A DNA stretch of 43,426 nucleotides, taken from Candidatus Chloroploca mongolica. GTDB taxonomy: Bacteria > Chloroflexota > Chloroflexia > Chloroflexales > Chloroflexaceae. The number at the start of each line of letters is the position of its first letter. Position 1 is the first letter of the stretch. A program made the translations under genes and the position numbers. Below, one piece after another: positions 1-43,426 of this stretch. The notes under the pieces were generated by a model. The model did no database searches and was not told the DNA's origin. It saw nothing but the letters and a program-made list of their open reading frames with translations. The DNA is taken from positions 1 through 43,426 of the forward strand of contig NZ_SIJK02000041.1 of assembly GCF_004762035.2 (NCBI RefSeq), given 5' to 3'.

Positions 1-60
1 AAAAAACGAACGTCATGTCGCTCCCTCGGCGCTTGGATAAAAAACCTACCCCCAAAAGGT

Positions 61-86
61 ACGGGCTCCCCGTGCGGGGGCCCCGT
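61..86. terminator. GC-rich hairpin near the left edge
   Basis: Positions 61-65 (ACGGG) pair with 82-86 (CCCGT) and 67-72 pair with 75-80, giving a stem of about 11 pairs with one internal mismatch and a very tight loop. No gene end is visible to its left inside the window, so it could be the terminator of a gene ending before the window or a structured upstream element. No T-run follows. The rest of 1-136 shows nothing I can name. Confidence 0.4.
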
Positions 87-136
87 TGTATCCGATTTCG
101 TATGATGCAATCGCGCCGCTCGCAACACTCTGCTTC

Positions 137-166
137 TTGACAGAGCCATGTCTGGGGTTGTACACT
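137..166 (+). promoter_or_regulatory. Sigma-70-type promoter for the VanW-family gene
   Basis: A perfect -35 TTGACA at 137-142 is followed after 18 bp by TACACT at 161-166. The predicted transcript would begin near 173. This leaves about 55 nt of leader if the gene starts at GTG 228, but only about 13 nt if it starts at TTG 186. That supports the downstream start. Confidence 0.6.
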
Positions 167-227
167 CATATTAGTTCTCGTTGCGTTGCGTAGCGCAACA
201 GTTGGGTTCACTCCCCGTGGGATTGCT

Positions 228-2090
228 GTGTCAACATCGTTTCCTGACCATGTAAGCGACGATCGGCTGGCTGATGATGGGCCACAACCGCGTCGGCGTA
301 TTTCGCTCTTTCGGCATCTGATCGAGTGGTTGATCCTGGTGCTGGTGATTGTCGCGAGCATTACGGCAGCACTTACCCTAACTTTGCTCTTTACTGAGCG
401 TCAATACGAGCAGCGCATCTACCCGAATATCAATATTCGAGGGGTGGATGTGAGCGGGATGACAGTCGAAGAGGCACGGGCCGAGGTCGAACGGGCGTAC
501 GGGGCTTTTCTCTATAATCCGGTCGAATTACAGTTTCGCGAGCAACTCTGGTATCCTGCAGCTGATGAGCTTGGGTTGCGTCTGGTGATGGACGACGCGT
601 TGGATGAGGCGCTGGCCTATGGGCGAGGCGCTACCCGGCTCGAGAATGTGCGCATGGCGGCGACTGTCTGGCAAGAGGGCATTGATCTGCCGCTTCACCT
701 TGAAATTGATCAGCAGGTGATGCAGCAGTATCTGCTTGGTATTGCTGCGACCATCGAAGATCCGCCGCGTGATGCAGCGCTGTGGCTCCAGGGAGCCACG
801 GTTGTGCAGCAACCAGAACACTGGGGCCGCCAGGTACTGATTGACGAGACGGTGGCCGATATGACGGCGACCGTTCAGGAATTGGTACGTCGCCCGGTGG
901 TCGTGCGCACGCGAGAGGTTGAGCCGCGCTTGCGTGATGCAGAGGTCGCGCCTTTTGCGGATGAACTGCGCTTGATGCTCAGTGAGCCCATTGTGCTCAA
1001 CGGCTCAACGGGGGCCTGTGTGCAGGGTTGCCAATGGCAATGGTCAATTGACGAACTTGCCTCATGGCTGAGTGTACGGCGCATCGTTGGCGAGGATGGT
1101 GAGCCGACCTACGCCATTAGCCTTGATCCCACTGAGATCCGTAATCTGTTACGCCCACTTGCGACGGCGGTACGTGAAGAGGGTACCTTGCCGAGGGTGG
1201 CCTGGAATGGCGGCAACCTCGTAATTACGGCCCCTGGGGCCAATGGTCAGGGCATGGACGTTGATCAGGCGGTCGCTGACATACGTTCGCTGCTGGCGCA
1301 TGAAGAGCGAACGCTCGCGTTGCCAATGGTCGCGATCCCGCCCCCGGTGACGGCGAGTAATCTGGCGAGCCTGGGCATTACCGATCAGGTGGCTTCGGGC
1401 ATCAGTTCGTTTGCGAACTCTGAGCAGTATCGCATTACCAATATTCGTGCGGGAGCGCGGCGGATGCATGGGGTGCTGATTCCGCCGGGGACACGCTTCT
1501 CCTTCAATGATCAGCTTGGGTCGGTTGACGCCGCGAATGGCTTTGTCGAGGGTTTGGCGATTGTCAATAATCGGACGCAGCAGGAGTGGGGAGGTGGGCT
1601 GTGTCAGGTTTCGACAACCGTCTTTCGGGCAGCCTTCTTTGGTGGCTTGCCAATCAATGAACGCCATGCCCACGCTTTTCGCATCAGTTGGTATGAAGAA
1701 CTTGGGGAACCACCAGGGTTTGATGCAGCCATTTTTACCCCGTATAACGATCTTCGTTTTACGAATGATACTGGTCACTGGCTCTTGATGGAGAGCTATG
1801 TAGATCTGAGTCGGCAGCGTCTGTCGGTGGCCCTCTATGGAACGCCAACGGGTCGCACGGTGACCTACGATCACCGTGTGGTTGCGCGGACGCCTGCGCC
1901 TACGGCCCCGGTCTATGTGAATGATCCGACGAAACCGGTGGGCTATGTACGCCAGAGCGACGTAGCGCGCGGTGGAATCGAGATCGAGTTGTATCGTACG
2001 ATCACCAGGGGCGGTGAGTCATCGCGGCAGACCTTTGAGACAGAGTTTCGCCCCTGGCCGAATATTTATGTCCGTGGGACAGGGCGTTAA
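228..2090 (+). CDS. VanW family protein (YoaR-like), membrane-anchored
   Basis: This 620-residue envelope protein has a cytoplasmic N-terminus, one membrane helix at about residues 31-55 and a large extracytoplasmic part. After the helix comes a YoaR-like putative peptidoglycan-binding region (GVDVSGMTVEEARAEVE). The C-terminal VanW domain begins near residue 406 and carries the family signature FSFNDQLG..NGF and GGGLCQVSTTVFRAAF. VanW proteins occur with vancomycin resistance clusters and widely in Gram-positive and Chloroflexota genomes, but their biochemical role is not settled; cell-wall association is the usual inference. The reading frame is open back to TTG at 186, but that codon has no ribosome site and lies almost at the predicted transcript start. 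GTG 228 is preferred, although its ribosome site (GTGGGA) is also weak. The gene is followed by a long hairpin and is probably monocistronic. Confidence 0.85.
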   Translation: MSTSFPDHVSDDRLADDGPQPRRRISLFRHLIEWLILVLVIVASITAALTLTLLFTERQYEQRIYPNINIRGVDVSGMTVEEARAEVERAYGAFLYNPVELQFREQLWYPAADELGLRLVMDDALDEALAYGRGATRLENVRMAATVWQEGIDLPLHLEIDQQVMQQYLLGIAATIEDPPRDAALWLQGATVVQQPEHWGRQVLIDETVADMTATVQELVRRPVVVRTREVEPRLRDAEVAPFADELRLMLSEPIVLNGSTGACVQGCQWQWSIDELASWLSVRRIVGEDGEPTYAISLDPTEIRNLLRPLATAVREEGTLPRVAWNGGNLVITAPGANGQGMDVDQAVADIRSLLAHEERTLALPMVAIPPPVTASNLASLGITDQVASGISSFANSEQYRITNIRAGARRMHGVLIPPGTRFSFNDQLGSVDAANGFVEGLAIVNNRTQQEWGGGLCQVSTTVFRAAFFGGLPINERHAHAFRISWYEELGEPPGFDAAIFTPYNDLRFTNDTGHWLLMESYVDLSRQRLSVALYGTPTGRTVTYDHRVVARTPAPTAPVYVNDPTKPVGYVRQSDVARGGIEIELYRTITRGGESSRQTFETEFRPWPNIYVRGTGR

Positions 2091-2115
2091 AGGGGGCCTG
2101 TGACCCTCAGGAGTC

Positions 2116-2168
2116 TTGCTTATGCTGGAAAGCCGCCAGCGTAGCTGGCGGCTTTCCAGCATAAGCAA
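2116..2168. terminator. Perfect 25-bp hairpin, loop GTA, after the VanW gene
   Basis: Arms 2116-2140 and 2144-2168 are perfectly complementary over 25 bp around a three-base loop. There is no T-run after it. It lies 26 bp past the stop codon and before the CBS/PDH operon, so transcription termination or 3'-end protection is the likely role. The inner part is GCCAGC-GTA-GCTGGC, the core also seen in the hairpins at 8696, 16889 and 31237. Confidence 0.75.
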
Positions 2169-2233
2169 TCCCGTTTAAGGGCGCAACTCCTCGGCAATGT
2201 CTGGTATACTGAACTAACGGGTAAGCTCTTTTT

Positions 2234-2278
2234 TTGAGAATGATATTTGTGCTTTTTATCACAATTATGTGAAAAAGG
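2234..2278 (+). promoter_or_regulatory. Promoter with an AT-rich dyad operator for the CBS-PDH operon
   Basis: TTGAGA at 2234-2239 and TATCAC at 2257-2262 are 17 bp apart and could be -35 and -10 boxes. The -10 lies inside the inverted repeat TCACA-ATTA-TGTGA (2259-2272), which extends outwards with one mismatch and G:T pairs to about 2253-2278. A dyad over the -10 usually suggests a repressor site. The half-site order is the reverse of the CRP or Rex consensus (TGTGA-N6-TCACA), so I do not name the regulator. A second -10-like TATACT lies at 2205-2210 without a convincing -35. Confidence 0.45.
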
Positions 2279-2302
2279 CGACAGCACAGAAGGAAGTGGG
2301 CA

Positions 2303-2770
2303 ATGAAGGCTCGCGAGATCATGACCACCGAGGTGATCAGAATCCTGGATGATGCCACCGTTGAAGACGCGGCACGCTTATTGGCGCGCAATCGGATCAG
2401 TGGCTTGCCGGTCGTCAATGAGACGGGCATTCTGGTTGGTCTGGTGACCGAGCTTGACCTCATCGCTCGGGAGGGGCGTCTCGTGAGCGATATTATGAGT
2501 CGAGGGGTCATCACGATTGGGCCTGAGACCGAAGTTGAGCAGATCCAGCACCTCTTGACCAATCAGCGGATTCGGCGTGTGCCTGTGGTCGAAGATGGCA
2601 AAGTGATCGGAATTGTGAGTCGGTCGGATCTTGTGCGCCAGATTGCGATGCGTTGGGTCTGCGGCGTCTGTGGTGAGAGTGTGCGTGGCCTGGAGCCACC
2701 TGACTACTGCCCCAGTTGCGGCGCGGGCGCGACGGCGTTTATTCATGATGTGGTGCCGCCTGGTATGTAG
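2303..2770 (+). CDS. CBS-domain pair protein with C-terminal zinc ribbon
   Basis: This 155-residue cytoplasmic protein has two CBS motifs (about residues 2-55 and 60-115) followed by a small zinc ribbon with Cys120, Cys123, Cys136 and Cys139 (CGVC...CPSC). CBS pairs (Bateman modules) bind adenine nucleotides such as AMP, ATP or S-adenosylmethionine and act as energy sensors. The ribbon resembles a rubredoxin-like metal site and could bind protein or nucleic acid. The ATG at 2303 follows GGAAGTGGG. The gene ends 15 bp before the pyruvate dehydrogenase E1-alpha start, so the two are almost certainly cotranscribed. This suggests, but does not show, that the protein senses adenylate state for the PDH complex. 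Its target is unknown. Confidence 0.85.
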   Translation: MKAREIMTTEVIRILDDATVEDAARLLARNRISGLPVVNETGILVGLVTELDLIAREGRLVSDIMSRGVITIGPETEVEQIQHLLTNQRIRRVPVVEDGKVIGIVSRSDLVRQIAMRWVCGVCGESVRGLEPPDYCPSCGAGATAFIHDVVPPGM

Positions 2771-2785
2771 GTGAGGAGTGACCAG

Positions 2786-3853
2786 ATGGTCAAAGAAGCA
2801 GATATCGTACGCACGTCGTTGGCCGACGAAGATGCCGACGAATTGCGTCACTATTACTATCAAATGCTCTTGCTGCGACGCTTCGAGGAGCGTACGGGCG
2901 AGATGTATGTGAAGGCAAAAATTGGTGGTTATTGCCACCTAAATCTTGGCGAGGAGGCGACAATTGTTGGCCTGATGGCCGCGTTGAAACCTGAAGATTA
3001 TATCTTTACGAACTACCGTGATCATGGCTATGTGCTGGCACGCGGAACCCCGCCCGGGCCAATTATGGCCGAGTTATTTGGCAAAGAGACCGGGGTGAGT
3101 GGTGGACGTGGTGGCTCGATGCACCTGTTTGATGCCGAGCGTCATTTTATGGGCGGGTATGCGATTGTCGGGGGGCAGGTGCCCCTCGCGGTCGGTGCGG
3201 CCTATGCCCTGCGTTACCAGGAGAAACCCGGGGTCGTGGTGGCCCAGATGGGCGATGCCACAACGAATATCGGTGCTTTTTACGAATCGCTCAACTTGGC
3301 GAAACTCTGGAAGTGTCCGGTGCTCTTCTTTATCGTCAATAATGGCTATGGCATGGGAACCTCGGTGGCGATGGGGTCTTCGGAGCCGGATCTCTGGAAG
3401 AAGGGGGCTTCGTTCCGCATTCATGGTGAGCAGATCGATGGGACTGATGTGCTGGCTGTACGTGATGCTTGCCGCCGTCTGCGTGATTATGCCGAGCGCG
3501 AGGCTGATCCAGTGATCCTTGACATGGTCAGCTTCAGATTTCGCGGGCACTCGGTGATCGACTCGGATCGCTATCGCAACCCTGAGTTTGTGCGCAAAGG
3601 CCGTCAGGAGCACGATCCGGTGCGCAATTTTGCGACCTTGCTGCATGAACATGCGATCATTGATGATGCCTGGCTCAAAGCCACCGCCGATCAGGTTGAA
3701 CACGAGATCCAGGAAGCAATCGATTTTGCCAATGCGAGTTCCGATCCAAAGATCGAGGAGCTCTATCAGTTTATGTATGCCACTGAAGTTGCCAATACAC
3801 CTGGCCCCGAAGATGCAATCGCGGCGGTGAAGATCAATCGGGGAGAGGTGTAA
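2786..3853 (+). CDS. pdhA: Pyruvate dehydrogenase E1 component, alpha subunit
   Basis: This is the alpha chain (355 aa) of the thiamine-diphosphate-dependent E1, which decarboxylates pyruvate and passes the acetyl group to the lipoyl arm of E2. The ThDP/Mg2+ motif is visible as GDATTNIG near residue 155, ending in NN near residue 184. FRGHSVIDSDRYR fits the conserved loop after it. An in-frame GTG lies at 2771, directly after the previous stop. I chose ATG 2786 because GAGGAG at 2773-2778 is well spaced before it. The gene stops 1 bp before the start of pdhB. A branched-chain 2-oxoacid or acetoin E1 is possible, but sequence and operon order fit PDH best. Confidence 0.92.
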   Translation: MVKEADIVRTSLADEDADELRHYYYQMLLLRRFEERTGEMYVKAKIGGYCHLNLGEEATIVGLMAALKPEDYIFTNYRDHGYVLARGTPPGPIMAELFGKETGVSGGRGGSMHLFDAERHFMGGYAIVGGQVPLAVGAAYALRYQEKPGVVVAQMGDATTNIGAFYESLNLAKLWKCPVLFFIVNNGYGMGTSVAMGSSEPDLWKKGASFRIHGEQIDGTDVLAVRDACRRLRDYAEREADPVILDMVSFRFRGHSVIDSDRYRNPEFVRKGRQEHDPVRNFATLLHEHAIIDDAWLKATADQVEHEIQEAIDFANASSDPKIEELYQFMYATEVANTPGPEDAIAAVKINRGEV

Positions 3854-3854
3854 G

Positions 3855-4832
3855 ATGCCGATTATTACCTATCGTCAGGCGTTGAACGATACACTTGGCG
3901 AAGAATTAAAACGTGATCCGAATGTGCTTTTGATGGGTGAAGAGATCGGTGTCTTTCAAGGCTCGTACCGGATCACCGAGGGCTTGCTGCAAGAGTACGG
4001 CCCCAAGCGAGTGGTTGACACCCCGATTGCCGAAGAGGGTTTTGTCGGGGTAGCGATTGGGGCGGCGATGCTTGGGTTGCGCCCGGTCGTCGAAATCATG
4101 ACGATCAACTTTATCCTTGTCGCGATTGATCAGGTTGTGAATCATGCCTCGAAAATCCACTACATGTTTGGGGGGCAAGTGCGGGTTCCCCTGGTGATCC
4201 GCACCCCTTCGGGCGGCACCGGCCAGCTCGGCGCGACCCACTCACAGAGTTTCGAAAACTGGTTTGCCTACTGTCCCGGCCTGAAAGTCGTGGCCCCCGC
4301 AACCCCGTATGATGCCAAAGGGCTGTTACGGGCTGCGATCCGCGACGATGATCCGGTGATGTTCATCGAGAGTCTGGCGTTGTATGATACCAAGGGCGAT
4401 GTGCCCGAGGATGACGATTTTGTGGTGCCTATCGGGGTGGCCGAAGTCAAACGCACCGGTACCGATGTAACGGTGATTTCGTATTCGCGGATGACCGCCG
4501 TGGCGATGCAGGTTGCCCAGCGCATGGCGAACGAGGGCATCAGTGTCGAAGTTGTTGATTTGCGTTCACTGCGCCCACTTGATCGTCCGACGATCATCGC
4601 GTCGGTCAAAAAGACCAATCGCGCCGTCGTGATCGCCGAAGACTGGTATTCGTATGGCGTCACCGCCGAGATTGCAGCCACGATCCAGGAAGAGGCCTTT
4701 GACTATCTTGACGCACCGGTTCAGCGTGTCGCAGGCATCGAAACCCCGTTGCCCTATGCCAAAGATCTTTCGGCGGCCTCAAAGCCGAGTGCGCACAGTT
4801 TGATCTACGCGATTCGCAAGGTGATGGAGTGA
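3855..4832 (+). CDS. pdhB: Pyruvate dehydrogenase E1 component, beta subunit
   Basis: This 325-residue protein is the beta chain of the E1 heterotetramer. The N-terminal pyrimidine-binding transketolase domain contains LLMGEEIGVFQGSYRIT and the glutamate that activates ThDP. The C-terminal transketolase domain contains VEVVDLRSLRPLDRPTI and AVVIAEDW. Its length is normal for the family. The ATG at 3855 follows GGGAGAGG. It is tightly coupled to pdhA upstream and to the E2 gene 3 bp downstream. The family also includes branched-chain and acetoin dehydrogenase beta chains; the PDH assignment rests on overall similarity and the E2 neighbour. Confidence 0.92.
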   Translation: MPIITYRQALNDTLGEELKRDPNVLLMGEEIGVFQGSYRITEGLLQEYGPKRVVDTPIAEEGFVGVAIGAAMLGLRPVVEIMTINFILVAIDQVVNHASKIHYMFGGQVRVPLVIRTPSGGTGQLGATHSQSFENWFAYCPGLKVVAPATPYDAKGLLRAAIRDDDPVMFIESLALYDTKGDVPEDDDFVVPIGVAEVKRTGTDVTVISYSRMTAVAMQVAQRMANEGISVEVVDLRSLRPLDRPTIIASVKKTNRAVVIAEDWYSYGVTAEIAATIQEEAFDYLDAPVQRVAGIETPLPYAKDLSAASKPSAHSLIYAIRKVME

Positions 4833-4835
4833 GCT

Positions 4836-6131
4836 ATGGGTGAGATAACAATGCCGCGCCTGTCTGATACGATGTCGGAGGGAGCGGTTGGGCGCTGGCT
4901 CAAGAAGCCAGGTGATCAGGTTGAGGTTGGTGAAATTATCGCCGAAATCGAGACCGATAAGGCGACGATGGAACTGGAAGCGTTCGAGAAGGGAACCTTC
5001 CAGAAGATTGTGGTGGCTGAGGGTCAGACAGTACCGATTGGCGAAGTGATCGCCTACATTGGGGATGGCCCGGTGGAAGACGCCCCGGCTGCTGCGGCCC
5101 CCCCGGCGAGTGCGGCCCCACCAGCGGCCTCGGCGAAGGCGGCTCCGGCGGTTGCCCCGGTGGCGGCGAGTTCCGGTGGAAGTGACGAGAATGGGCGCAT
5201 CCTGGCATCGCCGGTGGCGCGACGCATTGCCAGCGAACTCGGCATTGACCTGCACCTTGTGGAAGGGACAGGGCCGGGCGGGCGGATTGTGAAAGAGAAT
5301 GTCGAAGCCTACGCGGCCACAATGTCAGGCACAAAGCCTGCACCTGTAGCCCCGGCAGCGGTGCCAGCCACGCCGCCAACACCGGCCCCGGTTACCCCTA
5401 CGCCCCCTGCAGCGGCCCCGAAAGCGCCGGCCTCAGCGACGGTGGTTCCGATGTCGCGGATGCGGAAAGCGGTTGCGCGGGCGATGACCGAGGCGAAGCC
5501 AGGCATCCCGCACATCTATGTTTCGATGGAGATCGACATGGATGCGGTGATGGCCTTGCGGGCGCAACTGAATGATGCAGGTGCCGCGCCGGTCAAGTTG
5601 TCGGTCAATGATCTGGTCGTCAAAGCGGTCGCCAAGACCCTCAAAGCGATTCCAGCCGTGAATACAAGCTTTGTGGTCGGCGAAGATGGGCAACCGGCGA
5701 TCGCGCATCACGCAGCGATCAATGTCAGTGTAGCCGTTGCGCTTGATGACGGCCTGATTGCGCCGGTGATCAAAGATGCAGACACAAAGAGTGTCGGCAC
5801 AATTAGCGCTGAGATCCGCACCCTGGCGAACAATGCGCGTGAGGGCAAGATCAAGCAGAACGAGATCGAGGGCGCAACCTTTCAGGTGACCAACCTGGGC
5901 ATGTTTGGAGTGAGTGAGTTTGGCTCGATCATCACCACGCCGCAAGCGGCATCGCTGGCGGTCGGGGCCGTCCGCAAAATCCCGGTGGTTCGTGACGATG
6001 CCATCGTCGTAGGCCAGGTCATGACCGTCACGCTCAGTGCCGATCATCGTGTCGTGGATGGCGCGGTGGCGGCGCAGTTTTTGCAGCAACTCAAAGCCCT
6101 GCTCGAGGCCCCGTTGAGCATCCTCGTCTAA
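4836..6131 (+). CDS. pdhC: Dihydrolipoamide acetyltransferase (PDH E2)
   Basis: This 431-residue protein is the core of the PDH complex and moves the acetyl group from lipoyl-lysine to coenzyme A. A single lipoyl domain (residues 1-78) carries the lipoylated Lys42 in ETDKATMELE. An Ala/Pro-rich linker follows, then the peripheral-subunit-binding domain at about 121-158 (ILASPVARRIASELGI). After a second Ala/Pro linker comes the catalytic domain, with the active-site motif DHRVVDG near residue 402. No E3 (dihydrolipoamide dehydrogenase) gene follows, so E3 must be encoded elsewhere. The gene ends the operon; a long hairpin follows 30 bp after the stop. Confidence 0.93.
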   Translation: MGEITMPRLSDTMSEGAVGRWLKKPGDQVEVGEIIAEIETDKATMELEAFEKGTFQKIVVAEGQTVPIGEVIAYIGDGPVEDAPAAAAPPASAAPPAASAKAAPAVAPVAASSGGSDENGRILASPVARRIASELGIDLHLVEGTGPGGRIVKENVEAYAATMSGTKPAPVAPAAVPATPPTPAPVTPTPPAAAPKAPASATVVPMSRMRKAVARAMTEAKPGIPHIYVSMEIDMDAVMALRAQLNDAGAAPVKLSVNDLVVKAVAKTLKAIPAVNTSFVVGEDGQPAIAHHAAINVSVAVALDDGLIAPVIKDADTKSVGTISAEIRTLANNAREGKIKQNEIEGATFQVTNLGMFGVSEFGSIITTPQAASLAVGAVRKIPVVRDDAIVVGQVMTVTLSADHRVVDGAVAAQFLQQLKALLEAPLSILV

Positions 6132-6161
6132 CGCGAGCTTTGCGGAGATCGAAGGCCTTAG

Positions 6162-6210
6162 AGACCGACAAAACGGCGGGAACCAGTGGTTCCCGCCGTT
6201 TTGTCGGTCT
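6162..6210. terminator. Perfect 23-bp hairpin, loop AGT, ending the PDH operon
   Basis: Arms 6162-6184 and 6188-6210 are perfectly complementary over 23 bp with a three-base loop. Only a short TCTTT follows. It belongs to the same structural class as the hairpins at 2116, 8696, 13752 and 31237. It probably ends the PDH transcript. Confidence 0.8.
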
Positions 6211-6211
6211 T

Positions 6212-6252
6212 CTTTACAGAAACTTTACAGAAACCTTAACGAAACCTGAAAA
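6212..6252 (+). promoter_or_regulatory. Four 11-bp tandem repeats, Pho-box-like
   Basis: Units begin at 6212 (CTTTACAG), 6223 (CTTTACAG), 6234 (CCTTAACG) and 6245 (CCTGAAAA), each followed by a 3-bp spacer (AAA three times, then ACC). The exact 11-bp period and the 8+3 layout match the architecture of PhoB/OmpR-family boxes; the cyanobacterial Pho box is tandem CTTAACCT-like octamers with 3-bp gaps. A possible -10, TAGATT at 6261-6266, follows directly, so a response regulator bound here could activate transcription towards the symporter genes. The regulator is inferred, not seen. Confidence 0.55.
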
Positions 6253-6651
6253 ACCTCTGATAGATTAAGAACACCAAGTTACTGAACTCATATCCATAGT
6301 GCGTAACAAACCACCCTGGTTAGGCTTTGCGTCACGTCCTTGACCTTGCTGACCAGAGTCTCTCCACGTTCGAGAGTACATCTATCGAGCTTGTTCTCAG
6401 ACAGCACGATGCATTGGTGTGTGGCTTGATGCGCGTGTACCGCAGGGGTGCGTTTGCGTTCGACGCTTGTGAGGTGAGTCAGTCACGTATGTGGTAACAA
6501 TGAGAGAAAGAGGAACTCTGGCAAAGTCAAGCACGCCAAGGGAGACGACAAACCTTTGGTTGAGGGCGTTTGCCACGCCAAGACAGGTGGAGCTAAGGTT
6601 AGGGGATCAGTGTCAGGAACAGAGTAGTCGTTAGAACAGAGGAGCAAAGTT
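6253..6651. other. Long leader/intergenic region before the symporter genes
   Basis: About 400 bp between the tandem repeats and the symporter start hold no convincing gene. The only short reverse frame (6483-6668) has no family resemblance. If transcription starts just after the repeats, the mRNA leader is about 380 nt. I did not recognise a riboswitch in it. A ribosome site GAGGAG lies just before the ATG at 6652. Confidence 0.4.
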
Positions 6652-6939
6652 ATGGCCTCATCGCGCAAAGTTGCCGTGGTCGAAGGCGGCGAAGAGATGG
6701 CAGTTGCCTACTGGAAGGCAAACCTTCGTCTGATTACAATCCTGCTAGGTATCTGGGCATTTGTATCGTACGTTGCTGGGTATTTGATGGCTGGTATGCT
6801 CAGCGGGATCAATCTCGGTCAGGTGCCCCTGAGTTTCTGGATTGTGCAGCAGGGTGCAATCATTACCTTTGTTGTGCTCATCTTCGTCTATGCGGTGGTG
6901 ATGGATCGGTACGATCAGCGCTTTAACGTCCACGAATAA
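6652..6939 (+). CDS. Sodium:solute symporter small subunit (DUF4212)
   Basis: This 95-residue membrane protein has two helices, at about residues 25-50 and 62-86, and the DUF4212 look: a short N-terminal tail, YWKANLRLI before helix 1 and a charged DRYDQRF end. DUF4212 proteins are found next to large sodium:solute symporters of the VC_2705 subfamily and are thought to be their accessory subunit. The ATG at 6652 follows GAGGAG. The large subunit begins 14 bp after the stop, so the two form one unit. Confidence 0.88.
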   Translation: MASSRKVAVVEGGEEMAVAYWKANLRLITILLGIWAFVSYVAGYLMAGMLSGINLGQVPLSFWIVQQGAIITFVVLIFVYAVVMDRYDQRFNVHE

Positions 6940-6953
6940 TTGAGGAGACAAGG

Positions 6954-8666
6954 ATGTCGGCAGTAGAAATCTGGACCTGGGCCCTGGTCATTCTGACCTT
7001 TGGGATTTACATCTACATCGGATACGCCAGTCGGGTGAGTGATACAAAGGGTTTCTATGTTGCAGGTCAGGGTGTACCGGCGGTAGCGAATGGTGCGGCG
7101 ACGGCTGCTGACTGGATGAGTGCTGCCTCGTTTATTTCGATGGCTGGCTTGATCTCGGTACTGGGCTTTGAAGGTGCAGTCTATTTGCTTGGCTGGACGG
7201 GTGGCTACGTGCTGCTGGCCCTGCTCCTTGCCCCCTATCTGCGTAAGTTTGCCAAATTTACGGTACCTGACTTTGTAGGTGACCGTTACTACTCGTCAAC
7301 TGCACGTACCATCGCGGCGGTGGCGGCGGTCTTTATTTCGATCACCTATGTTGCCGGGCAGATGCGTGGGGTTGGGGTGGTCTTCAGTCGCTTCCTTGGG
7401 ATGTCGATTGAAGTGGGTGTGATTGTCGGCATGGTCATTGTGGCGTTCTTTGCGGTAATCGGTGGGATGAAGGGCATTACCTGGACTCAGGTGGCGCAGT
7501 ACTCGGTGCTCATCATTGCCTTCCTCATTCCCGTTATTGCGATCTCGTTGCAACTGACAGGCAATCCTATTCCTCAGTTGGCACTGATTACGAGTGACCT
7601 GGTTCCCCGCTTGAACCAGATCCAGGTTGAGCTTGGCTTCAATGAGTATACACAGCCTTTTGCGAACCGTAGCATGGTTGATGTGATTGCGATCACGATT
7701 GCGCTTATGGCAGGTACCGCTGGTCTGCCCCACGTGATTGTGCGTTTCTATACGGTGCCTAATGTGCGTGCTGCACGTTATTCGGCTGGTTGGGCGCTGC
7801 TCTTTATCTCGCTGCTCTACCTGAGCGCACCGGTTCTTGCGATCTTTGCTCGCACCAACTTGCTCGAGAGCCTCAATAATAAGCCAATTGCGGAAGTTGA
7901 GGAGCTTGGTTGGGTGAAGAGTTGGAAGGCGACAGGTCTGCTTGGTTTCGAAGACAAGAATGGCGATGGCATTCTGCAGATCCGTGGCCCCAAGGCAACT
8001 GATGGCATTGCCAACGAATTGACCAAGCTTGACAACGACATCATTGTGCTCTCGACGCCTGAGGTTGCTCAGCTTGCTCCGTTCATCATTGCGTTGATGG
8101 CGGCGGGCGGTTTGGCTGCGGCCCTCTCGACGGCCTCTGGTCTGCTCTTGGTCGTTTCGAGTTCGCTTGCGCACGACCTCTATTACCGCCTGATCAACCC
8201 GAAAGCAACTGAAGAGCGACGTCTGCTTGTTGGGCGTATCGTGATCTTTGGTGCCGTGGTTGTGGCCGGCTATTTCGGGATCAATCCTCCGGGGTTTGTG
8301 GCCGAAGTGGTGGCGTTTGCCTTCGGTCTGGCCGCCGCGAGCTTCTTCCCGATCATTCTGCTGGGCATTTTCGACAAGCGCGCCAATAGCCAGGGTGCGA
8401 TTGCCGGTATGCTGGTGGGTCTGATCTTTACCGCCGTGATGATTGTGATGATGCAATCGGTGCGGATCTTTGGTACCGCCGAGCCGCTGATGGGTCCCTT
8501 TATGGGCATCAGTGCCCAGGGCATCGGCACTCTTGGGATGATCCTCAACTTTGCGGTCACGCTGATCGTTTCGCGGATGACGCCTCCGCCTCCTGCTGAA
8601 ATCCAGGAACTGGTCGAGTCGGTGCGTATTCCCCGTGGTGCTGGCGCTGCGAGCGCCCACGATTAG
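6954..8666 (+). CDS. Sodium:solute symporter, acetate/organic-acid type (VC_2705/ActP-like)
   Basis: This 570-residue polytopic inner-membrane protein belongs to the SSS family and probably takes up a monocarboxylate such as acetate with Na+. FYVAGQGVPAVANGAATAADWMSAASFI is split over helix 1 and the next loop and is typical of ActP-like proteins. The conserved helix ALSTASGLLLVVSSSLAHDL lies near residue 385. A soluble insertion at about residues 300-360 contains DKNGDG, which resembles the start of an EF-hand or dockerin calcium loop. The ATG at 6954 has GAGGAGA before it. The DUF4212 partner precedes it. The exact substrate cannot be read from the sequence. Confidence 0.87.
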   Translation: MSAVEIWTWALVILTFGIYIYIGYASRVSDTKGFYVAGQGVPAVANGAATAADWMSAASFISMAGLISVLGFEGAVYLLGWTGGYVLLALLLAPYLRKFAKFTVPDFVGDRYYSSTARTIAAVAAVFISITYVAGQMRGVGVVFSRFLGMSIEVGVIVGMVIVAFFAVIGGMKGITWTQVAQYSVLIIAFLIPVIAISLQLTGNPIPQLALITSDLVPRLNQIQVELGFNEYTQPFANRSMVDVIAITIALMAGTAGLPHVIVRFYTVPNVRAARYSAGWALLFISLLYLSAPVLAIFARTNLLESLNNKPIAEVEELGWVKSWKATGLLGFEDKNGDGILQIRGPKATDGIANELTKLDNDIIVLSTPEVAQLAPFIIALMAAGGLAAALSTASGLLLVVSSSLAHDLYYRLINPKATEERRLLVGRIVIFGAVVVAGYFGINPPGFVAEVVAFAFGLAAASFFPIILLGIFDKRANSQGAIAGMLVGLIFTAVMIVMMQSVRIFGTAEPLMGPFMGISAQGIGTLGMILNFAVTLIVSRMTPPPPAEIQELVESVRIPRGAGAASAHD

Positions 8667-8695
8667 GATCGCAGGATCAACCTGAAGCCAATTTG

Positions 8696-8740
8696 GTTGA
8701 CTGGGAAAACGCCAGCTAAGCTGGCGTTTTCCCAGTCAAC
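8696..8740. terminator. Perfect 21-bp hairpin, loop TAA, between the symporter and YcxB-like genes
   Basis: Arms 8696-8716 and 8720-8740 are fully complementary. The core GCCAGC-TAA-GCTGGC is the one seen at 2116, 16889 and 31237. It begins 30 bp after the symporter stop and ends only 11 bp before the next ATG at 8752, so it leaves no space for a promoter of its own between the hairpin and that gene. Confidence 0.7.
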
Positions 8741-8751
8741 TATCCATCCTT

Positions 8752-9222
8752 ATGGTTATTCAAAGCACATTGACCCCCGAAGAGTTTCGCCGGTATGAAC
8801 TGAATCGCCATTTTCGGCGCTCGATGTTCTATTTTTATGCCTTTATTTTTGCGGTGCTCACCGTCTATGCCCTTACCAATCCGACAGCACCAATCGCGAT
8901 CTATGTGGTTGCGCCTGTGCCGTTGCTGGCTTATAGCATCGGGGGCTGGGCTGCGATTATTCGCCGGAGCAATGATCCCGATCTGCCGGCCTTTTTGCCG
9001 ATGCGGTATGAGTTGACGACAAGTGGCGTGCGTTTGCATACGCCCAAGGGCAATAGTAGTTTCACTTGGTCGGATTTCAAAGCGTGGCGCAAGGCGCTTG
9101 GGGTCTATGAGTTGACGCTGCAAAATGGCTTGCTGCTTGTCTTTAGTGAGGCAGCGGTACCCCAGGCTCAAGTAAAATCACTTGAGGATTTGTTTAAAAA
9201 ACAGATCCAAGATCGCGCATGA
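8752..9222 (+). CDS. YcxB-like family membrane protein
   Basis: This 156-residue protein has two membrane helices (about residues 24-46 and 48-66) and a C-terminal soluble domain. The pattern YELTTSGVRLHTPKGNSSFTWSDFKAWRKA resembles the YcxB-like domain (PF14317), whose function is unknown. The ATG at 8752 has no good ribosome site, because the preceding hairpin ends 11 bp before it. Translation may be leaderless, or an internal start may be used. Its TGA stop touches the stop of the convergent large membrane-protein gene with no gap (TGA|TCA). Confidence 0.65.
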   Translation: MVIQSTLTPEEFRRYELNRHFRRSMFYFYAFIFAVLTVYALTNPTAPIAIYVVAPVPLLAYSIGGWAAIIRRSNDPDLPAFLPMRYELTTSGVRLHTPKGNSSFTWSDFKAWRKALGVYELTLQNGLLLVFSEAAVPQAQVKSLEDLFKKQIQDRA

Positions 9223-12200
9223 TCAATTCCAACTCCGTAGCTGTGCAGCCCATTGGCGCCCCGTGCTCACGAGGCGTTCCTGGTGGCGTTCGAGGATGAC
9301 GTAGGCGATCACCATCAAGAGGCCGATGATCCCGAGCAAGACCCACTGGTTGGCAAAGCGGACGTTTTCGAGCGTCATCCAGGTGACGCCGATGACAAAG
9401 AAGGCGATGCCCCCGACAAACGGTACCCGTAGCCGCGTGAGCGCGCCGTAACTCGCCAGCGCCAGTGACTCGCCAAAGAGCAGGATGCTGGTGAAGAGGC
9501 TGCCGTCGTTGCGGATCATTTCGATGAAGGTGACGCCAAGCAACAGGATCGTCGCCACGGTTTCGATGAGTTGGGAGACCCGTCGCTGGCCCTGAAAACG
9601 CCGGAGACCGGCGGCGAGCGCGAGCAGGTAGAGCCCCGAGGGAAGCACGTACCACTGCGCTTCGCGGAACCCCCAGTCGGCGAGTTGGCAGAGCATCGCC
9701 CCGACAAAACTCGCCCCGGCGATATAGGCATAGCCAAGTTCGCGCTCGCGGACGGCGAGGGTGACGAGCAAGAGTCCCAGGTTGACCAGGGCCAGCGTGA
9801 GCGGGGGCAAGAGGCCGGTCGCATTCGTGACAAAGCCGACCAGCAGGGCAAGCAAGGTTCCGATCCCCAGCGTGCCAAAGGCACCAGGGCGTTGCCACAC
9901 CGTTAACCCCAGGCGACTCACCCCCCAACTCGCCAGACTCACGCCCACCATGGCGAGGATCAGCCACGCGGCGATCCAGATTTCGTCAAAGCTGGTGTAG
10001 GCAGCAAACCAGAGCCATGCTCCGAGCACACCCAGGCCAAGACTCGCCCAGGCGACGGCTTCGCGCCGTTCGAGACTCGCAATGAGTGCGGTGAGCAGCG
10101 CAAGCGCCAAGCTGATGATCGCAGTCATCCCGGCATTCCCGATGGTGCCCACCAGCGCCAGTACGCTCGACAGGAGGGCTGCCCCATAGATTGTGCCGTG
10201 GAAGAGCTTCGCCTCGGCGAGTGGTTGCCGGGTTTGCACGGCGCTGCCGAGACGCCAGGCCAGCGCGGCTGCCGCAATCAACCAGGCCAGGCCGAGCAAC
10301 AGCTGTGAGCCTGCGTCGGCCCAGAAGAATGGCACGCGCACGGTGCCTTCGGCGAGTACAGCGACGACCCAGACCGCCAGCGCTGGTCCGGCCAGCACAG
10401 TCTGGCGCAACCGCCCGCCGAGCAGGCCGATCCCAAGCCCGGTCAGGAAGATAGCGATGCCGATGAAGCGGCCATCGGTACTCCAGATGTGTCCTGCGAG
10501 GGTCATTGGCAGCAAGAGCATCGCGCCGCCGGCACCAATCGTCAGGGCATCATCCCAGAGGCGAGCCACCAGGCGTTGCGCGGCACGCAGGTGCAAGGCC
10601 CAGCCAACGCCAAAGAGAGCGAGCGCTTCGAGGCTACCGAGCAGCAGACTCATGTCGAGCGTAAGTCCGGCGAAACGATGCAGCGCCTCAAGGCTAACCC
10701 CGAGCAGCATCAATGAGGCCCAGGCCAGCAAGTGCTGGCGTTCGAGCCAGACCAGAACCCCGGCCAAGAGGGCGAAGAGGCCCGCGACAGCGGCGAGATG
10801 CGCAGGGCTTGGCGAAGCGAGCGCAAGCGCCCCGGCGGCGCCTGGCACGGCAGCGAGATAGCCCCAGCGCCAGGCATCGCCCCAGGTGGGCAGGCGGTGA
10901 TGAATGAACGCACTGAAGAGACCCTGACCAACGACGATCACGGCCAGCATCAGCCCCGCGCCGGCTGGTTCGCCTCCGGGGAACTGCCAGGCCGCCGTGG
11001 TGAGCGCGGCCAGATCGAGGCTGAGAAAAGCGAGCGCGAGCATCCACTGGAGCCGGTAGCGCCAGCGGGCGACGAAATAGAGCAGGGTCAGCATGATCCA
11101 GGCCAGGCTGAGGTGGGCCGGATCAGCCCATGCCATCAAGGGCGCACCGAGCAGCACCACAAAAGCCACGCGTTCGTAGGGCCACGCATAGGCAGGGCGA
11201 AAGCGGCGTAGCCACTGACCGAGCAGCGCCAGGGCGACCGTGAGCGCAATGATGCTATAGGCGAGATCCTCGAACGCAGGTTGCCACGCGAGGAAAAAGC
11301 CTTCGCTGGCGGCGAGCAGCACAGCACCAGCGAGCAACAGCGCCGCCGGGTAGCCAACCCGTGGTTGCCGCCAGAGATAGGTGTGCAAACCGAGCAACGC
11401 AGCCAGGGCGAGCCAGACGCCGACAGTGAGACCAGGGTAGCGCCAGAACTGAAGCAAGGCAGCACCGGTGGCAACCAGTGCCCAGCCACTGGCCCACCCG
11501 AGGCCCGGCCATGTCCAATGGCGGAAGGGGGTTGTGCGCAACCGTTCGCCGCCGAGGCTAAAGATCGCCGCGAGCGCGAGGGCAGCCAGAGCAACAACGC
11601 GCACTTGATCAACTGCGGGCACCAGGCGTTCGACCGCAACGGCAACGGCCATACTGACCATGCCAAGCCCAACGGCAGACCAGGCGGCGTAGGGGCGAAG
11701 CAGCGCCTGACCGATAAAGATCACCGCCAGCAGCAGAGCGGCAGCCAGGCGATGTTCGTCGCTCGCCAAGGATGATTGACCAGCGAGCAGGCTCACGAGT
11801 AGGGCGAGCCCTTGCATGGTGAGATCATAACTGGGACGAAGCCGCCCAGGCCACCAGCGAGCACTGGCAAAAAAGAGGGCGGCCAGGGGCAACAGAGCGA
11901 GCGACGTGGCGTTGAGATCATTGAGGCGATCATTGATCACCACCCCGAGCCAGACAAAGAGCAGCACCCCGGCGCTTGCCAGGCTTGCGGTGCTGGACAA
12001 CGCTACCTGCGTACCGAGCCACGCAAACGAACCGCGCTCGACCAGGATCACAAAGGCGAGGCCAAAAATAATCAGAGGAGGCAAGGCCAGTCGTGTCGCT
12101 TCGAGGCTGATCAAGGCCAGCGGCAAGGTCAAGAGCACCAGCACAATAGCTCCAGCGAACCCTGGACGCCTCAGTGGTGGCAAGCGTTGTTCCCCAACGA

Positions 12201-13641
12201 CACTGAGCCCGAGATAGACGAGCGATGCCAGGCCAAAGCTCAATGCATTCAGGGCAAGGTCAGCGTTCAGCGCCATCAAAGTGACGCGCAGTGCTGCAAT
12301 GGGCAACAACACCGCAGCCCAGAGCCAGGGCTCACGCTGTTCGGTGCGATGCGCAACCCCGGCAAACAACGCGCCTGCCGTGAGTGACATTGCCAGGGCA
12401 AAGGGCTCACCGGAGATGCCAAGATCGACCAGCGCAATCAATGCAAGGCAGAGGGGTGCGCCGAAGAGGGCGACGATGCGCGCACCGAAACCTAACCGAG
12501 GTAGACTGGATTGAGCGAGGCGGCGTGCGAGGGGCAACACGGCAGTCAGCAGCAGCATGATCGGAAAGAGTTGCCACCCGAGGGTCAACTGACCGAGCGA
12601 GGCGGGAAAGAGGTTCGCTGCGGCAACGACGGCAGCCCCGCTATAAAAGGCTCGGCCTGTTCTGCGGGCGGCCACCAGATAGCCGATGAGACTGATGACA
12701 GCGGTGAGCAACCATGCCTGACGGGGGGCGAGCTCAAGGAGACCGGGGCGACTGAGCGCAAAGCCAACGACGGGCAAGAGCAGGGCGGCGACAAGCTGGA
12801 GATTCTGCCCAGCCGTTGCCAGATCGGGTTTGCTGGTCATCCAGGCCCCACCGGCCCAGATCAGCCCGGTTGTACCCGCGATAATCGTCAACTGGATCAG
12901 AGGAGGCAAGACGGCCCAGTTAAAAATGATGAGCGTCAGACTCGACATCAAGAGCAAGAAGGTGCCGAGGAAGAGCAACATGCGTCTTGTGCCGAGGGCA
13001 AGGAGGGCCGCACGCACCGAGCGGCGCGTCGTGCGGGGTGTCGATGGCACCACCGGCGTTGGTACACTGCTGAGGGATGGCGTTGGTACGGAGACAAGAC
13101 TGACCTCACCCGCCGACTCGTTCGTGACTGCTGCAAGGGGAGGAACAGTTGCAGCGGCGAGCGGAGGCGGTAGCAAGGCCTCACCGAGGAGCGGCGCTGC
13201 GGGCATTGCAGGCAGCGGGGCGGGCACTGGCGCGGGTGGAGGTTCCTCACCGACGCTCGGTGCTATCGGCATTGTAGGCAACGGGGCGGGCGCTGGTGCG
13301 GGTGGGTGGCCCGTGGCGGAGGGCGGGACGAGATCTGGTGCCACTGGGGCGGCATGCTCCCCCATCCCTTCCTGCCCCTGGGCCGGGGCAACCTCTGGTT
13401 GACGGGTGAGGAGCGCGACTTCAGCGGCAAGCAACGCACGGACACGATCAGCCTCTTGCGGGGAGATCTGCCCCTGCACCTGCCAACGCGCGACCAGACG
13501 GTCGAACTGACTGAAGGTCGCAAGATCAAGTGGCTGTTCGGCCCTGGCTTGGCGGCGTTGCTTGCTCCACCAGACTAGGCCCATCATCAAGACAGCGAAC
13601 GGTGCGACAAAACAAACGAGGGTTGTGATCAGTGACGTCAT
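9223..13641 (-). CDS. Very large polytopic membrane protein (DUF2157/SCO7613-like)
   Basis: This 1472-residue protein starts with a membrane helix (residues about 6-25) and a short cytoplasmic segment (DLATFSQFDRLVARWQVQGQISPQEADRV is split over it) like the start of DUF2157 proteins. A Pro/Ala-rich linker of about 130 residues follows. The rest, from about residue 215 to the end, consists almost entirely of several dozen hydrophobic helices. It resembles the proteins annotated as SCO7613 C-terminal domain-containing membrane proteins of actinobacteria and Chloroflexota; no function is known. The frame is open to 13794, but ATG 13641 has GGGGAGG six bases before it, so I chose that start. A transporter or envelope scaffold is possible but unsupported. 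Confidence 0.8.
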   Translation of the reverse strand: MTSLITTLVCFVAPFAVLMMGLVWWSKQRRQARAEQPLDLATFSQFDRLVARWQVQGQISPQEADRVRALLAAEVALLTRQPEVAPAQGQEGMGEHAAPVAPDLVPPSATGHPPAPAPAPLPTMPIAPSVGEEPPPAPVPAPLPAMPAAPLLGEALLPPPLAAATVPPLAAVTNESAGEVSLVSVPTPSLSSVPTPVVPSTPRTTRRSVRAALLALGTRRMLLFLGTFLLLMSSLTLIIFNWAVLPPLIQLTIIAGTTGLIWAGGAWMTSKPDLATAGQNLQLVAALLLPVVGFALSRPGLLELAPRQAWLLTAVISLIGYLVAARRTGRAFYSGAAVVAAANLFPASLGQLTLGWQLFPIMLLLTAVLPLARRLAQSSLPRLGFGARIVALFGAPLCLALIALVDLGISGEPFALAMSLTAGALFAGVAHRTEQREPWLWAAVLLPIAALRVTLMALNADLALNALSFGLASLVYLGLSVVGEQRLPPLRRPGFAGAIVLVLLTLPLALISLEATRLALPPLIIFGLAFVILVERGSFAWLGTQVALSSTASLASAGVLLFVWLGVVINDRLNDLNATSLALLPLAALFFASARWWPGRLRPSYDLTMQGLALLVSLLAGQSSLASDEHRLAAALLLAVIFIGQALLRPYAAWSAVGLGMVSMAVAVAVERLVPAVDQVRVVALAALALAAIFSLGGERLRTTPFRHWTWPGLGWASGWALVATGAALLQFWRYPGLTVGVWLALAALLGLHTYLWRQPRVGYPAALLLAGAVLLAASEGFFLAWQPAFEDLAYSIIALTVALALLGQWLRRFRPAYAWPYERVAFVVLLGAPLMAWADPAHLSLAWIMLTLLYFVARWRYRLQWMLALAFLSLDLAALTTAAWQFPGGEPAGAGLMLAVIVVGQGLFSAFIHHRLPTWGDAWRWGYLAAVPGAAGALALASPSPAHLAAVAGLFALLAGVLVWLERQHLLAWASLMLLGVSLEALHRFAGLTLDMSLLLGSLEALALFGVGWALHLRAAQRLVARLWDDALTIGAGGAMLLLPMTLAGHIWSTDGRFIGIAIFLTGLGIGLLGGRLRQTVLAGPALAVWVVAVLAEGTVRVPFFWADAGSQLLLGLAWLIAAAALAWRLGSAVQTRQPLAEAKLFHGTIYGAALLSSVLALVGTIGNAGMTAIISLALALLTALIASLERREAVAWASLGLGVLGAWLWFAAYTSFDEIWIAAWLILAMVGVSLASWGVSRLGLTVWQRPGAFGTLGIGTLLALLVGFVTNATGLLPPLTLALVNLGLLLVTLAVRERELGYAYIAGASFVGAMLCQLADWGFREAQWYVLPSGLYLLALAAGLRRFQGQRRVSQLIETVATILLLGVTFIEMIRNDGSLFTSILLFGESLALASYGALTRLRVPFVGGIAFFVIGVTWMTLENVRFANQWVLLGIIGLLMVIAYVILERHQERLVSTGRQWAAQLRSWN

Positions 13642-13751
13642 CGCAACCTCCCCTGTGGGTTGTACCACATGGCATGGAGCATCTCCTGCACACATTGTAC
13701 GCCAGGGAAGGTTGCAAAGGGGTAACAAAAATGGGATAGGCTGAAAAGCCA

Positions 13752-13804
13752 TGCCTAGCGAATGCCCCCAACCGGCTTTGCCGGTTGGGGGCATTCGCTA
13801 GGCA
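13752..13804. terminator. Perfect 25-bp hairpin, loop TTT, after the sigma factor gene
   Basis: Arms 13752-13776 and 13780-13804 are perfectly complementary over 25 bp. It starts 12 bp past the sigma factor stop (13817, reverse strand) and lies 110 bp upstream of the large membrane-protein start. It probably ends the sigma factor transcript. There is no T-run in the reverse direction. Confidence 0.78.
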
Positions 13805-13816
13805 AAATACGCAAAT

Positions 13817-14764
13817 CTATTCGCGTTCCTCGAAATAGCCGTGGAGGCGGCGGCCCAGCATTGGATCGCGGAGCTTGCGGAGAGCCTCGCTTTCGAGCTG
13901 GCGAACCCGCTCGCGGGTGAGGTTCAGGCGGCGTCCAATCTGCTCAAGCGTCATAGCCAGCTCGCCACTGAGCCCATAGCGCAACTGCAGAATATTGCGT
14001 TCGCGGGGCGTGAGATGCGCCAGGGCCTCGCTGAGATCCTGGCGGAGCAGCCCGTGGCTAATCTGATCGAGCGGAGAGGGTTGCAATGGATCAGAGATGA
14101 CCTCGGCCAGCGAGCCAGTTCCGTCGTCGGTATGTGGTTCATCAAGCGAAGCGGGCACGAGAGCGGCCTGTTCGGCTTTAGTGACCTGTTCAGGCGTAAG
14201 ACCGAGAGCCTCGGCCAATTCTTCGCAAGTCGGATCGCGATCAAGCATCTGGGTCAACTGTTGTCGCATGCGGGCGAGGCGCGACAACCGTTCACCGAGA
14301 TGCACCGGCAGGCGAACAGTCCGCCCCTGGTCAGCAATAGCACGCCCAACGCTCTGGCGGATCCAGTAGGTTGCGTAGGTCGAAAACTTGAGTCCACGGG
14401 TCGGATCGAACTTATCCACAGCCCGCATCAGGCCAAGGCTACCCTCTTGAATAAGATCGAGGAGACTCAGCCCATGGCCCTGATAACGACGGGCAATGCT
14501 CACAACGAGGCGCAGATTCGAATGGATCAACTGAGCGCGAGCGCGTTCGCCGGCAAACACCCGCGCCTCGAGCTGCTGCCGTTCGGTCAGGGTCAACGGT
14601 TGGGCCTCATGGTCAAGCCGATGGCGTGCCTCGTGGCCTTCTTGCATCACACGGGCAAGATCTTGCTCTTGCCCAAAGGTCAACAATGGCTCATCGCCAA
14701 TCTCGTTCAGATACAGAATAATCGAATCAGCCGCCAAAGGGCTGTTATAAGCAGAATTTGTCAT
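13817..14764 (-). CDS. RNA polymerase sigma factor, sigma-70 group 1/2 (RpoD/SigA-like)
   Basis: This 315-residue sigma factor has region 1.2 (DSIILYLNEIGDEPLLTFGQE), region 2 with core binding and -10 recognition (LVVSIARRYQGHGLSLLDLIQ, then FSTYATYWIRQSVGRAI), region 3 (VRLPVHLGERLSRLARMR) and region 4 with the -35-reading helix (LTLEQIGRRLNLTRERVRQ-type sequence near the C-terminus). It lacks the long acidic region 1.1 of many primary sigma factors. It may therefore be a group 2 alternative factor, but Chloroflexota primary factors can also be short, so I leave the symbol empty. ATG 14764 follows GGGGAGA; the frame is open further upstream without a better start. Confidence 0.92.
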   Translation of the reverse strand: MTNSAYNSPLAADSIILYLNEIGDEPLLTFGQEQDLARVMQEGHEARHRLDHEAQPLTLTERQQLEARVFAGERARAQLIHSNLRLVVSIARRYQGHGLSLLDLIQEGSLGLMRAVDKFDPTRGLKFSTYATYWIRQSVGRAIADQGRTVRLPVHLGERLSRLARMRQQLTQMLDRDPTCEELAEALGLTPEQVTKAEQAALVPASLDEPHTDDGTGSLAEVISDPLQPSPLDQISHGLLRQDLSEALAHLTPRERNILQLRYGLSGELAMTLEQIGRRLNLTRERVRQLESEALRKLRDPMLGRRLHGYFEERE

Positions 14765-14789
14765 TAGTCTCCCCTTTCTTTTGCCCACA

Positions 14790-14810
14790 CACCGACGCTG
14801 CGAGTCGGTG
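14790..14810. other. Hairpin in the sigma factor leader
   Basis: CACCGAC (14790-14796) and GTCGGTG (14804-14810) form a 7-bp stem with a 7-base loop about 26 bp before the sigma start codon. It may affect translation or mRNA stability; no known regulatory RNA family is recognised. Confidence 0.35.
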
Positions 14811-14885
14811 CTTGACACCAGAAAGACACGGTGGTTCCGATAGAATAAGACGAAGGAACCGGCTGGAGGGATGCGCAAGACAGGG

Positions 14886-14913
14886 CACATACCTCCCTGG
14901 GAGGGAACGTCAA
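14886..14913 (-). promoter_or_regulatory. Possible sigma factor promoter with a palindrome in its spacer
   Basis: On the reverse strand TTGACG (14913-14908) and TATGTG (14891-14886) are 16 bp apart. The spacer holds the perfect inverted repeat CCTCCC-T-GGGAGG (14892-14904), a natural place for a repressor. The -10 is weak, so the promoter call is tentative. Confidence 0.35.
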
Positions 14914-14984
14914 GATTCTATTATGGGATACGGGGGTAAGAAAGGGCTTAGGGAAAGATGAGAAATTGATGAGTATTTTTGGAC

Positions 14985-15019
14985 AACCCAGCTAGCCGAC
15001 AAAGGCGGGTAGCTGGGTT
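14985..15019. terminator. Imperfect hairpin after typA
   Basis: Arms 14985-14994 (AACCCAGCTA) and 15010-15019 (TAGCTGGGTT) are complementary, and inner pairs extend the stem with two mismatches. It begins 17 bp after the typA stop on the reverse strand, so it is the likely typA terminator. It is the least perfect member of the hairpin group. Confidence 0.55.
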
Positions 15020-15036
15020 ATCGACAACATCATTAT

Positions 15037-16869
15037 TTAGGCGAGGGCGAGGTCGCGTTTTTTCTTTTCGCGGCGGCGGTCGTCGGAGCTAAGCAATTTT
15101 TTACGGATGCGCCAGCCTTGCGGGGTAACTTCAACGAGTTCATCGTCGCCGATGTATTCAACGGCATCATCGAGGGACAGAGTACGCGCCGCATCGAGGC
15201 GAACATTTTCGGCCCCTTTATTATTGCGGATATTGGTAAGATGTTTTTCTTTGCAGACATTGACTTCGAGGTCAACATCGCGAATATGTTGGCCGACCAC
15301 CATACCTTCGTAGACTTCCTGGCCGGGGGTGACGAAAAAGGTGCCGCGATCCTGCACCTGATTGAGGCCATAAGTCGAAACTTTGCCGGTCTCGGAGGCA
15401 ATCAGGGAGCCATTTTCGCGAGAATTAATCTCACCGCTGACAGGTTCATAGGCATAAAAGAGACTATTGAGAATACCGGTACCACGGGTTGCGGTCAAGA
15501 AGAGTTGGCGAAAGCCGAGCAAGCCACGGGTCGGCACGACATAGACATAATGGACGCTACCATCATCACGGACGTGCATATCACGCATCTCGCCCTGGCG
15601 TTTACCGAGCAATTCGACGACAACCCCCTGATAATCACTCCCGACCTCGATCTCGACCAATTCCATTGGTTCAAGGGAGACCCCGCGCTCATCTTCGTGA
15701 AAAATAACCTCGGGCTTCGAGACCTGGAACTCATAGCCTTCGCGGCGCATGTTTTCGATCAGAATACCAAGGTGCAACTCGCCGCGGCCACTAACGAGAA
15801 AGACATCGGCGCTTTCCGTATCTTGAACCTTAAGGGCCACATCGCGCTCGGTCTCTTGATAGAGGCGTTCGCGGAGCTTACGGGACGTCACAAAGGTCCC
15901 TTCGCGCCCGGCGAAGGGACTGTTATTGACGCCAAAAGTCATGCGCACCGTCGGCTCTTCAACATTGATGGTTGGCAAGGCCTCGGGTTGGAGGGCATCA
16001 GCGATCGTCTCGCCGATATTGGCATCACCGATACCAGCGAGGGCGATAATATCACCGGCCTGGACACTCTCGGCATCGTGGCGTTGCAGACCATTGTAGA
16101 CAAAGAGTTGGCTAATCTTGGCGGGGAACTGTGCCCCGGTGCGGTCAATGCGCACCAACGGCTGGCCGCGATTCAGCGTACCGCGATAGAGGCGCCCGGT
16201 AACAATTTTGCCCTTATACTCATCATACGAACTTGTGGTCACGAGGAACTGGGCAGGGCCGTGGGCATCCACATCGGGGGCAGGGATGCGATCAATGATG
16301 GCCTCGAAGAGCGGCTCAAGCGAATCGTGGAGTTTCAGAGGCGAGCGAGCCGCGTGGCCGAGGAGGGCATTGGTAAAGATCGTCGCAAACTCGGCCTGCT
16401 CATCGCTGGCACCGAGATCAACAAAGAGGTCAAAGGTAGCATTGACGACCCAGTTGGGGCGAGACTGAGGGCGATCAATTTTATTGATCACCACAATCGC
16501 GCGGTGACCAGCCTGCAGCGCCTTGCGCAAGACAAATTTTGTCTGGGGCATCGGGCCATCAACGGCATCAACGAGCAAGAGCACGCCATCAACCATATTC
16601 ATCACCCGCTCGACCTCGCCGCCGAAATCGGCATGGCCGGGGGTATCAACAATATTGATCTTGGTACCACGGTAACTGACGGCGGTTGTTTTCGAAAGAA
16701 TCGTGATCCCGCGTTCACGCTCAATCGCATTCGAGTCCATGACCCGCGCTTCGACGGTCTGATTGTCACGGAAAATGTGGCTCTGCTTGAGCATCGCGTC
16801 AACCAGGGTTGTTTTGCCATGATCAACGTGGGCAATGATCGCAATGTTACGGATATCGGTACGGCGCAT
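15037..16869 (-). CDS. typA: Translational GTPase TypA/BipA
   Basis: This 610-residue ribosome-associated GTPase of the EF-G/LepA superfamily helps 50S assembly and stress or cold adaptation. The G1 motif [11 protein letters not shown] lies at about residues 13-23. RERGITI (G2), [15 protein letters not shown] (G3) and [10 protein letters not shown] (G4) follow, then domains II, III and V and the TypA-specific C-terminal domain ([21 protein letters not shown] split over its start). The frame is open to 16974, but ATG 16869 has AGGAG five bases before it and begins [14 protein letters not shown], the family start. A 606-codon open frame runs antisense to it and is a shadow. An unusual hairpin sits just before the ribosome site. 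Confidence 0.95.
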
Positions 16870-16888
16870 AAGGCTCCTGAGTTTATGT

Positions 16889-16933
16889 TTGTGCTGGCAC
16901 GCAGCCAGCTGCGCTGGCTGCGTGCCAGCACAA
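16889..16933. promoter_or_regulatory. Perfect 21-bp hairpin, loop TGC, in the typA 5' leader
   Basis: Arms 16889-16909 and 16913-16933 are perfectly complementary around a three-base loop, with the shared core GCCAGC-TGC-GCTGGC. No gene ends here: typA (reverse) and the glycosyltransferase gene (forward, 17104) diverge. In the typA mRNA the stem would end about 19 nt before the start codon, just upstream of the AGGAG site. It could be a regulatory structure, a terminator of an unseen small RNA, or a copy of a mobile hairpin. A typA -10 (TACAAT) may lie at 17002-16997. Confidence 0.7.
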
Positions 16934-17030
16934 CGTGAGTTTTTGGGAGCTATATTTAGGGCCGCAGGCCCCATCCCCCTGGGAGCTCAACATCTTATTG
17001 TACCATGATCTATGGTTGAAGCGATTCTGG

Positions 17031-17059
17031 TTGCCCAGGCAGGTTGACTCGTGTACAAT
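17031..17059 (+). promoter_or_regulatory. Probable promoter of the glycosyltransferase operon
   Basis: TTGCCC (17031-17036) and TACAAT (17054-17059) are 17 bp apart, 45 bp before the ATG at 17104. TTGACT at 17044-17049 is better as a -35 but has no -10 at normal spacing. The remaining part of 16934-17030 shows nothing further. Confidence 0.45.
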
Positions 17060-17103
17060 GCCCACAGATTATTGTCTTGCATTTGAGCTTGATTTGAGGT
17101 GCG

Positions 17104-19524
17104 ATGACCAGTGTTGATCTGCCACGGAACGCAACTGCCACCCCGTCACTGGCTGCGTCTGCCGAGCGTTCTGGCCCCTGGTTGTTGACGGTAGAGCATC
17201 TGGCCTATCTCCTGCTTGGGGTGGTCGCTCTGTTCGCACATGTGTGGGCGCTCGGAGATCGGTCGCTGCATCACGATGAGACGTTGCATGCGTCGTATTC
17301 GTGGTTTCTGCTGGTTGGACGAGGGTATATTCACGATCCGTTGCTGCACGGACCGTTGCTCTATTATCTAGGGGCCCTCGGCTATTTTCTCTTTGGGGAT
17401 AATGATTTCACGGCACGGTTGATGCCGGCGCTGGCTGGGACGGCGCTGACGCTGACGCCGTATCTCTTGCGACGTGAGCTTGGGCGTCCAGCCGCGTTGC
17501 TTGCGGCGGTCTATCTGCTCGTGTCGCCCGTGTCGCTCTATGTGGGGCGTTTCTTCCGCCACGACATTTATTCGGTGCTGTGTGAGATCCTGGTCTTTGT
17601 GGCAATTGTGCGCTATGTGAGTACGCGGCAGTTCCGCTGGTTGATGATTGGTGCGGCAGCATTCGGGTTGATGTTCATCAATCACGAGTCGAGTTATCTC
17701 TTTTTGCTGATCATGCTGGCCCCGCTTGCCATCGTGTTTCTGTGGCAGGTCTATCGGCCTGGAATTGTCCTGGTTGCGTTGCTGGGGGTGGTGGTGGCGG
17801 CGCTGATTTTTGTTGTGCCCGGGCGGGCACTGGTTGATGGGGGCCATCATGCCATTCGCGATCCAGAGACCGGGGCGATGCAGATTGAGCGCCCCGGTCT
17901 TTTTGGGTGGCCGCCGCTGCCGACCGACGATAATGGGTATGCGTTGCTGGTGCGCAATCGCGATGATGCGAGTGGTGGGCAAAGCCTCTTTGCCAATCTG
18001 GTAATCTATGTCGGTGAGTTGCTGCGCTTTTTTGCGCATCCGGCGGTGGTGCTGGCAACTGGGTTGGCGCTGGGGACATTGAGTGCGCTGATCTATCTGA
18101 TCTGGCGTCGGCCCGGGGTTGATGGGCAAACGCCCTGGGAGCTTGCCTATGCGCAGGAGGCTCCGTCGGCGCAGGTCTTTGCGAGTCTCGGGGGAGAGCG
18201 GCGCTGGTTGCCTCCATTGCTGCTTTTTGGGGCGATTTATCTGATTGGCTTCACCGCTTTCTTCACGAATATCCTCGGGGCGATCAGCGGGGTGGCTGGT
18301 TCATTGCTCTACTGGTTGGCCCAGCATAATGTTGAGCGCGGGGGTCAACCGGGGCACTATTACCTCTTTTTGCTTGGTGTGTACGAGCCGTTGCTGCTGA
18401 TCTTTGGGGGTATCGGGCTGATTCTGGTGGGAATCTGGCTGGTGCAGCATGTGCGCGGGGTGGATGTGACGCAAGCGGTAACACCGGTCAATTTTGCGGT
18501 GCTGCTGGTAGCCTGGTGGTCACTGGCGGCCCTGGGGATGTATACCTGGGCTGGCGAGAAGATGCCGTGGTTGACGATCCATATCACGCTGCCCTTTACC
18601 CTACTGGCGGGCTGGACGGTGCAACAACTGGTCTGGGGGCGACATGCGCGACCAACGACCGATGCGCCCCTGCCGACGGTGGCTCCGCGCCCGGCCTGGG
18701 TGATCTACGGAGCACTCTTTACGGCGATTAGCGGGCTGAGCTTTACCCTGATGACCATGGTCGTGACCTACGGCGAAGAGGCGCGCCTCTATCCGTGGAT
18801 GGTGGTGGCGGCGACGCTTGTCTTGGTTGCGTTGCTTACGATTGGCATTGGTTTGCGCTGGGGCGCTCGAGCGGCCACCGGGATGCTTGTGACATGTGTC
18901 GTGCTCGCGCTGAGCGTGTATACTATGCGTAGCACCGTGCGCCTGGTCTATGTCAATGGGGATGTGCCCCGCGAGCCGATGGTCTATACGCAGACATCGC
19001 CTGATGTCATGCGAGTGGTTCGGCGTGTGGAAGAAGCGTCGATACGACGTGGTCGCGGCCTGGCGATGCCGGTGATCTATGATAATGAGACGGTCTGGAC
19101 GTGGTACCTACGCAATTTCAGCAATGCGCGACGTGTATCGGGAACGCTGGGAACGGCACCGGGCAACGAGGTGATGGCAGTCTTTCTGTTGCAAGAAAAT
19201 CTTGACCGGTTCCCGGAGAATCGTACAATCCTGGAGGGTTTTGTTGTGCAGCGCTACCCGTTGCGCTGGTGGTTTCCTGAAGATCAGGTCTACCGCCTTG
19301 GGCCAGGTTGGCGGGACGTACCGCTCGAGCAGGCTTCACTGGTAGGGCAGTTGTTGCGCAATCCTTTTGATCGCCAGGTTGGCGAGCGCTGGTGGCGGTT
19401 TTTGATCTTCCGTGACCCTGGGGCAGCGCTTGGTTCAAGCGACTTTGTCATCGCCGTGCGCCCCGAACTTGCGAACCAGATCGGAATTGGTCTTAGTGGA
19501 CAGCTTGATGGTGGAACAAGATAG
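17104..19524 (+). CDS. Agl23-like (TIGR03663 family) membrane glycosyltransferase homologue
   Basis: This 806-residue polytopic membrane protein resembles the proteins named flippase activity-associated protein Agl23 (TIGR03663) in archaea and Chloroflexota. These are related to ArnT/PMT-type GT-C glycosyltransferases that use lipid-linked sugars outside the membrane. The first extracytoplasmic loop holds the acidic motif HHDETLHASYSW near residue 58, typical of GT-C catalytic sites, then DPLLHGPLLYYLG. About a dozen helices follow, and a soluble C-terminal domain from about residue 610. ATG 17104 follows TGAGG. The gene is 3 bp from its paralogue downstream, so both probably act in the same surface glycosylation step. 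Confidence 0.8.
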   Translation: MTSVDLPRNATATPSLAASAERSGPWLLTVEHLAYLLLGVVALFAHVWALGDRSLHHDETLHASYSWFLLVGRGYIHDPLLHGPLLYYLGALGYFLFGDNDFTARLMPALAGTALTLTPYLLRRELGRPAALLAAVYLLVSPVSLYVGRFFRHDIYSVLCEILVFVAIVRYVSTRQFRWLMIGAAAFGLMFINHESSYLFLLIMLAPLAIVFLWQVYRPGIVLVALLGVVVAALIFVVPGRALVDGGHHAIRDPETGAMQIERPGLFGWPPLPTDDNGYALLVRNRDDASGGQSLFANLVIYVGELLRFFAHPAVVLATGLALGTLSALIYLIWRRPGVDGQTPWELAYAQEAPSAQVFASLGGERRWLPPLLLFGAIYLIGFTAFFTNILGAISGVAGSLLYWLAQHNVERGGQPGHYYLFLLGVYEPLLLIFGGIGLILVGIWLVQHVRGVDVTQAVTPVNFAVLLVAWWSLAALGMYTWAGEKMPWLTIHITLPFTLLAGWTVQQLVWGRHARPTTDAPLPTVAPRPAWVIYGALFTAISGLSFTLMTMVVTYGEEARLYPWMVVAATLVLVALLTIGIGLRWGARAATGMLVTCVVLALSVYTMRSTVRLVYVNGDVPREPMVYTQTSPDVMRVVRRVEEASIRRGRGLAMPVIYDNETVWTWYLRNFSNARRVSGTLGTAPGNEVMAVFLLQENLDRFPENRTILEGFVVQRYPLRWWFPEDQVYRLGPGWRDVPLEQASLVGQLLRNPFDRQVGERWWRFLIFRDPGAALGSSDFVIAVRPELANQIGIGLSGQLDGGTR

Positions 19525-19527
19525 AAC

Positions 19528-22500
19528 ATGGCAGTTGAGACCATTGATCCAAACCCACGCCCATTTGCCCTGACCCGTGCTTTTGATCTGGCGCGGGTGC
19601 GATGGGAAGTGGTTGCCTATACGCTGATTATCATTGCCAGTGTGATGGCCCATCTCTGGGGCCTCGACCGGATGGCGCTGCATCATGATGAGAGCATTCA
19701 TGCCTGGTCGAGTTGGCGGCTTTATACCGGTGCTGGCGGCTTTAACTGCTGGAGCGGAGTGGAGGTAGAGGGCCGCCCCCGCATTGATCGCGTTTCGCCG
19801 ACCTACTGTTATGATCCGGTCTATCATGGACCGTCACTCTACTATTTCACGGCGCTCGCCTATTTCCTCTTTGGCGATGGCGACGCCCAGGCGCGCCTAC
19901 CGATGGCGGTCGCTGGCATGCTCCTGGTCGCCTCGGCCTGGTGGCTCCGGCCCTATGTTGGGCGTGAGGGTGCCCTGGTGGCGGCGCTATTGCTCGGGTT
20001 TACGCCGGCCTTACTCTACTATACGCGTTTTGCACGCCACGATGGCCTGATGGTGCTCTGGGAACTGTGGATGTTCATCGGGGCGCTGCGCTGGCTTGAC
20101 ACCGGCAAGGCCCGGTGGCTCTATTTGACAGCGGTGGCAATCGCCCTGGCGGTTGCAACGCATGAACTCTACTACATTCTCTTCTTTATTTTTGGCGTCT
20201 TTGTATTAATGCGCTTGCTGGCCGAGAGTCGCTTTGCCCGCTATTTGAACTTCTTCTTGCTTGGCGTCATGGCGCTGGCACTGGTCTTGATGGTCTTTAA
20301 CCCGCGCATCCCGGTTGGTCAGGGGCTCTATTTTGGCGAAAAAGCCTTTCTGGTTGCGACGGCCTTTCTGCTTGCCTGGCTCTGTCAGAGTCTGTGGGAG
20401 CCACAGCCCATCTTGATTCCGCGGCTTCAGGAGTTGTGGCGTGAGCGGCGTGAGACGATCTGGATTGCGCTGGGCATCCTTGGATCGATCTATCTTGTGT
20501 TCTACTCTTCATTCTTTATTTACATGCGGGGAGCGCTTGATGGATTATATGCGGGGTTAGCGTACTGGTTGGGCAGCCAGCAAGAGTATGCGCGGGGCGA
20601 TCAGCCGTGGTACTACTACCTGATCCTCTTGCCGCTCTATGATCCGCTGGCGTTCGCGGCTGGCATTGGCACTGTGGTCGCAATGATTGTGGCGGTGGCG
20701 CAGCGCCTGCTTGCCGCCCGCAAAGCGCGGGTACCGGAGGCTTCAGCCGAAGACGAGCAGGCTCCGGCGGCTGAGGCGGCAGTTGTCGTGCCGGCCAAAC
20801 CGTGGCCGCTCTATCCATTGCTGACCGTCTTCTGGTTCTGGACGGCGCTGATCATCTTTTCGTGGGCAGGCGAGAAGATGCCGTGGCTGGTCGTGCATAT
20901 GGCGCTGCCGGGCAACCTCTTGATGGCATGGGTGATTGCGAAGATGATCGAAGCGGCCAGACCAACCCCATCTGCCGAGGATGGTGTTGGAGAAGGCAGG
21001 CCGTTCGCGAGAGCGACGATCTGGCTCGTCCCGGTACTGACCAGTTTGATTGGGGTTGCCGTGAGCGTTGCGCTCTGGCGACTGGGCGAGACCGGGGCAG
21101 GGCAAGAGGCGCAGCGGAACTTTTTGCAAGGATTGGTGCCCCTCCTGATTGCCGGCGGCATGATCTACTGGTTGCTGACGCTGGCGCATCACCTTGGTGC
21201 CCGCCAGGTAGCCGCGGTCGCGGGGTTGACGCTGGTGGTGCTGGTTGGAGCGTATACGATCCGAGCCACCTGGCTGGTGGTCTATACCCATCCAGATACG
21301 CCGATCGAGCCGATGATCTACACCCAGACCGCCCCGGATGTGCCGCGGCATGTCGCCGATGTGCGCGAACTGGCGATCAATCTGACCCGTAGCTCACGCA
21401 CCCCGGAGGATGTAACTGGTGGCTTGAGCATGCCGATCATTGTTGATAGTGGCGGGCCGTCGGGTGACGGTTCACTGGCGTGGCCGTTGCAATGGTACTT
21501 CCGCGAATTCCAGCGGGTTGCCTGGACGAAACGCGAGGACTTTCAGACGAATCCGACGCAAAGCACCTTCGAGGCGCAGATGCCCGACGGCACCACGGTG
21601 CTCGCCCCGGTGGTCATGCTCTACAAGCCCCATGTGACCACTGAAGTGCGCAACGTATTGAGTGAAGCATATGTGCAGCCCTACGGTCCGGCGAGCGTCT
21701 TCAACTGGTGGTTCCCCGAAGGGGACAAGTGTTCACCGCAGAGTCCGGGGTACAAACGCTTTTATTACAGTACCTGGACGCCACGCGATCAACTGGAGGG
21801 CACATCGGAAGGGGGCGGATGTGGGCGCGACATTTCGGCGGAGGTCTATGGGCCATTTGAAGTGCTGATGTGGCCGTTCCGGCGTGAAAACTGGGGTACG
21901 TTGGGTAAATATGTGCTCTATCGCGAACTGCCCTACCCACTTGTGCCAGGCGCACGCGAGATGGAATTCTGGTTGCGGCGCGATCTAGCGGGTGGAGTTG
22001 GTGAGGCGAGCGGAATAGGGAGCGGCACGACCGGCGCGGCACCGTCGTTGCGTCTGGTAGCACAGCAGGTTGCAGCGGGGCCACTGGAAGGCGGCAACCC
22101 GACCGGGGCGGCGGTTGATGCCAATGGCAACCTCTATGTAGCCGACACCGGGCGGCACCAGATCCACGTCTTTAGCGCCACAGGTGAACTAATTCGCACC
22201 ATCGGTGGTTTTGGCAACGAACCGGGCCAGTTGTACGAGCCACGTGGCCTAGCCGTAGACAGCGCGGGCAACCTCTATGTGGCCGACACCTGGAACGCAC
22301 GGGTGGTCAAATACGATCCCGAGGGACGGGTTATAACAACTTGGGGTTCGGGTGAGAGCGATCTGGCCGACGGGCGACGGGCGACGATCACCGATGGCGA
22401 CCCGGTACGCAATGAGGCCAATCCGCTGGGCTTCTTTGGGCCACGCGGCATAGCCGTTGATAATGAAGGCAAGGTCTATATTGCCGATACCGGCAACCGG

Positions 22501-22980
22501 CGCATTGTCGTCACCGATGATATGGGCGCCTTCCTCTACCAGTTTGGAGGGGCGGGGAGTGAGCTCGGCCAGTTCAATGAGCCGACCGGGGTGGCCGTCG
22601 ATGCACGGGGCAATGTCTTTGTCGCCGACATCTGGAATGGGCGGGTGCAAGTCTTTACGCCGGATGGGTCAGGGCGGGTGAGCAGCATCCCGCTGGTGAC
22701 CTGGCGGATCAGCGGGTGGAATGAAAACACCTATGATGACCCGTCGATTGCCGTAACCGCTGAAAGTACCGTTTTTGTTAGTGTACCGGCTAGCAATCAG
22801 GTGCTTGCGTTCAACCTGCGGGGTGATCCACTGCTGCGCTGGGGTGGGCCAGGCGAGGATCTTGCCTCACTGAATGGACCGAGTGGGATGGCCGTTGATG
22901 CCGACGGAGGAGTGTGGGTGACTGATCGCCTAGCGGGACGGGTGCTCTATTTTGTATTACCAGCAATCCAGATGCCATGA
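19528..22980 (+). CDS. Agl23-like membrane protein fused to an NHL beta-propeller
   Basis: This 1150-residue paralogue of the preceding gene has the same loop motif, HHDESIHAWSSWRLY, near residue 52, and the same transmembrane core to about residue 600. Its soluble region is longer. From about residue 865 to the end it carries NHL repeats, with motifs such as GAAVDANGNLYVADTGRHQI, GLAVDSAGNLYVADTWNARV and GVAVDARGNVFVADIWNGRV, about six in all, enough for one propeller. NHL propellers bind proteins or glycans. An extracytoplasmic propeller on a GT-C protein suggests glycan or partner binding, which is inference. The stop overlaps the next gene's start (ATGA). Confidence 0.82.
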   Translation: MAVETIDPNPRPFALTRAFDLARVRWEVVAYTLIIIASVMAHLWGLDRMALHHDESIHAWSSWRLYTGAGGFNCWSGVEVEGRPRIDRVSPTYCYDPVYHGPSLYYFTALAYFLFGDGDAQARLPMAVAGMLLVASAWWLRPYVGREGALVAALLLGFTPALLYYTRFARHDGLMVLWELWMFIGALRWLDTGKARWLYLTAVAIALAVATHELYYILFFIFGVFVLMRLLAESRFARYLNFFLLGVMALALVLMVFNPRIPVGQGLYFGEKAFLVATAFLLAWLCQSLWEPQPILIPRLQELWRERRETIWIALGILGSIYLVFYSSFFIYMRGALDGLYAGLAYWLGSQQEYARGDQPWYYYLILLPLYDPLAFAAGIGTVVAMIVAVAQRLLAARKARVPEASAEDEQAPAAEAAVVVPAKPWPLYPLLTVFWFWTALIIFSWAGEKMPWLVVHMALPGNLLMAWVIAKMIEAARPTPSAEDGVGEGRPFARATIWLVPVLTSLIGVAVSVALWRLGETGAGQEAQRNFLQGLVPLLIAGGMIYWLLTLAHHLGARQVAAVAGLTLVVLVGAYTIRATWLVVYTHPDTPIEPMIYTQTAPDVPRHVADVRELAINLTRSSRTPEDVTGGLSMPIIVDSGGPSGDGSLAWPLQWYFREFQRVAWTKREDFQTNPTQSTFEAQMPDGTTVLAPVVMLYKPHVTTEVRNVLSEAYVQPYGPASVFNWWFPEGDKCSPQSPGYKRFYYSTWTPRDQLEGTSEGGGCGRDISAEVYGPFEVLMWPFRRENWGTLGKYVLYRELPYPLVPGAREMEFWLRRDLAGGVGEASGIGSGTTGAAPSLRLVAQQVAAGPLEGGNPTGAAVDANGNLYVADTGRHQIHVFSATGELIRTIGGFGNEPGQLYEPRGLAVDSAGNLYVADTWNARVVKYDPEGRVITTWGSGESDLADGRRATITDGDPVRNEANPLGFFGPRGIAVDNEGKVYIADTGNRRIVVTDDMGAFLYQFGGAGSELGQFNEPTGVAVDARGNVFVADIWNGRVQVFTPDGSGRVSSIPLVTWRISGWNENTYDDPSIAVTAESTVFVSVPASNQVLAFNLRGDPLLRWGGPGEDLASLNGPSGMAVDADGGVWVTDRLAGRVLYFVLPAIQMP

Positions 22981-23981
22981 TTTCACGGACAGCCGATTAC
23001 AGCTATCTCAACCATTATGTGCCCCCGGTCACCGAAGGGGTCAGTGAACCCTGGCGACAAGCACTGGCGCGCCTGGGCGACTATACGACGTTGATTATCC
23101 GCGCAACGAATCTTCGTCCACGCGAAGTGGTCTTTTATGGGCAGACCGAAGCGCACCTACTGGTGCGGATCTCGACCTTGAATGAACACCTCATCCTGCG
23201 CATTGCCCCGGAGGATGATCTGAGCGGCTACATCTTTTTCATGCGCTGCCTGAATGGGCAACAACTCCCTGGGCCACAGATTATCCAGCGTGATCTTTCA
23301 CGGAGCCTCTTGCCCTTTGCGTATACGCTTGAAACCTACGTACCCGGGGGCAGCGCGGCTGACCTGACGGAACCGCACCTCTTGCGGGGTGCTGGGCGTC
23401 AGGCGGGGCGCGCCTTGCGGCGGATGCAGCGGGTGACGACACCGGGGACATGGCGGCCCAACAAGCATGGGCGCTGGCCAACGCAGCGCTGGCAGACGAC
23501 GCTGACACGGCTCGGCCACTCGTTTGCCCCGCCGCCTACTGATAGCCTCGTTTTCAGCGAGGCTGAACAGGAGGCCGTTGCGCGTCTGCTTGATGATCCG
23601 CGGCTGATTTGCGAGCATCCCGTCTTGATGCACGGCAACTTTGGGCCAGGTGCCGTCCGCTGTACATCGGGGCCACATGTGCATCTTGAGGCCCTGGTCG
23701 AACCGGGAGCGTGTGTTGGTGGTGACGGTCTCTTTGACCTGGCGACGGGCCTCTGTGCAAACTATCCTGCCGCCTGGCGCGAGGGTCTACTCGACGGTTA
23801 CTGCTCGACGATGCCGTTGCGTGAAGAAGAACAAACACGCTTACCGCTGCTACGGTTACTGGCGAGCTACTGGCTTGCCTCGTATCGCTACAGTCGCGCC
23901 TTGCCCCACGAAGCCGCCCGTGACGAAGCGCGGAGTTTGCTTGAAACCGTGGCAGGTATGCCGAGCCGACAGGGGGCATGA
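22977..23981 (+). CDS. APH-like kinase-fold protein with degenerate active site
   Basis: This 334-residue soluble protein has the outline of an aminoglycoside phosphotransferase/choline kinase fold: an N-lobe with LLVRISTLNEHLILRIAP, a middle segment LETYVPGGSAADL, and LMHGNFGPGAVRC near residue 217, in the place of the family's HGDxxxxNV loop. GGDGLFDLATGL follows, matching GDPxxDLA. The catalytic Asp of HGD appears to be Asn and the following Asn appears to be Ala. The metal-binding Asp of the I-D-W motif is also not visible. It may be a binding protein rather than an active kinase. ATGA overlaps link it to both neighbours, so it is translated with the Agl23-like and pgl genes. A sugar kinase-like substrate role is possible. 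Confidence 0.6.
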   Translation: MISRTADYSYLNHYVPPVTEGVSEPWRQALARLGDYTTLIIRATNLRPREVVFYGQTEAHLLVRISTLNEHLILRIAPEDDLSGYIFFMRCLNGQQLPGPQIIQRDLSRSLLPFAYTLETYVPGGSAADLTEPHLLRGAGRQAGRALRRMQRVTTPGTWRPNKHGRWPTQRWQTTLTRLGHSFAPPPTDSLVFSEAEQEAVARLLDDPRLICEHPVLMHGNFGPGAVRCTSGPHVHLEALVEPGACVGGDGLFDLATGLCANYPAAWREGLLDGYCSTMPLREEEQTRLPLLRLLASYWLASYRYSRALPHEAARDEARSLLETVAGMPSRQGA

Positions 23982-24709
23982 TGAGTATCAACCCGGAGAT
24001 CCTGGTCTATCCGACGGTCGAAGAAGCGCAGGCGGCCACAGCGAGTCAGATGGCAGCCCTGTTTGCCCAACGTTCCCGTGCCCTGGTTGTGCTTTCGGGA
24101 GGTTCGGCCCCGCCGGGGGTCTTTCACCAGTTGTGTCAGGCTCCCCTGCGCAACATGGTACCGTGGCACACCTTGAGCATCCTCTGGGCCGACGAGCGGC
24201 TCGTACCTTTTCATGATCGCGAAAACAACTATTTTCAGACTCGGCAAACCCTGCTTGACCATGTGCCCATCCCTTCCGAGCAGGTCTTTCCTGTGGCGAC
24301 CTATTATCCGGTAGAAGAAGCCGCCCGGGTCTACCAAAACCAGGTCGAGGCGTTGCTTGAGCGCCATGCGGGGCAGATCGATCTTGCCTTGCTTGGCATG
24401 GGGCCTGATGGTCACACGGCGTCGCTCTTCCCCGGTTTTCCCCAGCTTGAGGCTAGCCCGGAAACACTCGTTGCGCCCGTCACCGATGCACCGAAGCCTC
24501 CGCCAACACGAGTGACGTTGACGGCCCATGCGCTCAATCGGGCGCGTCGGGTCATCTTTCTTGTGGCCGGGGCCGACAAAGCCCCGATGGTACGTCAGGT
24601 GTTACAAGGTGCTTATGATCCACAACGCTTGCCAGCGCAACTGGTGCGTCCGCCCGCTGGGCGGGTGACCTGGATGCTTGATGCGGCTGCCGCACGTGAG
24701 CTTTCATGA
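23978..24709 (+). CDS. pgl: 6-phosphogluconolactonase
   Basis: This 243-residue enzyme of the DevB/SOL type hydrolyses 6-phosphogluconolactone to 6-phosphogluconate in the oxidative pentose phosphate pathway. Visible motifs are LVVLSGGSAPPGVF near residue 36, ILWADERLVPFHDRENNY near residue 67 and LALLGMGPDGHTASLFPG near residue 131, the family's active-site stretch. Its length is normal. The start overlaps the previous stop (ATGATG; either ATG may be used). No zwf or gnd is adjacent, so its place in an envelope-glycosylation operon is unusual. Confidence 0.92.
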   Translation: MMSINPEILVYPTVEEAQAATASQMAALFAQRSRALVVLSGGSAPPGVFHQLCQAPLRNMVPWHTLSILWADERLVPFHDRENNYFQTRQTLLDHVPIPSEQVFPVATYYPVEEAARVYQNQVEALLERHAGQIDLALLGMGPDGHTASLFPGFPQLEASPETLVAPVTDAPKPPPTRVTLTAHALNRARRVIFLVAGADKAPMVRQVLQGAYDPQRLPAQLVRPPAGRVTWMLDAAAARELS

Positions 24710-24721
24710 TGAGGAGGAACG

Positions 24722-25336
24722 ATGTTCAAAGCGTACAAAAAGCAGGATGATCAGAATACTGCTGCCGAAGCCGGGAGGGTGCCTCCGGGACAGTATGTGA
24801 CGGACAAGTTCCCGGTACTCCACTATGGCAATGTTCCTTCGTATCCTGATGTAGAGCAGAATTGGGATCTGCGTGTGTGGGGGGAACTTGAAACGACCGC
24901 ACGCCTGAGCTTTGCCGAATTCCGAGCTTTGCCAACGGTCGAGATTGTGACCGACATTCATTGCGTAACCCGTTGGAGCAAGCTTGATACACGATGGGGA
25001 GGGATGCGGTTCAGTGATTTTCTGCAGGCGATCCCGGCCCTGTTGCCGACGGCAACGCATGTCATTGCGCACTGCGAATATGGCTTTACCGCGAATGTGC
25101 CGCTGGAGGTTCTGCTGCACCCCGATGCGCTGCTAGCCTATACGTATGAGGGTGAAGAATTGACCCCCGAGCATGGCTATCCTTTGCGCTTGCTCACGCC
25201 GGGCAAATATTTCTGGAAGAGTGCCAAATGGCTACGTGGGCTTGAGTTTCTGAGCCATGACAAGCTTGGTTTCTGGGAGCGCTACGGGTACAACAATCAT
25301 GCCGATCCGTGGAAAGAGGAGCGCTACGCGGAATAA
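24722..25336 (+). CDS. Sulfite oxidase-like molybdopterin oxidoreductase
   Basis: This 204-residue cytoplasmic protein belongs to the small sulfite-oxidase-like family (YuiH type) that holds molybdopterin without a dimerisation domain. The molybdenum ligand is probably the Cys of DIHCVTRWSK near residue 81, and the pterin-binding end is seen in HGYPLRLLTPGKYFWKSAKW. No signal peptide is visible. ATG 24722 follows AGGAGG; 12 bp separate it from pgl, so it may be the last gene of the operon. Its substrate is unknown. Confidence 0.88.
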   Translation: MFKAYKKQDDQNTAAEAGRVPPGQYVTDKFPVLHYGNVPSYPDVEQNWDLRVWGELETTARLSFAEFRALPTVEIVTDIHCVTRWSKLDTRWGGMRFSDFLQAIPALLPTATHVIAHCEYGFTANVPLEVLLHPDALLAYTYEGEELTPEHGYPLRLLTPGKYFWKSAKWLRGLEFLSHDKLGFWERYGYNNHADPWKEERYAE

Positions 25337-25379
25337 CGGACGCCGTAACTGTTCACACTTGGGGTAAGAGGCAAAGCCC

Positions 25380-25408
25380 GGGAACGAGGGCGGGACGCCC
25401 TCGTTCCC
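25380..25408. terminator. 13-bp hairpin, loop GGA, between convergent genes
   Basis: Arms 25380-25392 and 25396-25408 are perfectly complementary. It lies in the 107-bp gap between the ends of the sulfite-oxidase-like gene and the kinase/WD40 gene, so it can serve both. No T-run is present. Confidence 0.65.
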
Positions 25409-25443
25409 AGGAGAATCCTGAACACTATCCGGACGCCCTGCCA

Positions 25444-28400
25444 TCAGAACTCTGGTTCAAAGAGGAGCACGCCCGCATCACGGGTGGCGATGGCAAGTTG
25501 AAGGCTATCGTCGCGCAAGAGCAGGTTAAGGATTGGTCCGTGGCTCGCCAGATCGATCTGGTTCAACGGTGTACCCGTGGCGGTCTCCCAGAAGGTGACG
25601 CGCCCGCCAAGGCTACCAGTAATCATCAGCGCGCCATCGGCAGAGACGGTTACACTGGTGAACCAGCCATCATCTGGTGCGACCTCGATTGTCCGTACTT
25701 CGGTACCGTCCGAAGCGCGCCAGAGTTTAAGGGTACCGTCGCGACTCGTACTAGCCACAAGATCCTGACTGGCGATCATCCGCAGGGCAGTGATTGGGGC
25801 GCTATGTCCACGGAAGAGTCCCAGTTCGGCCCCACTCGTGACGTCCCACACCATGATTTCGGGGCGTTCAGAGGGAGTATTTGAGGCTGCTACGAGCGTG
25901 CGCCCTTCATCACTAAAGGTCACGGCAAGCACCGAGCCACTGAGGCCGTGGAGAGTCTGCTGAACATCAAAGGTATCCGTGTGCCAGATCACGACTTCGC
26001 CGCGATTATTGCCTACGGCGATACGCTGCCGATCGGCGCTCACATCGAGGGTCACAGCGCGCCCAGCGAGACCGGCGAGTTGACGGTTATGACTGGCACC
26101 ATCGAGGCTGAGGACAACGAGGGCGCCATCCTCATTGATCGCAGCCATGCGAGTTGGACTAAGCAGGGCGAGATACTGGCCGGTCGGTGATCCTCCGCTG
26201 AGGGTCTCTTGGCGGCCAGTGACAAGCTGATGCAGGTTCACGGTACCATTGACGCCGCCGGTACCAAGGACGCTGCCATCAGGCGCATAGGTGAGGGCAA
26301 TGACGGTACCCTGGCTCAAAAAAATCTGTTGTTGAGGCAAGCCCTGCTGAATATCCCACACCGTTAGCCCACCGGCAGTATCGCTACTCGCGATCAGCCT
26401 GGTGCTATCGGGATGCCAACTCAGGCTAAAGAGTTGCAACCCCTGCTCGCTGAGGGTGCCGCGACTCGTCCCGTTGCGGGCATCCCATAGACGCACGCTA
26501 CCATCGAGGCTTGCGCTGGCGAGGGTGGTGCCATCGGGGCTGAAACTTACACCACGCATACCCACCCAACTCTGATGGCCTTGCAATTCGTAGGCAAACT
26601 GGCCGGTGGCAGCTTCAAGCAGATAGACTGAGCCATTGACTGAACCAACCGCAAGCTGGCGCCCATCGGGGCTAAAAGCAAGCCCGGTGAGCCAGTAGGG
26701 CTCGCCGCTGGTTGGATTGATTGGCCCGGTATAAGCAAAGGTAGTGAGCTCGCGGCCACGCGCTACGTCCCACATACGCACCGTACCATCACGCGAGGCC
26801 GACGCGAGAGTGGTACCATCCGGGCTAAAGGCAAGATTGCCAAGATAGGCGCGATGCCCGCTGAGCGTCGCGAGCAACCGACCTGACGCAACCTCCCAGA
26901 GCATCACAGTTGCATCGGTGCTTCCGGAGGCGAGCACGCTGCCATCGGGTGAAAAGGCGAGGCTCCTGATCCAGCCGGTATGCCCCTCGAACTGCCCGAT
27001 CTGGCGACGGGTCATTACATCCCAGAGGTAGACCCGAGGATCATCCTGGGCACCCGAGGCGAGGATGCGGCCATCGGGCGCGAACGCGAGCGCGCTCACA
27101 TCACCAGCGTGCCCTTCGAGGCGAGCCAGGGGCTCAAAACTCGTACCACTGCGCAACTCAACTGTCCGGCCAAGCGCGGTTGCGATCAGCCCGCCATCGG
27201 GCGCATAGAGCACTGCGCCAACCCGTTCATCACGCAACTGGCGGGTCTGGGTAAAGATCGCCCCGGCCTGAATGAGTGAAGCAGTGACAGGATCGGGGGT
27301 GCCCGCCACCCCGGGTGCCCCGCCCAATGTGCCGAGGGCTGCTGAGTCCGAGCCTGAAAACACCGCACGTTCGCGCAACACCAGAAAACCGAGCCAGAGA
27401 CCCATCGCACAGATAAAGAGGGCGATGATCACGAGCGCCGTTGTGAGGGCAACCAGGAGCTTATTCGACCTGTCCGCACCCGGCTGAGTGGGAGCGGGCG
27501 TGGATAGAGTTGTGCCAAACGAAGACGGGAATGGCACAGGTGGTGGGGCAGGCGGTAATGGCCCGGCAATTTCAGGAGGCACAGCCGGGGCGAGCATCTG
27601 ACCTGGGGCGCTTGCCGACACCACGCCTGGAGCCTGAACTGACGCGACTGGCTCGGCGGTGCCGAGCGTTCGTCCGGCCATCAAGCGTACGGCATGGAGG
27701 GCACTGCGCATCTCGCGGGCGGATTGATAGCGATTTACGGGCTTGAGTTCAAGCGAGCGCAGCACCAGTTGCTCGGCCAGAACAGAGACGCGGGGATGGA
27801 TCGCCCGTGGTGCATCGAGCATTGTACCAGCCTGACGCTCAGGGGCTGGAGGTGGGGCCGATCCGGTAAGCAACTGATAGAGCACAGCACCGATGGCATA
27901 GACATCGCTCGTTGTCGTTGGTTCGGCGTGAAGATCGTGCAACTCGGGGGCACGATAGGGCGAGCGTTCGGAGCCAACGTGGCGCAGCAGCGCAAACGGA
28001 GCCAGAAAGAGAGAGCCATCGAGTGATGACCAGAGATCGGTGGCGCGCAGATCGCCTAGCAGGAGGGACGGGCCACGTTCGTGCAAATGATCGAGTCCAT
28101 TTAAGAGTTGCTCAACATAGCCAAGCACCGTATCTTCGGACAAAGGCTCGTGGGGTTGACGGGCGAGTTGATCGAGTGACTGGCCGCCTGGATCATCGGT
28201 CACAACAAAATAGCTGAACCCCTGGGCAAAATGGTCACGCAGGGGCAACAACGGCGGAGCCTCGACACTGGCGATCTGGGTTGCCAGCGCTTGCACATCA
28301 GTCAACGCCTGGGCATCTGGCTGGGGCAATTGCGCGATCATCACGCGCAGTGCATGGCGAGTATCGAGCGCACGATAGATGACCTCGTCATCATACTCAG

Positions 28401-28455
28401 CCACCACCGCCAGGATGCGATAGTGGTCATGGAGAGTCGTCTCGGGTGCCAGCAT
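25444..28455 (-). CDS. Predicted pseudokinase with membrane helix and 14 WD40 repeats
   Basis: This 1003-residue protein starts with a Ser/Thr kinase-like domain (about residues 10-260) that keeps the APE-like YRAPELHDL and helix F (TSDVYAIGAVLYQLLTG). The VAIK lysine is replaced (RVMIAQL), HRDLKPxN reads LGDLRATD, and the DFG Asp is missing (LFLAPFALL), so catalysis is unlikely. A Pro-rich linker leads to one membrane helix at about residues 330-355. The exported or distal part carries 14 WD40-type repeats (for example LAFSPDGTTLASASRDGTVRMWD), enough for two seven-bladed propellers. The start at 28455 follows GAGG. It stands alone; a scaffold or sensor role is the inference. Confidence 0.85.
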   Translation of the reverse strand: MLAPETTLHDHYRILAVVAEYDDEVIYRALDTRHALRVMIAQLPQPDAQALTDVQALATQIASVEAPPLLPLRDHFAQGFSYFVVTDDPGGQSLDQLARQPHEPLSEDTVLGYVEQLLNGLDHLHERGPSLLLGDLRATDLWSSLDGSLFLAPFALLRHVGSERSPYRAPELHDLHAEPTTTSDVYAIGAVLYQLLTGSAPPPAPERQAGTMLDAPRAIHPRVSVLAEQLVLRSLELKPVNRYQSAREMRSALHAVRLMAGRTLGTAEPVASVQAPGVVSASAPGQMLAPAVPPEIAGPLPPAPPPVPFPSSFGTTLSTPAPTQPGADRSNKLLVALTTALVIIALFICAMGLWLGFLVLRERAVFSGSDSAALGTLGGAPGVAGTPDPVTASLIQAGAIFTQTRQLRDERVGAVLYAPDGGLIATALGRTVELRSGTSFEPLARLEGHAGDVSALAFAPDGRILASGAQDDPRVYLWDVMTRRQIGQFEGHTGWIRSLAFSPDGSVLASGSTDATVMLWEVASGRLLATLSGHRAYLGNLAFSPDGTTLASASRDGTVRMWDVARGRELTTFAYTGPINPTSGEPYWLTGLAFSPDGRQLAVGSVNGSVYLLEAATGQFAYELQGHQSWVGMRGVSFSPDGTTLASASLDGSVRLWDARNGTSRGTLSEQGLQLFSLSWHPDSTRLIASSDTAGGLTVWDIQQGLPQQQIFLSQGTVIALTYAPDGSVLGTGGVNGTVNLHQLVTGRQETLSGGSPTGQYLALLSPTRMAAINEDGALVVLSLDGASHNRQLAGLAGRAVTLDVSADRQRIAVGNNRGEVVIWHTDTFDVQQTLHGLSGSVLAVTFSDEGRTLVAASNTPSERPEIMVWDVTSGAELGLFRGHSAPITALRMIASQDLVASTSRDGTLKLWRASDGTEVRTIEVAPDDGWFTSVTVSADGALMITGSLGGRVTFWETATGTPLNQIDLASHGPILNLLLRDDSLQLAIATRDAGVLLFEPEF

Positions 28456-28537
28456 GAGTTACCTCAGCGCCAACAAAATGTTCTTGCCCACCAGGGCGGG
28501 CGGGCCGCTAGCGCTCGCGGCATACGTGCCTTAATCG

Positions 28538-28668
28538 TAGGGCTGCTGCAAAGTCCCAGTAGGATTAGATAATGTCCGCAGATTACGCAGATTACGCAGA
28601 TGGGCAAGTCATAATCTGCGTAATCTGCGTAATCTGCGGACAATCAGGATAACTTTGCAACAGCCCTG
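28538..28668. mobile_element. MITE-like element with 16-bp terminal inverted repeats and flanking 10-bp duplication
   Basis: Terminal inverted repeats lie at 28539-28554 and 28652-28667 (AGGGCTGYTGCAAAGT, one mismatch). The direct repeat GCCTTAATCG flanks the element at 28528-28537 and 28669-28678, as a target-site duplication would. Inside is a 29-bp perfect inverted repeat (28573-28601 and 28614-28642) built of GATTACGCA units. There is no coding capacity, so it is a non-autonomous element. The ends resemble those of insertion sequences with CTGTTGCAAAG termini, such as IS6-type ends. It lies at the stop codon of the desaturase gene and may now act as its terminator. Confidence 0.75.
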
Positions 28669-28671
28669 GCC

Positions 28672-30060
28672 TTAATCGGCAGCGATGGCTGCGTGTTCCG
28701 GGATCAGTGTACCATGATTGATCGCGGTTGTAATGCGCTCGACACACTGTTCGGCACTGATTGTTGCGCCCTCGATCGAAGCCAGGAAGTGCTGGCGCGT
28801 ATAATCGCCGGCGAGGAAGAAATTGCTCACCGGGGTAGCCTGGTCGGGGCGATATTTATCGACGCCGGGCAGTGCCTGGTAGACCGAATTGGGAATACGG
28901 ACGATGGTATGCTTGAGCAACTTTGCCTCACGGGCAACCGGGTGCAAGCGCCGGAACTCCTCCATCACAAACTGCACCAGTTCATCATCGGGCAGTTTGA
29001 TCAATTCTTCGGCTGGTGCGACGACAAACTGCATAATGCTCTTGCCGCCATTATGGTATTCGGGCGCAACCATTGCCATATCGGCATAGACACTCAGATG
29101 CGTACCGGCGCTAAAGAGCAGATTGTCAACCCCAGCGATCCGACGGTCGAAGAAGAGTTGCAGCGTAATGACGGGTGAACCCTTGAGGTGCTTGAGGTTG
29201 GCAAAATAGTCATACTCGCGCAAACGATCAGGAATGATCTTGCGCAGATTATGGACGGGCATCGCCGAGATATAGACATCACCAGTGATCGTACTGCCAT
29301 CATCAAGGACAAAACCCATGACCCGATTCGTCTCGGCGTCATAGTCAATGCTGCTCACCTTGCGCCCAAGCTCAACGCGACCGCCCAACTGCTCGATTTG
29401 CGCAATCAAGGGGCGCCAGATATTAGTATCGGGGGAGCCTTTGACGAGGGCCATTTTGGGCGCATTCTTTTCGTGGGCAAAGTGGAGCATTGCGGTCAAG
29501 GCAAGCTTGGCCGACACCTTATCGGCACGTTGAAAATTGAGCGCCAGGGCCATCGTATGCATCACCTCATCGAGCGAGCGCTGGCCCATCCCGTGACGAA
29601 GATGCCACGAGGCATAACTCTCATTATCCTGCTGATCGACATAGGACTGGTCGCCAAAGATCGGGCGGATCAAACCAAGGCCCATGCGCACCTTATCGCC
29701 GAGCGTCAGTGGCTTGAATTTGGCGACGCCAGCCAACCCGTTGAGTGGCGTCGGTAGCCAGGGCACAAAACTAATCCCCGCGAGGCCGTGGCGTTCAGAG
29801 GCAAAGATCATCTCGGCGGGCTTCCAATTAAAGGTATCACCGAGACCATAACGATCAAGAAAACCAAGGAGATGATGATAAGCGCCAAAAAAGACATGGA
29901 GACCGGACTCGATCCAATCACCGTCGGCATCTTGCCAGGCGGAAACTTTGCCGCCCGGAACATCACGCTTTTCCAGTACAATGACTTCGTGGCCGCGATC
30001 GATCAGGTTGCGAGCCGCAACCATTCCGGCTGGCCCGGCACCAGCTATAATTACACGCAT
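28672..30060 (-). CDS. Carotenoid desaturase, CrtP/CrtQ (plant/cyanobacterial) type
   Basis: This 462-residue FAD-dependent amine-oxidase-fold enzyme begins with the dinucleotide-binding motif GAGPAGMVAARNLIDRGHEV and continues with VLEKRDVPGGKVSAW. Near the end, FFLAGDYTRQHFLASIEGA closely resembles the flavin-binding end of phytoene and zeta-carotene desaturases of plants and cyanobacteria. It is therefore likely to desaturate phytoene or zeta-carotene; a related dehydrogenase such as HpnE-like is the alternative. No other carotenoid gene is in the window. The stop codon TAA lies within the target duplication of the MITE-like element. The gene diverges from the glycoside hydrolase-like gene. 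Confidence 0.85.
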   Translation of the reverse strand: MRVIIAGAGPAGMVAARNLIDRGHEVIVLEKRDVPGGKVSAWQDADGDWIESGLHVFFGAYHHLLGFLDRYGLGDTFNWKPAEMIFASERHGLAGISFVPWLPTPLNGLAGVAKFKPLTLGDKVRMGLGLIRPIFGDQSYVDQQDNESYASWHLRHGMGQRSLDEVMHTMALALNFQRADKVSAKLALTAMLHFAHEKNAPKMALVKGSPDTNIWRPLIAQIEQLGGRVELGRKVSSIDYDAETNRVMGFVLDDGSTITGDVYISAMPVHNLRKIIPDRLREYDYFANLKHLKGSPVITLQLFFDRRIAGVDNLLFSAGTHLSVYADMAMVAPEYHNGGKSIMQFVVAPAEELIKLPDDELVQFVMEEFRRLHPVAREAKLLKHTIVRIPNSVYQALPGVDKYRPDQATPVSNFFLAGDYTRQHFLASIEGATISAEQCVERITTAINHGTLIPEHAAIAAD

Positions 30061-30109
30061 CGTGAGTGCTCTTTCGATAGTAATCTGTTATTTAAAACGG
30101 TCGCCTATT

Positions 30110-30141
30110 ACCGTTATATCACGGTTAAGAATCTGGCGCAA
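30110..30141 (-). promoter_or_regulatory. Desaturase promoter with overlapping dyad
   Basis: On the reverse strand TTGCGC (30141-30136) and TATAAC (30118-30113) are 17 bp apart. The inverted repeat ACCGT-TATATC-ACGGT (30110-30125) covers the -10 and enters the spacer, as a repressor operator would. The same dyad is in the leader region of the divergent gene at 30151, so both may be controlled together. Confidence 0.55.
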
Positions 30142-30150
30142 GGTATGCTC

Positions 30151-31251
30151 ATGCTCATTGTTCGAGGCATTGCGGTGGTACTTCTCGTAGGACTACTGCT
30201 CATTCAATTTCTGCATCTCCGTGGGCCACGGGTGCTCGATCTTCCCCCACAGCAGACCGTCGTTACCTGCAATGATCGCATTGGCCTGCACACGCGGCTT
30301 ACGGGCATTGGTGACGAGGCCTATATTCGCGGTGCGTTGGAGCAGGTACGCGCGATGGGAGCGCCGTGGATTGTCGAGCTCTTTCCGTGGGCGTATGTGC
30401 AACCGCGCTCGCGGTACGGCTACGACTGGGTCGGGGCGGATCTGGTGATCGAGCATGCGCGGCGTCAGGGGCTAACCGTGGTTGCCCGGCTTGACCTAGT
30501 ACCAGGCTGGGCGAGGCCGGCGAACACGACCGACCGCTACCTCGATCCTGACTTTTACGACGACTATGCGGCCTACGTAGCCGCCTTTGCCGAGCGCTAC
30601 GCCCCGCTGGGAGTACAGCACCTAATCATCTGGAACGAACCGAACCTCCGCTTTGAATGGGGCGAACGTCCGCCGGACCCTGGTGCCTATGCCGCCTTGC
30701 TCAAAGTCGTCTATCCGGCGGTCAAAGCAGTTGCCCCAGAGGCAATCATTATTGCCGGGGCACTCTCGCCGGGAACCTCGCTGGAAGATGGCGCAAGTCG
30801 GATGGATGACATGCAATACCTAGCCTCACTGTACGATGCCGAAGCGGGGCCATACTTTGATATGTGGGCCGTGCATGCGTATGGGGGGCAAGAGCCGCCG
30901 GACGCACCGCCGGGGTCTGAGCGGGTCAACTTTCGGCGCATCGAACTGGTACGAGCGATGCTTGACGATTTTGGTGACCACGACAAACGCCTCATCATCA
31001 CCGAAGGTGGCTACAACGACCACCCGCGCTGGAGTGCAGCGGTACGCCCGGCTGACCGCGTACGCTGGACGATAGCCATGTACGAGCAAGCGCGCAGCTA
31101 CCCGTGGCTCGAAGCAGTTGCGTTATGGCAACACAGCACACCGTTTGCGACGCGCTCGTACCCGGATGCCTGGAACTTTGTTGCCCCTGACGGCACCCCG
31201 CGAGCCGTCTATCTCGCCGTCCAGGAGTATGCTTTTGCGTGTGGTGAATGA
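30151..31251 (+). CDS. Clan-A glycoside hydrolase-like protein, membrane-anchored
   Basis: This protein of 366 residues starts with an uncleaved-looking membrane helix (IVRGIAVVLLVGLLLIQFL, about residues 3-21). The rest resembles a TIM-barrel hydrolase of clan GH-A (GH5/GH39-like). IIWNEPNLRF holds the likely acid/base glutamate, and RLIITEGGYND holds the likely nucleophile glutamate. The frame is open far upstream to 29788 across the desaturase gene, but the homology-free part there is antisense. ATG 30151 has AAGG at good distance; ATG 30145 is the alternative. Its final codons and stop lie inside a 22-bp hairpin. The substrate is unknown. Confidence 0.78.
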   Translation: MLIVRGIAVVLLVGLLLIQFLHLRGPRVLDLPPQQTVVTCNDRIGLHTRLTGIGDEAYIRGALEQVRAMGAPWIVELFPWAYVQPRSRYGYDWVGADLVIEHARRQGLTVVARLDLVPGWARPANTTDRYLDPDFYDDYAAYVAAFAERYAPLGVQHLIIWNEPNLRFEWGERPPDPGAYAALLKVVYPAVKAVAPEAIIIAGALSPGTSLEDGASRMDDMQYLASLYDAEAGPYFDMWAVHAYGGQEPPDAPPGSERVNFRRIELVRAMLDDFGDHDKRLIITEGGYNDHPRWSAAVRPADRVRWTIAMYEQARSYPWLEAVALWQHSTPFATRSYPDAWNFVAPDGTPRAVYLAVQEYAFACGE

Positions 31252-31283
31252 GGCCAGCAAAGCTGGCCTCATTCACCACACGC
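31237..31283. terminator. Perfect 22-bp hairpin, loop AAA, containing the stop codon
   Basis: Arms 31237-31258 and 31262-31283 are perfectly complementary. The left arm includes the last codons and the TGA (31249-31251) of the glycoside hydrolase-like gene. The core GCCAGC-AAA-GCTGGC is shared with three other hairpins. It is probably a terminator or 3'-protecting element. Confidence 0.78.
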
Positions 31284-31320
31284 GGGCGAGATGGACAGAG
31301 GTTGTCGCCAGCACAGGTGC

Positions 31321-31349
31321 TTGACAAAACACCCTCGCAGGCATACAAT
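31321..31349 (+). promoter_or_regulatory. Strong sigma-70 promoter of the mgtE leader
   Basis: TTGACA at 31321-31326 and TACAAT at 31344-31349 have an ideal 17-bp spacer. Transcription would begin near 31356, about 27 nt before the riboswitch and about 550 nt before mgtE. Confidence 0.8.
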
Positions 31350-31382
31350 TTGGCCATAGAGAGTGAAATATGCAGCGATGCT

Positions 31383-31532
31383 CCTTCGTTAGGCGCGGCG
31401 CTCCCACAAACAAAGGTCATTGCCTCGGCCCGTCGAGAGACGCTCAGAGGTACACGGCACTTCTCGGCTTAAGGGATGTGTTAAGATGACTGCAGCACGA
31501 CTGCTACGTTGTGGGAACGCTTAAGCTCAACC
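31383..31532 (+). promoter_or_regulatory. M-box (ykoK leader) magnesium riboswitch
   Basis: The leader begins CTTCGTTAGGCGCGGC, which matches the start of the M-box aptamer of Bacillus mgtE. It continues with a CCCACAA arm (31393-31399) that pairs with TTGTGGG near 31509-31515, the conserved GACGCTCAGAGG region near 31439, and ends GAACGCTTAAGCTC. M-boxes bind Mg2+ and usually stop transcription of Mg2+ transporters when Mg2+ is high. Its position between a strong promoter and mgtE fits exactly. The boundaries are approximate. Confidence 0.85.
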
Positions 31533-31533
31533 A

Positions 31534-31600
31534 GGGGGGAGTTCATCAGCTTTTCTTTTGCTGATGCCCCCCACATGTGCATGTGAGGGGCATTTCGTTT
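31534..31600 (+). terminator. M-box expression platform: terminator and competing antiterminator
   Basis: GGGGGG (31534-31539) with CATCAGC (31544-31550) can pair with GCTGATGCCCCCC (31560-31572). The same C-rich stretch is also the left arm of a 13-bp stem (31565-31577 with 31580-31592, one mismatch) followed by TTTCGTTT. The two structures exclude each other, which is the expected switch of a transcription-controlling riboswitch. Confidence 0.7.
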
Positions 31601-31613
31601 ATCTGGAAGGAAT

Positions 31614-31712
31614 ATGGACGTTAGTAGTCATTCACGGCGGCGCGGTGTCGCGCATACAACCGCTCTGAGAATTGCTCTCCCTGCCTGTGCCTCCACGGTG
31701 GGCGTGTGCTGA
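31614..31712 (+). CDS. Short leader ORF between two terminators
   Basis: An ATG at 31614 follows GGAAGG and opens a 32-codon frame that ends at TGA 31710-31712. It begins MDVSSHSRRRGVAH. The frame lies between the M-box terminator and a second intrinsic terminator, 29 nt before the latter. It may be a leader peptide whose translation sets the second terminator, as with the short ORF before Salmonella mgtA. No homologue is recognised, so this may also be a chance frame. Confidence 0.35.
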   Translation: MDVSSHSRRRGVAHTTALRIALPACASTVGVC

Positions 31713-31740
31713 TGACTGCATGCCCCTGATGTTGCCTCAG

Positions 31741-31771
31741 ACCTGGTGAGCGTTGCTCCACCGGGTTTTTT
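31741..31771 (+). terminator. Second intrinsic terminator in the mgtE leader
   Basis: Arms 31741-31751 and 31755-31766 form an 11-bp stem with one bulged C and loop GTT, followed by six T (31766-31771). It is a canonical intrinsic terminator lying 130 bp before mgtE, so it must be regulated or leaky. The part between it and the start (31772-31902) holds no other clear signal. Confidence 0.75.
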
Positions 31772-31902
31772 GTTCCCTCTGGAGTCGGTTGTACCGGCGA
31801 TCTGCCTCTGGTTGGCCTTTGTGCCGACCCCGCGCCATGCTTCTATCACGTTGCACACGGCACACAACAGTGCATGTTGCATGCATATAGCGGGGGGGAA
31901 CC

Positions 31903-33255
31903 ATGACCACGTTTCCGAGCACCAACGTTGAGGATGTCCGCACACTCGTTGCTGACCGCCAACTGGCCGAATTGCGTGCCATGCTTGCATTCTGGCCCGA
32001 GCCTGAAGTGGCCGATCTGCTGATGGAATTGAACCCCACCGAGCAGATGGTCGTCTTTCGCTTGCTGCCACGCCAGATCTCAAGTGAAGTCTTTACCCAC
32101 CTTGATACCGAGCAGCAGAATGAGCTTTTGACCCAACTGAACAGCGAAGAGACCCGGCATTTGCTGGCGAATCTGAGTCCTGATGACCGAACGCAACTCT
32201 TTGAAGAATTGCCGGGCCAGGCGACCCAGAAATTGCTCAATCTGCTTGGCCCTGAGGATCTGCGTGAAGCGCGTCAGTTGCTCGGCTACCCCGAAGAGAG
32301 TGTCGGGCGCTTGATGACCCCCGACTATGTCGCGGTTCGCCCTACTTGGACGATCTCACAGGCGTTACATCATATTCGTACGCGAGGGCGCGACAGTGAA
32401 ACGATCAATACGATCTATGTTACCGACGGCCGCTGGCGCTTTCTTGATGCGATTGATCTGCGGCGTTTCATTATGGCCGAGCCAGAGCAAACGGTCGAAC
32501 AGATTATGGATCGGGCCTATATTGTGCTTTCGGCCTTTGATGACCGCGAGCAAGCTGTGCGAGCGTTGCGCCGCTATGACCTGGCCTCGTTGCCGGTCGT
32601 TGACTCGGATGGCGTATTGGTGGGCATTGTCACCTTCGATGACCTGATCGATGTCGCCGACGAAGAGACGACCGAGGACTTCCACAAGAGCGCGGCGGTG
32701 GCCCCGCTACGGGCAAGCTATTCTGAAACGGGCATTCGCGAACTGGTGATGAAGCGTGCGCCGTGGCTGATTGTGCTGGTTTTTGTGAATATTTTTTCGG
32801 GGGCGATTATTGCCGCGTTTGAGGATACGATTGCAGCGGTGGTGGCCCTGGTCTTCTTTATGCCGTTGCTGATCGCGAGTAGCGGCAATGCCGGATCGCA
32901 ATCGGCGACCCTGATGGTGCGGGCGATGGCGATGGGCGATATCAAGAAGAGTGACTGGGCGCGTTCGTTGCGCAAAGAGGTGCTGGTTTCTGCGCTGCTT
33001 GGCGTCTCGATGGCCGTGGCTGTCTGGCTGGTCGCTTTCTTCCGTACTGGATCCGAGGTGGCAATGGTGGTATCGCTGACGATGATCATCATTGTCATTG
33101 CCGGGAGCCTGATCGGAACGGTACTACCCTTTATTTTGAGTCGTTTTGGCCTGGATCCGGCGACGGCCAGTGGGCCCTTGATCACGTCGCTCTCGGATAT
33201 TGCCGGGGTCTTGATCTACTTCTCGCTGGCGACCTGGTTGCTCGGCATTGTGTGA
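31903..33255 (+). CDS. mgtE: Magnesium transporter MgtE
   Basis: This 450-residue Mg2+ channel has the MgtE N domain (about residues 1-125, with helical repeats such as LANLSPDDRTQLFEELP), two CBS domains at about 130-255 that sense cytoplasmic Mg2+, and five membrane helices from about 280 to 450. The pore region includes FFMPLLIASSGNAGSQSATL, the conserved Mg2+-selective stretch. ATG 31903 follows GGGGGGGA. It is controlled by the M-box leader. A long hairpin follows the stop. Confidence 0.95.
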   Translation: MTTFPSTNVEDVRTLVADRQLAELRAMLAFWPEPEVADLLMELNPTEQMVVFRLLPRQISSEVFTHLDTEQQNELLTQLNSEETRHLLANLSPDDRTQLFEELPGQATQKLLNLLGPEDLREARQLLGYPEESVGRLMTPDYVAVRPTWTISQALHHIRTRGRDSETINTIYVTDGRWRFLDAIDLRRFIMAEPEQTVEQIMDRAYIVLSAFDDREQAVRALRRYDLASLPVVDSDGVLVGIVTFDDLIDVADEETTEDFHKSAAVAPLRASYSETGIRELVMKRAPWLIVLVFVNIFSGAIIAAFEDTIAAVVALVFFMPLLIASSGNAGSQSATLMVRAMAMGDIKKSDWARSLRKEVLVSALLGVSMAVAVWLVAFFRTGSEVAMVVSLTMIIIVIAGSLIGTVLPFILSRFGLDPATASGPLITSLSDIAGVLIYFSLATWLLGIV

Positions 33256-33268
33256 GGGTTCTCGCCTT

Positions 33269-33324
33269 GATCATGCAAAGAGGAAGCGGCCAGATGTATC
33301 TGGCCGCTTCCTCTTTGCATGATC
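33269..33324. terminator. Perfect 25-bp hairpin, 6-base loop, between convergent genes
   Basis: Arms 33269-33293 and 33300-33324 are perfectly complementary with ATGTAT between them. It fills the gap between mgtE and the reverse-strand hydrolase; the right arm touches that gene's stop codon (33325). It is likely a bidirectional terminator. Confidence 0.8.
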
Positions 33325-33969
33325 TTACGCTTCGTAGCCGCGCCCTGCGGCGGCGACCGCCTCGCCGCCACCAAGGGCCGCAAGGAAATCGTCGTGCGTC
33401 ATTGGCCGCGAGAACATGGGGAAGTCCTTGGTTGTCGCCATTTCTTGTTCTTCGGGGCTAAGCGTGGCGGTGCAGTTGGTGAGCGTAATCACGCTGTAGC
33501 CAAGCTCGTAGGCGGTGCGCATTGTTGACTCAACGCAGCAGTTGGTCAAAAAGCCGGCCAGGGCGACAGTCTTGATGCCGCGCTGACGCAGGATGAAATC
33601 GAGGTTGGTACTGGCGAAGCCGCAGAGCCCGCGCTTGCCCTCGACGACCAGATCGCCAGCCTGGGGTGTCATAATGTCAATGATCTGCGCCCCCCAGGTG
33701 CCTTTGCGAAACGAATTGCTGTCAACGACGCCCTTGAGAATGCCATAGGGCTCGGTGGGCAGCTCGGGATAGCCTTCGGCGAAACTGATGGGCGCGTGAA
33801 TGACGATTGCGCCAAGCTCGCGGGCCTGGGTTGCCAGTTCAACCGCGTTGGCGAGCATGTTATTCTGGGCCATGACCCCTTTCACCGCATCGTGAAGCGT
33901 TCCACCCTCCGACGTGAAGTCGTTCTGAAACTCGATCAAGACCACCGCAGTCGTTTTCGGATCCATCAT
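33325..33969 (-). CDS. Isochorismatase-family cysteine hydrolase
   Basis: This 214-residue cytoplasmic enzyme has the alpha/beta fold of the isochorismatase/nicotinamidase family. The likely catalytic triad is Asp in VVLIEFQNDF near residue 16, Lys in VEGKRGLCGF near residue 110 and Cys in GFLTNCCVEST near residue 145. Members hydrolyse small amides or ureas, such as nicotinamide, biuret or peroxyureidoacrylate; the substrate here is not known. ATG 33969 has AGGAG five bases before it; the next codon is also ATG. The frame is open to 34005 without a good start. It has its own strong promoter and a structured leader. Confidence 0.88.
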   Translation of the reverse strand: MMDPKTTAVVLIEFQNDFTSEGGTLHDAVKGVMAQNNMLANAVELATQARELGAIVIHAPISFAEGYPELPTEPYGILKGVVDSNSFRKGTWGAQIIDIMTPQAGDLVVEGKRGLCGFASTNLDFILRQRGIKTVALAGFLTNCCVESTMRTAYELGYSVITLTNCTATLSPEEQEMATTKDFPMFSRPMTHDDFLAALGGGEAVAAAGRGYEA

Positions 33970-33998
33970 TGGCTCCTTTTTGTAGTTTTTTTCATACC

Positions 33999-34071
33999 AA
34001 GACACAGCAATGCACGATCACGTGCTTCCTCGTGTGCGAACCCTGGTGTAGGTGATGTTTGGCTGTGTCTT
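33999..34071 (-). ncRNA. Structured 5' leader, candidate cis-regulatory RNA
   Basis: In the hydrolase mRNA a perfect 10-bp stem (34071-34062 with 34008-33999, AAGACACAGC/GCTGTGTCTT) closes a 53-nt domain. Inside is a perfect hairpin GCACG-TGAT-CGTGC (34025-34012) and a weaker hairpin towards the 5' side (TCG-CACA-CGA). This gives a three-way-junction shape starting at about the predicted transcript start and ending 29 nt before the start codon. No known riboswitch family was recognised. Chance pairing is possible but a 10-bp stem at this place is suggestive. Confidence 0.45.
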
Positions 34072-34073
34072 CA

Positions 34074-34102
34074 ATTATGCGTGAGAGTGAGGGGGCTGTC
34101 AA
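34074..34102 (-). promoter_or_regulatory. Strong promoter of the cysteine hydrolase gene
   Basis: On the reverse strand TTGACA (34102-34097) and CATAAT (34079-34074) have an ideal 17-bp spacer. Transcription would begin near 34067, giving an untranslated leader of about 100 nt. Confidence 0.72.
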
Positions 34103-34122
34103 GGCATGCGAAATCTCGGCGT

Positions 34123-34193
34123 CTCCGCGTCTTGGCGTCTCTGCGTTACAATAGCGGGTGGTTTTTTTAACGCAGAGGCGGGGAGGCGCAGAG
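34123..34193. repeat. Imperfect long inverted repeat of CGCAGAGGCG units
   Basis: The arms 34123-34148 and 34168-34193 are complementary over about 26 bp with several mismatches, with 19 bases containing seven T between them. The right side has tandem GGCGCAGA units that run to the ribosome site of the FAD oxidase. It looks like an intergenic repeat element of the kind often spread in Chloroflexota and cyanobacteria. No terminal duplication was found. Confidence 0.5.
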
Positions 34194-34211
34194 GCGCAGA
34201 GGTGGTGGGTG

Positions 34212-35585
34212 ATGAATGATGCGTCGGCTGAGGTGGTGATTTGTGGGGCGGGGATTGCGGGGATTGCGACGGCCTATGAGTTGGCGGTGACGCATGGGGT
34301 GCGTGGGGTTGTGCTGGTGGAACAGGGCGATCCGTTGGCGCTGACGAGTGATAAGTCGAGTGAGGCGTATCGCAACTGGTGGCCCGATGAGGCGATGGTG
34401 GCGTTGATGAACCGGAGTCTTGATCGGTTGGAGGCGCTGGCGTCGGATCATGCGCTTTTGCTGAATCGGCGTGGTTATCTTTATGTCACGCTCGATCCGG
34501 TGGGTGCCGAGCGGTTGCACGCGAGTGCGCAGCAGGTCAGTGCGGCTGGGGCTGGCCCGTTGCGCGTGCATCGGGCGGGTGCATCGGGCGTGCCGTATGT
34601 GCCTGCGTCGGCGCATGGTTTTGCCGATCAGCCTGATGGGGCCGATATGATCCTTGACCGTGACTTGCTGCAGCAACACTTTCCGTGTTTGACCGAGCAG
34701 GCTGTTGCCGCGTTGCATGTGCGACGGGCCGGCTGGTTTAGCGCACGTCAGCTTGGCATGTTGATGCTTGAGCAGGCCCGTGCCACCGGGGTGCAGTTGC
34801 TGCGCGGGCACTTGTCTGGTGTTGAGGTGGCGGGAGGGGCAGTACGCGGGGTGCAGGTGGATCTGGTCAATGGTGGCACAACAAAGATCGCTACGCGTGC
34901 CCTGGTCAGCGCGGCCGGCCCGCTCCAGCAGACGATCGGCACCATGCTCGGCCTGAAGCTGCCAATCTACAACGAATTGCACCTCAAGCTCTCGTTCAAC
35001 GACCAGCTTGGCATCGTACCCCGTGACGCACCGCTGCTGATTCTCAACGATCCGGTTGTGTTGCCGTGGGAGACCGAGGAGCGCGAAGCGCTGGCGGAGG
35101 ACCCCGCGTTGCGCTGGCTGCTTGACCCGTTGCCTGCCGGTGCCCACGGGCGGCCCGAAGGCGGCCCCGGCGCAACAACGCTGCTCTTGCTCTGGGATTA
35201 TCACACAACCCCGGTCGAGCCAATTTTTCCGCTGCCGGTCGATCCCGTTGTGAGCGAGGTGGTGCTGCGTGGCATGGCGACGCTCATTCCAGGGCTAGCA
35301 GCCTACCTCGAACGTCTGCCGCAGAGCTATGTTGATGGTGGGTACTACACGCGCACCCGCGAAAACCGCCCACTGGTAGGCCCCCTGCCAGTTGAGGGGA
35401 CCTACATCATCGGCGCACTTGGTGGATTTGGGCTGATGGCAGCGTGTGGCGCGAGCGAGTTGGTCGCGGCTCACGTCGTCGGGGCCAGCCTGCCCGCGTA
35501 TGCCCCTGCCTTTGACCTGCGCCGCTACGATGATGCGGCGTATATGGCGCGTCTGGCGCAGTGGGGGGACGTGGGACAGTTGTAA
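34212..35585 (+). CDS. FAD-dependent oxidoreductase, DAO family
   Basis: This 457-residue flavoenzyme starts with the dinucleotide-binding motif VVICGAGIAGIATAYELA at about residue 8 and continues with VVLVEQGDPLALTS. A DAO-type end is seen in RENRPLVGPLPVEGTYIIGA and GGFGLMAACGASELVA. Relatives are sarcosine oxidase beta, glycine oxidase and D-amino-acid oxidases; the substrate cannot be told. ATG 34212 was chosen over the upstream open frame (34158) because the latter would be translated from repeat DNA. GAGGTGGTG precedes the chosen start. Its stop and that of the convergent DUF418 gene form a small hairpin (35583-35595). Confidence 0.82.
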   Translation: MNDASAEVVICGAGIAGIATAYELAVTHGVRGVVLVEQGDPLALTSDKSSEAYRNWWPDEAMVALMNRSLDRLEALASDHALLLNRRGYLYVTLDPVGAERLHASAQQVSAAGAGPLRVHRAGASGVPYVPASAHGFADQPDGADMILDRDLLQQHFPCLTEQAVAALHVRRAGWFSARQLGMLMLEQARATGVQLLRGHLSGVEVAGGAVRGVQVDLVNGGTTKIATRALVSAAGPLQQTIGTMLGLKLPIYNELHLKLSFNDQLGIVPRDAPLLILNDPVVLPWETEEREALAEDPALRWLLDPLPAGAHGRPEGGPGATTLLLLWDYHTTPVEPIFPLPVDPVVSEVVLRGMATLIPGLAAYLERLPQSYVDGGYYTRTRENRPLVGPLPVEGTYIIGALGGFGLMAACGASELVAAHVVGASLPAYAPAFDLRRYDDAAYMARLAQWGDVGQL

Positions 35586-35592
35586 GGTAGCC

Positions 35593-36873
35593 TTAGCGAC
35601 GCATTGGTTGCAACCGCAGATAGGTCAGCGTACGCCAGAGCCATTCGGCGGGACCGTAGCGGAAGCGCCGCATCCACCAGTGGCTCAGCGGGATCTGGGT
35701 GGCATAAATGGCAATGGCGATCAGCCAGCCGGCTGCCGCCCCAACCTGCCCAAAGAAACCCAGGCCATAGCTGTAGAAGATCAGGGTCGCAATGATCGAC
35801 TGCAACAGATAGTTGCTCAGGCCCATCTGCCCAACAGGGGCGAGCGCACTCAGCGGGCGCTGCCACGGATCACGGCGCGAGAGTAGCGTGATGCTACCGA
35901 GATACGCCAACGACTGAGCCACGCCACCGATAGCCAGGGCCAGATTCGCAAAAGCCAGATCCCAGCCAAAGATCGCCCGCGAGATCTGCATGATCGCAAA
36001 GGCATAGTAGAGATTAGCTGGAATGCCGATCAGAAAACCCCAGATAACCAGGCGACGGAAAAGGCCCGTATGGGCATCGAGATCAGCAAAGATCTCGCGT
36101 TTGCCAAAATAGGCCCCAATCAGAAACATCCCCAGGACCGTCGGGGCCATCGTGAGGGTACCAAGCCACATCGTCTGAAGATCGCGGGCGCGCTGGGCCG
36201 TGATTTCCAGAAACGAGCCCGTTTGATAGACTTCGCGCGCACGCTCAGCCTCTTGGGCAAACATCGCTTCTTGCTCGACAAACGCCGCCTCGATCTGGAC
36301 AGCAGCCTCGGGCACAGTGCGGCCAAACTCGATCAGGGCAGCGAGCGCCAGACTAAGCACTTGCGGGATCGCCAGAAAGATGCCAGCCCAGATTAGCAAG
36401 GTACGTGGGCGTTTGACTTTGCTAAAGAGCAAAAGCACAAACCCGAGCAGCGCATAGAGGACCAAAATATCGCCGATCCAGATAAAAAAGGCGTGAACAA
36501 GGCCAAACCCCAGCAGCACCAGCAACCGACGCATATAGACCGTCCAGAACTTGCCGCCGCGTGCGCGAGCGCGCTGAAGCTGAAGCGCAAAACCCAGGCC
36601 AAACAAGAGCGAAAAGAGCGTATAAAACTTGCCTTCGGTCAGAAAATGCACCAACCAGAGGCCAACCCGATCATACCAGGGCATATTCGGGTCGAGCGGG
36701 AGCAAATAATTCTGAAACGGATTACTAAACAGATACATATTGACCGTCAGAATGCCAAAGAGCGCGAATCCACGAAGGATATCAATCGTCGCAATGCGTT
36801 CAGTCTCGGCCACAGGGCGAGCGGACGCCTGGGGCATTGGCGAAACGTCGGGCATTGCCGGTGCCTGCGTCAT
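35593..36873 (-). CDS. DUF418 domain-containing membrane protein
   Basis: This 426-residue polytopic membrane protein has the YeiB/DUF418 start IDILRGFALFGILTVNMYLFSN near residue 28. About ten helices follow, and the DUF418 C-terminal part includes GQMGLSNYLLQSI and FGQVGAAAGWLIAIAIYATQIP ending in WRTLTYLRLQPMRR. Such proteins are linked to transport or acyltransfer but have no firm role. ATG 36873 follows GGAGG; an upstream TTG (36891) is less likely. Confidence 0.88.
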   Translation of the reverse strand: MTQAPAMPDVSPMPQASARPVAETERIATIDILRGFALFGILTVNMYLFSNPFQNYLLPLDPNMPWYDRVGLWLVHFLTEGKFYTLFSLLFGLGFALQLQRARARGGKFWTVYMRRLLVLLGFGLVHAFFIWIGDILVLYALLGFVLLLFSKVKRPRTLLIWAGIFLAIPQVLSLALAALIEFGRTVPEAAVQIEAAFVEQEAMFAQEAERAREVYQTGSFLEITAQRARDLQTMWLGTLTMAPTVLGMFLIGAYFGKREIFADLDAHTGLFRRLVIWGFLIGIPANLYYAFAIMQISRAIFGWDLAFANLALAIGGVAQSLAYLGSITLLSRRDPWQRPLSALAPVGQMGLSNYLLQSIIATLIFYSYGLGFFGQVGAAAGWLIAIAIYATQIPLSHWWMRRFRYGPAEWLWRTLTYLRLQPMRR

Positions 36874-37683
36874 CGGTGAACCTCCTGTCAATGAGGAAAT
36901 AGGAAATAGGCGAGCGTATCAGGGCGCGATGTATGCCTCCGAACGGTACAGGAGCCTGAAACCTTGGGTTGGGTGAGGAGCGTAGCGAAGGATCGTGGGC
37001 GTCCCAATGACAGCGCTGACCATACGGTACCACTTATCGTCTATCGTCATTGGTATAGTACCGCGTGGCCGGGGATCTGACGAGTGACGATCGTCATCAA
37101 AGCGGGATGACAATGGTCATGGAATGATGGGCCGAAGGATGCGCCCCGCCCACGGGCGTGGGCCTTGGACGGGGGCGCGTGCTTTAGGGCAATTGCATCT
37201 TCCGTTGGCGCTGGCCGGCTGGAGCGCGTACGTCGACCAGATGGCCGGGTTGGTGCAGGCGGCTCGCGGTCGAAAGGTGGCATGATGGCCCAACACGACC
37301 ATCGCGATCCCTCGATTGGAGCATGGGACACCCTGCGCTGACGATGCGTGCATTGCGTCTATCGCGAAGCATCCACGATGCACAACCGTAGCCCGGAACA
37401 GCACGACCATTCACGCCACGAGGGCGTGTGCACGACGGACACCAGGCGGTACTTGTCGGGGCATGGCGGAAACTCCGCGTCTGCATCAGGAAAGGCCGCC
37501 CGGCGATACGCCCAAACGGCGCCAAAACAGCGCCAAAATGGCTCCAAAACGTGACGTAAACATCGGCATCGTTACGGGGTATCGACAGCATTCGCCAGGC
37601 GCACCCTGCCACGCTCAGGGACTGAACTCCATGCACCTGGGCTGCCGTCCTGGGCCTACATCGAGCGTTTGCCCGATCACCGA
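36874..37683. other. Gene-poor region with dyads and phased repeats
   Basis: No frame in this stretch of about 800 bp looks like a real gene: the longest, on the reverse strand at 37184-37738, is Arg/Cys/His/Pro-rich with no domain. It holds the perfect palindrome TGACGATCGTCA (37085-37096), the dyad ATGAC-AATG-GTCAT (37107-37120) and further TGAC/GTCA half-sites from 37009. It also has four 11-bp units at 37507, 37518, 37529 and 37540 (GGCGCCAAAAC-like). These may be regulator sites; it could also be eroded DNA at the edge of the defence island. Confidence 0.4.
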
Positions 37684-37735
37684 TTGACATAGGCCTTCCT
37701 TTGTAGCTATAATCTTTACGTGTGATATTTTCACG
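37684..37735 (+). promoter_or_regulatory. Consensus promoter and dyad before the RloA-like gene
   Basis: TTGACA (37684-37689) and TATAAT (37708-37713) match the sigma-70 consensus in all twelve bases, with an 18-bp spacer. An imperfect inverted repeat (CGTG...CACG, about 37719-37735) follows over the expected start point. This would suit a strong promoter held off by a repressor. Confidence 0.7.
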
Positions 37736-37764
37736 CATATCAGTGTTTCGATACGGAGCGAGCT

Positions 37765-39093
37765 ATGTTAATTGAGTTCAGCGTAGAAAATTTTCGTTCG
37801 TTTCAAGATCAGGTAACCCTGAGCATGGAGGCGGCAAAGATTTCCTCACGCCCAGCGTCGCTTGACGAGCACAATGTGTTCAGTGCAGGAAAAAACGTGC
37901 GCCTGTTGACCAGTGCCGCAATCTATGGTGCCAACGCAAGTGGTAAGAGCAATCTGATTGCCGCGCTGCGCTTTATGCGCACGTTTGTAGGCAGGTCGTT
38001 CAGCGATACTCAGGTTGGCGAGCCGATCCCGGTGGAGCCGTTCCGCCTGAATACGGAAACAGAACGGCTCCCGTCGACCTTCGAGATCGTCTTTCTCATT
38101 GCAGATGAGCAATACCGCTATGGTTTTGCGGCGAATTCGGAACAGATTGTGCGGGAATGGTTGTTTCGGCTCGGCTCATCGCGTGAACTCACCCTGTTTG
38201 AACGTCACGATGCGCAGATCAAGGTCAATTCCCGCTCGTTTCGGGAAGGATTGGGCCTTGAAAAACGAACTCGTTCCAATGCGCTGTTTCTGTCGGTGGT
38301 CGCCCAGAATAACGGGGCAATCGCCGGCGATCTGGTGCGCTGGTTTGGGCAGCTTGGTGTGAATCTTGGTGTCACTGACAAGCGCGATTTGATTGAGGCA
38401 CTACACAATTTTGAGCGTTCATCTGATCGTGAAGCAATTGAGGAGTTGGTACGGCGGCTTGATATCGGCATTGAGGCTATCGCTATCGAACGTGTGCCTT
38501 TTCAACCGCCATCCACTATGCCTGCCGAGGTTTCCGAATTGATGCAACAGATGTTCGACCGGCTGACGAAAAATAGCGACAAGGTCGAGTCTGTGAGTGT
38601 GAAAACCTATCATCAGCGTTATGATCGTGACGGAGGATCGGTGGGTACGGTGGCCTTTGACCTGGAAGCGCAAGAGTCTGCTGGTACTCGTCGTGCCTTT
38701 GCGCTGGCGTACCCAATCGTCCGTGCATTGCGGAAGGGTGGGGTGCTGGTGGTAGACGAGTTGGATGCACGCATGCATCCGAACCTGGCAGTCGAGTTGA
38801 TCAAGCTCTTCAATGATCCGGTCACCAATCCGCACCATGCCCAGTTGATCTTCACCACGCACAACACCAACTTGCTCAGTGCGAAGCTGTTTCGGCGTGA
38901 TCAGATCTGGTTTGTCGAGAAATCGCGTCGAGGTGCCTCAGATCTCTATTCGCTGGTCGAGTATCGTCTTGACGAGCGCATGGTGCGCAACGATGCTTCG
39001 TTTGAGAAGGACTATATCGCCGGGCGCTATGGTGCGGTGCCGTTTATTGGGGATTTAGCCGGTTTGCTAGAGGCCGAACATGGCCAGGAATAA
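37765..39093 (+). CDS. AAA/ABC-type ATPase, RloA/AbiL-like
   Basis: This 442-residue ATPase of the OLD/SMC-like AAA_15/AAA_21 group has an N-terminal FSVENFRSF start, Walker A at residues 55-62 (GANASGKS), Walker B near residue 325 (GGVLVVDELDARMHPNLAVE) and the switch histidine in LIFTTHNTNLLS near 361. Such proteins are paired with RloB in the RloAB/AbiL type phage-defence pair. The next start (39080) overlaps this gene by 14 bp, as in a two-gene system. The ATPase looks intact. The start ATG follows GGAGCGAG. Confidence 0.85.
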   Translation: MLIEFSVENFRSFQDQVTLSMEAAKISSRPASLDEHNVFSAGKNVRLLTSAAIYGANASGKSNLIAALRFMRTFVGRSFSDTQVGEPIPVEPFRLNTETERLPSTFEIVFLIADEQYRYGFAANSEQIVREWLFRLGSSRELTLFERHDAQIKVNSRSFREGLGLEKRTRSNALFLSVVAQNNGAIAGDLVRWFGQLGVNLGVTDKRDLIEALHNFERSSDREAIEELVRRLDIGIEAIAIERVPFQPPSTMPAEVSELMQQMFDRLTKNSDKVESVSVKTYHQRYDRDGGSVGTVAFDLEAQESAGTRRAFALAYPIVRALRKGGVLVVDELDARMHPNLAVELIKLFNDPVTNPHHAQLIFTTHNTNLLSAKLFRRDQIWFVEKSRRGASDLYSLVEYRLDERMVRNDASFEKDYIAGRYGAVPFIGDLAGLLEAEHGQE

Positions 39094-39443
39094 ATCGGGT
39101 AAGACTGCACAAGGTCGATCCCGGCGACGCATCGGCGTTCGTGAGGTACGCCAGCGCATTCTCCAATCAAGCCTTTGAACTCTGGTATCTGCTCCACTTT
39201 GACTTTCATCACACTGCGATCTCACGTAGCGATTACGGTGATCGGTTAGCTCGGCGACTCACGCATGGCTATGCCAAGAACGACGTGCAGATCTATACAC
39301 TCCTGTACGAACGGCAAGCAACAGCAATTGCCAATGCTCAGCGCTTGCTTGCATGCTATAACCCCTGGCGTCCAGAAAACGACGATCCGTCCACAACAGT
39401 ACACGAACTGGTTGAGCAGTTGAATCGGCATCGCCGTCAGTAA
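39080..39443 (+). pseudogene. RloB, disrupted by internal deletion and frame change
   Basis: The ATG at 39080 opens a frame beginning MARNKSGKTAQGRSRRR, a basic RloB-like start, which ends at TGA 39176-39178. The last 100 codons in another frame (to 39443) hold the RloB C-terminus, with SNQAFELWYLLHFDFHHTAI and PSTTVHELVEQL. The roughly 90-100 residues between them that intact RloB proteins have, including the conserved CEGEKTEPxYF-type motif, are missing. The total span would fit only about 120 residues against roughly 200 in the family. Either the gene is broken or the sequence has lost a segment. Confidence 0.75.
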
Positions 39444-39515
39444 TGAGATCGGGAGATGTAACGGCGCTGCTTGTTCTCCAGCGAGCGGGTCAGGTTGTCG
39501 TATTCCAGCGGCCCA

Positions 39516-41609
39516 TTACTCTGGTGTATCCTCGCTCGTCTGGCGCAGGCTTTCGAGGGTTTTGCCGGTGCGTTCCAGATAGACGTTTGCGTAGATGTTG
39601 ATCGACGCCCAGCCGGTGATCTGCTGGCCCCAGGTATTGATCGGTATGCGCCGACCTTCGTACTCGACATCGTAGCCGCTTGCAATTGTGGCAACGGCAT
39701 TGGGATGGCCGGTAACGTAGACCCGGTCGCCGACGTTGATTCGCCCATCGGCAAGCATGCGCGGCAGCCGGTCGCGACTGGTACGCCGAGATGCAGTATT
39801 GTGCTCGATGTCGCTGCCAGCTCCGTAGCGTTCAGCCATCTCTGTGAGTGGCGTCATCGCGTACTGCTCTATCAACGCGAAGATCGCTTTGGCACGCTCC
39901 TCGACGAAGAAGCCGAACAGGCCGTCCCAGGTCTGTTCGTCAAGGATCTCGGCAGGAATGAGGTGGCTGGCAAGACAGTCCGCAAGCTGGGTATTCTTTT
40001 TCTGCCGCAGTTCATCCAGGTAGTCATGTGGTGAGCGTTTGCCGATGCGGATATTCAGGCGTTTGGGAATCAGGGTGCGATTGGCGACACAGTCGACCAG
40101 TTGCTCGGCCTCGTCGTTGTCCATATCGAGTTCGGGCCGGCTGGCAATGTAGGCACGGGGATAGATGTGATGGTCGTCGAGATCGCTTGTCGCCAGGCTG
40201 ATGCGCTGGGTGCTGCTCCAGTCGTGCAAGCCACTGGCATTGTAGGCGAGCAGGTTCAGCACACCACGATAGGTCAGGCTGGCACGCCGGGTGTAGCTGT
40301 AGAGGTCGGTCGGCTCAGTGATCAGTGAGCGCAAACGCCGGAAGTAACCGCGGGCGGTGATGGGTTGGCCATGTGCAATCTGGGTGAGTGCCTGGCTATC
40401 GGTGATGATGACCTCGTTCGTCGCCGTACTGTAGCGGTTTGCAAAGACTGAAGCCCAGTACCAGAACTCGACGAAGGCCCGTTGTTCCTCACTCATGCGG
40501 TCGAAGCCGCCGCCAATCTCGCGTAGGAAGATCATGAGCGGGATGAGCATGTTCTCTGAGGGCATCCAGTTCTGCGCTAGAATGAAGTGCTGTCCATCCA
40601 GATAGCGCAGTGTGGAAGCATAGAGTGTGCAGACCTCGTCCCAGAGCCGTTGGAAGTCGGCAGCCTCCAGGTGCTCAAGGATGTAGCTACGGTCGATCTT
40701 GATCTGCCCGCCCCGTTCGGTGGCACGAATGAAGGCAATCGTGCGCACGATAACCTCACGGTTCATCTGGAACTGGGTCTGGGTCTCGAACTCCTCGATC
40801 CGTTTGCGCAGGTTGAACCCGCTGTAGAGCTTGGCTGCCAGAATATCGATGAAGTTGAGCTGAATGCCCCGACTGTTGCTGCGCTCGAAGAAGAGGCAGA
40901 ATTTCTCCAGGGTCATATCGAGCAGGTAGAAAGCGACCATCTTCTGGCGTTTGTAGAGTTCAATCAGGCGTCGCAGTGTGCGCCGATAGATGCGCCGATC
41001 CAGCTTGATGGTGTCAGGGTCGGCTTCGGCAAGCTGTTGTCGGGCATAGGCCGAGGCCGCAAACCGCTCATCCATCTGTTCGTCATCCCAGTTCTCAATC
41101 TCGGCGGTATAGGCATCGACGAGGCGCACCGAGATGGCGTCGGATCGCTCCTCGCCGGCGAACTCTTCTAAAATCGCTTCCAGTTCGAACTGGTGCGGGT
41201 TGGTCTCGTGGCGCACGTCACGCACGATGCAGTAGACCTCGTCGATGCCGGTGATCGCGCGGTAGAGTGCGGTGATCCGCTGCTGGCCGTCGAGCACGAT
41301 GCGCAGGTTCTCGGTCTGTGCCCGACGCTTCATCTCGTCGCTGTCGATGGCATGGACGGTCAGTCGCCGATTGCTGCCCTTGCCTTTGCGCGGACGGGTG
41401 TCGATTTCGCGCAAGGTCATGCCAAAGGATGGCTTGCCATAGATGATCGTGCCGATGAAGATCTCCTTCACCAGCGAGTCGAACAGATCGTAGGTACGGT
41501 CGAGTTCCCAGCGGAAGTCGCGCTGGAACTCGGGGAGCATGATTGTCTGCTGCTGAATGCCTCGAATCGTGTCGAGGAGCGATTCGGTGCGGGATTGGGT
41601 GTCGTGCAT
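39516..41609 (-). CDS. DUF262/DUF1524 (GmrSD-like) nuclease with RAMA-like C-terminus
   Basis: This 697-residue protein starts with a DUF262 ParB-like NTPase domain: IMLPEFQRDFRW near residue 23 and LDGQQRITALYR near residue 106. A helical part follows. The DUF1524 HNH nuclease region near residue 475 reads DDHHIYPRAY with NRTLIPKRLNIRIGKRSP after it. From about residue 605 to the end is a domain resembling RAMA (NVGDRVYVTGHPNAVATIAS; INTWGQQITGWAS; TGKTLESLR), a domain linked to modified-base-dependent restriction. GmrSD-type enzymes cut glucosylated or otherwise modified phage DNA. Start 41609 follows GGAG. An ATPase gene lies 37 bp upstream. Confidence 0.85.
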   Translation of the reverse strand: MHDTQSRTESLLDTIRGIQQQTIMLPEFQRDFRWELDRTYDLFDSLVKEIFIGTIIYGKPSFGMTLREIDTRPRKGKGSNRRLTVHAIDSDEMKRRAQTENLRIVLDGQQRITALYRAITGIDEVYCIVRDVRHETNPHQFELEAILEEFAGEERSDAISVRLVDAYTAEIENWDDEQMDERFAASAYARQQLAEADPDTIKLDRRIYRRTLRRLIELYKRQKMVAFYLLDMTLEKFCLFFERSNSRGIQLNFIDILAAKLYSGFNLRKRIEEFETQTQFQMNREVIVRTIAFIRATERGGQIKIDRSYILEHLEAADFQRLWDEVCTLYASTLRYLDGQHFILAQNWMPSENMLIPLMIFLREIGGGFDRMSEEQRAFVEFWYWASVFANRYSTATNEVIITDSQALTQIAHGQPITARGYFRRLRSLITEPTDLYSYTRRASLTYRGVLNLLAYNASGLHDWSSTQRISLATSDLDDHHIYPRAYIASRPELDMDNDEAEQLVDCVANRTLIPKRLNIRIGKRSPHDYLDELRQKKNTQLADCLASHLIPAEILDEQTWDGLFGFFVEERAKAIFALIEQYAMTPLTEMAERYGAGSDIEHNTASRRTSRDRLPRMLADGRINVGDRVYVTGHPNAVATIASGYDVEYEGRRIPINTWGQQITGWASINIYANVYLERTGKTLESLRQTSEDTPE

Positions 41610-41646
41610 TGTAATACTCCACTGGAATAACGGGTGTTACATCTCC

Positions 41647-43426
41647 CTACAACCTCGTCTCTTGCTGAATGTAGTGCTGGAGCAACGGCACGGTGATCTG
41701 GTAGTGGCCATCCTCGGTGCGGGTGATGATCTCGCGGCGGGTCATGCGCCGTAGGAGCCGCCCGAAGCTGTCGTCGCTGCCGACCAGGGTGCGCAGTTCG
41801 TCGCCGCTGTGCGGGCGCTGCGCCAGCCGAGTCAGGACGGCTTCGCCAATGTCGCCGCCGCTCTCGGTGCGCCACTGATCGCTCAGATAGGCGCCGGTCT
41901 GTTCGGCGAAGAGCTGGGGCAAGATGGCGGTGAGATCGGCGGGGGTGGCTGTGTACCGACCCTGCGCGTTGAGCCGCTCGATCAGGCTGTAGGCCAGCAC
42001 TTGTAGCAGGAATGGCTGGCAGTGGGTCAGGCGCAGGATCTCGTCTTCGACCGGTGCCAGGGTTGCGGTGGGGAATGCAGGCGTGGGCTGCCGTAGCAAC
42101 CCGCGGGCGTCGGCCTGCTCCAGGAAACCGACCCGGATCGAGACGACGTTGATCAGGTGGCTGGCCCAGACCGGGCGCATTTCGTCGAGTTCGTGAACGC
42201 CCGCGAGCATGACGGCGATCTTGCGCCGATCCTGGATGAGCGAGCGCAGGATTTCCAGCACGCGCTCATCATAGGTGCCGCGGGTAATGCCTCGTTCGAG
42301 TCCTTCGTATTCGTCGAGGGCCAGCAGTAACACCTGCTCGCCAAGCCACTGTTCGACCTGGTCGATCCAGGACCAGAAGGCCGCCAGTGGTTCCCGTTCG
42401 GCCCGGTTGCGGTCGAGTCTGGGCATGTCGCTGCGCCGATTGCTCGCCCGCAGCGCCCGCTCGCGGATGTCCTGCTCCAGCCGTTCGAGCAGGGCCGGCA
42501 GGCTGTCGACCTGGGCCTGCATCGAGAGATCGACCGGCAGGATCTTGCTGCTCATACGCTTGGGCAGGAAGCGCAGGATCGAGGACTTGCCGCTGCGGCG
42601 CGGGCCAACCAGCAGCAGCGGCGTTGGGCGGCTGTTGTCGCCGACAAGCCGACTCAGACGCTCGAAGGTCGCATCGCGCCCACGGAAGACCTCATGGTCG
42701 CCGCTGCGGTCGGGTTCGAGCGGATTGCCTGAAGGTTTGTAGGGGTTGCGGATGTAGCCTCGGGCCTGGAGTTCGCGCTCGATCTGGTTGATGCGGTCGG
42801 CGATGATCCTGTCCCAGGCACCCAGCGTGGCCTGGAGCGGGGCCAGATCGGGGGTGGCCGACCAGAACCCGCCCTGGCGGGTCTCATCGATGTACTGGCG
42901 GGCATCGTGCAAACGGTTGATCTGGTTGTCAACACTACTGCCCGGCTCCAGCGCCGCAGCGACCTCCTTGCTGATGTCGCGCAGGGTTGGCAACAGCGAG
43001 CGCAACTGGGGCAGCAGATCGTCGTCGGCGGGCAGCCAGGTCAGGCTGTTGTTCAGATTGGCGATTGTGGGCAAACTCTGCGCCTGCCCGGCCTCGTTCA
43101 CCGTGAGCCGCACATAGGCCTGCAATGCCGCCCGGCGCTGGTAGGGATGCGCCGCAACCTGAGCCAGCACCTCGCGCCCTTCCTGCGGGTAGTGTCGGGC
43201 CAGGTTCACCAGAGCCCGGCTCAGCCAGGGGAAGGGCAGCACGGCCCGTTCGTCCCAGAGTGGCGGCAACCAGCGCGCCCGCGCCGGGGTAGGCTTGCCG
43301 AACGCAACCCGCAGCACCCCGAGCAGGCCGAATGGGTAACTCCAGAGGTGGAGTGATGTACTTACTGCGGCCACGCCCCCGGCCACGACCCCGGCCACGA
43401 CCCCGGCCACGCCCCCGGCCACGCCC
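41647..43426 (-). CDS. AAA/STAND-like ATPase with winged-helix end, N-terminus outside the window
   Basis: The frame is open at the window edge, so the true start is not seen. A hydrophobic and repeat-encoded segment (units of VAGV) near the edge leads to a helical part. The P-loop VGPRRSGKSSILRF follows at about 270 residues from the edge, then Walker B LLLALDEYEGLERG near 370, sensor-like sequence MLAGVHELDEM and a C-terminal winged helix (SGDELRTLVGSDDSFGRLL). The domain order resembles Orc1/Cdc6-like and STAND ATPases, such as those in defence systems. It is cotranscribed with the DUF262 nuclease 37 bp downstream and may be its partner. The role is not known. Confidence 0.75.
   Translation of the reverse strand, partial: GVAGGVAGVVAGVVAGGVAAVSTSLHLWSYPFGLLGVLRVAFGKPTPARARWLPPLWDERAVLPFPWLSRALVNLARHYPQEGREVLAQVAAHPYQRRAALQAYVRLTVNEAGQAQSLPTIANLNNSLTWLPADDDLLPQLRSLLPTLRDISKEVAAALEPGSSVDNQINRLHDARQYIDETRQGGFWSATPDLAPLQATLGAWDRIIADRINQIERELQARGYIRNPYKPSGNPLEPDRSGDHEVFRGRDATFERLSRLVGDNSRPTPLLLVGPRRSGKSSILRFLPKRMSSKILPVDLSMQAQVDSLPALLERLEQDIRERALRASNRRSDMPRLDRNRAEREPLAAFWSWIDQVEQWLGEQVLLLALDEYEGLERGITRGTYDERVLEILRSLIQDRRKIAVMLAGVHELDEMRPVWASHLINVVSIRVGFLEQADARGLLRQPTPAFPTATLAPVEDEILRLTHCQPFLLQVLAYSLIERLNAQGRYTATPADLTAILPQLFAEQTGAYLSDQWRTESGGDIGEAVLTRLAQRPHSGDELRTLVGSDDSFGRLLRRMTRREIITRTEDGHYQITVPLLQHYIQQETRL
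43369..43426. repeat. 12-bp tandem repeat (VNTR), cut by the window edge
   Basis: Units GGCCACGMCCCC begin at 43369, 43381, 43393, 43405 and 43417; the last is cut by the edge. They encode four-residue V-A-G-V/G units of the ATPase on the reverse strand, so copy number can change without frame loss. Confidence 0.9.

Follow-up and report, generated by a model that had tools for sequence, protein, structure and literature searches.

A putative leader-peptide attenuator in series with an M-box riboswitch upstream of mgtE in Candidatus Chloroploca mongolica and related bacteria

The leader of the magnesium transporter gene mgtE in Candidatus Chloroploca mongolica probably carries two transcription attenuators in series, an M-box riboswitch and then a leader-peptide attenuator that would sense low Mg2+ via the ribosome. 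The leader lies in a 43,426-nucleotide stretch of DNA (contig NZ_SIJK02000041.1), hereafter called the window; all coordinates refer to it. The proposal would join RNA folding and ribosome stability, two magnesium-sensing principles, in one leader, and it gives the conserved and so far unexplained ORFs found behind M-boxes a testable role in cis.

Architecture of the mgtE leader

An initial annotation of the window had described positions 31321-31902 as an mgtE leader with a near-consensus promoter, an M-box aptamer, mutually exclusive hairpins and a second, classical terminator with six T, and both the coordinates and the description were confirmed. The features given below are all on the + strand. 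The promoter (31321-31349) is sigma-70-like, reads TTGACA-17-TACAAT and agrees with the consensus at 11 of 12 positions; in a consensus scan of 30900-33600 it was the sole + strand site, with three sites on both strands against 1.0 expected. A covariance search with cmscan, which the annotation had called for, assigned 31378-31544 to the M-box (ykoK, RF00380) magnesium riboswitch aptamer with 119 bits and an E-value of 3.4e-26, well above the gathering score of 44 that defines membership of the family. This was the one RF00380 match across the genome, and a tandem M-box was rejected. Shortly 5' of the promoter, at the end of the upstream gene, we also observed a perfect 22-bp inverted repeat with a 3-nt loop and without a T-run (31237-31283).

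A predicted antiterminator, AT1 (31534-31572; -22.0 kcal/mol for the fold of 31533-31572), would recruit the P1 3' strand (31534-31541) together with the 5' arm of a terminator hairpin. The M-box terminator T1 (31563-31600; -19.3 kcal/mol) consists of a hairpin at 31563-31594 and a T-rich tail to 31600. AT1 and T1 are mutually exclusive since positions 31563-31572 are common to both, and these overlapping predicted hairpins have the form of an M-box expression platform with exclusive P1, AT1 and T1. The T1 region (31560-31610) folded at -19.7 with a z-score of -2.17, and the joint fold of 31533-31600 retained T1, not AT1.

Behind T1, a Shine-Dalgarno sequence (GGAAGGA, 31605-31611) precedes a short ORF of 32 codons with an ATG start (31614-31712), whose predicted leader peptide is MDVSSHSRRRGVAHTTALRIALPACASTVGVC. 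The second intrinsic terminator T2 (31740-31771) follows, with a hairpin at 31740-31767 and TTTTTT at 31766-31771; the fold of 31736-31780 reached -17.3 kcal/mol (z-score -3.54), and none of 200 shuffled sequences was equally stable. An ORF with a ribosome-binding site ahead of an intrinsic terminator is the arrangement of a leader-peptide attenuator. In folds of this region, GCTCTCC within the short ORF (31674-31680) forms the 5' strand, and GGTGAGC (31745-31751), which is the 5' arm of T2, the 3' strand of a predicted second antiterminator, AT2, which encloses a hairpin containing the stop codon of the short ORF (31700-31725). Note that both T1 and T2 were absent from the list of an automated terminator scan of the window; each stem has a mismatch or a bulge.

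The mgtE gene itself (31903-33255) encodes 450 amino acids with the Pfam domains MgtE_N, CBS and MgtE, and is preceded by the Shine-Dalgarno sequence GGGGGGG (31892-31898). A separate promoter between 31772 and 31903 had, like the lack of an M-box match, been named in the annotation as evidence against its reading; the M-box match is strong, and the consensus scan gave no + strand sigma-70-like site in that interval, which is weak evidence and bears on sites of that type only. A second riboswitch between T1 and mgtE was rejected as well, as the best other Rfam match in 31300-31960 had an E-value of 0.34 and 14.9 bits against a cut-off of 50, even at permissive E-values. Directly 3' of T2, GTTCCCTC (31772-31779) can pair with the mgtE Shine-Dalgarno region (31889-31898; fold, z-score -1.46), and this pairing might possibly constitute a third, translational control layer. 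A perfect 27-bp inverted repeat with a 2-nt loop (33269-33324) lies directly 3' of mgtE between convergent reading frames.

The short ORF and second terminator in Chloroflexales

Of 82 genomes from the order Chloroflexales, 23 contained RF00380, with 25 matches in total. A short ORF 3' of T1 was assigned in all 25 leaders, with start codons partly picked by eye, and 24 of these ORFs begin with M-D or M-E (one with a TTG start), the exception being MAH in L017. Residue 3 is D, E, G or A in 20 of the 25, and an Arg cluster often comes next, as in MDEGGHRSQRR and MDDGHPGRRC, and in MDVSSHSRRR of the window. We found no protein-level constraint on the whole peptide: single-change codon pairs numbered 35 synonymous and 118 non-synonymous in one clade and 1 and 25 in another, and the 5 and 1 pairs of the window genus are too few to judge. 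An identical short ORF occurs in L016 (G023, the same family as the window genome) and in L109, from an uncultured Oscillochloris of the same order.

A terminator of -14 kcal/mol or lower was found within 110 nt of the ORF stop in 22 of the 25 M-box leaders against 0.9 expected from shuffles, and the same hairpin and T-run scan with a cut-off of -9 kcal/mol gave 22 against 4.1. The T-run starts 43-53 nt past the stop codon in 18 of these 22 leaders, whose ORFs span 27-41 codons. An earlier count over longer stretches (19 of 25 against 9.6 expected) was weaker than the count limited to 110 nt. The scan found no T2 within 110 nt of the ORF stop in L008, L015 and L044, and in L009 and L010 it reported a neighbouring hairpin, other than the one used in the AT2 folds. 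Within the window genus, each of the three genomes searched retains both the ORF and T2. These sequence comparisons support the view that T2 is no oddity of the window and that, in the relatives, its position follows that of the short ORF's stop codon. Among five genes 3' of M-boxes of the order that were inspected with Pfam, three were MgtE. In Chloroflexota, an ABC-type permease lies 3' of the M-box in L042 (PF00528) and, judged by eye, in L025, and may represent a further class of magnesium transporter.

We next consider AT2. To represent a transcript in which the 3' arm of T2 is still missing, RNA that starts at codon 11 of the ORF and ends with the T2 5' arm was folded; L008 and L017 have no T2 hairpin string and were excluded. 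In 22 of 23 leaders of the order, L002 being the exception, the T2 arm paired with the 3' portion of the ORF in the region of the stop codon, and in L044 the stop codon lies within the AT2 helix itself. When folds were begun 12 nt past the ORF stop, T2 formed in 23 of 23. Pairing of AT2 5' of the stop ranked within the top 10 of 200 shuffles in 15 of the 23 leaders. In the window and its two congeners it was no better than in shuffles (ranks 49, 62 and 54 of 200; 67, 82 and 59 in a second run), and L014 (11), L018 (26), L040 (26), L043 (18) and L044 (64) also fell outside the top 10. A direct search for duplexes that could form AT2 in the window and the congeners returned nothing (z-scores +0.9 to +1.0). 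The helix that folding to the T2 5' arm gives in the window is weak (GCUCUCC against GGUGAGC, with one U-U mismatch), and by reading of the folds its 5' strand resembles in position that of CCTCATCGG in the stand-alone leaders described below. In 11 leaders of three genera, the AT2 core has seven of seven pairs in ten leaders and six in one. Three core pairs covary on both sides (U-A/G-C, C-G/U-A and G-C/A-U exchanges), and a single change of the T2 arm in L002 is matched in both partners. Since the core strands were picked by eye, the shuffle test serves as the control.

The same ORF and T2 also occur before mgtE where an M-box is absent. MgtE was searched in the window genome and 60 relatives, 45 of the 61 held one at an E-value of 1e-30 or lower, and 30 loci were returned and their leaders examined. 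Thirteen matches had at least about 70% identity, and one of them (G013:C194) was not returned as a locus, so that 12 orthologues were counted. The window genus accounts for three of them, and L313 corresponds to the M-box leader L018 of another genus. A contig end truncates one, another lacks such a leader, and the remaining six (L316-L321, 70-72% identity) have the short ORF and T2 and no M-box. T2 lies 46-54 nt past the ORF stop in these six (43 in L316), the ORFs start with MDSSHSRQRQSVV... or MDGSHTGQRRS..., and a promoter-like TTGACA with TATAGT or TATACT is readable upstream in L316-L320. At lower identity, L322 (52-53%) has the ORF and no T-run, and the other 17 mgtE loci (36% or less) showed no ORF-T2 unit. 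No Rfam family reached the gathering score in L316-L320 and L322, and a search with stricter filters gave no M-box match in the genome that holds L321 (G022). Four of these six leaders had AT2 ranks of 0-4 of 200, and the remaining two had ranks of 28 and 29.

Because the ORF-T2 unit is present before six mgtE orthologues without an M-box, it appears to be a regulator of its own. These leaders are the strongest argument against T2 as a spare terminator of the riboswitch, and they permit study of the putative second sensor apart from the M-box. The annotation had suggested that T2 is a separate switch answering to another signal; the former part is supported by T2 tracking the ORF stop and by ORF-T2 leaders without an M-box in other genera, and the latter is the less likely reading of the signal. 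At the level of sequence and comparison, both predicted terminators, the ORF, the spacing between its stop and T2, AT2 pairing in the relatives and the independence of the second module are thereby established.

Acidic and proline-containing ORFs behind M-boxes in other phyla

An M-box core pattern run over GTDB genomes gave 118 stretches (L047-L164), 80 of which (L047-L126) were used; the other 38 were counted later only. ORFs at such loci in Bacillota and Actinomycetota start with MDSGP, MDDSP, MDSSPEP, MSSDSSP and the like. By a fixed rule, 33 ORFs were found in 59 leaders with room for one, and 26 and 9 of them have at least two and at least three D/E/P, respectively, in residues 2-7. These thresholds were set on L001-L126 and then applied to other genomes, specifically to a test set of 111 leaders from the phyla of an Enterococcus genome (M-box in 88 of 249) and of a Mycobacterium genome (20 of 246). 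For Bacillota, 88 matches were used, after G467, G469 and G472 (genomes already seen) and five weak, partial or further-copy matches had been dropped; for Actinomycetota, 23 of 28 matches were used, and a genome already seen was dropped. Every test locus differs from all earlier loci in its M-box and in the 60 nt that follow, and related species in the set are not independent.

In the test set, an ATG ORF of 8-70 codons preceded by a Shine-Dalgarno sequence was present in 62 of 95 leaders with room, against 17.4 expected from shuffles. Asp or Glu occurred in residues 2-5 of 52 of these ORFs, and 50 and 33 had at least two and at least three D/E/P in residues 2-7, a start that resembles that of the magnesium leader peptide MgtL. 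The same three counts were 31, 16 and 0 of 102 for main genes, 1, 3 and 1 of 27 for the reverse strand, 7, 6 and 1 of 43 for upstream sequence, and 97, 54 and 13 of 348 for shuffles. Grouping of similar peptides left 55 clusters, 29 of them with at least three D/E/P. Likewise, the 38 unseen pattern loci comprised 33 leaders with room and 11 ORFs, of which 10 had Asp or Glu in residues 2-5, 11 had at least two and 4 at least three D/E/P. Several codons are used for these amino acids (GAC 49, GAT 39; GAA 13, GAG 11; CCT 27, CCG 16, CCC 12, CCA 3), and the residues therefore look selected. An exception to this residue-level pattern is Ser, which is encoded by AGT in 33 of 52 cases in codons 2-8 and in 24 of 130 at the subsequent positions of these ORFs (p 1e-8).

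The motif is not uniform. Under the strict rule of the test set, Chloroflexales scored lower (16 ORFs in 24 leaders with room, two with at least three D/E/P). The motif of the window peptide is weak, since D2 is its one acidic residue and proline is lacking in residues 2-7, and the stand-alone mgtE ORFs (MDSSHSR..., MDGSHTG...) share this weak acidic motif. In gammaproteobacterial M-box leaders, the fixed rule found a short ORF in none of ten (L059, L062, L079, L090, L099, L107, L112, L118, L123 and L126).

For leaders whose ORF is acidic, the number with a T2, followed in brackets by the number expected over each group, was 4 of 47 (1.0) for Bacillota, 3 of 13 (1.2) for the other Chloroflexota, 1 of 32 (0.4) for the pattern loci from outside Chloroflexota and 4 of 9 (3.4) for Actinomycetota. 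Four Chloroflexota pattern loci were omitted from this general count as repeats, and L165-L194 stand outside all analyses. The T2 rule misses some cases, as L030, L031 and L035 (other Chloroflexota) show a terminator-like hairpin 260-301 nt past the M-box, behind the ORF. The idea that M-boxes in general are paired with a T2 was rejected, since T2 is common only in Chloroflexales and few leaders elsewhere have it. Of 44 test ORFs with at least two D/E/P and a known next gene, 7 run into that gene and 28 stop at most 60 nt away from it; the output there must therefore mostly differ from T2. Four Bacillota cases were folded. L087 and L288 have the AT2 layout, with an MDGAP or MDAGP ORF behind the M-box and pairing between that ORF and the 5' arm of T2; L289 and L290 do not show it.

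Proposed mechanism, alternatives and known systems

In the first layer of the proposed mechanism, the Mg2+-bound aptamer would hold P1, so that AT1 could not form and T1 would terminate transcription. Transcripts that pass T1 would reach the putative leader-peptide attenuator composed of the short ORF, AT2 and T2. Once the ribosome has reached the stop codon, it would mask or open the 5' strand of AT2, T2 would fold and transcription would end, whereas early drop-off or halting of the ribosome would let AT2 capture the 5' arm of T2 and allow read-through to mgtE. For the relatives, the folding model accordingly predicts termination at T2 after complete translation and read-through after early loss of the ribosome. 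We infer that the short ORF is translated, that AT2 functions in the window genus despite its weak pairing, and that low Mg2+ is the signal acting on the ribosome, as in MgtL. With low Mg2+ assumed as the signal of the ribosome layer, the M-box and ORF-T2 would give the same sign, and therefore both layers would switch on at low Mg2+.

The ORF-T2 unit could also be a leader-peptide attenuator for a signal other than Mg2+, such as charging of Arg, His or Ser tRNA or the general translation rate. The window ORF has three consecutive Arg codons, Arg pairs recur in many relatives of the order, the early AGT bias for Ser is a codon-level feature beyond the reach of a model based on residues alone, and the tandem attenuators of Salmonella mgtCBR respond to ATP and proline according to the available part of that report (PMC3641672). 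An amino-acid-type attenuator is, however, marked by a run of codons for the sensed residue, and beyond the three Arg codons of the window no such run common to the family was seen by eye; the feature common to the Bacillota and Actinomycetota test set is early Asp, Glu or Pro, and the downstream genes that Pfam identified in the order were MgtE in three of five, not amino acid genes. We regard this alternative as unlikely, and the second switch more likely reads the same ion, Mg2+, via the ribosome than a different signal such as tRNA charging or translation factors.

Far less probable is a T2 that acts as a fail-safe or as the end of a small mRNA for a peptide acting in trans on the transporter, with mgtE transcribed by leakage or from another promoter. 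T2 is strong, unusual promoters would be compatible with our promoter scan, and the mycobacterial Rv1805A has been proposed as a regulatory peptide or transporter part (PMC12810186, in excerpt). Yet the peptide is not conserved past its first codons while the distance from stop to T2 is nearly constant, AT2 pairing in relatives would serve no fail-safe role, and no + strand sigma-70-like site lies between T2 and mgtE. Least probable of all, to the point of being hardly credible, is a single switch with T1 as the sole regulated terminator and the remainder as untranslated filler. The rank of the window AT2 among shuffles fits it, but the z-score of T2 and the retention of ORF and T2 in three window-genus genomes and six mgtE orthologues lacking an M-box speak against it. 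Serial attenuation by the M-box and a ribosome-based sensor is our preferred reading of the leader.

The window leader resembles that of Bacillus subtilis mgtE in its M-box (ykoK, RF00380) aptamer, the exchange of P1, antiterminator and terminator, and mgtE downstream. The B. subtilis form described in PMC12810186 and PMC4072509 has one intrinsic terminator, and the window leader adds a putative second attenuator. The putative second layer is closest to MgtL. As described in PMC11282234, E. coli MgtL has an EPDP motif at which the ribosome falls off in low Mg2+; refolding of the RNA then allows transcription of mgtA, and termination becomes possible when translation runs to completion. In Salmonella and E. 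coli alike, a short ORF thus precedes a magnesium transporter gene, with termination after full translation and expression after ribosome loss at an early acidic motif (PMC11282234). The mgtA leader also carries a Mg2+-responsive RNA in the same transcript, like the window (PMC4072509, in part). It differs in that its terminator is Rho-dependent and its RNA is not an M-box; T2 has the sequence of an intrinsic terminator with an AT2 hairpin, not a Rho-dependent output, and the window peptide, unlike MgtL, is without an EPDP-type motif.

Salmonella mgtCBR likewise has two serial attenuators in a magnesium-transport leader, but both use short ORFs, with ATP and proline as signals, and the M-box has no occurrence in the text of PMC3641672 available to us. 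A more distant likeness is the mammalian TRPM7 mRNA, where short upstream ORFs render synthesis of a magnesium channel responsive to Mg2+, through eukaryotic translation control and without transcription termination (PMC4227784, available part). In the literature covered, which excluded subscription journals and preprints, we found no report of an M-box riboswitch with a leader peptide, a second terminator or mgtL, nor of short ORFs behind M-boxes outside mycobacteria; priority for the combination is uncertain.

In mycobacteria, short ORFs between the M-box and the regulated genes are translated according to reporter or ribosome-protection data (PMC12810186 and PMC4974804, as excerpted). Specifically, M. 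abscessus mgtE has a ribosome-protected uORF with an M-box, in a report that cites tandem attenuators in magnesium leaders (PMC4974804, 2016, same excerpt), and in M. tuberculosis the conserved uORF rv1805A follows an M-box and encodes a peptide called mycobacteria-specific, with an unclear role (PMC12810186, 2026). The available text of the latter does not mention MgtL; it describes a translational platform and Rho-dependent termination, and no intrinsic second terminator, which differs from the window. In contrast to a mycobacteria-specific peptide, ORFs with similar acidic starts occur here after M-boxes of Bacillota and Chloroflexota. We tentatively suggest, with slightly more doubt than confidence, that M-boxes in Bacillota, Actinomycetota and Chloroflexota are commonly coupled to a further Mg2+ sensor that relies on the ribosome, in which a peptide with an Asp/Glu/Pro start would make ribosomes fall off at low Mg2+ and the outputs would vary, from an intrinsic T2 in Chloroflexales to overlap or coupling with the next gene elsewhere. 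Such leaders would act as two-step gates, and the MgtL principle would be general to magnesium leaders rather than an enterobacterial peculiarity.
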